From Prevotella sp. DNF00663 (lineage in GTDB: Bacteria > Bacteroidota > Bacteroidia > Bacteroidales > Bacteroidaceae): a stretch of DNA of 64,000 nt. Numbering within the stretch: position 1 is the stretch's first letter; the number at the start of each line of letters is the position of its first letter. The translations under genes were made by a program, and so were the position numbers. The DNA lies in contig NZ_KQ960593.1 in the NCBI RefSeq assembly GCF_001553265.1, positions 62,001-126,000 on the forward strand, in the 5' to 3' direction. Shown piece by piece: positions 1 through 64,000 of the stretch. The notes below the pieces were generated by a model that worked only from the letters and a program-made list of their open reading frames with translations, was not told the DNA's origin and did no database searches.

Positions 1-340
1 TGAGTATCACAGGCTTGGTAAGATTGCCCAGCATAAAGGACAATGCCGAGGCTGTATAAGCCATCGTATCGGTACCATGTAGCACGACGAAGCCATCGTA
101 CTCGCCGTATTTCTCACTGATAATTTGTACAAGTGTGCTCCAAAGATGTGGAGACATGTCGCTAGAATCAATTGGTTCGCTGAATTGGTATACATCTACG
201 CCAACCGATAGCAGGGCAAAATCGGGAATCTTACCAATGAAATGGTTGAAATCAAGTGGCTCCAGTGAGCCTGTCTTCGGGTTTTGTCCCATGCCGATAG
301 TCCCGCCTGTATATATCAAAAGAACCTTTGAATCTTTCAT
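1..340 (-). CDS. ansA: L-asparaginase, type I (N-terminal part, runs off the window)
   Basis: The first 113 codons of a cytoplasmic-type L-asparaginase, which hydrolyses asparagine to aspartate and ammonia. The start (MKDSKVLLIYTGGTIGM) carries the first catalytic threonine in TGGTIG, and further on VVLHGTDTMAYTASAL holds the second Thr-Asp pair. There is no signal peptide, so the enzyme is probably cytoplasmic. The rest lies left of the window. The start at 340 fits the promoter at 368-398 with a leader of about 20 bases. The opposite-strand neighbour is glucuronate isomerase. Confidence 0.9.
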   Translation of the reverse strand, partial: MKDSKVLLIYTGGTIGMGQNPKTGSLEPLDFNHFIGKIPDFALLSVGVDVYQFSEPIDSSDMSPHLWSTLVQIISEKYGEYDGFVVLHGTDTMAYTASALSFMLGNLTKPVIL

Positions 341-367
341 GTGTCGTTATTTCTTTCGTTTGAAATG

Positions 368-398
368 CAAATATAGCTTAAATTACTTAGCTACACAA
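368..398 (-). promoter_or_regulatory. Bacteroidetes-type promoter of the asparaginase gene
   Basis: On the minus strand, TTTG (398-395) is followed after 19 bases by TATATTTG (375-368). This matches the phylum's TTTG / TAnnTTTG consensus exactly and gives transcription from about position 362 toward the ATG at 340. Confidence 0.7.
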
Positions 399-409
399 AA
401 AAAATGAAT

Positions 410-417
410 TATATTTG
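410..417 (+). promoter_or_regulatory. Probable -7 element upstream of uxaC
   Basis: TATATTTG matches TAnnTTTG. The expected -33 position holds only a poor TTTG match (ttag), so the site is weaker than its divergent partner. It would give a leader of about 50 bases before uxaC. Confidence 0.4.
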
Positions 418-477
418 CATTACAATCTAAGACAGACGAACTCGTTGTCATAACATATAAAGAATATTCGATTACCG

Positions 478-1881
478 ATGAAAGAATTTATGGATGAGAA
501 CTTCTTGTTGGAGACCACTGTCGCCCAAGAATTGTATCATAATCATGCTGCACAGAAGCCAATCATAGACTATCACTGTCACTTGAATCCCAAGATGGTA
601 GCCGAAGACCATCGTTTCGCCAGTATCACGGAGCTGTGGTTGGGTGGCGACCACTATAAGTGGAGATCCATGCGTACCAATGGAGTGCCCGAAAAGTATT
701 GTACCGGCGATGAGACTTCGGACTGGGAGAAGTTTGAAAAATGGGCCGATACAATGCCTTATACCTATCGTAACCCCCTGTTTCATTGGAGTCAGCTGGA
801 GTTGAAGACCGCTTTTGGTATCACGAAGCTACTTTCTCCGCAGACGGCACGTGAGATATACGACGAGTGTAATGAGAAACTTGCTTCGTCGGAATATAGT
901 GCTAGAGGACTGATGAGACATTACCATGTGGAGACGGTATGTACTACCGACGACCCGATAGATGATTTACGGTATCATCAAGCAACTCTCCAGAGCGACT
1001 TTGAAGTGAGAATGTTACCCGCATGGCGCCCGGATAAGGCCATGAATATAGAGAAAAAGGAGTATGCTGGCTATGTTAAACAACTCTCTGAGGTATCGGG
1101 TATAGACATCAGACGATTCTCCGATTTGGTCGATGCCTTGCAAAAAAGGCATGATTTCTTTGCCGAAAACGGCTGTAAACTCTCCGATCATGGTATCGAA
1201 GAATTTTATGATGAGCCTTATACGGATAGCCAAGTAGAGACCATTTTTGAGAAGGCGATGCGCGGACAAATGCTCTCTGCACTTGAAATACGGCAATATA
1301 AGCATGCCTTTTTGACCATGTGTGCAGAAATGGATGCTGCGTCTGATTGGACACAACAATATCATTATGGTGCTATTCGCGACAATAATGGACTGATGCT
1401 TGGTAGAATTGGCGTTGACACTGGATTTGATTCCATTGGTACTTTTAGCACGGCGAGAGCCATGAGTCATTTCTTTGACGAACTGAATCAGAAAGGAATG
1501 CTGACGCGTACCATCGTTTATTGCTTGAATCCTTGCGATAATGAGGTGGTGGCAACGATGATGGGAAACTTCCAAGACGGCAGTGTGCCGGGGAAAATGC
1601 AGTTTGGTGCCGGTTGGTGGTTCAATGATCAGTTAGACGGAATGACCCGCCAAATCAATGCTTTGTCGAACCTTGGACTGCTAAGTAGGTTTATTGGGAT
1701 GCTCACCGACTCCCGTTCTTTCTTGAGTTATCCCCGACATGAGTACTTCAGAAGGTTGCTTTGTAACATCATTGGTAATGATGTTGAGCGTGGATTGATA
1801 CCTAATGACCAAGCTGAATTGGCTCGTATGGTGGAAGACATTAGTTATAATAATGCACGCAATTATTTCAAGTTGTATTAG
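478..1881 (+). CDS. uxaC: Glucuronate isomerase (uronate isomerase)
   Basis: Interconverts glucuronate and fructuronate (and galacturonate and tagaturonate), the first intracellular step of hexuronate use. The 467 residues match the family's usual length of about 470. The N-terminal DYHCHL (residues 31-36) carries the metal-binding HxH of this amidohydrolase-fold family. The body keeps the family's conserved blocks, for example the GAGWWFND segment near residue 383 and the SFLSYPRHEYFRR stretch. A second ATG four codons in (490) is an alternative start. No other hexuronate gene is next to it, so it may serve pectin or glucuronan use from other loci. A dispersed repeat element begins directly after the stop codon. 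Confidence 0.95.
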   Translation: MKEFMDENFLLETTVAQELYHNHAAQKPIIDYHCHLNPKMVAEDHRFASITELWLGGDHYKWRSMRTNGVPEKYCTGDETSDWEKFEKWADTMPYTYRNPLFHWSQLELKTAFGITKLLSPQTAREIYDECNEKLASSEYSARGLMRHYHVETVCTTDDPIDDLRYHQATLQSDFEVRMLPAWRPDKAMNIEKKEYAGYVKQLSEVSGIDIRRFSDLVDALQKRHDFFAENGCKLSDHGIEEFYDEPYTDSQVETIFEKAMRGQMLSALEIRQYKHAFLTMCAEMDAASDWTQQYHYGAIRDNNGLMLGRIGVDTGFDSIGTFSTARAMSHFFDELNQKGMLTRTIVYCLNPCDNEVVATMMGNFQDGSVPGKMQFGAGWWFNDQLDGMTRQINALSNLGLLSRFIGMLTDSRSFLSYPRHEYFRRLLCNIIGNDVERGLIPNDQAELARMVEDISYNNARNYFKLY

Positions 1882-1972
1882 TGCAGGGACTTGGCAAGCT
1901 TGCTGAAGAGGCTTGGCAGCGATGCTGTTAGGGCTATGCAGCAATGTTGCCGACGCCCTGCAGTGAGTTGAT
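1882..1972 (+). repeat. REP-like intergenic repeat, copy 1
   Basis: The stretch from the uxaC stop codon holds about four imperfect GC-rich units of 22-23 bases, with the pattern GGCTTGGCA-NNNN-TGCTG (for example at 1890-1911 and 1910-1932), and ends in cctgcagtgagtt. The same arrangement occurs in six other gaps of this window. The rest of the gap to 2068 shows no further feature. Confidence 0.6.
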
Positions 1973-2068
1973 ATTCTTATTTTCATGCTTTTACATGTAT
2001 GTTAATGAAGGCTCATGTGGGTGTAGTCATTAAACTTAAAAGGTGCAAACATTTTATTGGAATAAAAA

Positions 2069-2100
2069 CTTGTCAAATTAAAAAAATACAATTATATTTG
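2069..2100 (+). promoter_or_regulatory. Promoter of the Wza-like gene
   Basis: CTTG (2069-2072), a 20-base spacer, then TATATTTG (2093-2100), close to the Bacteroidetes consensus. Transcription would begin near 2105, some 30 bases before the ATG. Confidence 0.65.
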
Positions 2101-2137
2101 CACAATATTAAACGATAATTATGCTATTATTGTAGTT

Positions 2138-2935
2138 ATGAAAAAAACTCTAACGATTCTACTCTTTATTGCGGCTGTCTTGGTATTAGGTAGTTGCTCT
2201 GGTGCGAAGAATGTAGCTTATTTTCAGAACATTGATTCTATAAGTTTGCAGGCTTCTCAAGGTCTTTACGATGCGAAAATCATGCCGAAAGACATGCTTA
2301 CTATTACGGTTATCACGACCGATCCCGATGTGGCTGCACCTTTCAACCTCTCTGTTCAGAACACGATCGGTTCGGGCGGACAAATTAGCAGCGGCTATGG
2401 CTCGCTTCAAGGCTACTTGGTAGACAATGAAGGTAACATTAACTTTCCGGTTGTTGGTAAGTTGCATGTTGTAGGATTGACGAAGTATCAGTGCCAGAAC
2501 TTAATCAAAGAGAAGATAGCTCCTTACTTGGCTAAATCTCAAAATCCAATTGTGACGGTTTCGATGGCTAGTTATCGAGTTACTGTTATCGGTGAAGTCG
2601 GCCATCCGGGAGTAGTGCCGGTGTCTACTGAAAAGATGAGTGTGGTAGAGGCTTTGGCGCAAGCGGGCGACTTGACCATTTATGGTAAGCGCGACAATGT
2701 GATGCTTATCCGAGAAGATGCTACCGGAAGAAAGGAAACTCATCGCCTCAATTTGAATGATGCGAACTTGATTAATTCTCCATATTATTATCTACAACAA
2801 AATGATATTCTGTATGTTGAACCCAATAAGGTGAAGGCACAGAATGCTGCTATTGGTTCTTCGACAACCATTTGGTTCTCGGTTATTGGTATTCTAACTA
2901 GTTTAGCATCGTTGGTAATAAATATTGTAAGATAA
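2138..2935 (+). CDS. Polysaccharide export lipoprotein, Wza family
   Basis: A 265-residue outer-membrane export protein of the Wza/KpsD class, which forms the exit channel for capsular or extracellular polysaccharide. A lipoprotein signal ends in LGSC with the acylated cysteine at residue 20. The polysaccharide-export domain follows (about residues 45-135, with the block DAKIMPKDMLTITV), then an SLBB-type ligand-binding domain (about 145-225, VIGEVGHPGVVPV). A hydrophobic C-terminal segment (about 243-264) follows; in other family members this region crosses the outer membrane. The usual partners (Wzc kinase, flippase, glycosyltransferases) are not beside it. It stands alone with its own promoter and terminator, so it probably serves an operon elsewhere. 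Confidence 0.9.
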   Translation: MKKTLTILLFIAAVLVLGSCSGAKNVAYFQNIDSISLQASQGLYDAKIMPKDMLTITVITTDPDVAAPFNLSVQNTIGSGGQISSGYGSLQGYLVDNEGNINFPVVGKLHVVGLTKYQCQNLIKEKIAPYLAKSQNPIVTVSMASYRVTVIGEVGHPGVVPVSTEKMSVVEALAQAGDLTIYGKRDNVMLIREDATGRKETHRLNLNDANLINSPYYYLQQNDILYVEPNKVKAQNAAIGSSTTIWFSVIGILTSLASLVINIVR

Positions 2936-2943
2936 ACAAAGAG

Positions 2944-2990
2944 AAAGTGAAAGATTGATAAGGTTATGGTTTCAGTCTTTCACTTTTTTG
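2944..2990 (+). terminator. Rho-independent terminator after the Wza-like gene
   Basis: Arms 2946-2956 and 2974-2984 (AGTGAAAGATT / AGTCTTTCACT, one G-T pair) with a 17-base loop, followed by a run of T. Confidence 0.7.
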
Positions 2991-3078
2991 ATTTGAGCTT
3001 CTGTGAGGCATAAGGTGCGACCATGTTGTCGCGCCATTTGTATAATAGGGAAACTGTAGTTAAAAGGAATATAGAATA

Positions 3079-4965
3079 GTGGAAACTCTAAAGCATGAAT
3101 GTGGTGTAGCCTTGGTGAGGCTGCTGAAACCTCTGGAATATTATCAGCAAAAGTACGGTACATGGATGTATGGCTTGAACAAGCTATACTTAATGATGGA
3201 GAAACAACATAACAGAGGGCAGGAAGGTGCCGGTATGGCCTGCGTGAGTCTGGAAGCTGAGCCCGGACAAGAGTATATGTTTCGTCAGAGAGCAGAAGGT
3301 ACGAAAGCCATTACAGAGATCTTTGGCGAGGTACATCGCTCGTTTAAAGACTTTTCTCCGAAGAAGTTGAACGACGTGGAATACGTGAAACGTCACGTTC
3401 CTTTTGCGGGAGAAATGTATATGGGACACCTCCGCTATTCTACGACTGGCAAGAGTGGTCTCTCGTACGTGCATCCGTTCTTGCGTAGAAACAACTGGCG
3501 TGCGAAGAATCTGTGCCTGTGTGGAAACTTCAATATGACTAATATTGATGAGATTTTCGGTCGCTTGAGGGCACAAGGGCAGTGGCCACGTATTTATAGT
3601 GACAGTTATATCATGCTCGAATTACTAGGTCATAGGCTGGATAGAGAAGTTGAACGGAATTTCGTTCAGGCTCAAGCGCAAGGCTTAGAGGGCATGGATA
3701 TTACAGAATACATTGAGAACAACGTGCAGATGTCTAACGTGTTGCAGACGTCCATGACCGGCTTTGATGGTGGATATGTAGTCTGTGGACTCACCGGTTC
3801 GGGCGAGATGTTCTCTATGCGCGACCCTTGGGGTATTCGTCCGGCTTTCTATTATATCAACGACGAGATTGCTGTATTGGCCAGTGAGCGCCCTGTATTG
3901 CAGACAACATTTGATTTGGAATGTGACGATGTGAAAGAGCTGCCAGCCGGTGCCGCATTGTTGGTGAAGCGGAATGGTGAGTGTTCCATCGAACAAGTGT
4001 TGGAACCTAAAGAGAGTCAAGCCTGCTCTTTCGAACGAATCTATTTTAGTCGTGGCTCCGATCGCGATATATATAAGGAGCGTAAGAAGCTAGGTGAGCA
4101 GCTTACGCAACCTATTTTAAAAGCCATCGACAACGATACGCAGCACACTGTGTTCTCGTTCATTCCGAATACAGCCGAGGTTGCCTTCTATGGTATGCTT
4201 GATGGATTCAAGAACTATGTTAACGAGCAGAAGATAGCAAGGTTGTCGAACCTTGGACATACGCCAAGTCATGAAGAGTTAATGAGTATTCTGCAAGAAG
4301 ATGTACGCAGTGAGAAGGTGGCATGGAAGGATATTAAACTTCGTACCTTTATTACTGAGGGTAACTCGCGCAACGATTTGGCATCACATGTTTATGATAT
4401 TACCTACGAAAGTATTGAACCTCATGTAGACAATCTCGTTATCATAGACGATAGTATAGTACGTGGTACGACGTTGAAGGAGAGCATTTTGCGTATCTTG
4501 GATAGGCTTCATCCTCATAAGATAGTTATTGTTAGTAGTGCTCCACAGATTAGATACCCCGATTATTACGGTATTGATATGCCTCGATTGGAGGAATTCT
4601 GTGTGTTCCGCGCAACCATTCAATTGCTTAAGGAACGTGGTTTGCAACATGTGATAGAGGATGTATATCGCTCATGTAAGGCCGAACTAGAGAAGTCGAA
4701 GGATGAAATGAAGAATGGAGTGAGGGAAATTTATAGTCCGTTCACGACCGAAGAAATCAACAATAAGATTGTTGAGATGTTGCGTCCTGAGGGTATGAAG
4801 ACTCCTGTGGAGTTGGTCTATCAGTCTATAGAGGGCTTGCAGATGGCTATACCTAATCACAGAGGTAATTGGTATTTTACTGGTAAGTATCCTACTCCCG
4901 GTGGTACAAAGTTGTGTAATGAGGCCTTTGTGGATTACTTTGAGAATGTGTATAAGAGTGAATAA
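3079..4965 (+). CDS. PurF-like glutamine phosphoribosyltransferase (long Bacteroidales form)
   Basis: A class II glutamine amidotransferase joined to a type I phosphoribosyltransferase, the layout of amidophosphoribosyltransferase (PRPP plus glutamine to phosphoribosylamine). The start is GTG: an in-frame TAA at 3061 rules out longer forms, and Cys8 (HECG), the expected nucleophile after propeptide removal, must be kept. HNRGQEGAG and GHLRYSTTG (116-124) are intact. The PRPP loop IIDDSIVRGTT (455-465) is intact. Two oddities stand out. The length is 628 residues against roughly 460-510 for typical PurF, with extra sequence in the middle and at the C-terminus. The oxyanion-hole Asn of the usual NGN segment appears replaced by Cys148 (CGN, 148-150). 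It stands directly before carA, so it may be a specialised paralogue. Confidence 0.8.
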   Translation: METLKHECGVALVRLLKPLEYYQQKYGTWMYGLNKLYLMMEKQHNRGQEGAGMACVSLEAEPGQEYMFRQRAEGTKAITEIFGEVHRSFKDFSPKKLNDVEYVKRHVPFAGEMYMGHLRYSTTGKSGLSYVHPFLRRNNWRAKNLCLCGNFNMTNIDEIFGRLRAQGQWPRIYSDSYIMLELLGHRLDREVERNFVQAQAQGLEGMDITEYIENNVQMSNVLQTSMTGFDGGYVVCGLTGSGEMFSMRDPWGIRPAFYYINDEIAVLASERPVLQTTFDLECDDVKELPAGAALLVKRNGECSIEQVLEPKESQACSFERIYFSRGSDRDIYKERKKLGEQLTQPILKAIDNDTQHTVFSFIPNTAEVAFYGMLDGFKNYVNEQKIARLSNLGHTPSHEELMSILQEDVRSEKVAWKDIKLRTFITEGNSRNDLASHVYDITYESIEPHVDNLVIIDDSIVRGTTLKESILRILDRLHPHKIVIVSSAPQIRYPDYYGIDMPRLEEFCVFRATIQLLKERGLQHVIEDVYRSCKAELEKSKDEMKNGVREIYSPFTTEEINNKIVEMLRPEGMKTPVELVYQSIEGLQMAIPNHRGNWYFTGKYPTPGGTKLCNEAFVDYFENVYKSE

Positions 4966-4985
4966 TATTCAATAAAGAGAATAGA

Positions 4986-6062
4986 ATGAAGAAAGTAACA
5001 TTAATATTGGAAGACGGAACAAAGTTTCATGGCAAGTCTTTCGGCTACGATGCGCCTGTAGCGGGCGAGGTTGTATTCAATACTGCCATGATGGGATACC
5101 CGGAGAGTCTTACAGATCCATCTTATGCCGGGCAGTTGATGACGTTGACTTATCCGCTTGTAGGTAATTATGGTGTGCCTGCATTTACGGTTGAGCCATC
5201 CGGTTTGCCCACTTTTATGGAGAGTGATAAGATATATGCTTCTGCCATTATTGTTGCTGATTATAGTGAAGAGTACTCTCATTGGAATGCCGTAGAGAGT
5301 TTATCCGACTGGTTGAAACGCGAACATGTGCCGGGAATAACGGGCATTGACACGCGAGAGTTGACCAAAGTGTTGCGTTCTCATGGGGTGATGATGGGGA
5401 AAATTATCTTTGACGATGAGCCCGATAATATTCCTGAAGCTGATTATGAAGGCGTAAACTTCGTGGATAAGGTTTCGTGTAAGGAGATTATTCGTTATAA
5501 TGAGGGTGCTGGAAAGAAGGTTGTTCTCGTGGATTGTGGCGTGAAAGCCAACATTATTCGTTGCTTGATTAATCGCGGAGTAGAAGTGATTCGAGTGCCT
5601 TGGAATTATGATTATACCGGAATGGAGTTTGATGGTCTCTTCTTGGGTAATGGTCCCGGTGACCCGGATATGTGTTCCGAGGCTGTCGATGTGATTCGTA
5701 AGCAAATCAGTATGAGCCGTAAACCGATATGCGGTATCTGCATGGGTAACCAACTCTTGGCTAAAGCAGGTGGTGCATCCATCTATAAATTGAAATATGG
5801 ACACCGTTCTCACAACCAGCCGGTGCGTATGGTAGGCACGAATAAGTGCTTTGTGACCAGTCAAAACCATGGCTATGCCGTTGATATCAAGACCATCGGA
5901 AAAGATTGGGAAGAACTCTTTGTGAATATGAATGATGGAAGTAACGAGGGAATCAAGCATAAGACGAATCCTTGGTTTACTAGTCAGTTCCATCCGGAAG
6001 CATGTTCCGGTCCCGTAGATACGGAGTTTGTATTTGATGATTTTGTTGCAACCTTAAAGTAA
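4986..6062 (+). CDS. carA: Carbamoyl-phosphate synthase, small (glutaminase) subunit
   Basis: Releases ammonia from glutamine for CarB. The 358 residues show the N-terminal CPSase small-chain domain (LEDGTKFHGKSFG) and a C-terminal class I amidotransferase domain. The nucleophile elbow is CGICMGNQ, with catalytic Cys252. The His-Glu pair is His336 and Glu338 (FHPEACSGP). GNGPGDP and SQNHGYAVD are also present. The elbow reads GICMGNQ where many homologues have GICLGHQ. It lies 20 bases after the PurF-like gene and 8 bases before carB, so the three are probably one transcript. Confidence 0.95.
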   Translation: MKKVTLILEDGTKFHGKSFGYDAPVAGEVVFNTAMMGYPESLTDPSYAGQLMTLTYPLVGNYGVPAFTVEPSGLPTFMESDKIYASAIIVADYSEEYSHWNAVESLSDWLKREHVPGITGIDTRELTKVLRSHGVMMGKIIFDDEPDNIPEADYEGVNFVDKVSCKEIIRYNEGAGKKVVLVDCGVKANIIRCLINRGVEVIRVPWNYDYTGMEFDGLFLGNGPGDPDMCSEAVDVIRKQISMSRKPICGICMGNQLLAKAGGASIYKLKYGHRSHNQPVRMVGTNKCFVTSQNHGYAVDIKTIGKDWEELFVNMNDGSNEGIKHKTNPWFTSQFHPEACSGPVDTEFVFDDFVATLK

Positions 6063-6070
6063 AAGAGAAG

Positions 6071-9000
6071 ATGAAAGATGAAAAGATAAAGAAAGTACTC
6101 CTCTTAGGTTCTGGTGCTTTGAAGATTGGAGAGGCCGGTGAGTTCGATTATTCGGGTTCACAAGCCCTTAAAGCCATGCGTGAAGAGGGTATTTATACCG
6201 TATTAATCAATCCTAATATTGCAACTGTTCAAACATCGGAAGGTGTTGCCGATCAGATATATTTCCTGCCTGTGCAGCCTTACTTCGTTGAACGTGTCAT
6301 CGAAAAGGAGCGTCCTGATGGTATCTTACTGTCGTTTGGAGGTCAAACAGCACTCAATTGTGGTGTGGAACTCTATAAGAGTGGCATCTTAGAAAAGTAC
6401 AATGTACAGGTACTAGGAACTCCCGTTCAGGCCATTATGGATACAGAAGACCGTGAACTTTTCGTTGAAAAACTGGACGAAATAGATGTCAAGACTATCA
6501 AGAGTGAGGCTTGTGACAATATTGAAAAGACTCGTAAAGCTGCTCGCGAACTCGGTTATCCGGTGATTATTCGCGCTGCTTATGCCCTTGGAGGACTTGG
6601 TAGTGGTTTCGCTGATAACGAAGAAGAACTAGATAAGCTTGCAGAAAAGGCATTCTCTTTCTCACCTCAGGTACTTGTTGAGAAAAGTTTGAAGGGCTGG
6701 AAGGAAATAGAATACGAGGTAGTACGCGACCGTTTCGACAACTGTATTACCGTATGTAACATGGAAAACTTTGACCCTTTGGGCATCCATACGGGTGAAA
6801 GTATCGTCATTGCGCCCTCTCAGACATTGACAAACAGCGAATACCATAAGTTGAGAGCATTGGCTATACGCATCATTCGACACATCGGTATCGTCGGAGA
6901 GTGTAATGTTCAGTATGCATTCGATCCCAAGAGCGAAGACTATAGAGTCATTGAGGTGAACGCACGATTGAGCCGTTCGTCTGCATTAGCGTCTAAGGCG
7001 ACCGGTTATCCCTTGGCTTTTGTCGCTGCAAAGTTAGGTCTTGGATATGGTTTGTTCGACTTAAAGAACTCTGTTACAAAGACTACCAGCGCTTTCTTTG
7101 AGCCTGCATTGGACTATGTAGTGTGCAAGATTCCACGCTGGGACTTGTCAAAATTCCGTGGAGTAGACAAGGAATTGGGTTCTTCCATGAAGTCTGTCGG
7201 AGAGGTAATGGCTATCGGTCGAAACTTCGAAGAAGCCATCCAAAAAGGCTTACGCATGATAGGGCAGGGCATGCATGGCTTTGTCGAGAACAAGGAATTG
7301 GAAATAGAAGACATTGATGCAGCTTTGAAAGAACCTACCGATAAGCGCATCTTCGTCATCTCAAAGGCTATGCACAAGGCCTATACTGTTGATCAGATTC
7401 ATGAATTGACGAAGATTGATAAGTGGTTCTTGCAGAAATTGAAGAATATTATTGATATTGATGAGCAGTTGAAGACATGCAATATCAATACACTTGATAA
7501 GGAATTGCTACAGAAAGCCAAAGTTTATGGCTTCACAGATTTCCAAATTGCGCGTGCCGTAGGGCTTGAAGGAGAACTCCATAACATGTTCAAGGCACAG
7601 CTATTGGTACGAAATCTGCGTAAGAACTATGGCATATTGCCGGTGGTAAAACAGATAGATACTTTGGCAGCAGAGTATCCGGCGCAGACTAATTATCTCT
7701 ATCTGACCTATGCAGGAGTACAGAATGATATTGACTTTGAGAAGGATAAGCGCTCTATTATCGTGCTTGGGTCGGGAGCATACCGTATTGGTAGCTCAGT
7801 AGAATTCGACTGGTGTGGTGTTCAAGCTTTGAATACTATTCGCAAAGAAGGTTACCGTTCGGTGATGATTAACTATAATCCGGAGACTGTTTCTACCGAT
7901 TATGATATGTGCGACCGTCTTTATTTCGATGAATTGACGTTTGAACGTGTCATGGATATCATTGAATTGGAGACTCCGCATGGTGTCATTGTCAGCACAG
8001 GAGGGCAGATTCCGAACAACTTAGCCATGAAGCTCGACGAGCAAAATGTACCTATTCTTGGTACGGCGGCGCAAGATATTGATGGCGCTGAAGACCGCGC
8101 TAAGTTCTCAGCCATGCTTACTCGCAATGGAATCAACCAACCCGAATGGAGTGCTTTGACCAGTATGGACGACATCGGAAAGTTTGTCGAGCGTGTAGGA
8201 TTTCCGGTATTGGTTCGCCCATCGTATGTTCTTTCGGGGGCAGCGATGAATGTTTGCTCTAACGAAGAGGAACTTGTGAAGTTCTTACAACTTGCTGCTA
8301 ACGTCAGTGAAGACCATCCTGTGGTTGTATCGAAGTTTATTGAGCACGCCAAGGAAATCGAGATGGATGCCGTAGCTCGCAATGGTGAGATTCTTGCATA
8401 TGCCATCAGTGAGCACGTAGAGTTTGCCGGTGTGCACTCAGGAGATGCTACCATCGCTTTCCCACCGCAGAAGTTGTATGTTGAAACTGTTCGTCGTGTC
8501 AAGCATGTGAGTCGCCAGATAGCTAAAGAACTGCATATTAGCGGTCCTTTCAATATCCAGTTTATGGCTCGTGATAACGATATTTTAGTTATCGAATGTA
8601 ATCTTCGTGCCTCACGTTCGTTCCCATTTGTCAGCAAAGTGTTGAAGATTAATCTCATCGAACTGGCTACCAAAGTGATGTTGGGACTCCCTGTAGAGAA
8701 ACCAAATAAGAACCTTTTTGACCTCGACTACGTAGGAATTAAGGCCAGTCAGTTCTCTTTCAGCCGTTTACAGAAGGCCGATCCGGTCTTAGGAGTGGAT
8801 ATGAGTTCTACTGGAGAGGTTGGTTGTTTGGGTGACGATACCAATGATGCATTGCTCAAGAGTATGCTTAGCGTCGGCCATCGTATCCCTGCTAAGACCG
8901 TTCTGCTCTCTACGGGTGGTGCAAAGGAGAAGGCCGGTATGCTTGATGCTGCTAGAGAATTGGTCGAACATGGCTATAAACTCTATGCAACGGGTGGTAC

Positions 9001-9295
9001 CAGCAAGTATCTTGCAGAGAATGGAGTGGCAAACGAACGCGTTTTCTGGCCGTCAGAAGAAGGACAAGAGCCCCAAGCCTTGACCATGTTACATGAGCAT
9101 AAGATTGATATGGTGGTTAATATTCCTAAGAACTTGACGGTTCATGAACTTACCAACGGTTACAAGATACGCCGTGCAGCTATTGATTTGAACGTTCCAT
9201 TGATTACCAACAGTCGTTTGGCAAGTGCTTTCATTCATGCTTTCTGTAGCGTACCTTTGGATGAAATAGAGATTAAGAGTTGGTCTGAATATTAA
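6071..9295 (+). CDS. carB: Carbamoyl-phosphate synthase, large subunit
   Basis: Makes carbamoyl phosphate from bicarbonate, ammonia and two ATP for pyrimidine and arginine synthesis. The 1074 residues match the family length. Two homologous ATP-grasp halves are visible: the first starts KKVLLLGSGALKIGEAGEFDYSG, with the bold block limited here to its core GALKIGEAGEFDYSG. The second starts near residue 566 with IIVLGSGAYRIGSSVEFDW. An oligomerisation region lies between them and a C-terminal MGS-fold regulatory domain begins near residue 945 (VLLSTGGAKEKAGML). The KIGEAGEFDYSG form resembles the eukaryotic-like CarB branch. A strong terminator follows. Confidence 0.96.
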   Translation: MKDEKIKKVLLLGSGALKIGEAGEFDYSGSQALKAMREEGIYTVLINPNIATVQTSEGVADQIYFLPVQPYFVERVIEKERPDGILLSFGGQTALNCGVELYKSGILEKYNVQVLGTPVQAIMDTEDRELFVEKLDEIDVKTIKSEACDNIEKTRKAARELGYPVIIRAAYALGGLGSGFADNEEELDKLAEKAFSFSPQVLVEKSLKGWKEIEYEVVRDRFDNCITVCNMENFDPLGIHTGESIVIAPSQTLTNSEYHKLRALAIRIIRHIGIVGECNVQYAFDPKSEDYRVIEVNARLSRSSALASKATGYPLAFVAAKLGLGYGLFDLKNSVTKTTSAFFEPALDYVVCKIPRWDLSKFRGVDKELGSSMKSVGEVMAIGRNFEEAIQKGLRMIGQGMHGFVENKELEIEDIDAALKEPTDKRIFVISKAMHKAYTVDQIHELTKIDKWFLQKLKNIIDIDEQLKTCNINTLDKELLQKAKVYGFTDFQIARAVGLEGELHNMFKAQLLVRNLRKNYGILPVVKQIDTLAAEYPAQTNYLYLTYAGVQNDIDFEKDKRSIIVLGSGAYRIGSSVEFDWCGVQALNTIRKEGYRSVMINYNPETVSTDYDMCDRLYFDELTFERVMDIIELETPHGVIVSTGGQIPNNLAMKLDEQNVPILGTAAQDIDGAEDRAKFSAMLTRNGINQPEWSALTSMDDIGKFVERVGFPVLVRPSYVLSGAAMNVCSNEEELVKFLQLAANVSEDHPVVVSKFIEHAKEIEMDAVARNGEILAYAISEHVEFAGVHSGDATIAFPPQKLYVETVRRVKHVSRQIAKELHISGPFNIQFMARDNDILVIECNLRASRSFPFVSKVLKINLIELATKVMLGLPVEKPNKNLFDLDYVGIKASQFSFSRLQKADPVLGVDMSSTGEVGCLGDDTNDALLKSMLSVGHRIPAKTVLLSTGGAKEKAGMLDAARELVEHGYKLYATGGTSKYLAENGVANERVFWPSEEGQEPQALTMLHEHKIDMVVNIPKNLTVHELTNGYKIRRAAIDLNVPLITNSRLASAFIHAFCSVPLDEIEIKSWSEY

Positions 9296-9318
9296 TCAGC
9301 TAGGCCATATAATATATA

Positions 9319-9356
9319 AAGAGCGGATGTCCGGTAGGGCATCCGCTCTTTTTCTT
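9319..9356 (+). terminator. Terminator after carB, possibly bidirectional
   Basis: Perfect 11-base arms AAGAGCGGATG (9319-9329) and CATCCGCTCTT (9340-9350) around a 10-base loop, then TTTCTTT. It may also stop the opposing exporter gene, which ends at 9378. Confidence 0.85.
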
Positions 9357-9377
9357 TGTGCTTTATCAGTAGTTTCC

Positions 9378-10787
9378 TTATGCTTGTTTCAACTCTGTGG
9401 CAGCTTCGTGTTTTCGCTGTCGCTCTATCACCATATCGAGAAGCTTCTTATTGCGCTTCGGTGTTACCATTCGACGAACGAAGATGTTGGGAATAGCCAA
9501 GCCTATGGCGATGAACAAGATAATCAGTGTAGCTCTGATACCATTGTACATAGCCACCGTTACCTCGCCCACAATACCGTGCATATCGATGAATGCAAAC
9601 AGTGAACGATACATCAATACGCCCGGAATCATAGGGATAACGCAGGGTATAGACAGGCAGTGATGAGGCATGTGGAACCAATGCATGGCTTGCGTACAGA
9701 TGATACTGATGAGTGCCGAACCCACAAATGAACCTGTAATCAAGCCCATATCCAATCCTATATTATCAGTACTGGGACCTAGATTCACGAAGTTTCGTGT
9801 ACAGACAGCGATGATTCCGCCTATGGCTAATACCGGTAACAGACGTTTGGGGAAGTTGTATATGGTTGCGAATCCCATGGCCGAGATGGCTGCGGCAATA
9901 GAGAATTCAAGATAAGTGTGGTGAGGTATCATACTCAGGTCTTTGACAAAGTTGTCGATACCACATACTTCTATCGCTAATGCGATACCAAATGCCATAG
10001 ACAGAACAAACATAAGCGTGATGACAGCACGTGTTATGCCTATCTGGACGTAATTTGTCAGCATGTCGCTTACTGAATTGATGATGGGCACACCCGGCAC
10101 TATGAATAGCGTACATGCCATCAATGGATGCCACGGAGTGTCTGTATGAAGTACCGAAGCCAGCATATCAGGCATAGCAGCCATAACTTCTGTAGAGAGT
10201 GAGAAGTTGGCAAATAGCCAAGCAATGAGTGTTGCTACGAAAGCCGAAATAGCAATATTCACATACGTGTTCGACCCTTTCTTATTCAAGTATGTCTTCA
10301 GTTGCATGCCAAACATGGCTGCTATTGAAGCATAGAAGAAGGCGGTCCAGTCGCATCCGAACTGTATACAGAAGCCACCGCAGGCAAATCCGCTGCAAGC
10401 TGCTACTTCCCAATCGGTATAACTGTTCTTCTTGTTCTTGATTTCATTCAATGCTTCCTCGTATTGTTCGAGCGAATAGTCTTCCTTTATAGCCAGCCAT
10501 GATAGTTTACTGATGGCAGTGATGGTGGCCATGTTGATGCCGTGTTTGTCGCAACGCTTGTATTTGCTGTATAAATGGCCGTCGATACACACGTTGACCA
10601 TCAAGATATTAAAGTTAAAGTAGATATGCATGTCTTCCTCAATGATGCCTAAGAATGCGGCAACACGCTTCATATTGCGCGAAATACGAGCTGTGTCGGC
10701 GTTACTCGACATGAGGAGACATCCTGTGTCTAAGAGTAGTTCTAACTTCTTAATGACGATTGCTTCTGAATTACAATTATTATCCAT
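9378..10787 (-). CDS. Threonine/serine exporter family protein (ThrE, two-domain)
   Basis: A 469-residue membrane protein of the ThrE family, known for exporting threonine and serine. The N-terminal soluble part (residues 1 to about 115, starting after an acidic lead with LLDTGCLLMSSNADTAR) is followed by about ten membrane segments in two blocks. These correspond to the DUF1212 half (to about residue 275) and the ThrE_2/DUF3815 half (about 300-445, with PMIPGVLMYRSLFA). Some bacteria carry the two halves as separate genes; here they are fused. It is a single-gene unit with its own promoter, convergent with carB. The substrate cannot be read from the sequence. Confidence 0.85.
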   Translation of the reverse strand: MDNNCNSEAIVIKKLELLLDTGCLLMSSNADTARISRNMKRVAAFLGIIEEDMHIYFNFNILMVNVCIDGHLYSKYKRCDKHGINMATITAISKLSWLAIKEDYSLEQYEEALNEIKNKKNSYTDWEVAACSGFACGGFCIQFGCDWTAFFYASIAAMFGMQLKTYLNKKGSNTYVNIAISAFVATLIAWLFANFSLSTEVMAAMPDMLASVLHTDTPWHPLMACTLFIVPGVPIINSVSDMLTNYVQIGITRAVITLMFVLSMAFGIALAIEVCGIDNFVKDLSMIPHHTYLEFSIAAAISAMGFATIYNFPKRLLPVLAIGGIIAVCTRNFVNLGPSTDNIGLDMGLITGSFVGSALISIICTQAMHWFHMPHHCLSIPCVIPMIPGVLMYRSLFAFIDMHGIVGEVTVAMYNGIRATLIILFIAIGLAIPNIFVRRMVTPKRNKKLLDMVIERQRKHEAATELKQA

Positions 10788-10832
10788 GCTTCTTTTGTAG
10801 TCTTTGAAATGATGTTATCTGAATTTTCTGTG

Positions 10833-10840
10833 CAAAGTTA
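10833..10840 (-). promoter_or_regulatory. -7 element of the ThrE-family gene
   Basis: TAACTTTG on the minus strand, about 45 bases upstream of the ATG. I see no convincing -33 TTTG. Confidence 0.45.
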
Positions 10841-10877
10841 GTCAAATAAATATTGACGTAAATATGTTTCTGAAGAA

Positions 10878-10917
10878 ATATAAAAAGTCTGCTATCGATT
10901 TTGTAGATAGCAGACTT
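10878..10917 (-). terminator. Terminator after the YidE-type transporter gene
   Basis: Perfect 12-base arms 10885-10896 (AAGTCTGCTATC) and 10906-10917 with a 9-base loop. On the minus strand the stem is followed by TTTTTATA. Confidence 0.8.
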
Positions 10918-10962
10918 GTAGAATGGGTTAATTCTTGTCTAAATCTAAAATACTAATCTTCT

Positions 10963-12651
10963 TTACCCCATTGCAAATATCATTATCTGTACCGTAACGA
11001 TGCGTAAGAACATCGAGAACGGATATACGGTCGCGTAAGCTATGGCAGCCGAGTCGGTCGTAGTCAAATCGTTGCTGTATGCCAGTGCTGCCGGGTTGGT
11101 GTTGGCACCCGATAATACGCCCAGCAACGTGAAGTAGTTGAGATGGTATACATAGCGACCTATGAGTCCACCTATTAAGATTGGAAGCAGTGTGATGATG
11201 AAACCGAAGGCTATCCAAGTAGCTCCTTGTCGGCTGATAACAGTTTCTACGAACGAGTTACCGGCTCCCAAGCCCACACACGCCAAGAAGATACAGATAC
11301 CAATCTCGCGTATCATGAGGTTGGCGCTGATGGTATTGTAGGTCACGATGCGATATTTAGGACCGAAACATCCCATCAATATGGCTACGACAAGCGGTCC
11401 ACCAGTCAGTCCAAGTTTCAAAGGTGCAGGAATACCCGGTATCACGAAGGGTACGTTTGCTAGTATACAACCTAATGCAATACCCCAGAATATGGAGATA
11501 ATGTTTGGTGTATTGAGGCGTCGCATGGAGTTACCGAGTATCTTCTCGGTATGTCCTATGGCTAATTCTGAGCCGACAACCGTCACACGGTCGCCCATCT
11601 GGAGTTGCAATTGTGGTGTGGCTACAAGGTCTACACCCGAACGATTCACTCTCGTAATGTTAGCATTGAAGTTGCTTCTGATTCTTAATTGAGCCAAACT
11701 TTTGCCGTTTAGTTCCGGTTTGGTAATTAGAATCCTTCTCGAAATCAACTCTTTCTCGTATGGAGACCAGTCCATCTCAATGGAGTTACCCATCAGTGCG
11801 ATGATAGGTTCAATGTCTTTAGGGTTGGCGATAATCAGCAATTTGTCGCCAAGATGAATGGTTGTTTGTCCGTTGACGAGTGCATTGTGAGCTGCATTAT
11901 TGGCATGGACAATACGCGAGATGACGAACTGGCGTTTCACCATAGGACGAATGTGTTTGATGGTCATGCCATCAATCATCTCATTGGTCACCTCTACAGT
12001 GAATGTTCTTACGCTTAACTCCTCCAAGTGTCCTAATCCGGTGCGTGCATCCTCATCTTCTTCTTCCTTATTAATTCTAAGGATGTATCTCAAAAGCATG
12101 AAAGCTAAGATGACACCGAATATACCTAATGGATAAGTTACGGTGTAACCTAGTGCGATTTCCGGTGCATCAATACCGTTCAAGTCGCTGTTTGCCTGCT
12201 GAGCAGCACCTAGTCCCGGTGTATTGGTCACGGCTCCGGAGAGTATACCGGCCAATGTGGTGATAGGAGTCTGCGTGGTGAAGTGCAGCGTGATGGTGAT
12301 AATCACACTCAAGAATATCGTGATGATGGCTAGCATGGTAAGTGTTTTACCACCCTTACGGAATGAAGAGAAGAAACTTGGACCTACTTGCATACCGATA
12401 GAGTAGACAAAGAGAATTAGTCCAAACTCTTTCATGAAGTGCAATAGATGCTCATCGAGGTTCAAATTGAATTGGCCGAACAGGATACCGAAGAAGAGTA
12501 TCCACATCAGTCCAAGCGATACATTACCTATTTTGATTTTTCCTAGCGACAATCCCATTGCTATAACAAGGGATAGAATAAGTACGGAGTGGGCTACACC
12601 GCCACCCCATAGTCCGGGCATTCCTTGAAATAAGTGCTCGATAATTTCCAT
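10963..12651 (-). CDS. YidE/AspT-type antiporter with two RCK_C domains
   Basis: A putative transporter of the aspartate:alanine exchanger family, 562 residues from the chosen start. It has about five membrane helices, two central cytoplasmic RCK_C (TrkA_C) ligand-binding domains (roughly residues 200-370, each ending in a GDKLLII / GDRVTVVG-type strand), then another five to six helices. Paired glycine-rich repeats GAVTNTPGLGAAQ and GANTNPAALAY are a hallmark of the family. An ATG exists ten codons upstream (12681), but it falls inside the -7 promoter element at 12679-12686, so 12651 is the likely start. Homologues exchange carboxylates or amino acids; the substrate here is unknown. Confidence 0.88.
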   Translation of the reverse strand: MEIIEHLFQGMPGLWGGGVAHSVLILSLVIAMGLSLGKIKIGNVSLGLMWILFFGILFGQFNLNLDEHLLHFMKEFGLILFVYSIGMQVGPSFFSSFRKGGKTLTMLAIITIFLSVIITITLHFTTQTPITTLAGILSGAVTNTPGLGAAQQANSDLNGIDAPEIALGYTVTYPLGIFGVILAFMLLRYILRINKEEEDEDARTGLGHLEELSVRTFTVEVTNEMIDGMTIKHIRPMVKRQFVISRIVHANNAAHNALVNGQTTIHLGDKLLIIANPKDIEPIIALMGNSIEMDWSPYEKELISRRILITKPELNGKSLAQLRIRSNFNANITRVNRSGVDLVATPQLQLQMGDRVTVVGSELAIGHTEKILGNSMRRLNTPNIISIFWGIALGCILANVPFVIPGIPAPLKLGLTGGPLVVAILMGCFGPKYRIVTYNTISANLMIREIGICIFLACVGLGAGNSFVETVISRQGATWIAFGFIITLLPILIGGLIGRYVYHLNYFTLLGVLSGANTNPAALAYSNDLTTTDSAAIAYATVYPFSMFLRIVTVQIMIFAMG

Positions 12652-12678
12652 GATTGATCGTAATTGATTTTGCAATTG

Positions 12679-12710
12679 CAAAGTTATTACATTTAATATA
12701 GAACATCAAG
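12679..12710 (-). promoter_or_regulatory. Promoter of the YidE-type gene
   Basis: Minus strand CTTG (12710-12707), 20 bases, TAACTTTG (12686-12679). This fixes the start codon at 12651 rather than 12681. Confidence 0.65.
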
Positions 12711-12780
12711 TGGTGGTAATTATATTCAGAGAGTGCTGTTATTAGTATTTTCGATAGCCATAGTTGTCTTATTGCAAAGT

Positions 12781-12912
12781 GTCGGCAGCGTTACTGCAAT
12801 GGCCGAACAGCGTTGCTGCAGTGCTTGTTCAGCATGCTTGCCTCGACTTTGCAGCGAGTTAAGGGGGAGAAATTAGGAGTGGGAAATAAGGAACTTGAGG
12901 ATGGGAGATAGG
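12781..12912 (+). repeat. REP-like intergenic repeat, copy 2, with purine-rich tail
   Basis: This 325-base gap (12652-12976) has no gene. Besides the promoter at its left end and a terminator at its right end, it holds GC-rich units (ggcagcgttactgca, aacagcgttgctgca, ttcagcatgcttgcc), then gcagcgagttaag and a purine-rich tail (ggagaaattaggagtggga) shared with copies 3, 4 and 5. Confidence 0.55.
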
Positions 12913-12913
12913 C

Positions 12914-12950
12914 ACAATAAAAGGGGAATCGGGTTTAGCCCGATTCCCCT
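12914..12950 (-). terminator. Terminator after the acidic-tail protein gene
   Basis: Perfect 12-base arms 12922-12933 (AGGGGAATCGGG) and 12939-12950 around a 5-base loop; on the minus strand it continues into TTTTATT. Confidence 0.8.
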
Positions 12951-12976
12951 GATGGTCGTTTGTAATATCTTTCTGT

Positions 12977-13795
12977 TTAATAGTTGTCGTCGTCAGACAT
13001 ATCCTCGGCTTCCATATTGAGGTCGTCCGGATTTTCCTCAAAGGTCGTGCGATAACTCTCTTCTGTCAATTTGTCTTCGTCGAAAACATCCTCATCGTCA
13101 TCGGGCTCGTTGTAACTATCCTTGATTTCCGGTAAGTCTTCATCATCGGTATCAATGGTATCTCCATCTAAATCCAACTTATCCATATCGTCATCACTAT
13201 CAAATCTTACCCTTGGTCTTTCTAATTCAGGCTTCTCTTTAGCGAAGATGGCTTCAATCCATCCACCCTTTGGAATTTCAAGCACATCAAATCCGTCGGC
13301 TACCTTCTTCTCATACATGCCACCTTTCTTGTGTAGTCTGTCTTTGGGAAGAGTAGTAGTGCTGATGTCGAAACCATGTTCGATGATGTCTCTGATGCTT
13401 TGTGAAAGTGAATCCCAGCCACCGCCAAAATTTCGGTCGATGCATTCTAGCAACTTTGTAGCAGAGATATGGTGTATATTTTCGTAGGTAAGATCGGATA
13501 CACGCATGATGGTGCGTTTCTTCAATGCCCACTTGTTCTTGTTGTTTTCGTCTATTCTGATGCGTCCAATCTTGAATCCGCGGTCTTCATACTTCCTGAT
13601 GACCTCTGGTTTATCAATCTTAATTTCTTCTGCATCGAATGCGCTTTTGATGACATCTATGTAATGTCTCGTGTTATCCTTGAGGTCTGCATCTTTCTCA
13701 GCAGCCTCCCACATACGGAATATGTCATTCTCCTGAATATCCCATACATTGCTTTTGCTTAGCGTCTTTAGGGTTAATACTTTCTGTTGTCTCAT
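12977..13795 (-). CDS. Conserved-looking protein of unknown function with a long acidic tail
   Basis: I do not recognise this 272-residue protein. Residues 1 to about 195 look folded: a charged, mixed alpha/beta sequence with KWALKKRTIMRVSDLTYE near 88-105 and a FGGGWDSLSQSIRDIIE block near 122-138. Residues about 195-272 are almost entirely Asp and Glu with a few Ser, Thr and Asn, so probably disordered. There is no signal peptide or membrane segment, so it should be cytoplasmic. It has its own promoter and terminator and is divergent from rarA. A tail like this often mimics nucleic acid or binds basic proteins, which is inference only. Confidence 0.75.
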   Translation of the reverse strand: MRQQKVLTLKTLSKSNVWDIQENDIFRMWEAAEKDADLKDNTRHYIDVIKSAFDAEEIKIDKPEVIRKYEDRGFKIGRIRIDENNKNKWALKKRTIMRVSDLTYENIHHISATKLLECIDRNFGGGWDSLSQSIRDIIEHGFDISTTTLPKDRLHKKGGMYEKKVADGFDVLEIPKGGWIEAIFAKEKPELERPRVRFDSDDDMDKLDLDGDTIDTDDEDLPEIKDSYNEPDDDEDVFDEDKLTEESYRTTFEENPDDLNMEAEDMSDDDNY

Positions 13796-13845
13796 ATGTG
13801 TGATTGCTATTTATCTTACCTTAAACTCAGTCTTGGATAGCGCTG

Positions 13846-13877
13846 CAAAAGTACATACTCTGTATCATATTCACAAA
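13846..13877 (-). promoter_or_regulatory. Promoter of the acidic-tail protein gene
   Basis: Minus strand TTTG (13877-13874), 20 bases, TACTTTTG (13853-13846): full consensus match. It is back to back with the rarA promoter. Confidence 0.7.
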
Positions 13878-13893
13878 CTTTTCAAAAGGAATT

Positions 13894-13925
13894 TTTGTAT
13901 TTCTCCTCCTTATTCTCTATTTTTG
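13894..13925 (+). promoter_or_regulatory. Promoter of rarA, only about 10 bases from its ATG
   Basis: TTTG (13894-13897), 20 bases, TATTTTTG (13918-13925). Transcription should begin at about 13929-13934 and the ATG is at 13935, so the mRNA would be leaderless or nearly so. Confidence 0.7.
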
Positions 13926-13934
13926 CATACATAT

Positions 13935-15209
13935 ATGAGTGAACCGTTAGCAGAGCGAATGCGACCCAAAACTTTGGACGATTATGTCGGCCAAAAACAT
14001 CTCGTAGGAGAGGGAGCCGTATTGCGCCAAATGATAGACACAGGTAGGATTTCCTCATTTTTGTTATGGGGACCACCGGGTGTTGGAAAGACTACACTTG
14101 CACGTATTATTGCCAATAAGTTAGACACTCCGTTCTATACTTTAAGCGCTGTGACAAGTGGAGTAAAGGACGTTCGCGACGTCATAGCAAAGGCCAAGGA
14201 AAGCAGATTCTTCAATACCGCATCGCCAATCTTGTTTATTGACGAGATTCATCGGTTTAGTAAATCGCAGCAAGACTCCTTGCTTGGTGCAGTGGAGCAG
14301 GGGGTGGTGACATTGATCGGGGCTACGACGGAGAATCCTTCGTTTGAAGTGATTAGGCCGTTGTTGTCACGTTGTCAGTTGTATGTTTTGAAATCGTTGG
14401 AGCAAGACGATTTATTGGAACTGCTCCATAAAGCTATTACGACGGATATATATTTGAAAGAGCGCCGTATAGAACTGAAAGAGACCGGAGCCATGTTGCG
14501 GTATAGTGGTGGAGATGCGCGTAAATTGCTGAATATATTGGAACTGGTAGTAGAGTCTGAGGGGAAGAACGATGTGGTGATTACCGACGACTTGGTAGTA
14601 AACCGGCTGCAACAGAACCCTTTGGCCTATGATAAAGAGGGGGAAATGCACTACGATATCATCTCGGCATTCATCAAGAGCATCCGTGGGAGCGACCCTG
14701 ATGCAGCCTTATACTGGATGGCTAGGATGATAGAAGGCGGTGAAGACCCTCAATTTATCGCTCGTCGACTGGTCATTAGTGCCTCCGAAGATATAGGATT
14801 AGCCAATCCCAACGCTTTGTTATTGGCTAATGCGGCTTTCGATGCGGTCATGAAAATAGGCTGGCCTGAGGGGCGTATCCCGTTGGCGGAGGCTGTTGTG
14901 TATCTCGCTACGAGTGCCAAAAGCAATTCAAGTTATCTTGGTATTGATGCAGCGCTGGAGAAAGTGCGACAGACAGGAAACCTTCCTGTGCCGCTACATT
15001 TGCGTAATGCTCCGACCAAACTGATGAAACAGTTGGGTTATCATGATGGTTATAAGTACAGTCATGACTATCCTGAGCACTTCGTACAGCAACAGTATAT
15101 GCCCGATGAACTGGTGAACGACAGGTTATGGCATGCACAACCCAATGCGGTAGAGACGAAGTTGAAAGATCGCATGACTCGTTTTTGGGGTGATAGATAT
15201 GAGAAGTAA
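13935..15209 (+). CDS. rarA: Replication-associated recombination protein A (RarA/MgsA), AAA+ ATPase
   Basis: A AAA+ ATPase of the clamp-loader clade that acts at stalled replication forks. It has 424 residues from the ATG at 13935. That start begins MSEPLAERMRPKTLDDYVGQ, the canonical family start; the open frame extends upstream but lacks family sequence and would overlap the promoter. The Walker A motif is GPPGVGKTT (46-54), the Walker B is LFIDEIHRF and sensor 1 is GATTENPSF. The C-terminal tetramerisation region holds ALYWMARMIEGGEDP. The next gene starts 30 bases on. Confidence 0.95.
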   Translation: MSEPLAERMRPKTLDDYVGQKHLVGEGAVLRQMIDTGRISSFLLWGPPGVGKTTLARIIANKLDTPFYTLSAVTSGVKDVRDVIAKAKESRFFNTASPILFIDEIHRFSKSQQDSLLGAVEQGVVTLIGATTENPSFEVIRPLLSRCQLYVLKSLEQDDLLELLHKAITTDIYLKERRIELKETGAMLRYSGGDARKLLNILELVVESEGKNDVVITDDLVVNRLQQNPLAYDKEGEMHYDIISAFIKSIRGSDPDAALYWMARMIEGGEDPQFIARRLVISASEDIGLANPNALLLANAAFDAVMKIGWPEGRIPLAEAVVYLATSAKSNSSYLGIDAALEKVRQTGNLPVPLHLRNAPTKLMKQLGYHDGYKYSHDYPEHFVQQQYMPDELVNDRLWHAQPNAVETKLKDRMTRFWGDRYEK

Positions 15210-15239
15210 TATATATAAAGGTATAAAGATATTAATAAA

Positions 15240-16196
15240 ATGAAAATCGTTGAATTGGATGCTCATGCTATCAACCCCGGAGATCTGTCTTGGGAAGGGT
15301 TGAAATCATTAGGCGAATTTGTGGAATATGAACGTTCTACGGGCAAAGAAGTTGTAGAACGAGCCAAAGATGCTGACGTGGTACTGACCAATAAGGTGTC
15401 TATTCGTGAGAAAGAAATGAGCCAATTGCCTAAGTTGAAGTATATTGGTGTGATGGCAACAGGCTATAATACCATAGACTTGGAGGCAGCTCGGAAACGT
15501 GGTATTGTCGTGACAAATATTCCGGCATATAGCACTGATAGTGTGGCGCAGATGACTTTTGCCCATATTCTTAATATTATGAATCGGGTAGACCATTATG
15601 CTGAGCTTAACAGACAAGGCAAATGGAGCGACAATCCCGACTTTTGTTATTGGGATAGTCCGTTACATGAGATTGCCGGTAAGACGCTTGGTATCATTGG
15701 ATTAGGCAATATTGGTATGAAAGTAGCAATGATTGCTAAGGAATTCGGAATGGATGTATTTGCTTATACAAGCAAGAATTCGGCTGATTTACCTGATGGC
15801 ATTCAGAAAACAACGCTTGATGGACTGCTCTCTGTGAGCGATATTCTGACTTTGCATTGTCCACTTACGCCCGAAACAAGGGAGATGATTAATAAGGAAA
15901 CCATCAAGATGATGAAGCAAGGTGCTATTATTATCAATACCGGGCGTGGTCCGTTGGTTGATGAGCAAGATGTGGCTGACGCGTTGGAAAGTGGCCAATT
16001 GGCTGGATATGGGGCTGATGTGATGTACGAGGAACCTCCTCGTAAAGACAATCCATTGCTCCGTCAGCCCAATGCTTTTATAACTCCGCATGTGGCATGG
16101 GCCACTTTTGAGGCACGCAAACGCTTGGTTGATATTTGCGTAGAGAATGTGAAAGCTTTTATTGATGGCCATCCTATTCATGTAGTAAACTCATAA
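15240..16196 (+). CDS. D-2-hydroxyacid dehydrogenase, glycerate/hydroxypyruvate type
   Basis: An NAD(P)-dependent 2-hydroxyacid dehydrogenase of 318 residues. The split catalytic domain (N-terminal plus C-terminal helix) surrounds a Rossmann domain with GIIGLGNIG (about 151-159). The catalytic set is visible: the arginine in NTGRGPLVDE, the glutamate in DVMYEEPP and the histidine in TPHVAW. It most resembles the hydroxypyruvate/glycerate dehydrogenase (HprA) branch, but substrate assignment within this family is unreliable. It lies 30 bases after rarA and 4 bases before the TRIC-family gene, so all three are probably co-transcribed. Confidence 0.9.
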   Translation: MKIVELDAHAINPGDLSWEGLKSLGEFVEYERSTGKEVVERAKDADVVLTNKVSIREKEMSQLPKLKYIGVMATGYNTIDLEAARKRGIVVTNIPAYSTDSVAQMTFAHILNIMNRVDHYAELNRQGKWSDNPDFCYWDSPLHEIAGKTLGIIGLGNIGMKVAMIAKEFGMDVFAYTSKNSADLPDGIQKTTLDGLLSVSDILTLHCPLTPETREMINKETIKMMKQGAIIINTGRGPLVDEQDVADALESGQLAGYGADVMYEEPPRKDNPLLRQPNAFITPHVAWATFEARKRLVDICVENVKAFIDGHPIHVVNS

Positions 16197-16200
16197 TAAC

Positions 16201-16842
16201 ATGTTCTATCAAGATCCTGAGGTTGTTCGTACGGTTCAACAAGTTCTAGAATTCGTCGGTACTTTCGCGTTTGCTATATCAGGTATCCGTCAGGCGGCGG
16301 CTAAACATTTCGATTGGTTTGGCGGTTTTGTGTGTGGATTTGCTGTTGCTATTGGTGGCGGAACGCTGCGCGACGTCATGTTAGGAACCACTCCTTTCTG
16401 GATGACATCGTCTATTTATATCGTTTGTACGGTTATTGCGCAGTTGTTTGTGATTGTTTTTGCACGGTCACTTAATAAGTTGGACAATGCGTGGTTGGTT
16501 TTTGACACCATAGGTTTGGCTCTGTTTACCATTGCCGGTATGCAGAAAACCTTGCAATTCGGTTATCCTTTCTGGGTTGCCATCATCATGGGATGCATTA
16601 CCGGAGCCGCTGGTGGAGTGATAAGAGATGTGTTTCTCAATAAAGAACCGCTTATTTTCCAGAAAGATATTTACGCCATGGCTAGTATCTCAGGCGGTTT
16701 GGTGTATTGGGGGCTTGTCTCTTTAGAGGTAAATGTGGGTATAGCGTCTATTGTTACGTTTTTGATTATCTGCGTCATTCGCTTCTTGGCCGTTCGATAC
16801 CATATATCATTGCCTATTTTGAAAGATGAAAATGGAGGTTGA
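16201..16842 (+). CDS. TRIC/UPF0126-family membrane channel (YadS/YicG type)
   Basis: A 213-residue membrane protein with seven predicted helices in two repeated halves. Each half carries the family's glycine-rich GGGxxRDV motif: IGGGTLRDVMLG in the first and AGGVIRDVF in the second. Prokaryotic TRIC homologues form trimeric cation channels, and some relatives have been linked to amino-acid uptake, so the solute here is open. It begins 4 bases after the dehydrogenase stop codon, which suggests translational coupling, and is closed by a bidirectional terminator. Confidence 0.88.
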   Translation: MFYQDPEVVRTVQQVLEFVGTFAFAISGIRQAAAKHFDWFGGFVCGFAVAIGGGTLRDVMLGTTPFWMTSSIYIVCTVIAQLFVIVFARSLNKLDNAWLVFDTIGLALFTIAGMQKTLQFGYPFWVAIIMGCITGAAGGVIRDVFLNKEPLIFQKDIYAMASISGGLVYWGLVSLEVNVGIASIVTFLIICVIRFLAVRYHISLPILKDENGG

Positions 16843-16853
16843 TATTTACCAAC

Positions 16854-16889
16854 AATAAAGCCCGACAAGTGTCGGGCTTTATTGTTTTA
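16854..16889. terminator. Bidirectional terminator between convergent genes
   Basis: Inverted repeat 16854-16867 / 16870-16883 (AATAAAGCCCGACA and its complement), effectively an 11 to 13-base stem with a tetraloop. It is flanked by T-rich sequence on both strands, so it can stop both the TRIC gene and the purine permease gene. Confidence 0.85.
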
Positions 16890-16904
16890 TGCTTGTTTGA
16901 TTAT

Positions 16905-18206
16905 TTATTCAAATACAAATTTCAGGATAAAGATAATGGATAGAGCTATCAACATGGGGTTGAGCGCCTTGAATTGTCCTGTACATAACTTGATGATGAC
17001 ATAGGCAAGGATACCTAAGCAGATACCATCTGCGATAGAATAGCAAAGTACCATCGTAATCATTGTGATGAAAGCAGGGAATGCTTCGCTCACATCGCTA
17101 AGGTTAGTCTTCTTTACACAGTCAATCATCAAGACTCCTACAAGTACCAATGCACCACTGGTAGCTGCGCTGGGAATAACCAAGAATAACGGACTCAAGA
17201 ACAAACTGAGCAGGAACAGGCATCCTACAATGAACGAGGTGAGTCCACTTCGACCGCCTTCAGCAATTCCTGAAGCGCTCTCAATGTATGTTGTGATAGT
17301 GGAACTACCTAGCATTGCACCGCAAGTTGTACCGATAGCGTCGCTCATCATGGCCTCTTTTACATGTGGAATGCTACCGTCCTTTTCTACGATACCGGTT
17401 TTTTCTGATAAGCCAACGAGTGTTCCGATGGTATCGAAAACGTTGACAATAAGAAGTGTGAACACCACGATGACCGTGTTGAAGTTCATCAATCCGTCGA
17501 AATCAAACTTCCAAAAGACAGGTGATATATCCTGTGGAGTGGAGACGGGAGACCATCCTGACTCCATTTGAGTGACTCCCATGGGGATTCCAATGATGGT
17601 TGCTGCCAAGATGCCATAGAACAAAGAGCCTTTCACATTCCTTGCCATGAGGATTCCACTGCCCAAGATGGCGATGAGCCCTAATATACATTCAGGTGTA
17701 AAAGCACCTAGACCAACGAATGTTCCTTCCTTGGCTACGATGATACCGGCATTCTTTAATCCGATAAAAGCGATGAACATACCGATTCCGGCACTGATGG
17801 CGTAACGCAGATTCAGCGGGATTGAGTCGAGAATCATTTCTCTGACGTTTAAGAAAGTAATCAAGATAAAGATGATACCTTCTATCAACATGATGGTCAA
17901 ACTCTGTTGCCAAGTGTATCCCATAGCCTGACATAGGGTGTAGGCAAAGAATGCATTCAGTCCCATACTGGGTGCTTGGGCAAATGGAAGCTTTGCCATG
18001 AAAGCCAGCAAGAGCGTGGCTATGGCGGCAGCTATGGCCGTTCCGGTGAATAATGCACCTTTATCCATACCTGTTGTAGCTAGGATAGCGGGGTTAACAG
18101 CAAGAATGTAACTCATCGTTAAGAAGGTTGTGGCGCCTGCAATAAGCTCCGTCTTTACCTTCATGGTCTGTGGATTGAATCCAAGTGCTTTTTCAAGAAA
18201 ACTCAT
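16905..18206 (-). CDS. NCS2-family nucleobase permease (AzgA/PbuG-like)
   Basis: A 433-residue proton-linked transporter with about 13-14 helices, of the AzgA-like adenine/guanine/hypoxanthine branch. It shows the family start (FLEKALGFNPQ), GATTFLTMSYILAVNPAIL, APSMGLNAFFAY (substrate-site region), and the second-half blocks FDTIGTLVGL and GSSTITTYIESASGIAEGG. It is the last gene of a three-gene minus-strand operon behind a 5'-nucleotidase and NudC, so it could import purine bases freed outside the cytoplasm. The start is 23 bases after the NudC stop codon. Confidence 0.9.
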   Translation of the reverse strand: MSFLEKALGFNPQTMKVKTELIAGATTFLTMSYILAVNPAILATTGMDKGALFTGTAIAAAIATLLLAFMAKLPFAQAPSMGLNAFFAYTLCQAMGYTWQQSLTIMLIEGIIFILITFLNVREMILDSIPLNLRYAISAGIGMFIAFIGLKNAGIIVAKEGTFVGLGAFTPECILGLIAILGSGILMARNVKGSLFYGILAATIIGIPMGVTQMESGWSPVSTPQDISPVFWKFDFDGLMNFNTVIVVFTLLIVNVFDTIGTLVGLSEKTGIVEKDGSIPHVKEAMMSDAIGTTCGAMLGSSTITTYIESASGIAEGGRSGLTSFIVGCLFLLSLFLSPLFLVIPSAATSGALVLVGVLMIDCVKKTNLSDVSEAFPAFITMITMVLCYSIADGICLGILAYVIIKLCTGQFKALNPMLIALSIIFILKFVFE

Positions 18207-18229
18207 ATTGATTATTTATGTTAAAGGAT

Positions 18230-19006
18230 TTATTTGTTGTTAGTTAGCCAGTCGTCCAATATCATGCGGGCAATACTTAGTTTTTCGGGGATGGTAGGTA
18301 AGGTCTCTTTAGTGAACCAAGCCCCTTTGCTCAGCTCATCGGTCTGCAATTTGATTTCACCGGACACATAGTCGGCATTAAAACCTACCATCAATCCACT
18401 GGGATAGGGCCACGGCTGCGACCCAAAATAGCGCAGATTGGTGATGGTGATGCCAGTTTCTTCCATCACTTCGCGATGAACTGCCTCTTCCAAGGTTTCA
18501 CCTGTCTCCACAAAACCGGCTACAAGACCGTAGAAATTGGTCTTGAAGTTCTTCGCATGAACCAACAAGACTTCATCATCGCGATGTATCAACACGATAA
18601 TAGCGGTTGCCAACTGGGGCCAAACTTCCTTTCCACACGATGTACAACGCTTACTGATGTCGGTATGCATGCGCATTGGGGCACCACAAACACCACAGAA
18701 TTGCGTATTCTTATCCCAATATAACAGCTCATGACATTTACCTGCTTTCAGGTAAAGTTCCATGCTTAGTTCATAATACGATGCGCGTAATCCGCACATT
18801 TTGAATCCCGGATAATCTGTTATTGGCGCATCAACGCTGAAAGCCTTGGCCGGTGTACCGTCTTCTAAGGCTGGAATGTTGATTACATGTGTCCATGGTT
18901 TGAGGGCAACAGGTGGTTCTTCTTCACATGGGATGGAACAACTACCGTCTTCCCGACACTCTAATAGAATGTCTGATTTACAAAATACAAACCAATAAGT
19001 CTTCAT
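18230..19006 (-). CDS. nudC: NAD+/NADH diphosphatase (Nudix)
   Basis: Cleaves NAD(H) to NMN(H) and AMP, and in several bacteria removes NAD caps from RNA. The 258 residues include a zinc ribbon (CGVC ... CTSC, about 103-123) and a Nudix box starting GFVETGETLEEA and ending REVMEETGI. The SQPWPYPSGLM element after the box is the NudC signature that marks NAD-binding members. The N-terminal domain is present. The ATG overlaps the stop of the upstream nucleotidase gene by one base (TAATG), which implies translational coupling. Confidence 0.93.
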   Translation of the reverse strand: MKTYWFVFCKSDILLECREDGSCSIPCEEEPPVALKPWTHVINIPALEDGTPAKAFSVDAPITDYPGFKMCGLRASYYELSMELYLKAGKCHELLYWDKNTQFCGVCGAPMRMHTDISKRCTSCGKEVWPQLATAIIVLIHRDDEVLLVHAKNFKTNFYGLVAGFVETGETLEEAVHREVMEETGITITNLRYFGSQPWPYPSGLMVGFNADYVSGEIKLQTDELSKGAWFTKETLPTIPEKLSIARMILDDWLTNNK

Positions 19007-20763
19007 TATTTAATGTCTTTCGGATCTTGTGCGCGGCCGAAGAGTAGCATACTGTCGCGTTTAGCAGCTTCACGTGTCCATGCTTCCGGTATAAATTTCC
19101 AGTTGTTATTGGGCTTCGGATCCATTACCTTCGTCTTTTCTATTTCCTTCATCAAGTAGTATCGTTGGTCTTTCTCGCTTCTCCAGACGATACGACTCTC
19201 CAAGCTATCACGCGGAATACCTGCTCCTCGTGTGAGCAACTCGCCTCCACCGTTTCCCCGATAGCTGTTGATAGCTACCTTATACCATTCATTCTCTTTG
19301 AACGGACGGCCGTCGGCCATACTGATAATACGTACCTTTTGTCCGTCGGGTTTAGTCACATCTACCTCATAGATGATTCCTGCAGCGCTGTCAAAGTTGA
19401 ATGTAAAGTTCTTGAAACCAAGTCGTTGTTGGTCTCCTTTGGTATCGGCCAAAAGTAAAAGATGGTCGTTCGGGCTCTTCATCGTGTTCACCCATTGATC
19501 GTAACTCATCTCCAAATGCTTACGAATTTCTTCACCTGTGAGCCGCATCACGTAGAGTTGGTTCTCAAACCTATACAGGTTGAACATATCAGATACATGC
19601 AACGTGCCGGCTTTGATGCTTGCATCGAAAGCCAAAGGAGCGTTGAAGGCTACATCGGCACCGGTAATCTGCAATTGCAAATTGAGTATTAAGTCGGTAA
19701 AAGCAGAGCTGCCGAAATAGCTATCGCGTGTATAAATGGTGTTCTTAAAGCTACCTATTTCACGATTAACAAAGGTATTCACTTTGTCTATATGATCTTT
19801 GAAGTAGGCCATGTAAGCCTCGTCAACAGGTTGATTAATCATATCTACCAGTTTTCCTACGACCTTTTTGTCAATCATCTTACCCTTTTTGTTGAGGGTG
19901 ACGGTAATCTCTGCGTCAGCCACAGTAATAGCGTTGTTAGCTGGATCTAGGCAAACTACCAGTTTACCAGCCACATTTTGTATAGTCTCATTAGAACGTG
20001 TGTGGTCGTGACCGAACAATATGAGGTCGAATCCGGGTACCTCTTTGGCTACACGATGTGAAGCGTTCTCCTCGTATTCGTCTGTCTTGATACCGTTGTC
20101 TTTACCACTATGGAAGAGGCCGATAATGATATCGGGATGCTCGGTATCTTGAACTGTCTTCACCCACTTACGTGCCGAAACTACCATATCTTCAAAGTAG
20201 AGTTCCGACCATAGATTCTTAGAGAGCCAACTGGGGATAGCCGGAGTCAGCATACCGATGATAGCAATCTTCACACCATCCTTATTTAATATGGTATAAG
20301 GCTTTACATACGGTTTTTGAGTCTTGGTATCGATGATGTTACAACCCAACATGGGGCAGTTAATCTCTTTTATCCATTTGTCGTACACAGCATGTCCTGT
20401 CTCTACATCGTGGTTTCCTACGGACTCGGCATCATACTTCATGTAGTTGATAATGTCTGCTGCCACGTTCCGTTCTTGCGTAGCTATGTAGTTATAGTAG
20501 TAACATGTAGGTTGTCCTTGGAGTATATCGCCATTGTCGAGCAACACTACGTTGTTGCCATAATCTTTGCGTAGCGAGTTCACATAGCTGCTCACTCTAG
20601 CCAATGTACCTGCTTTTGGTTTGCGATTGATAAAATCGTAAGGGAAAAAACTTCCGTGTACATCGCTCGTTTCAATCACTCTGATATTGATGGTTTTATT
20701 CTTTCCCATGGCGTATGTGGAAAGGCAGAGAGCCATGAGACATGCAATGAAGATTCTTTTCAT
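19006..20763 (-). CDS. Exported 5'-nucleotidase / cyclic phosphodiesterase (UshA/CpdB-like)
   Basis: A 585-residue bifunctional metallophosphoesterase with a signal peptide (residues 1-20, cleavage near AMG-KNK), so it acts outside the cytoplasm. The N-terminal calcineurin-like domain shows the metal-ligand blocks SDVHG, DNGDILQGQP, GNHDVETG and LFGHDHTRSN. The C-terminal 5'-nucleotidase substrate domain (about 325-540) carries AFNAPLAFDASI and the NSYRGNGGGELL loop. It heads the operon with nudC and a purine permease. Expected substrates are nucleoside monophosphates or 2',3'-cyclic nucleotides. Confidence 0.92.
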   Translation of the reverse strand: MKRIFIACLMALCLSTYAMGKNKTINIRVIETSDVHGSFFPYDFINRKPKAGTLARVSSYVNSLRKDYGNNVVLLDNGDILQGQPTCYYYNYIATQERNVAADIINYMKYDAESVGNHDVETGHAVYDKWIKEINCPMLGCNIIDTKTQKPYVKPYTILNKDGVKIAIIGMLTPAIPSWLSKNLWSELYFEDMVVSARKWVKTVQDTEHPDIIIGLFHSGKDNGIKTDEYEENASHRVAKEVPGFDLILFGHDHTRSNETIQNVAGKLVVCLDPANNAITVADAEITVTLNKKGKMIDKKVVGKLVDMINQPVDEAYMAYFKDHIDKVNTFVNREIGSFKNTIYTRDSYFGSSAFTDLILNLQLQITGADVAFNAPLAFDASIKAGTLHVSDMFNLYRFENQLYVMRLTGEEIRKHLEMSYDQWVNTMKSPNDHLLLLADTKGDQQRLGFKNFTFNFDSAAGIIYEVDVTKPDGQKVRIISMADGRPFKENEWYKVAINSYRGNGGGELLTRGAGIPRDSLESRIVWRSEKDQRYYLMKEIEKTKVMDPKPNNNWKFIPEAWTREAAKRDSMLLFGRAQDPKDIK

Positions 20764-20785
20764 TTTGCTTTTTCATTTATGTGTG

Positions 20786-20793
20786 CAAAGATA
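20786..20793 (-). promoter_or_regulatory. -7 element of the nucleotidase operon
   Basis: TATCTTTG on the minus strand, about 23 bases before the ATG at 20763. No clear -33 element is seen. Confidence 0.5.
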
Positions 20794-20861
20794 GCGTTTT
20801 TTTATGAATGCGGCATGGTTTTTGCTTACTTCTTATTAAAGAATAAAAGAGTACAGAAATT

Positions 20862-21533
20862 ATGGCATTTATAGATTATTACAAGATTCTAGGCGTCGAT
20901 AAGAGCATCCCACAAAAGGATGTCAGGGCGGCTTATAGGAAGCGTGCAAAGCTGTTCCATCCCGATTTGCATCCCAATGATCCGAAAGCGAAAGCCAAGT
21001 TTCAAGCATTAAACGAGGCTTACGATGTGTTGAGCGACCCTGAGAAACGCCGCAAATACGACCAATATGGTGAGAAGTGGCGCGAGGCCGATATGTTTAA
21101 TGGTGGCAGAGGTGGTGGAAACTACCAGTGGTCTTCGGCCGGTGGTGGTAATCCTTTCGAGGGATTCGACTTTAATAGCTTTGGTGGAGGCGGTTTCTCC
21201 AGTTTCTTTAAAGACCTTTTTGGAAGTGGTCGAACTGCCAATACTGGTCGTTCGGCTCGGCAAAGTTCGGGTAGTGTGAATGCCGAAGTGAACATAGACT
21301 TTTATACAGCTTTGCTTGGTGGCGAGGTAATCGTACAGTTGGGTGATGGAACTAAGATTAAGTTGAAGATTAAACCCGAAACACAGAATGGCACAAAGGT
21401 GCGATTGCGTGGCAAGGGAATGAATCGGGGAGACGGTACTTTCGGCGACTTGATAGTCACCTACAACGTCACTCTGCCCACGGGATTGACCGAACGACAG
21501 AAGCAATTGCTTCGGCAGATGCAACAGGGATAA
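20862..21533 (+). CDS. J-domain co-chaperone, CbpA/DnaJ-like (no zinc domain)
   Basis: A 223-residue DnaJ-family protein that would stimulate DnaK. The J domain covers residues 4-70, with HPD at 33-35. A Gly/Phe/Ser-rich linker (about 78-145) follows, then one C-terminal beta-domain of the DnaJ client-binding type (about 146-222, VNIDFYTALLGGEV and VRLRGKGMNRGDG). There is no CxxCxGxG zinc region, so it is a class II protein. It appears shorter than typical CbpA (about 300 residues) and seems to have only one full C-terminal beta-domain. Confidence 0.88.
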   Translation: MAFIDYYKILGVDKSIPQKDVRAAYRKRAKLFHPDLHPNDPKAKAKFQALNEAYDVLSDPEKRRKYDQYGEKWREADMFNGGRGGGNYQWSSAGGGNPFEGFDFNSFGGGGFSSFFKDLFGSGRTANTGRSARQSSGSVNAEVNIDFYTALLGGEVIVQLGDGTKIKLKIKPETQNGTKVRLRGKGMNRGDGTFGDLIVTYNVTLPTGLTERQKQLLRQMQQG

Positions 21534-21576
21534 AAGGATGAGGATGCAGAATTGTTCGCATTCTCATCCTTTTTTG
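21534..21576 (+). terminator. Terminator after the J-domain gene
   Basis: Arms 21534-21547 and 21558-21571 (14 bases, one G-T pair) with a 10-base loop, then a T run. The T run merges into the promoter of the next gene. Confidence 0.85.
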
Positions 21577-21584
21577 TATCTTTG
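21577..21584 (+). promoter_or_regulatory. -7 element of the pseudouridine synthase gene
   Basis: TATCTTTG, 23 bases before the ATG. A weak attg lies 22 bases upstream of it. Confidence 0.5.
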
Positions 21585-21607
21585 TATTCGTATAAACAAA
21601 TAAAACG

Positions 21608-22276
21608 ATGCAAGTAGTTTACGAAGATAATCATCTCATCATCGTCTCTAAACGTAGTGGAGAGATTGTTCAGGGCGATAAGACTGGCGATACACCGCTT
21701 AGCGAGACGGTGAAAGCATACATCAAAGAGAAATACCAAAAGCCGGGTAATGTATTTATAGGTGTGATACACAGGCTAGATAGGCCTGTGTGGGGACTCG
21801 TTGTCTTTGCCAAAACATCCAAGGCTCTTTCGCGAATGAGTGAGATGTTCCGTACCGGAGAGGTGCATAAGACCTATTGGGCTATTACTCGTAACGTACC
21901 CAAACAGCTCGAAGGAACCCTTACACATTGGCTTGTGCGCAACGAAAAGCAGAACAAAAGCTATGCTTACGACCATGAAGTGCCACGTTCGAAGAAAGCT
22001 GTTTTAAATTATAAGGTAATAGGTAGGTCGGACAACTATACGTTGATAGAGGTAGAATTGCTCACTGGACGACATCATCAGATACGTTGTCAGCTCGCAG
22101 CAATGGGGTGGCCTATCAAAGGCGATTTGAAATATGGGGCTCAGCGTAGCAATCCCGACGGCAGTATCTCACTGCTCTCGCATCAAGTAGCGTTCGTTCA
22201 TCCTGTGTCTAAAGAGTCATTGTGTGTTGTAGCTCCATTACCCGAAGACCGTTTGTGGAGTGCTATTGCGCCGTGA
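21608..22276 (+). CDS. RluA-family RNA pseudouridine synthase
   Basis: Isomerises uridine to pseudouridine in RNA. The 222 residues form the catalytic domain only, with no S4 domain. The catalytic motif HRLDRPVWGLVVFAK has Asp58 as the nucleophile. LLTGRHHQIRCQLAAMGWPIKGDLKYG, represented by its core GRHHQIR and GDLKYG, is the other family signature. Many RluA proteins read HRLDRxTSG at this point; the VWG variant is seen in short Bacteroidetes members. Whether it modifies tRNA or 23S rRNA cannot be decided. Confidence 0.9.
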   Translation: MQVVYEDNHLIIVSKRSGEIVQGDKTGDTPLSETVKAYIKEKYQKPGNVFIGVIHRLDRPVWGLVVFAKTSKALSRMSEMFRTGEVHKTYWAITRNVPKQLEGTLTHWLVRNEKQNKSYAYDHEVPRSKKAVLNYKVIGRSDNYTLIEVELLTGRHHQIRCQLAAMGWPIKGDLKYGAQRSNPDGSISLLSHQVAFVHPVSKESLCVVAPLPEDRLWSAIAP

Positions 22277-22762
22277 AAGTAGCCATTTATGCCTTTTAAA
22301 CTTATCCTTCCTCGTTTCAAAGTTTTGTTTCTTGTCTACTCGTTAACTTGTCTACTACCTGACTGCAAGGCCGTGGCAGTTTTGCTGACTAACCCTTGCA
22401 GTATTGCTGCCGAGCCTAGACATGAATGTTGCCAAGCCACTGCAGTAATTTCAGAGTGAGGAGCTAGGGGTGAGAAGTGAAGAGTTTGGAAGATACAAAT
22501 AGTAATGGTAATGATGTGTTGACAAATTGACGAGTAGACAAGTAAATAAATATTAGGGAAAAGATGTGAATGGGTGAAAGATACTGGTAGTTGTAGTAGA
22601 GATGGGAGGTCGCTCGTCTCTACTGTAATTAATGTAGGCTTTGGAGCTCAGAGATGGTAAGTTGGAATCGGTAGATCAGTATCGAGAACCTTAAATAATG
22701 CAGTTATAGGCTTATCCCACCTATTATAATATAGGCCTTTTTGAAAATTATAGCTGAAGGCA
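22277..22762 (+). repeat. REP-like intergenic repeat, copy 3, flanked by a 22-base inverted repeat
   Basis: This is most of the largest gene-free stretch (22277-22845). CTTGTCTACTCGTTAACTTG begins at 22331 (22 bases, to 22352). Its inverted partner at 22521-22542 matches 20 of 22 bases. Between them are GC-rich units (about 22362-22450: ggcagttttgctg, tgcagtattgctgcc) and the purine-rich tail (gagtgaggagctagg..., 22455-22492). Beyond, a hairpin with arms 22595-22602 / 22617-22624 (AGTAGAGA / TCTCTACT) is seen. I find no open reading frame with coding character here. Confidence 0.6.
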
Positions 22763-22794
22763 TTCGCCATTCTATTAAAAAATAGCTAACTTTG
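22763..22794 (+). promoter_or_regulatory. Promoter of the tamB-tamL operon
   Basis: TTCG (22763-22766), 20 bases, TAACTTTG (22787-22794). This gives a leader of about 45 bases. Confidence 0.6.
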
Positions 22795-22845
22795 CATGTA
22801 GCTAAGAATGGGCTGTCTGCTGCCCGAAAACAGTATTAGATTTCT

Positions 22846-25800
22846 ATGAAAAAGAAGCTGAAGTGGGTCGCTGTCGTTATTCTGACGCCGATACTCTTGT
22901 TTGTCGTGTTCGCATTGTTGCTCTATTTCCCTCCCTTTCAGAATTGGGCGGTAGCTAGAGTGGCTGCCTATGCTTCTGAAAAAACCGGTATGGAAATCTC
23001 TGTAGAGCATGTGAATCTGGAGTTTCCGCTTGATTTGGGAGTCGAAGGCATCAAGGTGATTCAGCAGAATGATTCTCTTCCACAGCAAAAAGATACGGTG
23101 GCAGACATCCGTAAGGTTGTAGCCGATATTCAACTTTGGCCTTTACTCAAGCAACAAGTGCAGATAGACGAACTCGCATTCATCCAATTAAAAGTGAATA
23201 CGACTAACTTTATTCACGAGGCAAGGGTGAAAGGTACGATCGGAGAACTCAATCTGAAAGCTCATGGTATAGATTTGAAGGCCGATTCTGTGAAGATTGA
23301 CGATGCCAATCTGAAAGATGCACGAGTGAATATTGAGTTGAGTGATACTGTTCCACCGGACACTTCACAGCAGAAAAGCTACTGGAAGATATCAGTGAAT
23401 AGGCTTAATGTGGAGCGTACAGACGTGACTGTACACATGCCGGGCGACACCTTGCAAGTGCAAGCTTATATGGGTAAGGCTGTGGCTGAAGGGGGGTATT
23501 TTGATTTATACAAAGAGTTGTATCAGGTAAGGAAACTTGATTGGACAGCAGGACGGCTGAAATATGATAACAATTTTGAAATATTCGCTAAAGGATTAGA
23601 TTATAATCATCTATCAATCAGTAATATATCGCTGGGCCTAGATTCCTTGGATTATTGCAATCCGAAGCTTGTTATGAACTTACGTGAGTGCCAGTTCGAC
23701 GAGAAAAGTGGCTTGCAAGTGCAGCAAATAGCTGGGCGTGTGCTGATGGATTCGACGAAGTTGTATCTCTCAAAGGTTACATTTAAGACGTCGGAATCAT
23801 CGCTTCATGGTGATTTGGATATGGACTTGAATACTTTTGCCGATCCCTCCCCCGGGAAATTCAATGCTACCGTGCATGGAAGATTCGGCAAACAAGACCT
23901 TATGATATTCATGAACGACATGCCGCCAGCATTCCGTAGGGCGTGGCCCAGCTATCCTTTATCTGTCGATGGAGTGGTGCGAGGTAATATGAAACGTATT
24001 GTTTTGGCGGGTCTGAACGTAAAATTACCTTCTGCCTTCGATGTCCGAGCTACCGGATATATACAGAATCCCACTGATGCCAAGCATATGAAAGCTAGCT
24101 TGGACTTGAAAGCTGCGAGCTATCGGATGGACTTCCTGACCGCATTATTGGACAGGGAACTGATGAAAACGGTTCGAGTACCGAGTGGAATCACGTTTAA
24201 TGGGCATGTAGAAGTGAATGGACAGAGCTATGCATCAACTTTTGTGGCCGGTCAAGGAGGCGGTAGATTGAGCGGAACTGCTCGTTTCGACGCGTCAAGA
24301 ATGTCTTATACGGCTCGTCTCACGGCTTCGCAGCTACCACTTCAGAACTTTGTTCCCAACATGGATTTACATCCTTTTACCGGATTTGTAGATGTTTCGG
24401 GTGTCGGGACAGACATGCTTTCGCCCCGAACACATCTTGTGGCCAAGGCACGTATACAGAAATTCAGATACGGGAAGTATAATCTAGACAACACGACGGC
24501 TGATGCTACGGTGAATCGTGGGCTTGCTCGTGCCGATATTGTGAGTAAAAACGACTTGTTGAAAGGTAATATACATCTGGATGCAAAATTGAATAGCAAG
24601 CATGTGGATGCTAAAGTGATGTGCAATCTAGATAAAGCCGACTTCTATCATCTACGCATTGCCGAGACGCCTTTGACTGCTTCAATGCGTGCCAATGTAG
24701 CTTTGCAGATCGATATGAAGCACTTTTATATGGTCAAAGGTACCATGCAAGATGTTGTCATAGACGATGGGAAGCAGATATATCGACCCGGTGGCTTGGA
24801 TATAGATATGTTGACGCGCCGTGATACAACTCATGCTGTGCTCAATTGCGGTGATTTCCACTTGAAGATGAATGGTCGTGGAGGTTATGAGCGATTGATG
24901 GCGCAGGCTAACAGTTTCATGAAAGAAGTGCAATTGCAACTCAAGAACAAGCGGATAGACCAAGTGAAGTTGTGGCAAAGATTGCCCGATGCCAACTTGT
25001 ATTTGGTGAGTGGCAAGGATAACTTCTTTGTACATATGCTCAATCGTTATGGTTATCAGTTCGCAAGTGCTGATATTAATGTGGTGTCTTCGCATGTAAC
25101 AGGGCTTAATGGTCGCTTGCAAATCGACTCATTGGTAGCTGATAGTATGCTATTAGATACTGTTCGGTTTAATATTTATTCTACGAATAATGCCTTTACA
25201 TATTATGCTCAGGTGCGCAACAATGCTAGAAATCCACAGTATGTATTTAATGCGCTCTTCGATGGAGGGCTACATGAACGGGGTGCTAACCTCAAAGTAA
25301 GGCTCTATGATGCCAAAGATAATCTTGGAGTAGGGGTCGGTTTGACAGCTTCTATGGAGTCGAATGGCATTCAATTGCATTTGGATGACCAGCCAGTATT
25401 GGGCTATAAGACTTTCTCGGTGAACGATAGTAACTTCGTATTCTTGGGTGATAACCGACGCGTAAGGGCTGATTTGAAGTTACGTTCGGCTGATGGAATG
25501 GGCGTACAGGTTTATTCTGATGACGAAAACGAGGAAGCATTGCAGGACATAACGTTCAGTTTGAATCAGTTTGATTTAAAGAAAGTACTCTCGGTAGTGC
25601 CTTATACGCCTGATTTAGCGGGTATCTTGAATGGCGATTATCACCTGATACAGACCAAAGATGAGTTGTCGGTATCATCTAATATGACCATAGATAATAT
25701 GGTATATGAAAAGAGTCCGATGGGCAATGTGGGTGCTGAGTTCGTCTATATGCCTAAGGCTGATGGTAGTCATTATGTAGATGGCATTCTCATGCACAAT

Positions 25801-27471
25801 GGTTCGGAGGTGGCAACGGTCAAAGGTACATATCTATCTAAGGGAGATGGCTATCTAGATGCAACGCTTGGATTCGATAAATTGCCCTTGTTGATGGTGA
25901 ATGGATTTATCCCTCAGCAGTTGTTTGGGTTCAAAGGATATGCCGAAGGAAGCCTAGATGTCAAGGGAAGTTTGAGCAAACCGAATGTCAATGGAGAACT
26001 GTATGTGGATTCTGCTTACTTGGTTAGCCAGCCGTATGGAGTGGAAATGCGATTCGATAATGACCCTGTGACCATCACAAACAGTCGATTACTTTTCGAA
26101 AACTTCATGATGTATTCGCATAACGATAGTCCGTTAATAATGTCAGGGTATCTGGATTTCGCCGATTTAGACAACATGTTGATGGATGTAAGAATGCGTG
26201 CGGACAACTTCTTATTGATAGATGCTAAGGAAAACTTGCGTTCCGAGACTTTTGGTAAAGCCTATGTAGACTTCTTCGGAAGAATGAATGGACGTGTTGA
26301 GAACCTACAGTTGAGAGGCAAATTGAATGTTCTTGGCTCTACGGATATGACTTATATACTCCGTGATTCAGAGCTTTCTACCGACACACAACTAGATGAA
26401 CTCGTGAAGTTTACAGACCTTCAAGACTCTATACAAGAAGTTGTTGAACGGCCAAAGCCCGAAGGTTTCAATATGGCATTGGGCATTAGTATCGATGAGG
26501 GAGCCCATGTCGTGTGTGCATTAAACGCAGATAAGACCAATTATATAGACCTAATGGGGGGTGGCGACCTACAAATGACGTATAATGCAGTAGACTTTGT
26601 CGGGCTGAAAGGGCGTTATACGCTTAACAGCGGTGAGATGAAATACTCGTTACCGGTTATTCCTTTGAAGACGTTTAACATTCAAGATGGGAGTTATCTA
26701 AGCTTTACGGGCGATCCAATGAACCCGAATCTTCATATTACGGCGACCGAAACCGTGAAAGCAACGGTCAATGAATCGGGCAGCAATGGGCGAGTTGTGG
26801 ACTTTACATGTGGTGTGAAGTTGAGTAAAACACTCAATAAACCGGGCGTAGAGTTTATTATTGATGCCCCCAATGATATGACAATAGCTAATGAATTGAA
26901 CACGATGTCGACCGAAGGTAGGGGTAAAGTGGCCATTACCATGCTTGCTTCGGGTATGTATTTGGTCGATGGAAACACCAATGCGTTCTCTATGAACAGT
27001 GCATTGAGTTCATTCTTACAGGGTGAAATCAGCAAGATTACCGGCACAGCCATGCGTTCTATGGGTCTTGATATAGGCATGAGTGTCGACAATGCCACTA
27101 CTTCGAGTGGTGCAATGCATACTGATTATAACTTCCGTTTTGCTAAACGACTGTGGAATAATCGTTTGAAAATCATCGTAGGAGGTAAAGTTTCCACTGG
27201 TTCGGAGTTGGAACAAACTCGTAGCAATACTTTCTTTGACAACGTGGAAATGCAATATCGACTTGACCAAAAGTCGAGTAAGTACCTCCGTTTGTTCTAT
27301 AACAACAGCACCTACGACTGGTTGGAAGGATTAATCGGGGAATATGGGGTCGGTTTTAAGTGGCGTCGGAAACTTGATCACTTCAAAGATATATTCCGAT
27401 TCAATACTCCTAAGGGGAATGAACTGCCTGCATTGCCTGCCGATTCAGTAAAAATGAAGAAGAAAAAATGA
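22846..27471 (+). CDS. tamB: TamB-like translocation/assembly protein (DUF490, AsmA-like)
   Basis: A 1541-residue inner-membrane-anchored protein of the TamB/AsmA-like group, which bridges the periplasm and is linked to outer-membrane protein insertion and phospholipid transport. One N-terminal helix (about 7-28) is followed by a very long beta-rich repeat region typical of these lipid-groove proteins. The C-terminal DUF490/TamB domain (about 1050-1500) holds the conserved block LKGRYTLNSGEMKYSLP. The tail is basic (KMKKKK). Its last four bases overlap the ATG of the TamL gene, so the two are translationally coupled. Confidence 0.92.
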   Translation: MKKKLKWVAVVILTPILLFVVFALLLYFPPFQNWAVARVAAYASEKTGMEISVEHVNLEFPLDLGVEGIKVIQQNDSLPQQKDTVADIRKVVADIQLWPLLKQQVQIDELAFIQLKVNTTNFIHEARVKGTIGELNLKAHGIDLKADSVKIDDANLKDARVNIELSDTVPPDTSQQKSYWKISVNRLNVERTDVTVHMPGDTLQVQAYMGKAVAEGGYFDLYKELYQVRKLDWTAGRLKYDNNFEIFAKGLDYNHLSISNISLGLDSLDYCNPKLVMNLRECQFDEKSGLQVQQIAGRVLMDSTKLYLSKVTFKTSESSLHGDLDMDLNTFADPSPGKFNATVHGRFGKQDLMIFMNDMPPAFRRAWPSYPLSVDGVVRGNMKRIVLAGLNVKLPSAFDVRATGYIQNPTDAKHMKASLDLKAASYRMDFLTALLDRELMKTVRVPSGITFNGHVEVNGQSYASTFVAGQGGGRLSGTARFDASRMSYTARLTASQLPLQNFVPNMDLHPFTGFVDVSGVGTDMLSPRTHLVAKARIQKFRYGKYNLDNTTADATVNRGLARADIVSKNDLLKGNIHLDAKLNSKHVDAKVMCNLDKADFYHLRIAETPLTASMRANVALQIDMKHFYMVKGTMQDVVIDDGKQIYRPGGLDIDMLTRRDTTHAVLNCGDFHLKMNGRGGYERLMAQANSFMKEVQLQLKNKRIDQVKLWQRLPDANLYLVSGKDNFFVHMLNRYGYQFASADINVVSSHVTGLNGRLQIDSLVADSMLLDTVRFNIYSTNNAFTYYAQVRNNARNPQYVFNALFDGGLHERGANLKVRLYDAKDNLGVGVGLTASMESNGIQLHLDDQPVLGYKTFSVNDSNFVFLGDNRRVRADLKLRSADGMGVQVYSDDENEEALQDITFSLNQFDLKKVLSVVPYTPDLAGILNGDYHLIQTKDELSVSSNMTIDNMVYEKSPMGNVGAEFVYMPKADGSHYVDGILMHNGSEVATVKGTYLSKGDGYLDATLGFDKLPLLMVNGFIPQQLFGFKGYAEGSLDVKGSLSKPNVNGELYVDSAYLVSQPYGVEMRFDNDPVTITNSRLLFENFMMYSHNDSPLIMSGYLDFADLDNMLMDVRMRADNFLLIDAKENLRSETFGKAYVDFFGRMNGRVENLQLRGKLNVLGSTDMTYILRDSELSTDTQLDELVKFTDLQDSIQEVVERPKPEGFNMALGISIDEGAHVVCALNADKTNYIDLMGGGDLQMTYNAVDFVGLKGRYTLNSGEMKYSLPVIPLKTFNIQDGSYLSFTGDPMNPNLHITATETVKATVNESGSNGRVVDFTCGVKLSKTLNKPGVEFIIDAPNDMTIANELNTMSTEGRGKVAITMLASGMYLVDGNTNAFSMNSALSSFLQGEISKITGTAMRSMGLDIGMSVDNATTSSGAMHTDYNFRFAKRLWNNRLKIIVGGKVSTGSELEQTRSNTFFDNVEMQYRLDQKSSKYLRLFYNNSTYDWLEGLIGEYGVGFKWRRKLDHFKDIFRFNTPKGNELPALPADSVKMKKKK

Positions 27472-29834
27472 AAAGGAATGCCAATAAGATAGTCGTGCAA
27501 GTGTTGTTAGGAGCCATTGTTCTGTTAGCAACACAGTTGACTTCATGTTCTTCAACAAGCGCTATCCCCGATGGTGAACAACTTTATACGGGGTTAGAGA
27601 AGATACAATACACCAATTACGAAAAGAATTTGCATGCTGAAACCACTCAGTTGGAAATGGAATCGGCACTTGCTGCCATTCCCAATGGATCGCTTTTTGG
27701 CAGCAGTTATTACCGTACGCCTTTCCCAATACGCCTTTGGATATGGAATGCCTTTTCTCAATCGGAGTCTACTTTAGGCAAATGGATGACGAAAACATTT
27801 GGCACTCAGCCTAAACTAATGAGCCAAGTGAATCCTGATTTGCGCTCTTCGGTGGCCGAATCTCAGCTCAAGAAGTTCGGTTATTTCAATGGAAAGGTGA
27901 CTTATAACATCAAAACCGGACATAATCCAAAGAAAGCCAAGCTCTCTTATACGGTCGATATGGGACATTTGTGGACAGTAGATACACTGCAATACACAAA
28001 CTTTCCGATGACAACAGATAGTCTTATACGTGCTAGTAGAGCCGATGCGCTCATCAAGAGGGGGTATCCGTTCAGTGTATCTACACTGGATGGCGAGCGT
28101 CAGCGCATTGCCCGATTGCTCCGTAACAATGGTTTCTATTACCAACAAGCAGGTTATAGCTCTTATTTGGCAGATACTTTGAATGCTAAAGGCAAGGTTG
28201 CACTCAAGCTACAGATGGCAGATAGTTTGGATACCGATGTACTTACGAAATGGTATATAGGCAAGGTGACATATAATCTGAGACGTTCTTTCCTTGATAC
28301 ATTATACAATTCGACTACCCGAAGAGCTATAACCATTAACTATAACGGTCGTAAATCGCCCATACGAACAGGTGTTTTGCTACGTGGTCTGCGTCTTCGT
28401 CCACGTAAGTTGTACTGTTTGGCCGATGAAGAAGAGACAACCAAGTATCTACAAGGCACAGGATTGTTTGCCAATAGCGATTTGGTTTTCACTAAAAGAA
28501 GCGAAGATACGGAGACGGATACCCTCGATTTGTCTGTCAATTGTGTGATGGAAAAGAGGTATGACTTCTATGTTGGAGCCAATGCAAAAGGTAAGACTAC
28601 GGGGCGGATGGGGCCTGAACTCGTACTAGGTTTTACCAAGTTGAACACTTTCCGTGGCGGTGAAAAGCTCGATATTAACGTTCATGGTTCTTACGAATGG
28701 CAGACAGCCCATCGCTCTGAAGGTGCTGCTGCGCAGATAAACTCTTATTATTATGGTGCAGACGTGGCTTTGGTACTTCCTCGATTGTTGACACCTAGGA
28801 ATCTGTTTGGATTCCGTCGAGATTATACCAAGCTGCTTGACCGCAATCGTCGACATTATTATTTCATGCCGACAACAACTCTTAAAGCTTCATCAGATGT
28901 GCTTAACAGAGCCGGATACTACAAAAGACATGTGGTATCCGGCGAACTTACGTATGATTTTTGGACCAGTGCACAGTCTCATCACAGCTTTAGTCCCTTG
29001 ATACTTTCTTATGAATACATGACGAGTACGACACATGCGTTTGACAGCCTGTTAAATACAAATGCCTATTTGCAGGTTTCTATGCGCGACCAATTCGTAC
29101 CAAAGATGAGCTATACTTATCAGTATACCAGCCCATCTACTTATCGTAATCCTATCACTTGGTCGGCTACAGTGAGCGAGGCCGGCAATCTAATCTCGTT
29201 GGGATATATGGTTGCGGGTAAGAAATGGGACGATAAGAATAAGAAGATGTTTAAGAATCCTTTCGCACAATTCTTTAAGCTGGAGGGCGACTTTGTGAAG
29301 TTGTGGCATTTGTCAGAGTCTTCTTATATCGTGGGACATGCTTCTGCCGGTGCAATATGGAGCTACGGAAATGCTACGAAAGCCCCTTATTACGAGCAAT
29401 TCTACATAGGTGGTGCCAATAGTGTGCGTGCGTTTACGGTCAGGAGCATCGGACCGGGACGTTACAAACCTACGTCTTCCAAGTATTCTTACATAGAACA
29501 GACGGGCGATTTGAAACTTTTGTTCAACACGGAATACCGTACGAAACTCTTCGGAAGCCTTCATGGTGCTGTATTCTTGGATGCCGGCAATGTCTGGACA
29601 CTGAAAAAAGATGAGGCACGTCCCCAATCCCGGTTCAAGTTGAATCGCTTTTACCGCGATATGGCGGTGGGAACAGGTGTTGGCTTGCGTTATGATATGG
29701 GCATGTTTGTCATTCGTGTGGACTGGGGAATAGGTCTCCACGTGCCTTATGATACCGGAAAAAGCGGGTTCTACAATGTCTCCAGCTTCAAGGATGCACA
29801 GAGTATACATCTTGCTGTGGGCTATCCGTTCTAG
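27468..29834 (+). CDS. tamL: TamL: lipoprotein form of TamA (Omp85-family outer-membrane barrel)
   Basis: The outer-membrane partner of TamB, 788 residues. A lipoprotein signal ends in LTSC with Cys27, the feature that separates the Bacteroidetes TamL from proteobacterial TamA. POTRA-like domains follow (about 30-360, with SQLKKFGYFNGKV and RIARLLRNNGFYYQQAGY), then a 16-strand-type barrel (about 370-788). The barrel has the Omp85 FYIGGANSVRAF block (the xRGF/VRAF loop motif) and ends in an aromatic residue (AVGYPF). ATGA overlap with tamB. Confidence 0.93.
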   Translation: MKRNANKIVVQVLLGAIVLLATQLTSCSSTSAIPDGEQLYTGLEKIQYTNYEKNLHAETTQLEMESALAAIPNGSLFGSSYYRTPFPIRLWIWNAFSQSESTLGKWMTKTFGTQPKLMSQVNPDLRSSVAESQLKKFGYFNGKVTYNIKTGHNPKKAKLSYTVDMGHLWTVDTLQYTNFPMTTDSLIRASRADALIKRGYPFSVSTLDGERQRIARLLRNNGFYYQQAGYSSYLADTLNAKGKVALKLQMADSLDTDVLTKWYIGKVTYNLRRSFLDTLYNSTTRRAITINYNGRKSPIRTGVLLRGLRLRPRKLYCLADEEETTKYLQGTGLFANSDLVFTKRSEDTETDTLDLSVNCVMEKRYDFYVGANAKGKTTGRMGPELVLGFTKLNTFRGGEKLDINVHGSYEWQTAHRSEGAAAQINSYYYGADVALVLPRLLTPRNLFGFRRDYTKLLDRNRRHYYFMPTTTLKASSDVLNRAGYYKRHVVSGELTYDFWTSAQSHHSFSPLILSYEYMTSTTHAFDSLLNTNAYLQVSMRDQFVPKMSYTYQYTSPSTYRNPITWSATVSEAGNLISLGYMVAGKKWDDKNKKMFKNPFAQFFKLEGDFVKLWHLSESSYIVGHASAGAIWSYGNATKAPYYEQFYIGGANSVRAFTVRSIGPGRYKPTSSKYSYIEQTGDLKLLFNTEYRTKLFGSLHGAVFLDAGNVWTLKKDEARPQSRFKLNRFYRDMAVGTGVGLRYDMGMFVIRVDWGIGLHVPYDTGKSGFYNVSSFKDAQSIHLAVGYPF

Positions 29835-29856
29835 CAAAATAACCTTTGTGGAAATG

Positions 29857-29887
29857 TTCGGGTTCTCATTATAATTGTTTACTTTTG
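29857..29887 (+). promoter_or_regulatory. Promoter of the nucleotidyltransferase at 29.9 kb
   Basis: TTCG (29857-29860), 19 bases, TACTTTTG (29880-29887). Confidence 0.5.
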
Positions 29888-29933
29888 CATAAAAGAAAAT
29901 CTATATATACCAAAATACATAAAAATCAATAGT

Positions 29934-30845
29934 ATGAAACCAACTTTGTTGCTTCTTGCTGCCGGAATGGGCAGTCGTTATGGTGGACTGAAACAGTTAG
30001 ACGGATTAGGTCCTAATGGTGAGACTATCATGGATTATTCTATCTATGATGCCATGAAAGCCGGTTTTGGAAAAATTGTTTTCGTGATTCGTAAGGACTT
30101 TGAACAGGATTTCCGCGAGAAAATATTGTCTAAATACGAAGGTCATATACCTGCCGAACTGTGCTATCAAGCACTAGATAGTCTGCCCGAAGGGTTCAGT
30201 GTACCCGAAGGAAGAGAAAAACCATGGGGTACAAACCATGCTGTGATGATGGCTAAGGGAATCATTAACGAACCTTTCTGTGTTATCAATTGCGACGATT
30301 TCTACAATCGTGACTCTTTTATGGTTATTGGTAAGTTCTTGGCCGACCTGCCTGAGGGAGCTAAGAATCAGTATTCTATGGTAGGTTTCCGTGTAGGTAA
30401 CACGTTGAGCGATAATGGTACGGTGGCTCGTGGAGTCTGTGCCAAGAGCGAGGAAGGCAATCTGACTACTGTAGTAGAGCGTACTGAGATTATGCGTGTG
30501 GATGGTAAGGTGTCTTATAAAGATGAAAATGGTGAATGGGTAGCCATTGAAGACAACACACCTGTGTCTATGAACATGTGGGGATTCACTCCCGACTACT
30601 TCGAACATAGCGATGCTTACTTCAAAGAGTTCCTTAGCGACCCCAAGAACATGGAAAACTTGAAGGCTGAGTTCTTCATTCCATTGATGGTCAATAAGCT
30701 CGTGAACGAAGGTACTGCTACCGTTAAGGTACTTGATACTACAAGTAAATGGTTCGGTGTAACCTATGCTGCTGACCGTCAAGCTACTGTAGATCGCATT
30801 CAGAGCCTTGTTTCTGAAGGCGTATACCCTAATAAATTGTTCTAA
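29934..30845 (+). CDS. Sugar-phosphate-type nucleotidyltransferase
   Basis: A 303-residue GT-A-fold nucleotidyltransferase. The N-terminal signature LLAAGMGSRYGGLKQ is the nucleotide-binding loop with the catalytic Lys, and INCDDFY near residue 120 supplies the metal-binding acidic residues. It resembles the NTP_transferase group that makes NDP-sugars or NDP-alcohols and is widespread in Bacteroidales, but I cannot name the substrate. It is a single gene with its own promoter, followed by a repeat element. No sugar-processing enzyme adjoins it. Confidence 0.82.
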   Translation: MKPTLLLLAAGMGSRYGGLKQLDGLGPNGETIMDYSIYDAMKAGFGKIVFVIRKDFEQDFREKILSKYEGHIPAELCYQALDSLPEGFSVPEGREKPWGTNHAVMMAKGIINEPFCVINCDDFYNRDSFMVIGKFLADLPEGAKNQYSMVGFRVGNTLSDNGTVARGVCAKSEEGNLTTVVERTEIMRVDGKVSYKDENGEWVAIEDNTPVSMNMWGFTPDYFEHSDAYFKEFLSDPKNMENLKAEFFIPLMVNKLVNEGTATVKVLDTTSKWFGVTYAADRQATVDRIQSLVSEGVYPNKLF

Positions 30846-31100
30846 ATGAGATACTCCTTGGCTCGTGATAGTATCAAGGTTGCTACTTGATAAGATTACT
30901 ATTCGAGCATGAGGATGCTTCTTTTGATTTGATGCCAAGGCTTAACAGCGATGCTGCCGAGCCTTGGCATTTTTGTTGAAAAGCCTTGGCAGTGATGCTG
31001 CAGGGGCGTTGCAGGGAGTTAAGAGTGATGAGTTAGGAGTGAGAATTTATTGAGTTAGGAGTGAGAAGTGAATAGTTTGGAGTGATAGGAGTATTCTGTT
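30846..31100 (+). repeat. REP-like intergenic repeat, copy 4, with duplicated tail
   Basis: This gene-free stretch runs to 31162. ATGCCAAGGC (30932-30941) and its exact inverse GCCTTGGCAT (30961-30970) enclose ttaacagcgatgctgccga. Two more GC-rich units follow to 31012. The purine-rich tail is present twice as a direct repeat: GAGTTAGGAGTGAGAA at 31030-31045 and 31052-31067, a period of 22 bases. Confidence 0.65.
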
Positions 31101-31147
31101 TTAAGAGAATGTGTGGCTCTCCGGCTATGGCATTCTCTTTTTTTTAT

Positions 31148-31155
31148 TACCTTTG
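31148..31155 (+). promoter_or_regulatory. -7 element immediately before the DHH gene
   Basis: TACCTTTG ends 7 bases before the ATG at 31163, implying a leader of a few bases at most. No good -33 element is seen. Confidence 0.5.
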
Positions 31156-31162
31156 CAGCACT

Positions 31163-32200
31163 ATGCAAATGAACATTCTAAACGACATTGAACTTGCACA
31201 ATTACAGCAGGCTATTGGAGAATCGAATCATATAGTGGTGTGTTGTCATAAAGGACCGGACGGAGATGCCATCGGTTCGTCGCTGGCATGGACCGAGTAT
31301 CTGCGTCAAGCAGGCAAAGAAGCTACGTTGGTTATACCCGATGCCTTCCCCGATTTCCTGAAATGGCTGCCCGGTGTGGAGCGTATTGTGCGCCATGATC
31401 GCCATCCAAAGAGTGTGGAAAAGTTGTTCGGACAGGCCGACTTGGTCTTCTGTCTCGACTTCAATGTGCCGGGTAGGGTGGAAGATATGGAACAAGTGCT
31501 CACGGCATCACCTGCCAAGAAGATTATGATAGACCATCATTTGAATCCTGATATGGACACAGTTTTGACGGTATCTCATCCGGAAATGAGCAGTACTTCG
31601 GAGATGATATTCCGCATTATATGGCAATTGGGAGCCTTCGATATGATGACCAAGAAGATAGCTGTGCCTATCTATTGTGGCATGATGACCGACACGGGTG
31701 GGTTTACGTATAATTCTTCGCGTCCGGAAATTTACTTTATCATTGGTCAACTTTTGACCAAAGGATTTGATAAGGATAAGATTTATCGGCAAGTATTCAA
31801 CAACTATAGTTCTTGGGCCATTCGTTTCCGAGGCTATTTGATGAGTCAAAAGCTAAATGTCTTTGAAGATTTGCATGCTTCTTATTTTGCCGTTACTAAG
31901 CAAGATATGGAAGACTACCATTTCATCAAGGGCGATTTGGAAGGCTTGGTGAACGAACCTTTACGTATCAAGGGGCTGAAACTCTCTATTTCTCTGCGTG
32001 AAGACGACCGTCACGAGAACACTGTTTTGGTGAGTACACGTTCGGTCGACGACTTCCCTTGTAACCTTTTGGCTGCTGAATTCTTCAATGGTGGCGGCCA
32101 TATGAATGCTGCAGGTGGAAAACTACATTGCTCTATGGCCGAAGCAGAGCAGATAGCACGTCGCGCCATAGCCCATTATGAGAGTTTTTTAAAAGGTTAA
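31163..32200 (+). CDS. DHH/DHHA1-family phosphoesterase (NrnA-like)
   Basis: Probably degrades very short RNAs or pAp or cyclic-dinucleotide products (NrnA/GdpP-like DHH-DHHA1 family). It has 345 residues from 31163. An ATG two codons on (31169) is the alternative; the open frame upstream crosses the repeat and promoter and is not coding. The metal-site motifs are HKGPDGDA, CLDFN (the DxN-like element), the DHH motif in MIDHHLN, and MTDTGGF. The C-terminal DHHA1 signature is GGGHMNAAGG. The promoter just upstream suggests a nearly leaderless mRNA. Confidence 0.9.
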   Translation: MQMNILNDIELAQLQQAIGESNHIVVCCHKGPDGDAIGSSLAWTEYLRQAGKEATLVIPDAFPDFLKWLPGVERIVRHDRHPKSVEKLFGQADLVFCLDFNVPGRVEDMEQVLTASPAKKIMIDHHLNPDMDTVLTVSHPEMSSTSEMIFRIIWQLGAFDMMTKKIAVPIYCGMMTDTGGFTYNSSRPEIYFIIGQLLTKGFDKDKIYRQVFNNYSSWAIRFRGYLMSQKLNVFEDLHASYFAVTKQDMEDYHFIKGDLEGLVNEPLRIKGLKLSISLREDDRHENTVLVSTRSVDDFPCNLLAAEFFNGGGHMNAAGGKLHCSMAEAEQIARRAIAHYESFLKG

Positions 32201-32248
32201 AAGTTTTATAAAACATGTAAGGTCAATCATAAATAGTAATCTTTTTTG

Positions 32249-32256
32249 TACCTTTG
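32249..32256 (+). promoter_or_regulatory. -7 element of the DUF4827 lipoprotein gene
   Basis: TACCTTTG lies 20 bases before the ATG at 32276. An in-frame ATG at 32246 lies inside or before it and so cannot be the start. Confidence 0.5.
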
Positions 32257-32275
32257 TGCGATAACATACAACACA

Positions 32276-32911
32276 ATGAAGAAATTTACATTCCTCTTTC
32301 TCGCCTTGATAGGTGTCATTATCTTTGCTTCTTGTCGCGATCATGAGACGTATGCAGATAAGAAGAAGAAAGAACGTACAGCTATATCTCAGTATCTTGC
32401 GAAGGAAAAAGTCAATGTTATTAATGAATCGGAGTTCTTTAAAGATACAACTACCGATGTCAGTAAGAACGAATTTGTGCTACTTGAAAGCTCCGGAATC
32501 TATTTGCAGATAGTCAGGAGGGGAGCAGGTAAGCCTATTAAGAAAGGTGAGACTGCTAATGTGTTGTGTCGTTTTACAGAGACAAACTTGATGACCGACT
32601 CTGTCATCTTGAGTAATAATGTAGCTTATTATTCGATGATTTCGGATAAAATGACGGTTTGGAATACCAGTGGAACATACACCGGTGTGTTTGATAGTCG
32701 CAATAGTGTGATGTTTACTGCTTATAAAAGCACTTCAGTTCCGACTGGTTGGATGTCGGTGTTCCCCTATATTAAGTTGGGACGCCAAACTAAAGAGAAT
32801 GAAGAAATAGCCAAAGTAAAGATTATTGTTCCTAGTGATCGAGGTACATTGGCGGCTTCTCGTGCGGTCTATCCCAGTCTCTTTGAGTTGACATTCCAAC
32901 GAGATATCTAA
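32276..32911 (+). CDS. DUF4827-family lipoprotein (FKBP-like fold suspected)
   Basis: A 211-residue envelope lipoprotein. The signal peptide runs MKKFTFLFLALIGVIIFASC, with the acylated Cys at residue 20. The rest matches my memory of the Bacteroidales DUF4827 family: an N-terminal lysine-rich helix (KKKKERTAISQYLAKEKV), then a beta-rich domain containing GIYLQIVRRGAGKPIKKGE. That block resembles the opening strands of FKBP-type prolyl isomerases, but the usual catalytic aromatic residues are not evident, so activity is uncertain. It lies 29 bases upstream of the GlmM-like gene and probably shares its transcript. Confidence 0.8.
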   Translation: MKKFTFLFLALIGVIIFASCRDHETYADKKKKERTAISQYLAKEKVNVINESEFFKDTTTDVSKNEFVLLESSGIYLQIVRRGAGKPIKKGETANVLCRFTETNLMTDSVILSNNVAYYSMISDKMTVWNTSGTYTGVFDSRNSVMFTAYKSTSVPTGWMSVFPYIKLGRQTKENEEIAKVKIIVPSDRGTLAASRAVYPSLFELTFQRDI

Positions 32912-32940
32912 TAAAAACAACATAGTTAAAACCTTAATCC

Positions 32941-34323
32941 ATGACATTAATAAAATCTATTTCAGGTATCCGTGGAACGATTGGTGGTTCTACGGGCGAC
33001 ACACTGAATCCACTTGACATCGTCAAGTTCACTTCAGCTTATGCAACTTTCATTCGTCGTAGCAAGCAGTCTAGCAGCAATACGATTGTGGTTGGGCGCG
33101 ATGCACGTATCTCTGGTGAGATGGTTAAGAACGTAGTATGCGGTACTTTGATGGGTATTGGCTACGATGTGCTTGACATTGGATTGGCAACGACTCCAAC
33201 AACCGAACTCGCTGTCCGTATGAGTGGTGCTGCTGGTGGCCTTATTTTGACTGCCAGTCATAACCCACGTCATTGGAATGCATTGAAATTGTTGAATCAT
33301 GAAGGTGAATTCTTGACCAAAGACGATGGTAATGAAGTGTTAGCTTTGGCTGAGAAAGAAGACTTTGAGTATGCTGATGTAGACCACTTAGGTAAGTATA
33401 CAGCCGATTCTACATTTGATAAGCGACACATAGAGTCGGTGCTGGCATTGAAATTGGTTGATGTAGAAGCCATTAAGAATGCTCATTTCAAGGTAGCTGT
33501 CGACACAGTTAACAGTGTTGGTGGTGTTATCCTGCCTCATTTGTTTGAAGCATTAGGCGTGGAATACACTTTATTGAATGGTGAACCAAATGGCGATTTT
33601 GCTCATAATCCGGAACCATTGGAGAAGAATTTGGGGGGTATCATGACCGAAGTAGCCAAGGGCGGATACGATTTGGGCGTTGTGGTTGACCCCGATGTAG
33701 ACCGTTTGGTGTTCATTTGTGAGGATGGAAAGATGTATGGCGAGGAATATACACTTGTTTCTGTGGCTGATTATGTGCTCGAGCATACACCCGGTAACAC
33801 CGTAAGTAATTTGAGTTCTACGCGTGCTTTGCGTGATGTTACGGAGAAATATGGTTGTCAGTATGCTGCCGCTGCTGTTGGAGAGGTAAATGTTACAACC
33901 AAGATGAAGGCTGTGAACGCTGTTATTGGTGGCGAAGGCAACGGTGGAGTTATCTATCCTGAAAGCCATTATGGTCGTGATGCACTTGTAGGTATTGCCC
34001 TCTTCTTGTCTTTATTGGCTCATAAGGGCTGCAAGGTGAGCGAACTTCGTGCTAGCTATCCTAACTATTTCATCGCTAAGAATCGCATTGATTTGACTCC
34101 ATCTACCGATGTTGATGCTATCTTGGAGAAGGTGAAGGAGATGTTTAAAGACGAACAAGTGACCGATATTGATGGTGTCAAGATTGATTTCCCCGATAAG
34201 TGGGTTCACTTACGTAAGAGTAATACCGAGCCAATTATCCGTGTTTACAGTGAAGCTGCAACAATGGAAGAGGCCGATGCCATTGGTAAGAAACTGATGC
34301 AGGTGGTTTATGATATGCAATAA
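32941..34323 (+). CDS. glmM: Phosphoglucosamine/phosphomannomutase-type enzyme (GlmM-like)
   Basis: A 460-residue alpha-D-phosphohexomutase. The active-site loop TASHNP (104-109) carries phosphoserine 106. The metal loop is DPDVDR (250-255), the sugar loop GEGNGG and the phosphate-binding loop RKSNTEP. The start SISGIRGTIGG is typical of the GlmM/ManB branch found in Bacteroidetes. It most likely makes glucosamine-1-phosphate for cell-wall and LPS precursors. The gene converges on the DUF4112 gene with only eight bases between the stop codons and no visible terminator. Confidence 0.88.
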   Translation: MTLIKSISGIRGTIGGSTGDTLNPLDIVKFTSAYATFIRRSKQSSSNTIVVGRDARISGEMVKNVVCGTLMGIGYDVLDIGLATTPTTELAVRMSGAAGGLILTASHNPRHWNALKLLNHEGEFLTKDDGNEVLALAEKEDFEYADVDHLGKYTADSTFDKRHIESVLALKLVDVEAIKNAHFKVAVDTVNSVGGVILPHLFEALGVEYTLLNGEPNGDFAHNPEPLEKNLGGIMTEVAKGGYDLGVVVDPDVDRLVFICEDGKMYGEEYTLVSVADYVLEHTPGNTVSNLSSTRALRDVTEKYGCQYAAAAVGEVNVTTKMKAVNAVIGGEGNGGVIYPESHYGRDALVGIALFLSLLAHKGCKVSELRASYPNYFIAKNRIDLTPSTDVDAILEKVKEMFKDEQVTDIDGVKIDFPDKWVHLRKSNTEPIIRVYSEAATMEEADAIGKKLMQVVYDMQ

Positions 34324-34331
34324 AAATGGAA

Positions 34332-34802
34332 TTACCAAATGAGGTAAATCTGTTTGGCGAGCCAAATGAGGCTCCATATCATACCAATAATCATCAAGAT
34401 TAATACAACGAGGGTTAGAACAGAAAGGGCAGCCTTTCTGTTCACTTCGTTTATAACGGTTTTATCATCGTTGATAAAGCCATCTAGAAGTTGCATATTC
34501 TTGCTGTTGGCGCGATGAAAGAAGTCTATTACGTTGCCAACATAGAAAGGAATCAAGCCCAATAGCACATCGCGCAGCGTGTTGTTGAGTATTGCAAGCG
34601 TGAGTGGAATGGACCGTAGCTTGAACAAACTGAAGTAGATATGGACGAGAGAAAATAGGGCTGCGACCGTATCTCCGATTCCGCCGGGTACGAAACCAAT
34701 CACCGCGTCTAGATAATATTGGTCTAGATACTGCGTTATTTGTTTCATACGGCCATACAATGCTGTCTTTTTGAGGTTCTCTTTTCTAATTTGATTGGTC
34801 AT
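34332..34802 (-). CDS. DUF4112 membrane protein
   Basis: A small membrane protein of unknown function, 156 residues from the ATG at 34802. Family sequence begins near LDQYYLDAVIGFVPGGIGD, the typical DUF4112 opening. Two or three hydrophobic segments follow, with IPFYVGNVIDFFHRANSKN, then a C-terminal helix (about 130-150). A longer start (34853) would add a basic stretch and overlap the upstream gene further. With 34802 the overlap is 17 bases. It is the last gene of a minus-strand operon. Confidence 0.8.
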   Translation of the reverse strand: MTNQIRKENLKKTALYGRMKQITQYLDQYYLDAVIGFVPGGIGDTVAALFSLVHIYFSLFKLRSIPLTLAILNNTLRDVLLGLIPFYVGNVIDFFHRANSKNMQLLDGFINDDKTVINEVNRKAALSVLTLVVLILMIIGMIWSLIWLAKQIYLIW

Positions 34803-35535
34803 TGGTAGAGACGATTCCTTCTTCTTTGATAAGCTCTTGATAGGTTTCATCAAGGGTGTTCAACATCACGTTCATGTTGGTTTCGCTACCACAAGCAGTG
34901 AGGAATAGCTCGTTTAAATTGGCTTCTCCGGGTTTAAGTTGGCTGTCATTGATGAGTAAATGGATGTTGATAATCAGCAAACGGAGGATAGTTGGCTGAT
35001 GGAGTGAGGCTTTCTTGGTTTTTGAAAGTTTGATGCCTGTAGTGTAGGATTTAAGGATTGTGCGCACCATCAAGTTGATAGCAAGTGGCTCGTTGGCTAC
35101 AGACAGTTGGTTGCCATGCGTATATTGCTTCAGGTATTCGGCTACATCATAGAACTTTCCACGCAGTAAGTAGTCGAAATTTTGCTTGTATTCAGTGACC
35201 ATAGCATCGTACAACTTCTGTGTTTTACATGCAAAACGCAGGTAATCTTGCATTGTTGGCTTTTTCGTTTCAAACTCTTTGGTGAGTCGTTGTTGTGCAT
35301 CTGCTACGTCACGGTAGTTCAATCGGATGAACATGGTGAACATTATCATGAAGAAAGCGTCTGCAATCTGGTCGTAATGTTCCAGCATTGCTTGCTTGAT
35401 GTTACGCGGGTTGTATTTCTTGTCGGTGTCGTCGGTAGGGTAGAGACTATCCATGATGCCCATGGTAAAGGCTTCGAAGAATGCCCTTATCAATGCGGTT
35501 GTGGCCTGATAACTGTTTACGTGTTTGCTATTCAT
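34786..35535 (-). CDS. Helical protein of unknown function
   Basis: I do not recognise this 249-residue protein. It is predicted all-alpha and soluble, without signal peptide; the slightly hydrophobic FFMIMFTMFIRL (about 61-72) is probably a buried helix. It overlaps queG by eight bases and the DUF4112 gene by seventeen, so all are co-translated. Charged helices such as LTKEFETKKPTMQDYLRF and a C-terminal acidic helix are the only features. No catalytic motif is visible. Codon use looks like its neighbours. Confidence 0.7.
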   Translation of the reverse strand: MNSKHVNSYQATTALIRAFFEAFTMGIMDSLYPTDDTDKKYNPRNIKQAMLEHYDQIADAFFMIMFTMFIRLNYRDVADAQQRLTKEFETKKPTMQDYLRFACKTQKLYDAMVTEYKQNFDYLLRGKFYDVAEYLKQYTHGNQLSVANEPLAINLMVRTILKSYTTGIKLSKTKKASLHQPTILRLLIINIHLLINDSQLKPGEANLNELFLTACGSETNMNVMLNTLDETYQELIKEEGIVSTNDQSN

Positions 35536-36505
35536 CGTCTTGTTGTTTGGTATCCAAAGTTAATTCATTTCCTTCATAATCGCAAGTAGCGGCCTTGATA
35601 TTTCTCATGAGTCCGGCATATTTGGCTCTCTTGACAGCACTCCCTTTGAAAAGTTTGCGGTAATCTTCCTCGCTTAGATTTATCCAATCGCCCCGTTTCA
35701 TACGCAAAAGTTCTTCTTTGGGCTGCAATTCGGGTGTATCGTTGGGATGAGCGAAGCGATTCCATGGGCATACTTGTTGACAACGGTCGCATCCATAGAT
35801 GGTTTCTCCCATCTTACATGCATATTTCTGTGGTATATCATTGCGATTTTCAATGGTCTGATAACTCAGACAAGCAAGTGCATTGAGTTCCTTTCCTTCT
35901 TGTAGAGCGCCTGTCGGACAGTTGTCTATACACCGATGGCAGTTTCCACATCGGTTCTTTGCTGGTTCATCGTATTCCAACTCAATGTCTAAAAACAACT
36001 CTCCAAGGAAGAACATGCTGCCTGCATGGGGAATAATCAATTGATGATTCTTGCCTATCCAGCCCAATCCTGCTTGCGCAGCCCAGTATCGTTCGAGCAC
36101 AGGAGCGCTGTCGCAAAACACACGATAGTTTTCTACTCCTATCTTATCTGCCAACTCTCTGAGTTTATTTTTCACGATATCGTGGTAGTCTTGCCCCAAT
36201 GCGTAAGCGGCAAAACGAAGTTCTCCGTCCTCAAAATCATGTGCCGGAGCATAGTTTAATGCCACACATACGATGCTCTTGAGTCCATCCATGAGCAGTC
36301 GAGGGTCGAGTCGCCTGTCGGTATAGTTATTCATATAAGCCATACCGGCATAATATTCTGCATCCAACCAGCGTCTGACGTGACATGCTGTAGCCTCGTC
36401 TACTCTGTCGGCTTGCGCAATGCCACAAGCAAAGAAGCCGAGGTTTTTAGCCTCGGCTTTTATTATTTCGCTTAATTCTTGCTTATTCGAAGATTTTAAA
36501 CTCAT
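35528..36505 (-). CDS. queG: Epoxyqueuosine reductase
   Basis: Carries out the last step of queuosine synthesis in tRNA, reducing epoxyqueuosine with a cobalamin cofactor. It has 325 residues from the ATG at 36505 (MSLKSSNKQELSEII). The N-terminal domain has LGFFACGIAQAD. The cobalamin/active-site region holds CDSAPVLERYWAAQAGLGWIGKN, shown here as DSAPVLER and GLGWIGKN. Two [4Fe-4S] ferredoxin motifs are CGNCHRCIDNCP and CGCDRCQQVCPW-like CDRCQQVCPWN. The C-terminal HEAT-like repeats of long QueG are absent. The start overlaps the end of the deacetylase gene by 23 bases. Confidence 0.93.
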   Translation of the reverse strand: MSLKSSNKQELSEIIKAEAKNLGFFACGIAQADRVDEATACHVRRWLDAEYYAGMAYMNNYTDRRLDPRLLMDGLKSIVCVALNYAPAHDFEDGELRFAAYALGQDYHDIVKNKLRELADKIGVENYRVFCDSAPVLERYWAAQAGLGWIGKNHQLIIPHAGSMFFLGELFLDIELEYDEPAKNRCGNCHRCIDNCPTGALQEGKELNALACLSYQTIENRNDIPQKYACKMGETIYGCDRCQQVCPWNRFAHPNDTPELQPKEELLRMKRGDWINLSEEDYRKLFKGSAVKRAKYAGLMRNIKAATCDYEGNELTLDTKQQDDE

Positions 36506-37094
36506 ATCCTTGCTCTTGCAACCATTCCAAAGCTCTCGGCAAAGCATACTTTAATTTATCGATACTTTTAAGAGAGTCGTGGAAAGTAATGATGGAACCG
36601 TTACGCGCATAACGCTTTACGTTGTTCAAAACATCCTCGCCTGACAGCCATTTAGAGTAGTCGCGAGTGACTAAGTCCCACATGATAATCTTGTAACCAC
36701 GCTTCAACCACCAGTATTCACTGGGTCTTAACCAACCGTGGGGAGGCCTGAATAGATGGGCATGTATCAATTCATTGGCCTTATGCGTGTTGATAGCGTA
36801 AGTGAATGTCCAATGTTTGAAAGCTCCGATGTGATTGAATGTGTGGTTTCCAACCTGATGTCCGTCCTCTAATATTTGGTTGTAGAGATCGTGATGGCGC
36901 AACACATTCTCGCCAACCATGAAGAAAGTGGCTTTCGCATTGTACTTCTTCAGGGTCTCAAGAATGAAAGGTGTTGATTCGGGAATGGGTCCATCGTCGA
37001 ACGTCAGATACACTGAATGATCGTTAGGATCCATTCTCCAAATAGCACCGGGATATAACCAGCGCAGCCATTTAGCAGGTTGTTCAATTAGCAT
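36483..37094 (-). CDS. Polysaccharide deacetylase (NodB/CE4 domain)
   Basis: A 203-residue single-domain carbohydrate esterase of the CE4 type, which removes N-acetyl groups from amino-sugar polymers. The motifs are TFDDGP (Asp33 base and Asp34 metal ligand), HTFNH (His84 and His88, metal ligands), RPPHG (substrate groove), WDLVTRDYS, and a C-terminal ITFHDS with the catalytic His. No signal peptide is visible, so it may act in the cytoplasm or be tethered by its hydrophobic start. It lies seven bases downstream of the large DUF2723 membrane protein, which suggests a shared glycan role. Confidence 0.9.
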   Translation of the reverse strand: MLIEQPAKWLRWLYPGAIWRMDPNDHSVYLTFDDGPIPESTPFILETLKKYNAKATFFMVGENVLRHHDLYNQILEDGHQVGNHTFNHIGAFKHWTFTYAINTHKANELIHAHLFRPPHGWLRPSEYWWLKRGYKIIMWDLVTRDYSKWLSGEDVLNNVKRYARNGSIITFHDSLKSIDKLKYALPRALEWLQEQGYEFKIFE

Positions 37095-37100
37095 GCGCCT

Positions 37101-40100
37101 TTAATCCCTGTTTGGTAAGATTCCACCTTTTGCTCGATAACGTGCAAATACGGTGTTAAACATATTGTTCCACTTGCCAGCCAGCTTCTTATCAACCATA
37201 GGAGCGTCGTCTGCAATTTGTCGCATAATAGTCATCTCGCGGAGGCATTCGCTCATTGATTGTGCAAATCGATCGGCATTGAGGCTCAAGTACCACTCCA
37301 TGAGTTGCTTAGAATGCTTCCATACGTCATTCATAATGGTCATGGATTGCTGCTTTTTGCCCAAAAGAGCATATGCACGAGCCAAATCCAAAGCCCCTAT
37401 GGCATACAGATAAGACCCGTTATATGATGCACTGTAGGGTACATTATAGCTTGGAATCTCTTTGTCAACCTTCTCTAATACCTTTAAAGCCTTCTGCTTT
37501 TGTCCTTCGGCAATGAGTCGATTGGCCAGTTCGGCATATAGATTTCGATGTGTATAACACATGCGTATGACCGTTTCATCGAGATAAAGTCCGGGTTTGG
37601 AGAGGCCTCCGAACTTGTAACGATTCATCAAGTTGTTGTACACTTTCTCCGTATCGTAGCGCTTAGCACCGGGTTTATTGGTGGTGAAAGGAGTAATACG
37701 ATTGGCCAATCCTTCTTGTACGAAGTTGTCACCAAGGTTCATATAGTTGTCTTCACCTACTGTCAGAGCCACGTAAATAGGACGTTTCCAGTCGCATTGT
37801 GCTATCATTTCGAGCATCATCAGGTCGCCCTTGTAGAGCGCATCCTTGTTAGCTAGAGAGATAACCATGCGATCAGGGATGGTATCACTGGCCATTAACA
37901 TACCGCTTTTACGCACAGCGTCTTTATCAACCGTTACATATACGGTATCGGTAGGGATGAAATGCATATCAGCATCCTTTGAGCGTACCCAGTATTTCAG
38001 AATGTTCTTTAATTCAAACGGGTTGTCGCCAAATTGCTTCTTGGCTGCTTCTGGATTGGTCTTATAGAACTCCAAAATCTGTTTTTTTGCTTCGGGCTGA
38101 ATCGATACATACTCATTGGTACCTGAACAGTAGTCGAGTCGAGGCCATGTGATAGGCACAGAAGGGGAGTCGTAAGCCGGACGCCTCATCTGATCGATAT
38201 ACCAATCGGTCTGTAGATAGCTGAGATTGCAGACGCGTGCATCTGTGCGAACACCCTCTACATCCTGATTATACCATAGCGGGAAGGTGTCGTTATCTCC
38301 ATTGGTAAAGATAATGGGGTTGCCTTTATCTTGCAATGTCATCAGATAATTCTGTCCGAAGTCGCGGCAAGTGTATCTTCCACTGCGGTCATGGTCGTCC
38401 CATGTCTGGCTTGCCATTTGTATTGGAACGAGCAATGCCAGCAATGATACGCCGGCAGCTACGACAGTTCCACTTACATGCAGGTACTTCTTGATGAGGT
38501 CATAGATTGCTGCGACACCGATACCACACCAAATTGCAAATGCATAGAACGAACCGGCGTAGGCGTAATCGCGCTCACGTGGCTGCATAGGTGTTTGGTT
38601 CAGATAGATAACGATAGCTAAACCAGTCATGAAGAACAAGAAGAATACCACCCAGAACTGGCGTATTCCACGTTGTCCACGCCATGCTTGCCAGAACAAT
38701 CCGAGCAATCCGAGCAACAAAGGCAGGCAATAGAACACATTGTGTCCCTTGTTATTCTTTAAGTCATCGGGCAGTTTGCTCTGGTCGCCCAGTCGTGCAT
38801 TGTCCACGAAAGGAATACCGGTAATCCAGTTACCATGCTCCAATTCTCCGTTACCTTGTATATCATTCTGTCTTCCGGCAAAGTTCCACATAAAGTAACG
38901 CCAATACATGAAGTTGCATTGGTAGGAGAGGAAGAAGCGGATATTCTCCAGTTGTGAAGGCATTTTCACCGTCATGGCTTCCCCACAACGATCATATGCC
39001 ACGTCGTAACCGTCTACACCGCCCATCCAGTCTTCGTAGGCTTGGGCGTGGGGAGCATCATACATGCGTGGGAACAACATGTTCTGTGCATATTGGTACT
39101 TGTTTTTATGGCTTACGATGAAGTAAGAATCCTTCTCGTTTTTGTTGGCTTTTTCCTTGCGACTATAGATAGGTGCACCCTGTTTGGTAACAGGTCGGCA
39201 CATATTGCCGTCTGTTTTCAATGCCACCTGCGATGTGTAGGCCTGTCCATAAACCAATGGGCGGTCGCCATACTGGTCGCGACTCAGGTAATTTCCGAGC
39301 GTGAAGATGTCTTCAGGAGAGTTCTGATCCATCGGTGGATTGGCCGATGAGCGGATGACAACAAGCGCGTAGCTGGAGTAACCAATCATCAGCATGAGCA
39401 TACAGAGTAAGGTTGTATTCTTTATACGAGCCGAGACGTAGCTCACCTTTGCTTTTCCCTCTGTCTTTTTGAGGTTGAGGGCAAACCACAATACTGCCAA
39501 TACGATGATACCAACTGCGGCTGCGCCCACACCATTACCAAAGAAAGGAATACCCAACATGGCAACAGAAAGCATGAAAGCCAGATTTTGTCGTTTCTCA
39601 CTTTGATCGGTATAGCTCTCGTAAATAGCCCAAATGACGGTAGCTACCAAGAGAATGATGTAGACAATCTCACCTGTATTGAATGGGCATCCGAGTACGT
39701 TGACGAACAACAATTCAAACCATCCACCCACGGTAATGATTCCCGGAACGACACCATAAAGAACGGCTGCCACAATGACAAACGCTCCTAAGAGTGCGAA
39801 CAGTGAACCTTTAAGTTCGATATTGGGGAACTTGCGGTAGCAGTAAACCAGTACAATAGCCGGAATACACAGCAAATTGAGCAGGTGTACACCAATGCTT
39901 AAGCCGGTCATATAGGCTATGAGCACGAGCCAACGGTCACTATGAGGTTCGTCGGCGTGGTCTTCCCACTTCAATATGAGCCAGAATACAATGGCTGTGA
40001 AGGCCGATGAATAGGCATAAACCTCACCCTCTACGGCTGAGAACCAGAATGTATCGCTGAATGTATAAATCAATGCACCGACCAAACCTGCACCTTCAAT

Positions 40101-40457
40101 GATGATCAATTTGGCTGTTGTGAGCTCGTCCCAGTCCTTCATGATGAGCTTACGGGTTAAGTGTGTGACGGTCCAAAAGAGGAACATGATGGTCGTAGCA
40201 CTCAATAATGCGCTCATTGTATTCACCATTCGAGCTACTTGTGAAGGCTCGTTGACAAACTGACTAAACAAGTTTGCGGTGAGCATGAAGAATGGTGCTC
40301 CGGGTGGGTGTCCGATTTCGAGTTTAAATGCAGTAGTGATAAACTCTGGACAGTCCCAGAAACTGGCTGTCGGTTCAATTGTTGAACAATATACGAATGC
40401 CGCAATAAAGAATGCAACCCATCCAAGTATATTGTCCACTAATTTGTACTGTCTCAT
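37101..40457 (-). CDS. Large DUF2723 membrane protein, GT-C glycosyltransferase-like
   Basis: An 1118-residue integral membrane protein. The first 360 residues hold about ten helices with the DUF2723 opening (ASFWDCPEF and GHPPGAPFF), which resembles the acidic first loop of GT-C glycosyltransferases such as protein O-mannosyltransferases. More helices and a large C-terminal domain follow; the last 150 residues (EGQKQKALKVLEKVDK, ALDLARAYALLGKKQQ) look like TPR repeats. The ATG nine codons further upstream (40484) lies within the promoter, so 40457 is chosen. It probably transfers sugars from a lipid-linked donor on the periplasmic side; the acceptor is unknown. Confidence 0.85.
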   Translation of the reverse strand: MRQYKLVDNILGWVAFFIAAFVYCSTIEPTASFWDCPEFITTAFKLEIGHPPGAPFFMLTANLFSQFVNEPSQVARMVNTMSALLSATTIMFLFWTVTHLTRKLIMKDWDELTTAKLIIIEGAGLVGALIYTFSDTFWFSAVEGEVYAYSSAFTAIVFWLILKWEDHADEPHSDRWLVLIAYMTGLSIGVHLLNLLCIPAIVLVYCYRKFPNIELKGSLFALLGAFVIVAAVLYGVVPGIITVGGWFELLFVNVLGCPFNTGEIVYIILLVATVIWAIYESYTDQSEKRQNLAFMLSVAMLGIPFFGNGVGAAAVGIIVLAVLWFALNLKKTEGKAKVSYVSARIKNTTLLCMLMLMIGYSSYALVVIRSSANPPMDQNSPEDIFTLGNYLSRDQYGDRPLVYGQAYTSQVALKTDGNMCRPVTKQGAPIYSRKEKANKNEKDSYFIVSHKNKYQYAQNMLFPRMYDAPHAQAYEDWMGGVDGYDVAYDRCGEAMTVKMPSQLENIRFFLSYQCNFMYWRYFMWNFAGRQNDIQGNGELEHGNWITGIPFVDNARLGDQSKLPDDLKNNKGHNVFYCLPLLLGLLGLFWQAWRGQRGIRQFWVVFFLFFMTGLAIVIYLNQTPMQPRERDYAYAGSFYAFAIWCGIGVAAIYDLIKKYLHVSGTVVAAGVSLLALLVPIQMASQTWDDHDRSGRYTCRDFGQNYLMTLQDKGNPIIFTNGDNDTFPLWYNQDVEGVRTDARVCNLSYLQTDWYIDQMRRPAYDSPSVPITWPRLDYCSGTNEYVSIQPEAKKQILEFYKTNPEAAKKQFGDNPFELKNILKYWVRSKDADMHFIPTDTVYVTVDKDAVRKSGMLMASDTIPDRMVISLANKDALYKGDLMMLEMIAQCDWKRPIYVALTVGEDNYMNLGDNFVQEGLANRITPFTTNKPGAKRYDTEKVYNNLMNRYKFGGLSKPGLYLDETVIRMCYTHRNLYAELANRLIAEGQKQKALKVLEKVDKEIPSYNVPYSASYNGSYLYAIGALDLARAYALLGKKQQSMTIMNDVWKHSKQLMEWYLSLNADRFAQSMSECLREMTIMRQIADDAPMVDKKLAGKWNNMFNTVFARYRAKGGILPNRD

Positions 40458-40481
40458 AAATTTGTTTGTGAATAATGATTG

Positions 40482-40512
40482 CAAAGATAGATTAAATCAA
40501 GCATATTGCAAA
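40482..40512 (-). promoter_or_regulatory. Promoter of the DUF2723-deacetylase-queG operon
   Basis: Minus strand TTTG (40512-40509), 19 bases, TATCTTTG (40489-40482). This is a full consensus match, and it decides the start codon of the downstream gene. Confidence 0.75.
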
Positions 40513-40565
40513 ATATTGCTTGCGTTTTTAAACATTATTGTATGGCTATTTAGGCTCTCTTATGG

Positions 40566-40785
40566 CGTAACTCATTAACTAATGAACTTATAAACTCACA
40601 AACTTATTTTGTTGCAGAGTCTAGGCAGTATTGCTGCAGGGGCTTGTCAAAAATGCTGAAGAGGCTAGGCAGGAAAGTTGCCGAGGCTTTGCAGTCATTT
40701 CGTTGACAAGTTAACGAGTAGACAAGTTGACGAGGTCTGGAGTTAAGAGTGGGGATTTAGGAGTGAGGAATGGTGAGTTTTTATA
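40566..40785 (+). repeat. REP-like intergenic repeat, copy 5, with the shared 22-mer
   Basis: It fills the gene-free stretch 40458-40793. In order: a run of ctcattaactaatgaactt-type repeats (40571-40605); GC-rich units (40613-40695: ggcagtattgctgca, gtcaaaaatgctgaa, ggcaggaaagttgcc); GACAAGTTAACGAGTAGACA... (40705-40726), whose 22 bases are the exact reverse complement of 22331-22352; and the purine-rich tail gttaagagtggggatttagg (from 40742). Confidence 0.65.
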
Positions 40786-40793
40786 GACCACTT

Positions 40794-41504
40794 CTATGGT
40801 CTGATAGATAGAAAATGCTGTTCTATTTTGGTTATGGGTATGTCGGTGTGTTCATGATAATGCAGTGTGCGATTGACACAAGCTACGTGTTTCACGTTCT
40901 CAATGATTTCGGCGATGTCGTGACTTACCACAATGACAGCGCAATCGTCATTGATGCGGTGCAGCATCTCGTACATCTGTTTTTGGAAACGTTTGTCGAT
41001 GTAGGTATTGGGTTCGTCTAATACCACGACTTCGGGATTGGAAACAATGGCTCTCGCCAATAATACACGTTGTAATTGGCCACCGCTGAGCTGTCCAATG
41101 TGTCGTTTTTCGAGTCCTTCGAGCTCCAGCCTTTCAATGGCGTGACGTACCTGTTGGTGTTGTTCTTTGGTGTAGGGATGTAGAAAACGTTTCTGTCTGC
41201 TGAGTCCGGAGAGTACCACTTCGTATACGGAAATAGGAAATTTGCGGTCTATTTTGTTATATTGTGGCAGATAACCCATGGAAAGTTCATTTACAACTTT
41301 GCCTTCGCGTCGGTAGATAATTTCTCCTGTTTGTGGCTTCATCAGGCCGAGTATGACGCGCATGAGCGTAGTTTTGCCACCCCCGTTAGGCCCTATGATG
41401 CCTAGATAGTCGTGGTCGTAGACTTTCAACGACACGTCTTCCAATGCCATGACAGCTCCGTAGGTGGCTGAGATATGGTTGAGTTCGATGATTGGTTGTG
41501 CCAT
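40794..41504 (-). CDS. znuC: Zinc/manganese-type ABC transporter ATPase (ZnuC-like)
   Basis: The ATP-binding subunit of a cluster 9 metal-uptake ABC transporter, 236 residues. Walker A is GPNGGGKTT (38-46), a variant with GGG that is common in ZnuC/MntB-type ATPases. The signature is LSGGQLQR, Walker B is VVVLDEP, and the switch histidine is in VVSHDIAEI. Its ATG lies three bases after the stop codon of the DedA-ZnuA fusion gene, supporting a shared metal-uptake role. No permease (ZnuB) gene is next to it; the next gene downstream is across a repeat-filled gap. Confidence 0.88.
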   Translation of the reverse strand: MAQPIIELNHISATYGAVMALEDVSLKVYDHDYLGIIGPNGGGKTTLMRVILGLMKPQTGEIIYRREGKVVNELSMGYLPQYNKIDRKFPISVYEVVLSGLSRQKRFLHPYTKEQHQQVRHAIERLELEGLEKRHIGQLSGGQLQRVLLARAIVSNPEVVVLDEPNTYIDKRFQKQMYEMLHRINDDCAVIVVSHDIAEIIENVKHVACVNRTLHYHEHTDIPITKIEQHFLSIRP

Positions 41505-41507
41505 GTC

Positions 41508-42740
41508 TTACTTCAAAAGTTTTGCAATATGAACCATCTCTTGATCCCAATGGTAGCCTAGTGGATTGATGATAGATTGCTTTGCAGCTACTCCAGCTGC
41601 AACAACGTTCAAATTTCGATTGGCTATCTCTTTTTGTACGAAGATGACTTTTACCTGTTTTTGCTTGGCTAATCGAATGACTTGTTGCAGTTGTGCAGCA
41701 CTTGGCTCGTGTCCCTCTTCCTCAACAGGTATTTGAGTAAGCCCATAGTCGCGGGCAAAATAGGTGAGAATGGGATGATAGATGAGAAAAGCGTTGGCCT
41801 TTTCCTGAGTGATATGCTCTCTCACCTCGTTGTCTACCATGCTGATATGGTCTAGTAGATTTTCCAAATTCTGCTTGAAATAGAGGCTGTCTCGCGAATC
41901 TATCTCTTTTAACTTGTTGAAAATGTTGATGGCAATGATGCGGGCATTGGTTGCACTCATCCATGTATGGGGGTCGTCGAAGCCATTAAGGGTCTTCACA
42001 GGGGCTATACCGTCTGATGTATCTACCATGATGGTGTGCGGAGCGTTGGCTATGAGTTTCTTCATCCATGTGCGCTCAAATCCGATATTGCCTATTTTTA
42101 AAAACAAATCGCTCTTCGAGAGCTCCATCATTTGCTTAGGCGTGGGCTCGTAGGTTTCGGGATTGCCACCTTTGGGTACCATGGTGATGACTTTGAACTT
42201 ATCGCCTGCTATCTGTTCTGTGAAATAACGAAGGGGCTCTATGGACACCATGATGGTGCGTTGATTGTCTACTTTGCCACCCGTACACGAAGTCAGTGAG
42301 GCCACTGACAGGATAAGGATGACGTATCTTAGAAACTTTCCCATACTCATACTAATAGTTGAAATAAAAAAATTGGCTCTCATGAGCCCTAATGCAATGG
42401 TGATGGCACTTCCAAGGAAAGGTATGAAACCGAAGAATCCCATCCAAGCGCCTCGTCCACCCATGAATTTCGTGGCACGATTAAGGTTTTCTGGACTTAC
42501 ATGTAGATATTTCTCTATCCAGTCGAGACGCCCTAAGCGCCCTACACTGTAGTTGAAGAGTCCGCCCATCACGTTGCCGATGGTAGCAGAAAATACTAAA
42601 GGCCAAGGTTTCAAACCGGCAGCCAACAGTCCTAGCATAACGGCTTCGCTGCTGAATGGTAAGAAACTACCGGCCAAAAAGGCAGCCAACAGCATGCCCC
42701 AATTGCCCCAATTGATTAGAAACTCAGTGATGGAACCCAT
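41508..42740 (-). CDS. Fusion: DedA/YqaA-type membrane domain plus ZnuA-like zinc-binding protein
   Basis: A 410-residue two-part protein. Residues 1 to about 145 form a YqaA/SNARE-associated (DedA-like) membrane domain with FLAGSFLPFSSEAVM, IGNVMGG and the GRGAWMGFFGFIPFLG block. Residues about 152-410 are a cluster 9 metal-binding protein (ZnuA): IMVSIEPLRYFTEQIAGDKF, DPHTWMSATNA and the YHPILTYFARDYGL histidine. The last membrane helix leads straight into LTSC (149-152), a lipobox, so that helix doubles as a lipoprotein signal. The first usual metal histidine is replaced (NPETYEPTP in place of NPHxYEPTP). Internal ATGs at codons 131 and 133 could start a stand-alone ZnuA. Confidence 0.85.
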   Translation of the reverse strand: MGSITEFLINWGNWGMLLAAFLAGSFLPFSSEAVMLGLLAAGLKPWPLVFSATIGNVMGGLFNYSVGRLGRLDWIEKYLHVSPENLNRATKFMGGRGAWMGFFGFIPFLGSAITIALGLMRANFFISTISMSMGKFLRYVILILSVASLTSCTGGKVDNQRTIMVSIEPLRYFTEQIAGDKFKVITMVPKGGNPETYEPTPKQMMELSKSDLFLKIGNIGFERTWMKKLIANAPHTIMVDTSDGIAPVKTLNGFDDPHTWMSATNARIIAINIFNKLKEIDSRDSLYFKQNLENLLDHISMVDNEVREHITQEKANAFLIYHPILTYFARDYGLTQIPVEEEGHEPSAAQLQQVIRLAKQKQVKVIFVQKEIANRNLNVVAAGVAAKQSIINPLGYHWDQEMVHIAKLLK

Positions 42741-43654
42741 AGATTGATGGCTGTTAGAGTGAGTGCTATGACCAACATCATACAGAAAGCAATGTTGGTT
42801 ATCCGCGTACGAGTGAGTGCTAAGAAGTGCCCAATGAGTGGTGCTGTGGTGATAATGCTGATGCGTAGTAGCTCAGAATAGTGTTGAGGCTGTAGAAAAA
42901 TGAAAATAAACGCGGCTGCATCTATCACGACAAAGACTTCATAAAACATGCGGGTTCTAATCTTATCGTTGTAGCTATGACGGAAAAAGTGGATAGTTCC
43001 GGTCATGGCAAGAATGATTAAGAAACCGCAAGTGAGTAGTTGGTTGAATGGAAGTTGCTGGATTTGTCCTATAGGTTGGAATAGGGCTAGTTGCTGGAAA
43101 TGCAAAATCAATTCCGTAGGGTTATCCATCCATACATCATAACCAGCTAGGAACCAATAGGGGACTGACAGTCCGAGCAGACTGGCACATAGGGTTTTCA
43201 CGCTTCCGGCAAGGATGTTGGTGTAGAGTATCACCCAAAGAATGGGTACAAAATAGAGTATTTGAACAAAGAAGATACTGGCAATGCCCCACATCGCAAA
43301 GGCATAGAACACCCAGCCGGTGGCTCTATTATCTTGGTATCCTCTAAAGAAAAACAGGAAGAAAGCGATGATGCATAACTGTAAAAGGCTTCCTTCTAAG
43401 GATGGAAGCAAGAAAGCTGCCATCGTACATAGCACGAGGAAGGAGCAGGAAACCATACGACTATAAATACGGATAAGTGCATATGCATTGTTAAGTTGTA
43501 CCATCATGAATGAGGCTAATGCCAAACAAGCCGTTTGAATCCACAATTGATGCTCCATCAATGCATAGGCACACACTCCCAAAGCATAGATGCTGGTCAA
43601 TGGGAGCGCGTATCTACTGGTTGCAATTTTTCTCTGTAAACTCTTGTTTACCAA
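42716..43654 (-). CDS. Polytopic membrane protein of unknown function
   Basis: A 312-residue protein with about ten hydrophobic segments and almost no soluble domain. I do not recognise it with confidence; the layout recalls uncharacterised Bacteroidetes membrane proteins such as DUF6427. A QDNRATGWVFYAFAMWGI stretch near residue 105 and a C-terminal PLIGHFLALTRTRI are its only distinctive parts. It is not an ABC permease of the ZnuB type as far as I can see. Its end overlaps the start of the fusion gene by 25 bases and it follows purD by 48 bases, so the four genes look co-transcribed. Confidence 0.7.
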   Translation of the reverse strand: MVNKSLQRKIATSRYALPLTSIYALGVCAYALMEHQLWIQTACLALASFMMVQLNNAYALIRIYSRMVSCSFLVLCTMAAFLLPSLEGSLLQLCIIAFFLFFFRGYQDNRATGWVFYAFAMWGIASIFFVQILYFVPILWVILYTNILAGSVKTLCASLLGLSVPYWFLAGYDVWMDNPTELILHFQQLALFQPIGQIQQLPFNQLLTCGFLIILAMTGTIHFFRHSYNDKIRTRMFYEVFVVIDAAAFIFIFLQPQHYSELLRISIITTAPLIGHFLALTRTRITNIAFCMMLVIALTLTAINLWVPSLSF

Positions 43655-43702
43655 TCTGCTATACCTTCCTTGTTATGTTTTTAGTGAATAATAGTTATTG
43701 AA

Positions 43703-44971
43703 TTACAAGTCTTGACCGATGTCAGTTCTAAAGTATTTATCCTTGAATATAATCTTTTGAGCACCTCGGAAACTCTTTTGGAGAGCTTCTTCTTTGTCCT
43801 TTCCATAGCTGCTAACGGCAATAACACGGCCACCATTGGTGACAACCTCGCCTTCTTTAAGAGCTGTGCCGGCATGGAAGACGATGGAATCTTCTACATC
43901 TTTGATGCCTGAAATGGGATAACCTTTGACATATTGCTGTGGATAACCACCGCTAACAAGCATGACACAGACGGCCGAACGGTCATCGAATTCAATCGAA
44001 CGTTGGTCTAGATTGTCCTCGGCAACGCCCTCGAACAGTTCGACAATATCGCTCTTGAGCCGCAGCATGACGCTTTCGGTCTCTGGATCACCCATACGAC
44101 AGTTGTATTCTATAACCATTGGCTCGCCATCAACATTAATTAAGCCAAAGAAGATAAATCCTTTGTAGTCGATACCTTCGGTAGCCAATCCCTCAACAGT
44201 GGGGCGGATGATGCGATCTTCGACTTTTTGCATCCACTCTTTAGTGGCAAATGGAACCGGCGAAACGCTTCCCATACCACCGGTATTCAACCCCGTGTCG
44301 TGCTCACCAATGCGTTTGTAGTCTTTGGCTTCGGGCAAAATCTTGTAATTTTTACCATCCGTCAGTACGAATACAGAACATTCGATACCACTGAGAAATT
44401 CCTCTATAACCACGGAAGCACTGGCATCGCCGAACATTCCACCCAACATGTCGCGGAGTTCTTGCTTGGCTTCATCGAGTGTAGGGAGTATCAAGACGCC
44501 TTTTCCGGCACATAATCCATCGGCTTTGAGCACGTATGGTGCTTTCAATGTCTCAAGAAACTTCACTCCTTCTTCAATATTTGTACCGTTGAAAGTGCGA
44601 TATTGAGCCGTAGGTATGTTGTGTCGCATCATGAAACCCTTTGCAAAATCCTTGCTACCTTCAAGTACCGCTCCTGCTTTAGAGGGACCGATAACTGGGA
44701 TATGAGCCGTTCTTACATCCTGTTTCAGGTTGTCGTAGATTCCTTTTACCAATGGATCTTCCGGTCCAACGACTATCATGTGGATATTATTCTGCAAAGC
44801 GAAGTCTTTGATAGCGTCGAAATCGTCGGCTTTGAGATTCACATTGGTGCCGCAGTTGGCCGTTCCGGCATTGCCCGGAGCTATATATAATTGGTCTACT
44901 TTGTTGCTTTGTGCAATCTTCCAAGCCAAGGCGTGCTCACGACCTCCGCTTCCTAGTAATAATATATTCAT
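43703..44971 (-). CDS. purD: Phosphoribosylamine-glycine ligase (GARS)
   Basis: The second step of purine synthesis, joining phosphoribosylamine and glycine with ATP. The 422 residues match the family length. The N-terminal domain begins [17 protein letters not shown]. The ATP-grasp region has [11 protein letters not shown] and the GARS signature [10 protein letters not shown]. The C-terminal domain ends with [16 protein letters not shown]. The product of PurF is its substrate, yet the PurF-like gene of this window is 39 kb away. It heads a minus-strand group with a membrane protein and the zinc-transport genes. Confidence 0.96.
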
Positions 44972-45022
44972 CGTTGTTGTTGGATTTAAAGGGTTATGTA
45001 GATTCTTACACCAATATGCTTG

Positions 45023-47206
45023 TTATTTATTTACGGGCAGATAGTCAAAGAAGTATTGGCTGATACGCTTGTGTAAGTGGGTACTTTGATGCCCACGCAT
45101 GTTGTGTGGCTCGCCCGGATACATGAAGAAATCAGGCTGAGTACCATCTAATATGCACTGATGGATAAATGCTTTGGCATGTTGTGGCACCACTACGGGG
45201 TCGTTCTCGCCAATGATTATCTGCAATTTTCCTTTGAGATTCTTGGCTTGTTTGATTAAGCTCGTCTTGCCATATCCCTCCGGATTGTTCTGTGGAGTGT
45301 CCATATAGCGTTCGCCATACATCACTTCGTACCACTTCCAATCGATAACCGGACCACCGGCAACGCCCACTTTGAACACGTCGGGATAGTTGGTCATGAG
45401 CGAGGTGGTCATAAATCCGCCGAAACTCCAGCCATGTACGCCTATCTTATCGGCATCCACATAGGGCAATGTCTTCAAGTATGCGATGCCTTGCATTTGG
45501 TCTTTCATCTCTTCTTGGCCAAGTTGGCGGAATGTAGCCTGCTCGAAAGCCTTGCCACGATTCTCACTTCCGCGGTTATCAAGAATGAAAAGAAGGTATC
45601 CACTCTGCGCCATGAAAGTCTCCCAACCACGACTTGCATAGTGCCAACGGGCATCTACGTTGTGTGCATGAGGCCCTCCGTAAACGTAAATGATAGTCGG
45701 ATATTTTTTCGTTGGGTCGAAATTGGTAGGTTTCACCATACGATAATAAAGGTCGGTGGTACCATCTGCGGCTTTCAAAGAGCCGCAACTGTATTCCGGA
45801 ACATCGTAATCTTTCCATGGATTGACCGCAGTGAAGTAGCGGATGTGCTTTCCATTCTCCGTATTCATGATGTCGATGTTGCGTGGAACAGTCGGTTCGG
45901 AATAGTTATCAAGAATGTATTGTCCGCTAGTGCTGATTTTTGCGGTGTGCCAACCGGCACCATTGTCCATCAAAGCACGCTTTCCTGTCTCAATATCTAC
46001 AAGCCATGTGTTCTTTTGAATGGACTTACACTCATTGCTAGAGATGATAATCGCGCGGCGTTTGGTATTGAATCCGAGCACATCCATGACCACCCAATTG
46101 CCTTGGGTAATTTGTTTGAGTTGCGTACCATCGCTACTGAACAAGTATAGGTGGTTGTAACCGTCTTTTTGGCTCTGCATGATGAACTTAGAATGATCCC
46201 ATGGTAAAAAGACGATAGGGTGTTGAGGCTCTACATACTTGCTATCTGTCTCGCGATAAAGTTCGGCAATCTTATCACCTGTAGTGGCGTTGTAGCTCAC
46301 CAATCGACAATCGTTTTGGTCTCTATTGAGCTCAAACATGTAGATAATCTTGGAATCTGGACTCCATGAAATGTTCGTGAAATAGCGGTCGGTAGGGTCA
46401 CCTGCTTTCAAATAAACAGTATGGCCGCTCTGCAAATCGTATACTCCGACGGTCACTTTGTGCGATGTCTCGCCAGCCATAGGATATTTTAGCGGAGCAG
46501 GGGTAGCCATGCGCGATTGCCCATCTTGGGGCTTCCAGTCGTTTTCGGGGATGTCAACGAGGGGAAACGAAGCCACCATGCTCTGATCCATACGATAGAA
46601 TGCCAACTTATTACCATCGTTGCTCCAGTATGTTCCCTTTGATATGCCGAATTCATCGCGGTGTACACTCTGTCCATAAACGATGTCATTACTGCCATCG
46701 GTGGTTAGTTGTACGGTGCGATTTCCTTGCTTTACGTAGAGCTGAGAGTCTTTCACATAAGCTACGGCCTTACTGATGGCATTCCAATCTGCATGCTCTT
46801 GTCCAGTCAAAGACTGTGACCAAACAACCGATTTCTTCCGAAAATCATAGAGAAGACGGCTTTTCATGTTGGTCAATAGAACTATCGTCTTACCGCTATA
46901 GGGGAACTCTGCATAGTATAAACTATGTACTTTGCCCAAGCTATCGGCCACATGCTTGTTCACATCTGATAGATTAAAGAGTATCTTCTCTTTACCATTC
47001 TTCGCATCAATAGTCTTGCATGCGTCGGCATCAAGTCGCACCAATTGGTCTCCCCACCATGTTGTGTAACGGTTTTGGGGCACCATATTATAATAATTGT
47101 TACCTCCGAAGTTGAGATCTTCAAGGGTAAAGTGCTTTAATTGCGCCTGACTCATGGTCGTGGTTGCTATGAATAGAATGGTAAGTAAACTCTTAATCTT
47201 CATCAT
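45023..47206 (-). CDS. Exported S9B dipeptidyl/prolyl-tripeptidyl peptidase (DPP-IV-like)
   Basis: A 727-residue serine peptidase. It has an N-terminal signal peptide (residues about 2-20, to MSQAQ), a beta-propeller domain (about 25-460) and a C-terminal alpha/beta-hydrolase domain. The triad is visible: Ser in GWSFGGF, Asp in IIGENDPVV and His in GEPHNMRG. Two adjacent ATGs (47206 and 47203) can start it. The frame extends upstream through the methyltransferase gene, but that part is not family sequence. It starts inside the end of the methyltransferase gene (14-base overlap). Such enzymes clip X-Pro dipeptides or tripeptides outside the cell. Confidence 0.92.
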   Translation of the reverse strand: MMKIKSLLTILFIATTTMSQAQLKHFTLEDLNFGGNNYYNMVPQNRYTTWWGDQLVRLDADACKTIDAKNGKEKILFNLSDVNKHVADSLGKVHSLYYAEFPYSGKTIVLLTNMKSRLLYDFRKKSVVWSQSLTGQEHADWNAISKAVAYVKDSQLYVKQGNRTVQLTTDGSNDIVYGQSVHRDEFGISKGTYWSNDGNKLAFYRMDQSMVASFPLVDIPENDWKPQDGQSRMATPAPLKYPMAGETSHKVTVGVYDLQSGHTVYLKAGDPTDRYFTNISWSPDSKIIYMFELNRDQNDCRLVSYNATTGDKIAELYRETDSKYVEPQHPIVFLPWDHSKFIMQSQKDGYNHLYLFSSDGTQLKQITQGNWVVMDVLGFNTKRRAIIISSNECKSIQKNTWLVDIETGKRALMDNGAGWHTAKISTSGQYILDNYSEPTVPRNIDIMNTENGKHIRYFTAVNPWKDYDVPEYSCGSLKAADGTTDLYYRMVKPTNFDPTKKYPTIIYVYGGPHAHNVDARWHYASRGWETFMAQSGYLLFILDNRGSENRGKAFEQATFRQLGQEEMKDQMQGIAYLKTLPYVDADKIGVHGWSFGGFMTTSLMTNYPDVFKVGVAGGPVIDWKWYEVMYGERYMDTPQNNPEGYGKTSLIKQAKNLKGKLQIIIGENDPVVVPQHAKAFIHQCILDGTQPDFFMYPGEPHNMRGHQSTHLHKRISQYFFDYLPVNK

Positions 47207-48656
47207 TATCAAATCTTTTACGTCTTTTATCAAATCCTGTGCGACGGTCACCTTTACCGAATCCACCTTTAAAATCTTTCTTTCCGAACGAGCCTTTGCG
47301 GTCGTTGGTGAAGCGTTTACGTGGACGTGAGTCGTCATCATCAGCCCGGCGAGGTTCCCGACGTTCCAATGAATGGAATTTAAAGGAGCGAATATCGGCT
47401 GCTTCATTCTCTTCTTCTTCGTCCAATCGTTTCTTGAATTCGCGGTTTTTCTTAAAGCGATGCTTCTCTGCCATTTCTGCTTTTTCTTTCTCAGTCTTCA
47501 CGATACCGCCCTCAGAACGGAATTCTTTCATTCTACCATCGAACATAGCATACTTGCGGAACTCGCATTCCAGACTTCCATTGTATACAGGTATCTTGAT
47601 AGAAGGCTTGAGGCCAATTTGGTCGAAACACTCTTCACGATAGCTTAATACCCATGCTTCGTTGCCTGTAAACTGATGCTTGAGTCGTTCACCAATCATT
47701 TTATAAGTGCCTAATAGATTAGGTGTGGAGATACGCTCGCCGTATGGAGGATTCATCACCATGATAGCAGGGGTCTCTGGCTTTGTGAAATTCTTGAAAT
47801 CTTGCTGTTCTATCGTTACGTCTTTGGTAAGTCCGGCAGCTCTAACATTCAGTCTTGCTGTGTTTACGGCCTTCATATCAATGTCGTAACCATAAATATG
47901 GTGTGTGAACTCGCGCTCTTGTGAGTCGTCATTGTATATCTCATCGAACATTTCTTGGTCGAAGTCGGGCCATTTCTCGAACGCATATTCTTTGCGGAAT
48001 ACACCCGGACTGATGTTTCTAGCAATTAAAGCGGCTTCCACAACGATGGTACCTGAACCGCACATTGGGTCTATAAAGTCGGTATCGCCTTTCCATCCAG
48101 TCATCAATATCATACCCGCTGCAAGTACTTCGTTAAGCGGTGCCTCTACCGACTCTTGTCGATAACCGCGGCGATGAAGACTTTCTCCACTGGAATCGAG
48201 CGACAGTGTGGCTTTATCTTCGGCTACATGAATATTCAATCTGATGTCCGGATTGCTTACACTGATATTGGGTCGCTTGCCGGTTTTCTCACGAAACTGG
48301 TCTACAATGGCATCTTTCACCTTGTAAGTCACGAAACGTGAGTTTCTAAACTCTTCTGAATAAACCACCGAATCAACCGAGAAAGTCTTACCTTCTTCTA
48401 TATATTTGCTCCAGTCTATCTTCTTTACTTCCTCGTACATATCGTCAGCCGACTTCGCTTTGAAGTGTGCGATAGGTTTCAATATACGAATAGCTGTGTG
48501 CAATTGGAAGTTCGCACGATACATCATTCGCTTGTCGCCGGTAAACGAAACCATGCGTCTACCAATCTGTACATTGTTTGCTCCCAGTTGGGTTAGCTCT
48601 TGTGCCAAGACTGTTTCCAATCCCATAAAGGTCTTGGCAATGAGTTCAAATTCCAT
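47193..48656 (-). CDS. THUMP-domain RNA guanine-N2 methyltransferase (RlmL/TrmN-like)
   Basis: A class I SAM-dependent RNA methyltransferase of 487 residues. The THUMP RNA-binding domain (about 45-160) is followed by the Rossmann methyltransferase domain with DPMCGSGTIVVEAALIA and the catalytic NPPYGERI. It matches the first half of E. coli RlmL, which makes m2G2445 in 23S rRNA; the RlmK half is absent. The last 100 residues are a charged tail of Arg, Lys, Gly, Phe and Asp (for example SFGKKDFKGGFGKGD), probably disordered and RNA-binding. It lies between cysE and the peptidase gene. Confidence 0.9.
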   Translation of the reverse strand: MEFELIAKTFMGLETVLAQELTQLGANNVQIGRRMVSFTGDKRMMYRANFQLHTAIRILKPIAHFKAKSADDMYEEVKKIDWSKYIEEGKTFSVDSVVYSEEFRNSRFVTYKVKDAIVDQFREKTGKRPNISVSNPDIRLNIHVAEDKATLSLDSSGESLHRRGYRQESVEAPLNEVLAAGMILMTGWKGDTDFIDPMCGSGTIVVEAALIARNISPGVFRKEYAFEKWPDFDQEMFDEIYNDDSQEREFTHHIYGYDIDMKAVNTARLNVRAAGLTKDVTIEQQDFKNFTKPETPAIMVMNPPYGERISTPNLLGTYKMIGERLKHQFTGNEAWVLSYREECFDQIGLKPSIKIPVYNGSLECEFRKYAMFDGRMKEFRSEGGIVKTEKEKAEMAEKHRFKKNREFKKRLDEEEENEAADIRSFKFHSLERREPRRADDDDSRPRKRFTNDRKGSFGKKDFKGGFGKGDRRTGFDKRRKRFDNDED

Positions 48657-48673
48657 TGTTTAATTTGCTATGT

Positions 48674-49570
48674 TTAATTTTTCTTATATTTCTTCGTCTG
48701 CGGTTCCATGTCCTCGGTCACCCATACATTTGCTCCGATGATGCAACTGTCGCCGATTGTGATGCGACCTAATACGGTAGCGTTGGCATAAACTATTACG
48801 TTGTCTTCCAAGATGGGGTGGCGTGGGATGCCTTTGATGGGGTTTCCGTTCTCGTCGAGTGGGAAACTCTTGGCTCCTAACGTCACACCTTGATAGAGTT
48901 TTACGTTATTTCCGATAATACAGGTAGCACCGATAACCACACCCGTACCGTGGTCTATGGTGAAATATTGGCCTATAGTGGCCTCCGGATGGATGTCGAT
49001 ACCGGTCTCGGAGTGTGCCATCTCTGTCATCATACGAGGAATCAAAGGCACGTTTAATTTATATAGTTCGTGAGCCACACGATAGTTTGTCAGCGCTTTT
49101 ATCACCGGATAACATGATATAATCTCTGCATAACTGTCAGCGGCAGGGTCTCCGTTGAAAGCAGCTATGACGTCTGTGCTCAGTGTTTGTCTGATTTCTG
49201 GTAACTTAGCTATGAGCTTCATGGCCAAGTCTTCGGCCGATTGGCGAAGTGAATCCATCACATGTTCATCCTCTTGTTTATCACAATCGGAGAAACATAA
49301 GCCCGCCAGAATTTGGTCGGACAATAGTTTATAAAGGCGTTCGACGTTTACACCGATATGAAATTTGATGGTATTGGTATTTACGGAAGATTTTCCGTAA
49401 TAGCCGGGAAATAGAATTGCACGTGACAAATCGATGATTTCCTCAAGCACCTTGCCTGAGGGAATAGGGTCGCCGTCGCGATGTTGATGGAACAAACCTT
49501 TCAATGAGCGTGGTTCAGATAGCTCTTCTACTGTCTGTGCCAACACACGAGTAAGATGTTCATGACTCAT
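48674..49570 (-). CDS. cysE: Serine O-acetyltransferase (long, EpsC/SAT type)
   Basis: The first step of cysteine synthesis: serine plus acetyl-CoA to O-acetylserine. The 298 residues have a helical N-terminal region (about 1-160) and a left-handed beta-helix of hexapeptide repeats (about 185-290). The catalytic pair lies in DHGTGVVIG, with the usual AHSETGIDIHPEATIG before it and GVTLGAKS after. The length fits the EpsC-like long group rather than the 270-residue E. coli form. The C-terminal tail ends in KKYKKN, without the usual cysteine-inhibition isoleucine. Confidence 0.93.
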   Translation of the reverse strand: MSHEHLTRVLAQTVEELSEPRSLKGLFHQHRDGDPIPSGKVLEEIIDLSRAILFPGYYGKSSVNTNTIKFHIGVNVERLYKLLSDQILAGLCFSDCDKQEDEHVMDSLRQSAEDLAMKLIAKLPEIRQTLSTDVIAAFNGDPAADSYAEIISCYPVIKALTNYRVAHELYKLNVPLIPRMMTEMAHSETGIDIHPEATIGQYFTIDHGTGVVIGATCIIGNNVKLYQGVTLGAKSFPLDENGNPIKGIPRHPILEDNVIVYANATVLGRITIGDSCIIGANVWVTEDMEPQTKKYKKN

Positions 49571-49600
49571 TCCGATGTTGATGTATCAATAATTTGGGAA

Positions 49601-49608
49601 CAAAGATA
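49601..49608 (-). promoter_or_regulatory. -7 element of the cysE operon
   Basis: TATCTTTG on the minus strand, about 30 bases before the ATG at 49570. No -33 element is evident. Confidence 0.5.
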
Positions 49609-49751
49609 ATCATTTTTTGTCTGCATAAGTGTATGAATGTGCTATTTTTTGTATGTGTGAATTATGATTTTTAGCAACTTTTAGACAATGTAATCCTTTG
49701 TCCCACCATCACATATTTGTCAGAACTGTCTGTCAGATTCTTATTTTTCTA

Positions 49752-49759
49752 TATCTTTG
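49752..49759 (+). promoter_or_regulatory. -7 element of the GH109-like gene at 49.8 kb
   Basis: TATCTTTG, 25 bases before the ATG. The -33 region has no clear TTTG at the right distance. Confidence 0.5.
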
Positions 49760-49784
49760 CAGCATATAATCAACATTTGAAAAG

Positions 49785-51053
49785 ATGAAGATGAATTCCC
49801 AACCCCTTTCAACTATCATACCAAATCGAAAGAGAGGACAACAGGATGTATTGCAGTTGGCTACGGAACCTTTAGATAGAATACGCATTGGTTTTGTAGG
49901 ATTAGGGTATCGTGGACAGTCGGCTGTCAAACGATGGTCGCATATTGATGGAGTGGAAATCGTAGCATTATGCGATGCTAATATCGATTTTGTCAATCAA
50001 TGTGCTGTTGTCATTGGGAAGGAAAACGTGATTTTATTTTCTGGGCAAGATGGTTATGCCCGGCTATGTGCATTGTCTAGTCTCGATATTGTATATATAT
50101 GTACCGATTGGCAGAGCCATACCAAGATAGCACTATGTGCTATGGAGCATGGCAAGCATGTGGCCATAGAGGTGCCGGCAGCTTTGTCGCTGACCGATAT
50201 ATGGCAGTTGATAGACAAGGCGGAGCAGACTCGACGGCATTGTATGATGTTGGAGAATTCTGTATACGATTATTTTGAAACTGCTATTCGGCAGTTATAT
50301 CATCGTGGAATATTCGGTAATGTTGTGCATGTGGAGGGTGGTTACACTCATTTTATGACCGACCAATGGACGACTTGGCGCATAGAATACAACCGAACAC
50401 ATTGTGGTGATGTGTACCCCACGCATGGATTGGGACCACTCTGCCAGTTGCTTGATATTCATCGCACTGATCGCTTCGATTATTTGGTGGCTATGCAGAG
50501 CGATGCTTATACCGGTGGAGCAGTGTATCAGCGCCTGATGGATAAACCATGTGAGGAGTTCTCGAATGGCGACGAAACCACTATGCTTATTCGAACATTG
50601 TGTGGAAAAACTATTACGCTCAGTCATAATGTGATGAATCCACGCCCTTATAGTCGTGGATATAAAGTTGTCGGCACACAAGGATATGCTTCAAAATATC
50701 CTCATCCACAAGTAGTGTTGGCAGAGGGTAGCCTCCAACAGTTGCAATTACCATTGGAGTTTGCTAATCAGGTGTTGAGTAACGATGTGATGGAACCACT
50801 GCTTCAAGTGCATTATCCTACTTATTTCGGCGAGCAACAAGCCTTGGCTCACAAGCTAGACCCACGTGGTGGTATGTCGTTTTATATGGATTATCGGTTG
50901 GCTTATTGTCTACATCGTGGCTTGCCGCTCGATATGGATGTGTATGATATGGCCGAATGGTGTTGTGTGAGTGAATTGTCGGCTCTCTCCATATCCCATG
51001 GGGCGATGCCAGTAAGCGTTCCAGATTTCACAAGAGGGGCTGCACAAGTGTAG
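49785..51053 (+). CDS. Gfo/Idh/MocA-fold protein, GH109-like (alpha-N-acetylgalactosaminidase family)
   Basis: A 422-residue NAD-dependent oxidoreductase-fold protein. The Rossmann signature IGFVGLGYRG begins near residue 35, then EVPAA (in place of the EKP of ordinary dehydrogenases), YPTHGLGP, HNVMNPRPY and the final MDVYDMAEWCCVSELSA with VPDFTRG. These are the blocks I associate with GH109, which cleaves alpha-GalNAc by an NAD redox cycle. The paralogue at the right edge of the window has the same blocks. There is no signal peptide, so this copy should be cytoplasmic. A second ATG (49791) is possible. It is a single gene. Confidence 0.85.
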   Translation: MKMNSQPLSTIIPNRKRGQQDVLQLATEPLDRIRIGFVGLGYRGQSAVKRWSHIDGVEIVALCDANIDFVNQCAVVIGKENVILFSGQDGYARLCALSSLDIVYICTDWQSHTKIALCAMEHGKHVAIEVPAALSLTDIWQLIDKAEQTRRHCMMLENSVYDYFETAIRQLYHRGIFGNVVHVEGGYTHFMTDQWTTWRIEYNRTHCGDVYPTHGLGPLCQLLDIHRTDRFDYLVAMQSDAYTGGAVYQRLMDKPCEEFSNGDETTMLIRTLCGKTITLSHNVMNPRPYSRGYKVVGTQGYASKYPHPQVVLAEGSLQQLQLPLEFANQVLSNDVMEPLLQVHYPTYFGEQQALAHKLDPRGGMSFYMDYRLAYCLHRGLPLDMDVYDMAEWCCVSELSALSISHGAMPVSVPDFTRGAAQV

Positions 51054-51137
51054 TCTTGTTTTTATTTGAAGAAGTGGTGTAAGTCGAATAGCATTACAAT
51101 CCAATAACTGTTATTTCTTTAGGATAGATAAGTTGGA

Positions 51138-51240
51138 TTTCTGCAGGGGCTTGGCAATATTGCTGCCAAGCCCCTGCAGAAATGCTGAAAGCCCCTTGCA
51201 ACATTGCTGTTTGTACTCGGCAGTAAAATGGGTGATTGCC
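51138..51240 (+). repeat. REP-like intergenic repeat, copy 6, with a perfect 19-base hairpin
   Basis: Arms 51138-51156 (TTTCTGCAGGGGCTTGGCA) and 51164-51182 are exact inverse complements with a 7-base loop. Further GC-rich units (aatgctgaaagccccttgca and acattgctg) continue to about 51215. It follows the GH109-like gene by 85 bases and could also end its transcript. The rest of the gap to 51344 shows nothing clear. Confidence 0.7.
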
Positions 51241-51344
51241 ATGAAGATTGCATATGAGTTTATCCTATTTTCTTATATCGGCTTGCAACTTTTCTAAGTA
51301 AGTCTACGTCAAACATCTAGAATCAAATAAATACACGGATAGAG

Positions 51345-52106
51345 ATGAAGAAATTATTGACATTGGCATTGGTTGCTGTCTTTATTTTAGGTACAGTAGG
51401 TTGTCGTTCGTATAGCAATAGCAGCTCGAAAGAGCAGATAGGACGACGCATTCAGGTTCGTCCTTTTGAACAAATAGAAACCCGTCTGTTGGGAAAAGTT
51501 GTTTATCAGCAGGCTGATACTTTGGGAGTACGATTGGAAGGGGATAAAGATAGGGTTAATAACGTATTGGTTTCGTACGACGGAAATCGTATTGTCTTGA
51601 GTCAAAAGAACAGCGTTAACTTTTTCCCTTTTGGCAATAATCAAGATGGAAAACTTACTATCTATATCTCATCTCCCGATTTGACGGCTGTCGAATTAAA
51701 GGGAGCCGGCTCTTTTGAAGTTGATGGCAAACTGGATACTGATACATTATCGTTGATATTGCGGGGTGCTGGAGATATGAATGTGCCTGATATTGTATGC
51801 GATTATTTTGCAGCTCAGCTTCATGGAGCAGGCGATATGCGCTTCGGACATGTAGAAACAGTGAGCAGCGATGTGCAGGTACGGGGGGTAGGTGATATTG
51901 ATATGAACCTACGAAATGCTGCTCGTGCCTATTTTAGTGTACATGGTACGGGCGATATAGATGCCAATTTAGATCGTTGTGGAACGGTAGATTGCGAACT
52001 TGCGGGTGTGGGTGACATCACCCTAAAGGGACAAGTCAAGCAGTTGAAGCAATCACTTCGTGGTACAGGAGATATTGATGTGTCTGATTTGCGTGTAGGG
52101 AAATAG
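51345..52106 (+). CDS. DUF2807 (head GIN domain) lipoprotein
   Basis: A 253-residue envelope lipoprotein with its lipobox Cys at residue 20 (GTVGC). The mature part is a right-handed beta-helix made of repeating short strands with GAGD, GVGD and GTGD turns (for example KGAGSFEVDG, RGAGDMNVPD, HGAGDMRFG, RGVGDIDMN, HGTGDIDAN and AGVGDITLKG). This is the DUF2807 auto-transporter-adhesin-like head domain, widespread in Bacteroidetes. The function is unknown, probably structural or adhesive. A hairpin (52136-52167) lies in the gap after it. Confidence 0.88.
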   Translation: MKKLLTLALVAVFILGTVGCRSYSNSSSKEQIGRRIQVRPFEQIETRLLGKVVYQQADTLGVRLEGDKDRVNNVLVSYDGNRIVLSQKNSVNFFPFGNNQDGKLTIYISSPDLTAVELKGAGSFEVDGKLDTDTLSLILRGAGDMNVPDIVCDYFAAQLHGAGDMRFGHVETVSSDVQVRGVGDIDMNLRNAARAYFSVHGTGDIDANLDRCGTVDCELAGVGDITLKGQVKQLKQSLRGTGDIDVSDLRVGK

Positions 52107-52135
52107 ACTAGAACACAAGTGAAATAGAATGTATG

Positions 52136-52167
52136 TTATGCACACTTATTAGATTAGGTGTGCATAA
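52136..52167 (+). terminator. Hairpin after the DUF2807 gene, probable terminator
   Basis: Perfect 10-base arms TTATGCACAC (52136-52145) and GTGTGCATAA (52158-52167) around a 12-base loop. It lacks a clean T run, so its strength is unclear. Confidence 0.45.
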
Positions 52168-52193
52168 TGTGTATCGTGAAAAACAAAAATGTG

Positions 52194-52233
52194 CTAAAAA
52201 GTTTTTGCTTTTTAGTGAATATGCTTAACTTTG
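52194..52233 (+). promoter_or_regulatory. Promoter of the CDP-alcohol cluster, with an overlapping hairpin
   Basis: TTTG (52204-52207), 18 bases, TAACTTTG (52226-52233). The -33 element sits in the loop of a small inverted repeat (CTAAAAAG 52194-52201 / CTTTTTAG 52208-52215), which could be an operator. The ATG at 52261 follows about 20 bases after the expected start of transcription. Confidence 0.6.
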
Positions 52234-52260
52234 TCACTGTTTAATATATTGACAGTTTTA

Positions 52261-52986
52261 ATGGATTATGCAATTATTGCAGCCGGCGAAGGTTCTCGTT
52301 TGGCCCAAGAGGGGGTGGAAGCGCCGAAGCCTCTAGTTAGAATTCAGGATGAACATTTGATTGATAGACTGATAAGAATCTTTATGGCGAATGATGCAGA
52401 GAGGATTTTTGTCATCTGTAATAGCAAAATGTCCGATGTAAGTTTACATTTGGTTAATCTTGAGAGGGATGGTTTGAATGGGCGCCCTATACCTTTGAAC
52501 TTCTTGGTAAAGTCTACCCCAAGTTCGATGCATAGCTTCTTTGAGTTGAGTAAGCATCTAACTCATGGGCCGTTCGTGCTGACTACAGTAGATACAATCT
52601 TCCGTGAGGATGAGTTTTCTGACTATATTCAAGCTTTTAAAAAGACTATCGAAGTGGGAGAAGATGGGCTGATGGGAGTAACAGACTACATTGATGACGA
52701 GAAACCGCTGTATGTAGGAACCGATCAAGAGATGAATGTGACAGGATTCTATGATGACTCTGTAGAGGGATGTCGGTATATATCGGGTGGTATATATGGC
52801 TTGACGGGGAGCGCAATCAATACACTTGCCGACTGCATGGAGCGAGGAGAAAGTCGTATGCGCAACTTCCAACGCGGACTGGTTAGAGATGGTCGCCGGT
52901 TGAAAGCATTTGCCTTTTCGAAGGTAATGGATGTTGATCATGCGTCGGATATAGTAAAAGCAGAGACGTTTTTGTCTAATCAATAA
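52261..52986 (+). CDS. Nucleotidyltransferase (CTP:phospho-alcohol type suspected)
   Basis: A 241-residue GT-A-fold nucleotidyltransferase. It starts MDYAIIAAGEGSRLAQEGV, with the nucleotide-binding loop AAGEGSR, then the PKPLV lysine motif and a TTVDTIF acidic element near residue 116. The open frame extends ten codons upstream, but that would run through the promoter. In a cluster with a CDP-alcohol phosphotransferase the expected role is activation of a phospho-alcohol or sugar phosphate with CTP; this is inference from context. The next gene follows after one base. Confidence 0.85.
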   Translation: MDYAIIAAGEGSRLAQEGVEAPKPLVRIQDEHLIDRLIRIFMANDAERIFVICNSKMSDVSLHLVNLERDGLNGRPIPLNFLVKSTPSSMHSFFELSKHLTHGPFVLTTVDTIFREDEFSDYIQAFKKTIEVGEDGLMGVTDYIDDEKPLYVGTDQEMNVTGFYDDSVEGCRYISGGIYGLTGSAINTLADCMERGESRMRNFQRGLVRDGRRLKAFAFSKVMDVDHASDIVKAETFLSNQ

Positions 52987-52987
52987 C

Positions 52988-53797
52988 TTGAAAGAGTTGA
53001 ACACGAGAGAGTTAAAAGTTGTAGGTGTTCGTCGAGACGATCGCTTTTCACCTAATTCTGTGGAGAAAGATCGGCTGATTTTAGAGGCTGTCGGACACCA
53101 TTTGGCTATGGATATGGTCGTAATAGATGAATCATTGCTCGATGAGAGTGTTGAAGCCGACATCATATTCTCTATGGCTCGCCTACCCAAGACGCTACAA
53201 GTGCTTCGCTTATTGGAGCAACGGGGAACTTTGGTTATTAATTCTCCGGTTAGTGTGGAGAACTGTTCGCGTACCAAACTGGAGCAAATGATGGCGGCAA
53301 TGGGTGTTCCTATGCCGGAAAAAACGGGACGAAACGGTTATTGGTTGAAGCGTGGCGATGCCGCAGCACAACAAAAAAGCGATGTCGTCTATTGTCGAGA
53401 TGCCGATGAATTGGCTGCTGCTAAGACTGAATTTGAGCGCCGTGGCATTACAAACTGGGTGGTGAGTGCACATGTTCTGGGCGATTTGATTAAATTTTAT
53501 GGCGTTAGAGGAGGTTTTTTCAAGTATTATTATCCCAGTGATGATGGTATCAGTAAGTTTGGAGCAGAGGCGATTAACGGGCAAGCCCAGCATTATCCGT
53601 TTGCTCTAGACGATTTGAAAGAGACCGTGGCAAAGGTTGCTGATATTACCGGTTTGGCTGTCTATGGTGGTGATGCCATTGTTGATGCTACCGGACATTA
53701 TTATATTATAGATTTTAATGACTGGCCTAGCTTCTCTCGTTGTCGCGAGGAAGCAGCTGCAGAGATAGCACGTTTGGCCGTCGATAATGATAGATAA
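52988..53797 (+). CDS. ATP-grasp-like kinase/ligase (ITPK-like features), TTG start
   Basis: A 269-residue protein I assign to the ATP-grasp fold. The VINSPVSVENCSRTKLEQMMAAMGVPMP region, shown by its core INSPVSVENCSRTKLEQM, and the C-terminal GGDAIVDATGHYYIIDFNDWPSF (core YYIIDFNDWPSF) give the fold away. The last block holds the metal-binding D-x-N. The layout recalls inositol-phosphate kinases of the ITPK type and RimK relatives; I hold this loosely. The only sensible start is TTG at 52988, one base after the previous stop codon; the next in-frame ATG would cut 40 residues. It lies between a nucleotidyltransferase and a CDP-alcohol phosphotransferase. Confidence 0.7.
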   Translation: MKELNTRELKVVGVRRDDRFSPNSVEKDRLILEAVGHHLAMDMVVIDESLLDESVEADIIFSMARLPKTLQVLRLLEQRGTLVINSPVSVENCSRTKLEQMMAAMGVPMPEKTGRNGYWLKRGDAAAQQKSDVVYCRDADELAAAKTEFERRGITNWVVSAHVLGDLIKFYGVRGGFFKYYYPSDDGISKFGAEAINGQAQHYPFALDDLKETVAKVADITGLAVYGGDAIVDATGHYYIIDFNDWPSFSRCREEAAAEIARLAVDNDR

Positions 53798-53802
53798 AAG
53801 AA

Positions 53803-54726
53803 ATGGAAAGTAGTTTTAAAGAGCTGTTACAGGCATCGTTTAAATCCCAAGATACCGAGGAGTGGTTGGATGTACACTTTACCCGTCCCATAGGACTGGT
53901 GTTTGCGCTCCTTTGGAATAAGTTGAATATCCATCCAAATGCAATTACTATCCTCTCTATTTTCTTAGGGATAGGTGCCGGATATATGTTCTATTTCACA
54001 GATTTGACGCATAATATCATGGGCGTATTGCTGTTGATGTTTGCCAATTTCTGTGATTCTACCGACGGACAGATGGCTCGTCTCACCGGTAAGAAGACTT
54101 TGGTAGGTCGTGTTTTGGATGGTTTTTCGGGCGATGTATGGTTTGCTTGTATTTATATAGCGATTAGTTTGCGCCTCATGAATGAGTATATGCCTTATAC
54201 AGATGTCAAGTGGGGCGTATGGATTTGGCTTCTTAATATTGTTGCCGGGCTTGTTTGTCATTCTCCACAAAGCTCTTTAAGCGACTATTATCGTCAGATA
54301 CATCTGTTCTTCTTGAAAGGTAAGAGTGGTAGCGAGCTAGATAATTATGCCAGTCAGCGTGCTGTTTACGAGCAGATGAAGCGAGATGGTAATCTCTTGG
54401 GACGCATATTCTACTACAATTATGCCAATTATTGCAAGAGTCAAGAGCGTCGTACGCCTAAATTTCAGGCTTTCTTCAAGCGTTGGCAAGAGCAGCCTAA
54501 CGAGGTGGTGAGGCAAGAATTCTTAACAGGAAGCCGCCCATTGATGGCTTATACCAATATTTTGACTTTCAATACACGTGCTATTGTCATTTACATTACG
54601 TGTTTGTTGAATTGTCCTTGGGCCTATCCGTTGTTTGAATTGTCGGTGATGACCTGTCTTTATATCTATATGCACAGTCGTCACGAGAGCCTGTGTGGTC
54701 GGCTGACCGCTAAACTTGCTCAATAG
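53803..54726 (+). CDS. CDP-alcohol phosphotransferase family membrane enzyme
   Basis: A 307-residue integral membrane enzyme that should join a CDP-linked donor to an alcohol acceptor, as in phospholipid headgroup synthesis. About six helices are visible. The signature begins Asp85-x2-Asp88-Gly89-x2-Ala92-Arg93-x8-Gly102-x3-Asp106. The last Asp is at 111, giving D-x4-D where the family has D-x3-D. That Asp is the catalytic base in characterised members, so this one-residue shift is notable. A basic loop with TGKKTLVGR and long soluble segments (about 165-225) separate the helices. It is adjacent to a nucleotidyltransferase, an ATP-grasp-like and a HAD gene. Confidence 0.85.
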   Translation: MESSFKELLQASFKSQDTEEWLDVHFTRPIGLVFALLWNKLNIHPNAITILSIFLGIGAGYMFYFTDLTHNIMGVLLLMFANFCDSTDGQMARLTGKKTLVGRVLDGFSGDVWFACIYIAISLRLMNEYMPYTDVKWGVWIWLLNIVAGLVCHSPQSSLSDYYRQIHLFFLKGKSGSELDNYASQRAVYEQMKRDGNLLGRIFYYNYANYCKSQERRTPKFQAFFKRWQEQPNEVVRQEFLTGSRPLMAYTNILTFNTRAIVIYITCLLNCPWAYPLFELSVMTCLYIYMHSRHESLCGRLTAKLAQ

Positions 54727-54753
54727 TTATTTAATATTTTAAAGCGTAAAAAG

Positions 54754-55458
54754 ATGATGGACGGGATAAAAGGATATATATTTGATTATGGGGGAACGCT
54801 TGATACTGCTGGTTGTCATTGGGGAAAAGTCTTGTGGTATGCCTATCAACGGCAGCAAGTCCCGGTGACCGAGCAGCAGTTTAGAGATGCTTATGTGCAT
54901 GGAGAGCGTACATTAGGCAATAGTCCTATTATCAAACCGGACTTTACTTTCTACCGAACGCTTGATGTAAAGATTCGCTTAGAGATGGAATGGTTGTGCG
55001 AACATGGGGCTTGGGATGCTGATCTTGAAGCCTTTAACCGAGCACACGATGCCGTATTAAACGATGTTTACGAACTTGTAAAGCGTAATACGGCGCACAG
55101 CCGTGAGGTATTGACCCGCCTGTCAAAGGTTTATCCCATGGTATTGGTGAGCAATTTCTATGGTAATGTAGAAGTTGTATTGCACGAATTTGAATTTGAG
55201 AAATTCTTTAAGAGTGTGGTAGAGAGTGCTGTTGTGGGCATCAGAAAACCCGATTCACGTATCTTTAAGATTGGAGTAGAACGATTGGGGCTGAACACCG
55301 AAGACGTAGTTGTGGTAGGCGATAGCTTCTATAAAGATATAGAACCCGCACAGAAGATCGGTTGTAAGACCGTATGGTTTAAGGGAGAGGGGTGGACCGA
55401 CAAGCAATATGACGAGTCGTTGCCCGACAAAGTGATTACTGATTTAGAGCAGTTATGA
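54754..55458 (+). CDS. HAD-superfamily hydrolase with a DYGGT motif
   Basis: A 234-residue HAD protein with a helical cap (about 20-115). Motif I is DYGGTLDT (Asp11 nucleophile), where the usual second Asp of DxDGT is Gly13. Motif II is LVSNFYG, with Ser or Asn. Motif III is the Lys in GIRKPDSRIF. Motif IV is VVVVGDSFYKDIEPA with the metal-binding Asp pair. Missing the acid/base Asp, it may be slow, act on unusual substrates or be structural. Its TGA stop overlaps the ATG of the DUF5686 gene (ATGA). In this cluster a phosphatase step after headgroup transfer is a plausible role. Confidence 0.88.
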   Translation: MMDGIKGYIFDYGGTLDTAGCHWGKVLWYAYQRQQVPVTEQQFRDAYVHGERTLGNSPIIKPDFTFYRTLDVKIRLEMEWLCEHGAWDADLEAFNRAHDAVLNDVYELVKRNTAHSREVLTRLSKVYPMVLVSNFYGNVEVVLHEFEFEKFFKSVVESAVVGIRKPDSRIFKIGVERLGLNTEDVVVVGDSFYKDIEPAQKIGCKTVWFKGEGWTDKQYDESLPDKVITDLEQL

Positions 55459-58073
55459 AAAGAATATTCAGGATATACATATTGTTAATAGGACTGTTGC
55501 TATTCTCTTCAGGAATAAAAGCGCAGATAACGGGTACCGTTACCGATGCAGCGACAGGCGATACACTGTTTTATCCCAGTGCATCTTACAAAGGACACCA
55601 TATCGCAGTAAGTGGTAATGCTTCGGGATTGTACAGTATTGAGCGGCACGAAGGATGGGTATTGACCATCAGTGCAGTAGGTTATCAGCCACGAACCTTT
55701 ATGATTAAGGCAAATACCCCGTCGGTATTGAATGTAAAACTGCGCGAGGATACGAAGACATTAACCGAAGTTGTGGTTAAAAGTAGTCGTGGTAAGTACT
55801 CTCGAAAGAATAATCCTGCAGTGGAATTGATGAGGCGTGTGGTTGCTGCCAAGAAGAAGACAGACTTGGATAATCATCCTTATTATCAGTATAATAAGTA
55901 TCAGAAGATAACTCTAGCAGTCAATGATATTAAGCCATTAGACATAGATAGCGGTTTCTTTGCGAAGAAACAATGGCTCATAGACCAAATAGAGACGAGC
56001 CCATATACTAACAAACTGATTCTTCCTGTATCGGTAGACGAGACCGTTTCGCAGCATATTTATCGTAAAGACCCGAAGTCTGAGAAGGATATTATCACCG
56101 GTCAGAACTCCAATGGTATCAATCAACTTATCCAGACCGGTGATATTCTGAATACAGCCATGAAGGATGTGTTCACCGATGTCGACTTGTACGATGACCA
56201 AATCAGGCTTTTACAGTATCCGTTCACAAGTCCTATAGGTAAGAATGCCGTGTCGTTTTACCGTTATTATATAGAAGATACGGTCTATGTAGACCATGAT
56301 TTATGTTATCATCTACAGTTTCTACCCAACAATCAACAAGATTTTGGATTCCGTGGAGAGCTGTATGTATTGGCCGATTCTACCCTGCATGTGAAACGAT
56401 GTGAACTTACTATCCCGAAAAGAAGCGATGTAAACTTCGTCGAGAATCTACATGTAACGCAGGAATTCAAGAAATTGGAGAATGGCGAATGGGTGTTGAG
56501 CGTCGACGATATGTTTGTGGAGATGAAGCTAGCTAGCTTTCTTTCCAAGTTCCTCGTGGTGCGGACAACCCGTTTAAGCGACTATGCATTCGATGAATTG
56601 CCAAAACAATTGTTTAAAGGTAAGGGCAAGGAGCGGCGTGAGGCCAACTCTATGATGCGCGACGAAGCTTTCTGGAACAGGTACAGAGGGGTGGAATTGA
56701 CAAAGAGCGAAAGTTCTATGGATGCGTTTATCCACCGAGTTGAGCAAATCAAAGGATTCAAATACATCATCTTCGGAGCCAAAGCTTTCATTGAAAATTT
56801 TGTTGAAACTGGCGATTTAAACCATCCGAGCAAGGTAGATATTGGCCCCATCAACACTATGTTGACCAAGAATTTCATTGATGGATTGCGTACTCGCGTG
56901 AGCGCACAGACCACTGCTAACCTGAATAAGCATTGGTTTGCATCGGGATATTTGGCTCGTGGATGGCGCAGTAAGAAGATTTATTACGAGGGAAATCTTA
57001 CTTATTCGTTCAATAAGAAGGACTATTTGCCGCGCGAATTCCCCAAGCGTACCCTTACGTTTACCTCAGCTTATGATGTGATGTCGCCTTCCGACCGTTT
57101 CATGCAAACCGATAAGGATAATGTATTTACAGCATTCAAGTGGGCAAAGGTAGATAAAATGATGTTCTACAATCGCCAACAATTGAAGTTTGAATACGAA
57201 GAAGAGTGGGGATTGAAGACCACTATAGGTCTCAAAACGGAAGCCAATGAAGCTGTGGGACGTCTGTTTTTCGAGCCTCTTAGTGCGATTTCGGCCACTA
57301 ATCCTTCTATGTTACCTACCTTGTCAGTGCTGGATGATAGTGAGGTTGGACGATATTTACACAACGGAAAGATTCGCACGACAGAATTGAGCATACAGTT
57401 TAATTTGGCACCGGGACGTACCTATATTAATACCAAGCAACGTCGACTGCCTATTAATCTCGATGCACCGGTATTTACCCTTGGCCATACGATGGGTATT
57501 AAAGGAGTATTGGGTGGTCAGTATAACTATAACTTCACCGAAGCTGGTGTCTATAAGCGCTTCTGGATGAATTCTTGGGGTAAGGTAGATGTGAAATTGA
57601 GGGCTGGAGCACAATGGAACAAGGTGCCTTATCCACTGCTTATCATGCCTGCGGCCAACCTTAGTTACATAGTACAAGAGGGAACTTTCAACATGATTAA
57701 CAACATGGAGTTCTTGAACGACCGTTATGCGAGCCTCGATGTAAGTTGGGATTTGAATGGTAAGATATTCAATCGTATCCCTTTGCTGAAAAAGTTGAAG
57801 TGGAGAGAGTACCTTGGTGTGAAGACATTGTGGGGCAAATTGACCGACAAGAATAATCCATTGCTTGAAAAGAATGCCGGTGATCATGTTTTGATGGCAT
57901 TCCCCGAAGGTACGTATGTGATGGATTCCAAACGGCCATATGTGGAGTTGGTGGCCGGTATTCACAATATCTTCAAGATTCTGCATGTGGAGTTCGTACA
58001 TCGCATGAACTACAACAATTTGCCTACAGCAAAGAAAAACGGTGTTCGTTTCATGTTGCGTATGACATTCTAG
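55455..58073 (+). CDS. DUF5686 outer-membrane protein with carboxypeptidase-like regulatory domain
   Basis: An 872-residue exported protein. It has a signal peptide (about 1-23, to IKAQ) and a CarboxypepD_reg-like beta-sandwich (about 24-95, GTVTDAATGDTLFYPSASYKG beginning with ITGTVTDAATGD). A linker follows with TLTEVVVKSSRGKYSRKNNP, then a large DUF5686 region that ends in a beta-barrel-like C-terminus (last residues RFMLRMTF, aromatic end). It is probably in the outer membrane. The carboxypeptidase-like domain recalls the start of SusC-type proteins, but no plug domain is visible. It is translationally coupled to the HAD gene by a 4-base overlap. Confidence 0.88.
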   Translation: MKRIFRIYILLIGLLLFSSGIKAQITGTVTDAATGDTLFYPSASYKGHHIAVSGNASGLYSIERHEGWVLTISAVGYQPRTFMIKANTPSVLNVKLREDTKTLTEVVVKSSRGKYSRKNNPAVELMRRVVAAKKKTDLDNHPYYQYNKYQKITLAVNDIKPLDIDSGFFAKKQWLIDQIETSPYTNKLILPVSVDETVSQHIYRKDPKSEKDIITGQNSNGINQLIQTGDILNTAMKDVFTDVDLYDDQIRLLQYPFTSPIGKNAVSFYRYYIEDTVYVDHDLCYHLQFLPNNQQDFGFRGELYVLADSTLHVKRCELTIPKRSDVNFVENLHVTQEFKKLENGEWVLSVDDMFVEMKLASFLSKFLVVRTTRLSDYAFDELPKQLFKGKGKERREANSMMRDEAFWNRYRGVELTKSESSMDAFIHRVEQIKGFKYIIFGAKAFIENFVETGDLNHPSKVDIGPINTMLTKNFIDGLRTRVSAQTTANLNKHWFASGYLARGWRSKKIYYEGNLTYSFNKKDYLPREFPKRTLTFTSAYDVMSPSDRFMQTDKDNVFTAFKWAKVDKMMFYNRQQLKFEYEEEWGLKTTIGLKTEANEAVGRLFFEPLSAISATNPSMLPTLSVLDDSEVGRYLHNGKIRTTELSIQFNLAPGRTYINTKQRRLPINLDAPVFTLGHTMGIKGVLGGQYNYNFTEAGVYKRFWMNSWGKVDVKLRAGAQWNKVPYPLLIMPAANLSYIVQEGTFNMINNMEFLNDRYASLDVSWDLNGKIFNRIPLLKKLKWREYLGVKTLWGKLTDKNNPLLEKNAGDHVLMAFPEGTYVMDSKRPYVELVAGIHNIFKILHVEFVHRMNYNNLPTAKKNGVRFMLRMTF

Positions 58074-58097
58074 AGGCTTTCTTAAAATACAATCAAT

Positions 58098-58736
58098 ATG
58101 AAAATATTCCTCGCAGACAGGCAAGATATCACCCGCGCAGGCCTCATGTATCTGATAGAGCGACTACCGGATGCAGACTATAAGTATATAGAGGATAAGG
58201 GAGAACTATTGTTGGGTTTGCACGAATATCCCGACAGCATTGTTATTCTCGATTATACGCTGTTCGATATTAATGATGGTGAGGAATTGGTGATTCTAAG
58301 CCAGCGTTTCAAACGAGTCCATTGGATACTTTTCAGTGAAGATTTGAGTTTGGATTTTGTACGCTATTTGATTGCAAGCGGCCCTGAATTCAGTATCGTT
58401 ATGAAAGAATCTCCCTTGTCAGAGATAAAGACTTCGATAGATTATGCTATTCGGAAACAACGTTTCATCAGCCAACGTATGGCAGAGATGTTGCTGGCTC
58501 CGGTTCCTCAGATGGAAGAAAGAGTGAAGCTTACGAAGACAGAAACCGAAATATTAAAGGATATAGCGCTCGGTATGACGACCAAGGAGATTGCTGAAAA
58601 AAGGTTTTCCAGTTTCCACACCATCAATACCCATCGCAAGAATATCTTCCGTAAACTAAGCGTGAATAATGTGCATGAAGCCACTAAATATGCACTTCGG
58701 GCAGGCTTGATAGACTCTGCCGAGTATTACATATAA
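58098..58736 (+). CDS. NarL/LuxR-type response regulator with an altered receiver
   Basis: A 212-residue regulator with a receiver domain (1 to about 120) and a LuxR-type helix-turn-helix (about 145-205). The helix-turn-helix reads LTKTETEILKDIALGMTTKEIAEKRF (core LTKTETEILKDIALGMT) with HTINTHRKNIFRKLS as recognition helix. In the receiver the phospho-acceptor Asp sits in VILDYTLFD and the Lys in VMKESP is kept. The N-terminal acidic pair, however, reads ADRQD: Asp7 remains but the second Asp is Arg8. No histidine kinase gene is adjacent. It may work with weak or no phosphorylation. It begins 24 bases after the DUF5686 gene. Confidence 0.88.
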   Translation: MKIFLADRQDITRAGLMYLIERLPDADYKYIEDKGELLLGLHEYPDSIVILDYTLFDINDGEELVILSQRFKRVHWILFSEDLSLDFVRYLIASGPEFSIVMKESPLSEIKTSIDYAIRKQRFISQRMAEMLLAPVPQMEERVKLTKTETEILKDIALGMTTKEIAEKRFSSFHTINTHRKNIFRKLSVNNVHEATKYALRAGLIDSAEYYI

Positions 58737-58740
58737 TACT

Positions 58741-58840
58741 TTGATGTTGCTGCCAAGCTTTGGCAGCATTGCTGTCTCAATTAGTCTGCATTACAGTAAA
58801 GGCCTTACAGCATCGCTGCAAGGCCTTTGCAATTATTAGT
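58741..58840. repeat. REP-like intergenic repeat, copy 7, forming terminator-like hairpins
   Basis: Two hairpins lie between convergent genes. The first has arms 58748-58756 (TGCTGCCAA) and 58760-58768. The second has arms 58798-58806 (AAAGGCCTT) and 58820-58828, plus an inner CAGC/GCTG pair. They may stop both transcripts, although neither T run is strong. Confidence 0.6.
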
Positions 58841-58871
58841 AATGGATTCCTTGGAATCCTCATATTAATCT

Positions 58872-59795
58872 TTAGAACTGATTACAACGCTCGAAGAAGT
58901 TGATGGCTTCTAGTTCTTTGCGCATGGCATCTTCCTCTTCTGCTGTCATATTGCGGAATGGTTTACGATTAGGACCAAGGTCGAAGCCCATTAATTTCAT
59001 GATACGTTTGCCTCCAACGATGTTTCCGCGATAATGGCAAATGACGTTGATGACCTCCTGAGCGAAGTTCTGATGTTCGCGAGCTGTCTCAATATCGCCC
59101 TTCTTCCAAGCGTCGATGATGGCTGTCAATTCGCGTCCATTGTAGTTGGTTGTACCCCCGATACCACCTTGAGCACCACCTTGAGCAAGTGAAGGCAGGA
59201 TGGTTTCGTCCTGTCCGTGCAACATATCAAACTTACCGTTCTTATACAAGCGGCATTGGTTGTACTCATACAGGCTCTCAAAGGTATATTTGATGCCGGC
59301 GAAGTTAGGTATACGACCGTCTACAGCCTTCAATAAGTCGAGCATGGGGAGGAATGCTCCGTTGAAAGCAGGGATGTGATAATAGTAGAAAGGCAACTCC
59401 GGTGCAGCGGCAGCTATCTCTTCACAGTATTCTACTAGTTCTTCAATGCGTCCGATTTTAGGGAATGGAGGCGCCATAGAGCCGATACCGAAAGCTCCAA
59501 TCTGCTGTGCATGGGCAGCCAATTCTCGGCTGTCGCGCAGACAGCAGCTTCCTACATGGACAATCACCTTGAATCCTTCGGGAGCTTCGGCAATCCATTT
59601 TTCGGCCAGTTGTTTGCGTTCTTCGGTAGTCAGCATGTAGCCTTCACCGGAAGAACCATTGATGAAAACACCCTTTAACCCATTCTTTTGCAGCATACGA
59701 GCATATGCTCCGATGGGTTCTAAGTTTACGTCGCCATTCTCATAAAACGGAGTAAATGGTGCGTCAATCAATCCAATAATCTTTTCCATATTCAT
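58872..59795 (-). CDS. nanA: N-acetylneuraminate lyase
   Basis: Cleaves sialic acid to N-acetylmannosamine and pyruvate. The 307 residues form the DHDPS/NAL TIM barrel. The carboxylate-binding motif is NGSSGEG (about 46-52). The catalytic Tyr lies in YYYHIPAF (Tyr139) and the Schiff-base lysine is Lys169 in GIKYTFES. The downstream VINVICHY and the C-terminal GFDLGPNRKPF are conserved in sialate lyases of Bacteroidetes. An ATG two codons further in (59789) is also possible. It is the last gene of the right-edge minus-strand locus. Confidence 0.92.
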   Translation of the reverse strand: MNMEKIIGLIDAPFTPFYENGDVNLEPIGAYARMLQKNGLKGVFINGSSGEGYMLTTEERKQLAEKWIAEAPEGFKVIVHVGSCCLRDSRELAAHAQQIGAFGIGSMAPPFPKIGRIEELVEYCEEIAAAAPELPFYYYHIPAFNGAFLPMLDLLKAVDGRIPNFAGIKYTFESLYEYNQCRLYKNGKFDMLHGQDETILPSLAQGGAQGGIGGTTNYNGRELTAIIDAWKKGDIETAREHQNFAQEVINVICHYRGNIVGGKRIMKLMGFDLGPNRKPFRNMTAEEEDAMRKELEAINFFERCNQF

Positions 59796-59828
59796 AATTA
59801 TATGTATGTTTTTATGTTTGAATCTGTT

Positions 59829-61061
59829 TTATTCTAAGTTGTCGGCCTTCGGTTTAAGGAAGATGAGCTGCAATAATAGGGCAGCCAACATGACCAAACT
59901 GAGCCAAGCAAAGCCTTCACCCAGCATTCCACCGTCTTTCCATTTGCCTAGTACCTGTGTCACGGCAGCTCCGGCAAACACACCGGTCATGTTCATGAGG
60001 CCGTAAGCAGTAGCACGATAACGTGAGGAAATGAACTGGCAAAGTATCGGCATGTTGTTGGCGTCGAACATTCCAAAGCCAATACCGAAGAGACAGCCGG
60101 CTCCGACGATGGCCAACAGACTATGTCCGTAGCCTAAAAGCAGGAGCGATGGGATGGTAAGACCAAGTCCGATGGCACTAGTATAGATGCGACCACGCAG
60201 GCATCGTTGCACCCATCGGTCGGATAAGATACCACCTAAGATGACTCCTAAGAACGAAGAAGCGGCTATAGTGATGGTAGAGATGGGGCCGGCTTGTTCC
60301 ATTGAAATACCAAGATTGGTAGCGAAGAGTGTCGGTAGCCAGTTTTTAGTAGCCCAGCCCGGCAGACTTGGGGCTGCAAAGAAGAAGAGGATTATCCAAA
60401 AAGTCCATATAGAGAGGACGATACCTAGACTACTGAAGACTGAGGATATACCACGTTTTTGGCCTTCCTCGGCCGAAGCTTTCGCATGTTCGGGTTTCTC
60501 GTGGAGGAGCAACAATAGTACAACGGCGTAGGCAATGCCTATCAATCCGAAGCTATGGAAGGCTGTGTGCCATGTGAATAGTGAGGCTACGGCAGCACCG
60601 AAACCACCAATAGCCTGCCCCACATAGAGGCCGGTCATGTGGATTCCAATAGCTAGTGAGCGCGTTTTTCCATCGTGCCAGTCGGCAATGAGCGATAGGG
60701 CAGAGGGTATATAGAGTGCTTCGCTGATGCCCATGATGCCACGTAACCAGTAGAGAGTGTGGAAATCGTTGGCATAGCCCATAAGGAATGTGACTAAAGA
60801 CCATACGAACAAGCTACCTACGATGAGCCATTTACGACTTACGCGGTCGGCAATGACGCCTGAGAAGGGGCTGGCAAGGCCATAGACCCATAAAAATGCT
60901 GCCATCAAAGCACCGAATGCCTCGGCACTATTGAGCTCGTGTATATCTAGCGACATAGCTTCCTGCATGGTGGAAAGCATCTGTCTGTCCATGTAGTTGA
61001 GTAGAGCTACAATCCATAGTAGGGCTACGACTACCCATGGATAATATTTCTTATTTGTCAT
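59829..61061 (-). CDS. MFS transporter of a sialic-acid locus (NanT-like)
   Basis: A 410-residue major facilitator with twelve helices. The loop between helices 2 and 3 has GVIADRVSRKW, the MFS signature form, and GGILSDRWVQR repeats it in the second half. Placed directly upstream of nanA (33-base gap) and downstream of a NanM-like mutarotase gene, it is likely the inner-membrane sialic-acid importer. The sequence alone would also fit the ACS/sugar-acid transporters of the same superfamily. Confidence 0.85.
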   Translation of the reverse strand: MTNKKYYPWVVVALLWIVALLNYMDRQMLSTMQEAMSLDIHELNSAEAFGALMAAFLWVYGLASPFSGVIADRVSRKWLIVGSLFVWSLVTFLMGYANDFHTLYWLRGIMGISEALYIPSALSLIADWHDGKTRSLAIGIHMTGLYVGQAIGGFGAAVASLFTWHTAFHSFGLIGIAYAVVLLLLLHEKPEHAKASAEEGQKRGISSVFSSLGIVLSIWTFWIILFFFAAPSLPGWATKNWLPTLFATNLGISMEQAGPISTITIAASSFLGVILGGILSDRWVQRCLRGRIYTSAIGLGLTIPSLLLLGYGHSLLAIVGAGCLFGIGFGMFDANNMPILCQFISSRYRATAYGLMNMTGVFAGAAVTQVLGKWKDGGMLGEGFAWLSLVMLAALLLQLIFLKPKADNLE

Positions 61062-61108
61062 TAGGTTTTGGTTTTATTAGTCAATGGGGCTTATTGGCCT
61101 CATCGATA

Positions 61109-62212
61109 TTATTTAATCGTTATCTTGTAAATGCCTGTTGAGCGGATGCCCGGCTTGAGTTCGCCGCCAATCTCATAGAGATGAGTACCGTCGGTGAATA
61201 ATGCTGCACCAGCACGAGCTGTTGCTTCGCTCTCTCCGATAGTTTTCCATTGTCCATCTTTAAACTGCATGACGAGTCGATTGAAGCGATACCATTCTAC
61301 AGGATGGGTCATATAGCCCGGTTGGGGATGGTTTACGGCATTGAGGAATATGTCTTTGTTGACACCACCCATGGCGATAATGCTTCCATCGGACAGGGTT
61401 GTGGCACATCCACCACCTAGGAAAACGGTCTCTCCTGTGTTGTCGGTAGCAGCAGGGAGAGCAGTCCATGTGGCAGTATTGAAATCGTATTGCCAACCTT
61501 CTAAGCCTAATTGGGTGTCTTGAGCTTCCGTCCTTGGCGACGAACCGCCCCAAAGGCAAATGCTATTTTCGGCGAAGGCGCAAACTGGTTGTACGCGTGG
61601 AATTCCGGGAAAGTCGGGTAATTGCTGCCAACCTTTATCAAGTGCCGACAGTTCCAGCATCAATACGCGATTAGAAGCATGTCCGTTCCAGTTGCCACCT
61701 AGCACAATTAAACTGTCGCCAATGGCACATCCGGCATGATTGTCTAGCTTGGCAGGAAGTGTAGGAAGATTGGTTATCTCGGCTTTACCGCCTTTTAACG
61801 TGATGGCATAAGTGGTATTCAGGCTTGATTCTGCGTTGTTGCCACCGATACAATAGAGCGTTTCGCCCTTCACAATGCTTACGCCGTAAGCTATTGGGGT
61901 AGGGAGCTCTCCCACTTTTTCCCAAACGTTGGTATCAGAACCATTGACAGCTGTAGCGTAGATACCTTGATAGTATCTTTTTTCTCCTTTCTCTGCTGCT
62001 GGTCGTTCGGGGAAATTACATCCTCCGACCATAACAAGATGGTCTTGAATGAGTCCGGCAAAGCATGCCGATACTCCCTTTTCTATACCAGCTTCTGCAG
62101 TAGGAAAACCTTTTAATTGTTGGATATTCATCTGTAGCGTATATTGTTGGCTTGCTCCACACATCGATGTGAGGCAGGCAGTTAGTAATAACAAAATAAA
62201 TCTTAAGGCCAT
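61109..62212 (-). CDS. Exported Kelch-repeat protein, NanM-like sialate mutarotase
   Basis: A 367-residue exported beta-propeller. It has a signal peptide (about 1-20) and then Kelch-type repeats with Gly-Gly pairs (VMVGGCNFP, LYCIGGNNAES, LIVLGGNWNG, ICLWGGSSP, FLGGGCATT, IIAMGGVNKD, LYEIGGELKPG). NanM speeds up the alpha-beta interconversion of free sialic acid, giving the importer its preferred anomer. The locus context (nanA, importer) supports this role. The start overlaps the creatininase-family gene by ten bases. Confidence 0.87.
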   Translation of the reverse strand: MALRFILLLLTACLTSMCGASQQYTLQMNIQQLKGFPTAEAGIEKGVSACFAGLIQDHLVMVGGCNFPERPAAEKGEKRYYQGIYATAVNGSDTNVWEKVGELPTPIAYGVSIVKGETLYCIGGNNAESSLNTTYAITLKGGKAEITNLPTLPAKLDNHAGCAIGDSLIVLGGNWNGHASNRVLMLELSALDKGWQQLPDFPGIPRVQPVCAFAENSICLWGGSSPRTEAQDTQLGLEGWQYDFNTATWTALPAATDNTGETVFLGGGCATTLSDGSIIAMGGVNKDIFLNAVNHPQPGYMTHPVEWYRFNRLVMQFKDGQWKTIGESEATARAGAALFTDGTHLYEIGGELKPGIRSTGIYKITIK

Positions 62213-62982
62213 GCTTCGTAGAAATCTTCTGTTTTTTCGATTTTAGCAAAGTCGCGTAAAAACTCGGCATAGCTCTCACATACAGCATTAGCAAACTTCT
62301 TTCCCTTTTCAGCCGTAGATAGGTGAGGGGCGCCAATGCCTGTATCATGCGATACCATATCCCACTGTCGGGGCATCCAAACGTTGCCAGTCTTCATCGC
62401 TTTGATGGCATAGCCACGGCTTTTGCCGTTCCCAGTCTCATCAAGACGGACAAGTTCGGGATGATAATGCATCATGACAGAGGTCTCAACCTCATCGGCA
62501 TGGTCGCCCGGTGTGGTAAAAAAGTCTTTAGGATTGATATGATTGAACCAGTTGCTAACCGTTATTAAAAAGTTAGGATAGTCTATTGATAGGTCTCTAA
62601 TCATGTTCTTGAAGTTGTTTCCGCCATGCCCGTTGATAATAAAAAGTTTACGGAAACCTTGATGATGGAGCGAACTTACGATGTCGGTGAGGATAGCTTT
62701 CTGCGTTTCATAGCGTCCGTGAATGCAGAAAGGAAGTTCGCGTTGTCCCAGATTTTGTGAACCTAGCGTGATAGGAGGCATTACCATACACCTTACATTA
62801 TATTTCTGAAAAGCTAATTGGGCTGCGTCTGCGGCAACGGCATGTGAGAGAATACAGTCTGTCATGTAAGGTAAGTGCCAGTTGTGAGGCTCTGTTGCTC
62901 CCCAAGGCAACACGATCACTTCGTAATCTAAGTCTTTGGCAATGCCGTAAGTGGATACTGTTAAGTCTGTTTCTCTATTCAT
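62203..62982 (-). CDS. Creatininase-family amidohydrolase
   Basis: A 259-residue metal-dependent hydrolase of the creatininase fold. Metal-site residues are visible in PWGATEPHNWHLPYMTD (Glu31, His36, Asp42 as the likely ligands), NGHGGN (a family signature) and GDHADEVETS with the Glu ligand. No signal peptide is present. Family members open cyclic amides or N-formyl groups in creatinine, mycofactocin and riboflavin-type pathways. Its place in a sialic-acid locus suggests a sugar-lactam, deacetylation or similar substrate, but this is only inference. It lies between the GH109-like and NanM-like genes. Confidence 0.85.
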   Translation of the reverse strand: MNRETDLTVSTYGIAKDLDYEVIVLPWGATEPHNWHLPYMTDCILSHAVAADAAQLAFQKYNVRCMVMPPITLGSQNLGQRELPFCIHGRYETQKAILTDIVSSLHHQGFRKLFIINGHGGNNFKNMIRDLSIDYPNFLITVSNWFNHINPKDFFTTPGDHADEVETSVMMHYHPELVRLDETGNGKSRGYAIKAMKTGNVWMPRQWDMVSHDTGIGAPHLSTAEKGKKFANAVCESYAEFLRDFAKIEKTEDFYEAWP

Positions 62983-63042
62983 AAGAAGGTGTAGGTCAAT
63001 GAGTTAATAACGTTCGTGATAAGATATGATAGCTTGAAATTG

Positions 63043-63072
63043 AACATAGGAGGATTGGAGTCCTCCTATGTT
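63043..63072 (-). terminator. Strong hairpin between the GH109-like and creatininase-family genes
   Basis: Perfect 12-base arms 63043-63054 (AACATAGGAGGA) and 63061-63072 with a 6-base loop, ten bases after the GH109 stop codon. On the minus strand only a weak T-rich stretch follows, so it could be a leaky terminator that lowers expression of the downstream nan genes. Confidence 0.6.
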
Positions 63073-63081
63073 ACGAAGTAA

Positions 63082-64000
63082 TTACTTCTTAGATTTCTTG
63101 TCTATTTTTTCCCAATACTTCTTACCTTGAGCTTTGAGCTTCGCTGTGAAAGCCTTAGCTTCTGCGGCAGTCAGAGCTTCTTGCTCCGGACTAGCGAATG
63201 CATGGGCGTATCCTTTGACGTCGTTGGAGTGTCCACGAGTGAAGTCTGGAACTTCTACAGGAATGTTGCCGTTGTCCATAGAGATAGCGCCTAGTTCGGC
63301 GAGGCAGCACCATTCACCGAGATCATAAACGTCCATATCTAGTGGAAGACCGTTTTGTAGACAGTAAACTAAGCGACTATCCATGATAAAGTCCATACCG
63401 CCGTGTCCACCAACTTCCTTTGCTTCTTCGCCATACTTCTTGACTATGGGGCTAGTATACTTCTCTACGAGTGCTTGAGCATCTTTTGCCGAGAGGTATT
63501 CGTGTCCAGAGAGGTTGTCGGAAGAGGGAGCTACACCCGAACTTTGCATCTTCTTAGAAGATACAGCATAGCCTTCTACTGGGTATTTATTAGCAAATCC
63601 TTCAGTACCGGTGAGCTGATACATACGGTTGTAAGGCTGTGGATTCATGACATTGTGATGGATTTCCAACACTTTGCCGTTATCAGTACGAATCAGAGTA
63701 GTAGTGTGGTCGCCATTCTTGAATTCAGTACATGCCTTACCGGTAGCTTCTTCAACCTTCTTCTTACCATTAACCGACTTGGTATCCATGGCAATCAAGG
63801 TACGCATGCGGTCGCCACGGTGGATGTTAAGAACTTGAGCGATGGGGCCTAGACCGTGAGTTGCATATACATCACCGCGGAACTTTTGATTGTAATCAAG
63901 CCTCCAGCCAAGCTTGTCGTTAGCATCTTTTTTCCAGTAATATGACCAGTACGGACTCAAATCATGGCGATAAGCACCTTGAGTATAGAGTACGTCGCCG
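63082..64000 (-). CDS. GH109-like (alpha-N-acetylgalactosaminidase family) protein, C-terminal part
   Basis: The last 306 residues of a second Gfo/Idh/MocA-fold protein of the GH109 type; the Rossmann start lies right of the window. Visible blocks are GDVLYTQGAYRHD, GDVYATHGLGP, HNVMNPQPY, GGHGGMDF and the end DMDVYDLGEWCCLAELGA with VPDFTRGH. The frame is open to the window edge, so the apparent TTG start at 63960 is not a real start. It resembles the 49.8 kb copy but has extra residues before GGHGGMDF and a lysine-rich tail. It would remove alpha-GalNAc from mucin-type glycans, fitting the sialic-acid genes downstream. Confidence 0.88.
   Translation of the reverse strand, partial: GDVLYTQGAYRHDLSPYWSYYWKKDANDKLGWRLDYNQKFRGDVYATHGLGPIAQVLNIHRGDRMRTLIAMDTKSVNGKKKVEEATGKACTEFKNGDHTTTLIRTDNGKVLEIHHNVMNPQPYNRMYQLTGTEGFANKYPVEGYAVSSKKMQSSGVAPSSDNLSGHEYLSAKDAQALVEKYTSPIVKKYGEEAKEVGGHGGMDFIMDSRLVYCLQNGLPLDMDVYDLGEWCCLAELGAISMDNGNIPVEVPDFTRGHSNDVKGYAHAFASPEQEALTAAEAKAFTAKLKAQGKKYWEKIDKKSKK

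Follow-up and report, generated by a model that had tools for sequence, protein, structure and literature searches.

The locus described here, in Prevotella sp. DNF00663, raises the question of which molecule is built by a nucleotidyltransferase (NTP transferase), a CDP-alcohol phosphotransferase (CDP-AP), a HAD-family hydrolase and an outer-membrane-type protein that are encoded together, and what an ATP-grasp protein contributes to it. The first-pass annotation had described five genes in one orientation, with short gaps or overlaps and a single promoter. We confirmed the five open reading frames, all on the + strand of the window (the whole stretch of 64,000 nt that was analyzed), and a promoter scan agreed with this arrangement. 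The features are as follows:

52204..52233, + strand: Bacteroidetes-type promoter, TTTG-N18-TAACTTTG (pattern scan)
52261..52986, + strand: NTP transferase, proposed CTP:inositol-phosphate cytidylyltransferase (ATG start; PF00483, 3.6e-9)
52988..53797, + strand: ATP-grasp protein, proposed inositol kinase (TTG start; 1-base gap after the NTP transferase)
53803..54726, + strand: CDP-AP without the fourth signature aspartate (PF01066, 1.2e-11; gap of 5)
54754..55458, + strand: HAD-family hydrolase, proposed phosphatase partnering the ATP-grasp protein (PF00702, 7.9e-15; gap of 27)
55455..58073, + strand: DUF5686 outer-membrane-type protein (PF18939, 1.2e-52; ATGA overlap with the HAD gene)
58098..58736, + strand: LuxR-type regulator, possible sixth operon gene (PF00196; 24 bases after the DUF5686 gene)

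The promoter pattern matched five times in the window (both strands) compared to 1.35 matches expected by chance, and the site listed above is its sole match at the cluster. As an in-frame TTG at 52231 sits within this promoter, the ATG at 52261 is the likelier start of the NTP transferase. Pfam supports four of the five proteins (PF00483, PF01066, PF00702 and PF18939), and the ATP-grasp protein had no match in the Pfam search. The DUF5686 protein carries an N-terminal CarboxypepD_reg-like domain (PF13715, 1.1e-9). The LuxR-type gene, absent from the first-pass list, was also observed 3' of the DUF5686 gene in the relatives' loci L093 and L094.

The pathway had been taken for an undescribed one, but it was already predicted by Heaver et al. 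in 2022 (PMC9246714) as an 'alternative', Kennedy-like inositol-lipid cluster of Prevotella and B. vulgatus that proceeds through CDP-inositol. Their proposal combines an NTP transferase, a CDP-AP and a HAD protein with a carboxypeptidase-regulatory-like gene nearby and is common in Prevotella; lipid measurements showed PI-dihydroceramide in two carriers of the alternative cluster, P. veroralis and B. vulgatus (PMC9246714). Our locus shares with it the three enzymes, the carboxypeptidase-regulatory-like neighbour and the genus. The CDP-AP–HAD fusion of the alternative cluster was also seen in two relatives' loci (L109 and L110), and the gene order of another (L309) appears to fit the locus-tag spacing BVU_RS13095/13105/13115 of B. 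vulgatus. The differences are that the source genome lacks the inositol-phosphate synthase (MIPS), that our CDP-AP lacks the aspartate D4 of the pattern used in the published search, that we doubt the role given to the HAD protein, and that an ATP-grasp gene is obligatory. This gene is never mentioned by Heaver et al. (PMC9246714), and its place as an obligatory member of the predicted inositol-lipid cluster is new here.

For the comparison we used several hundred genomes, including 200 congeneric ones for the co-occurrence counts. The NTP transferase and the ATP-grasp protein occur in an identical set of 111 of the 200 congeneric genomes, while the HAD protein and the CDP-AP are each present in 110 of these 111. 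A gene-order comparison across Bacteroidales, as suggested in the first-pass annotation, recovered the same order in 19 families. Co-occurrence in 110–111 of 200 genomes together with this recurrent order is far from a chance grouping. Conservation of only one or two genes had been named beforehand as an argument against a common pathway; in the 200 congeneric genomes we observed four inseparable genes instead, namely NTP transferase, ATP-grasp protein, CDP-AP and HAD protein. An NTP transferase that makes an NDP-sugar unrelated to the CDP-AP was rejected, since both co-occur in 110 of 111 genomes. Joint open reading frames in inspected loci connect the NTP transferase with the ATP-grasp protein (four loci), the CDP-AP with the HAD protein (four loci) and the ATP-grasp protein with the HAD protein (one locus, plus others judged by open-frame length). 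Where operons are split in the neighbourhoods of relatives, the HAD gene stays with the ATP-grasp gene.

A natural swap of three genes for one indicates where the trio of NTP transferase, ATP-grasp protein and HAD protein must act. Nine genomes have none of the three and carry one IspD-like cytidylyltransferase, with the DUF5686 gene still adjoining the CDP-AP gene. According to the CDP-AP tree, a quick build with 17 open forks and a probably misplaced row (L118), this swap arose at least two times. We rejected the housekeeping IspD as an identity for the IspD-like neighbour because all nine genomes carry a second IspD-type match (at 28–30% identity, listed for six of the nine). Since the HAD gene is lost together with the other two where the IspD-like gene is present, we place the HAD protein upstream of the CDP-AP. 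Three of the IspD-type genomes, one of them 94% complete, have no MIPS match, and inositol is therefore unproven there.

With somewhat more confidence than doubt, we read the cluster as a Kennedy-like (CDP-headgroup) inositol-lipid operon with the ATP-grasp protein as inositol kinase. The ATP-grasp protein would probably convert free myo-inositol to inositol monophosphate. There is a good likelihood that the NTP transferase would then use CTP to form CDP-inositol, and an equally good one that the membrane CDP-AP would transfer phosphoinositol onto a lipid alcohol (diacylglycerol or dihydroceramide) with release of CMP. The weakest step is that of the HAD protein, which could possibly be a phosphatase alongside the kinase, e.g. 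with Ins3P, the product of MIPS, being dephosphorylated and the ring re-phosphorylated at position 1. With MIPS the route would begin at glucose 6-phosphate, and without MIPS, as in the source genome, at scavenged inositol. A narrower version is tentative and rather doubtful: the HAD protein, a putative ATP-grasp myo-inositol kinase and the NTP transferase would act as a phosphate-shuffling module that yields CDP-1D-myo-inositol, and with it the D-1 linkage of eukaryotes, from either scavenged inositol or Ins3P, and the CDP-AP would do without the canonical catalytic base.

A CDP-activated polar-headgroup pathway, as annotated, is supported by the nearest structures of the CDP-AP model (pLDDT 94.2; PF01066 above cut-off), which are AF2299 (Z 18.9 over 209 residues) and IPCT-DIPPS (Z 16.5). 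The NTP transferase weakly matched the model for the Thermococcales inositol-P cytidylyltransferase/DIPP synthase (1.5e-6), and its profile matched the T. maritima nucleotidyl transferase 4jd0 (1.7e-7, residues 2–229) as well as the phosphocholine cytidylyltransferase 1jyk and the CTP-inositol-1-P cytidylyltransferase 2xme. Judged by profiles and predicted models, both proteins seem nearest to the archaeal CDP-inositol system, which also counts for the preferred reading. IPCT-DIPPS and AF2299 of archaea and hyperthermophiles likewise pair a cytidylyltransferase with a CDP-AP; unlike in the cluster here, both activities are fused in one protein there, with soluble products and no ATP-grasp protein. 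The class I motif D1xxD2G1xxAR...G2xxxD3 is kept in our CDP-AP, and D85, D88 and D106 are invariant in 130 sequences. D4, the presumed catalytic base, is present in the aligned AF2299 sequence but absent from 130 of 130 CDP-APs, where the column holds Gly, Ser, Glu or Thr (Gly, residue 110, in the window's protein); the following residue is acidic in 110 of the 130. As none of them has D4, the chemistry of the CDP-AP may differ. The related logic noted earlier for the inositol-lipid cluster of B. thetaiotaomicron is supported: BT_1522-1526 (PIP synthase/PIP phosphatase), which makes inositol lipids, is also MIPS-linked and has a DUF5686-type neighbour. In contrast to the cluster here, it employs CDP-diacylglycerol and inositol phosphate and has neither an NTP transferase nor a kinase. 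Against NF052561 (BT_1523-type PIP synthase) our CDP-AP scored 0.0066 and 16.2 bits, with a cut-off of 350 bits that is reached by no genome of the genus, and a BT-type PIP synthase identity was rejected on this score. The Caulobacter CpgD pathway also activates a sphingolipid headgroup by a cytidylyltransferase, as proposed here, but the headgroup is phosphoglycerate and a CDP-AP goes unmentioned there (PMC12275187).

The fold of the ATP-grasp protein is clear (pLDDT 92.8), and its structural neighbours include RimK (Z 20.6), plant ITPK1 (Z 18.6) and PPIP5K, with RimK, LysX and ArgX scoring highest. The first-pass hint of an inositol-phosphate kinase was supported by the best PDB matches of its profile, plant ITPK4 (1.7e-4, 53 positions) and ITPK1 (0.004); this sequence match is weak and limited to the C-terminal part, and neither clear full-length homology nor a Pfam ITPK domain was found. 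K121, K169, D229, D242 and N244 are invariant in 24 relatives. The D...D-x-N metal ligands and the ATP-grasp fold are present, which fits other ATP-grasp kinases too; eukaryotic and Asgard ITPKs share this fold and the D-x-N motif, but act on phosphorylated inositols.

Membership in the alternative cluster calls for a MIPS homologue in the genome, as a rule close to the other genes. MIPS was found in 86 of 106 cluster genomes without PIP synthase, compared to 3 of 45 genomes without any such cluster, and we therefore regard the source locus as a MIPS-less variant of the alternative cluster. The annotation had seen no inositol-phosphate synthase gene in the window; this extends to the whole source genome (99.87% complete), where no PF07994 match occurs. 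Among 41 near-complete cluster genomes, ten (the source genome and nine others) lack MIPS and retain the kinase. For the preferred reading we count the shared set of 111 of 200 genomes, the fusions, the 19 families, the IspD-like swap and the MIPS tracking, together with the kinase retained in MIPS-less genomes, the metal motif shared with ITPKs and the lipid of P. veroralis and B. vulgatus (PMC9246714). Against it stand the fold scores peaking at RimK-type ligases with a weak ITPK sequence match, the HAD protein being retained in MIPS-less genomes, where an Ins3P phosphatase would be superfluous, the D4 missing in all 130 CDP-APs and the three IspD-type genomes without a MIPS match.

An improbable alternative makes the ATP-grasp protein an inositol-phosphate kinase, which would phosphorylate Ins3P once more. 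The NTP transferase would activate this doubly phosphorylated product, the CDP-AP would form a PI-phosphate lipid and the HAD protein would trim the extra phosphate last. This agrees with the substrates of ITPK-type kinases, with the HAD protein kept in MIPS-less genomes and with the four CDP-AP–HAD fusions, as expected for a phosphatase acting on the CDP-AP product. However, the HAD protein is fused to the ATP-grasp protein too, and MIPS-less genomes would need substrate import or another kinase. It is likewise improbable, and a shade more so, that the headgroup of MIPS-less species is another CTP-activated polyol or sugar phosphate: the cluster does occur without MIPS in ten near-complete genomes, and ribitol 5-phosphate and methylerythritol phosphate are known substrates of IspD-type enzymes, yet the CDP-AP tree mixes members from genomes with and without MIPS and shows no separate MIPS-less subfamily. 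We consider quite unlikely the published proposal that the HAD protein is an AUR1-like PI-dihydroceramide synthase acting after the CDP-AP (PMC9246714); the ATP-grasp protein would then be an accessory. The CDP-AP–HAD fusions speak for it, but the HAD protein matches soluble HAD hydrolases, starts straight at motif I without an apparent membrane segment and goes with the ATP-grasp protein in split operons. Of motifs I-IV of the class IA HAD phosphatases, its nucleophile D11, the motif II S/T, K165, D190 and D195 are conserved, and in the alignment of 40 relatives a Gly takes the place of the second motif I Asp, a loss that need not end HAD activity (PMC7614388); plant ITPK4 carries a HAD-like domain (PMC7614388). 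Finally, a RimK-like ligase adding an amino acid to headgroup or protein is very improbable despite the top structural scores and a weak match to TIGR00768 (6.9e-6, 50 residues), as the ATP-grasp protein shares the D-x-N metal motif of the aligned ITPKs and not the E-x-N of the aligned ligase PsnB, and the ATP-grasp–NTP transferase fusions are those expected for a kinase feeding the NTP transferase.

Our comparison adds an obligatory enzyme to the predicted second route to inositol lipids and calls the function assigned to the HAD protein into question. If the phosphate-shuffling module proves true, the ATP-grasp protein would be a new kind of myo-inositol kinase. The D4-less CDP-AP lends itself to probing the mechanism accepted for its whole enzyme family. 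When B. thetaiotaomicron loses its inositol or inositol lipids, its capsule expression, its resistance to antimicrobial peptides and its fitness in the host change (PMC9246714). The ATP-grasp protein may allow a MIPS-less bacterium to build inositol lipids from scavenged inositol. We predict that some Prevotella rely on outside inositol. Were the phosphate-shuffling module real, gut Prevotella could drop MIPS and take the inositol for their inositol lipids from outside.

All five open reading frames that the first-pass annotation had placed in the cluster were found where it put them, encoding an NTP transferase, an ATP-grasp protein, a CDP-alcohol phosphotransferase (CDP-AP), a HAD protein and a DUF5686 protein, with spacings of 1, 5 and 27 bases followed by a 4-base overlap:

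52204-52233, Bacteroidetes-type promoter (TTTG-N18-TAACTTTG), the only such promoter at the cluster, 5′ of the first ATG
52261-58073 (+), five-gene cluster
from 58098, LuxR-type gene following the cluster after a gap of 24

Scanning both strands of the window for this promoter pattern gave 5 matches (1.35 expected) and no second one within the cluster. Four genes matched Pfam families (NTP_transferase, CDP-OH_P_transf, Hydrolase/HAD and DUF5686). No Pfam family matched ATP-grasp, the second gene, whose closest named relatives come from Prevotella, Hoylesella and Hallella. A DUF2807 gene (51345-52106) lies just 5′ of the cluster, as in the related loci L095, L100, L102, L104 and L106, a link that may be only positional. 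On the minus strand, a convergent block (58872-62982) of dihydrodipicolinate-synthase/NanA-like, MFS transporter, kelch-like and creatininase-like genes looks from its sequence like a set for sialic-acid use.

Bacteroides vulgatus and P. veroralis make PI-dihydroceramide (PI-DHC) without the B. thetaiotaomicron genes, and an alternative cluster adjoining inositol-phosphate synthase (MIPS) and common in Prevotella has been proposed, in which the NTP transferase yields CDP-inositol, a CDP-AP follows and the HAD protein is the suggested PI-DHC synthase (Heaver et al. 2022, PMC9246714). The earlier reading as a CDP-activated headgroup pathway pointed the right way, except that the genes do not form an undescribed set; they are this alternative cluster. 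A term search of that paper's text found no mention of ATP-grasp. The gene order at L309, from another genus of the same family (MIPS-NTP-ATP-grasp-CDP-AP-LPG-synthase-like-HAD), agrees with the way the locus tags of the B. vulgatus genes (13095, 13105, 13115) are spaced, from which we infer that the two correspond. Our full-text search, which missed most subscription papers, found no later biochemical test of the route, although one could exist; a 2023 review still terms it predicted in silico (PMC10191378).

Next to this, we analyzed co-occurrence in 200 genomes of the genus. NTP transferase and ATP-grasp were found in exactly the same 111 genomes, 110 of which also carry HAD. Three kinds of fusion, NTP-ATP-grasp (L125, L133, L136, L137), ATP-grasp-HAD (L134) and CDP-AP-HAD (L109, L110, L135, L137), tie the four proteins into one pathway, and split operons (L141/L142, L143, L145) keep ATP-grasp with HAD and NTP transferase with CDP-AP. 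Beyond the genus, too, the genes are arranged as NTP-ATP-grasp-CDP-AP-(LPG-synthase-like)-HAD-(MIPS), the cluster gene order being found in 19 families of Bacteroidales including that of the genus itself. Of 80 loci from other species, 37 have the order of the window, more than any other order, and MIPS lies immediately 3′ of HAD in 23. One genome (G032) carries a second, rearranged copy (L124:187-6414; MIPS-DUF5686-CDP-AP-NTP) with ATP-grasp cut down to 160 aa and a HAD remnant.

The CDP-AP subfamily of the cluster occurs in 120 of the 200 genomes, 110 of them with ATP-grasp. Of the remaining ten, one (G227) is 80% complete and nine carry an IspD-like cytidylyltransferase (at least 73% identity to the L131 copy), which is present in none of the ATP-grasp genomes (Fisher p about 1e-12, uncorrected for shared ancestry), adjoins the CDP-AP gene divergently in 7 of the 9 and, on the CDP-AP tree, arose at least twice among relatives bearing the trio of NTP transferase, ATP-grasp and HAD. 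A single cytidylyltransferase can therefore substitute for the trio, which indicates that the trio acts upstream of CDP-AP, making the activated headgroup. DUF5686 remains beside CDP-AP at such loci (L268, L272, L273), so it may act on the CDP-AP product, e.g. in outer-membrane transport.

The substrate is very probably inositol, because MIPS tracks the cluster: 86 of the 106 cluster genomes that lack PIP synthase have it, versus 3 of 45 genomes without any such cluster (28 of 34 with the B. thetaiotaomicron-type PIP synthase alone). MIPS is missing in 10 of 41 near-complete cluster genomes, including that of the window, and its presence changes state at least six times on the CDP-AP tree. The B. 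thetaiotaomicron-type PIP synthase was not found in the window's genome and is present in five other MIPS-less cluster genomes. In two of these five (L338:5533-15663, L339:6367-15490) the alternative cluster itself contains the genes for this PIP synthase and for PIP phosphatase, so that both inositol-lipid routes share one locus.

An ATP-grasp kinase acting on free inositol would account for the dispensable MIPS. The confident predicted structure (pLDDT 92.8) is nearest to RimK/LysX (Z 19-20.6), followed by synapsin, plant ITPK1 (18.6) and PPIP5K2 (17.8). A profile search of the PDB ranked ITPK4 first (1.7e-4), ahead of the ligase PsnB (0.001) and ITPK1 (0.004). In these alignments ATP-grasp shares the D-x-N metal motif with the ITPKs, where PsnB has E-x-N; all 24 relatives compared keep K121, K169, D229, D242 and N244. 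Motif, partner genes and MIPS pattern, rather than strong homology, lead us to infer an inositol kinase. That the HAD protein is instead the membrane PI-DHC synthase is argued against by its resemblance to soluble HAD hydrolases and its travelling with ATP-grasp; it keeps nucleophile D11, the motif II S/T, K165, D190 and D195, but its motif I is D-x-G across 40 aligned relatives. If a HAD phosphatase and an ATP-grasp kinase together shifted the phosphate from position 3 (the MIPS product) to 1, both the existence of the trio and its exchange for a single IspD-like enzyme would make sense, though not the retention of HAD in MIPS-less genomes. Arabidopsis ITPK4 also contains a functionally uncharacterized HAD-like domain (PMC7614388), no more than a suggestive parallel.

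Both profile and model (pLDDT 94.2) put CDP-AP nearest to AF2299 and archaeal IPCT-DIPPS, with PIP synthases and choline phosphotransferases next. Of the four signature aspartates, D1-D3 are invariant in 130 sequences, whereas all 130 have Gly, Ser, Glu or Thr in place of D4; D4 is absent from every trio-linked CDP-AP inspected across Bacteroidales. This aspartate is taken to be the catalytic base, and a D-to-N change left a PIP synthase with almost no activity (PMC4634129). The B. vulgatus CDP-AP was reportedly found with a D4-including pattern (PMC9246714), at odds with our observation. In 110 of the 130 sequences the D4 position is directly followed by an acidic residue, so the role may have shifted by one, but this site is Asn in several MIPS-bearing clusters (L317, L327, L328, L330, L331); the conserved D161, H167 and E279 could be substitutes.

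Prevotella also has another CDP-AP subfamily, with about 40% identity to this one and likewise without D4. At L113-L123 (e.g. L122:6784-11496) its neighbours are a HisC/CobD-like aminotransferase, a membrane protein resembling LPG synthase and a further NTP transferase, with no ATP-grasp, and it could belong to an amino-alcohol (e.g. ethanolamine-like) CDP pathway. Aminotransferase-type and inositol-type clusters adjoin in L129 (6333-17000), L330 and L331, where the aminotransferase-linked CDP-AP retains the canonical D4. Taken together, the cluster is a novel version of a known, unproven pathway, with an obligatory ATP-grasp enzyme unnamed in the describing paper and an anomalous CDP-AP.
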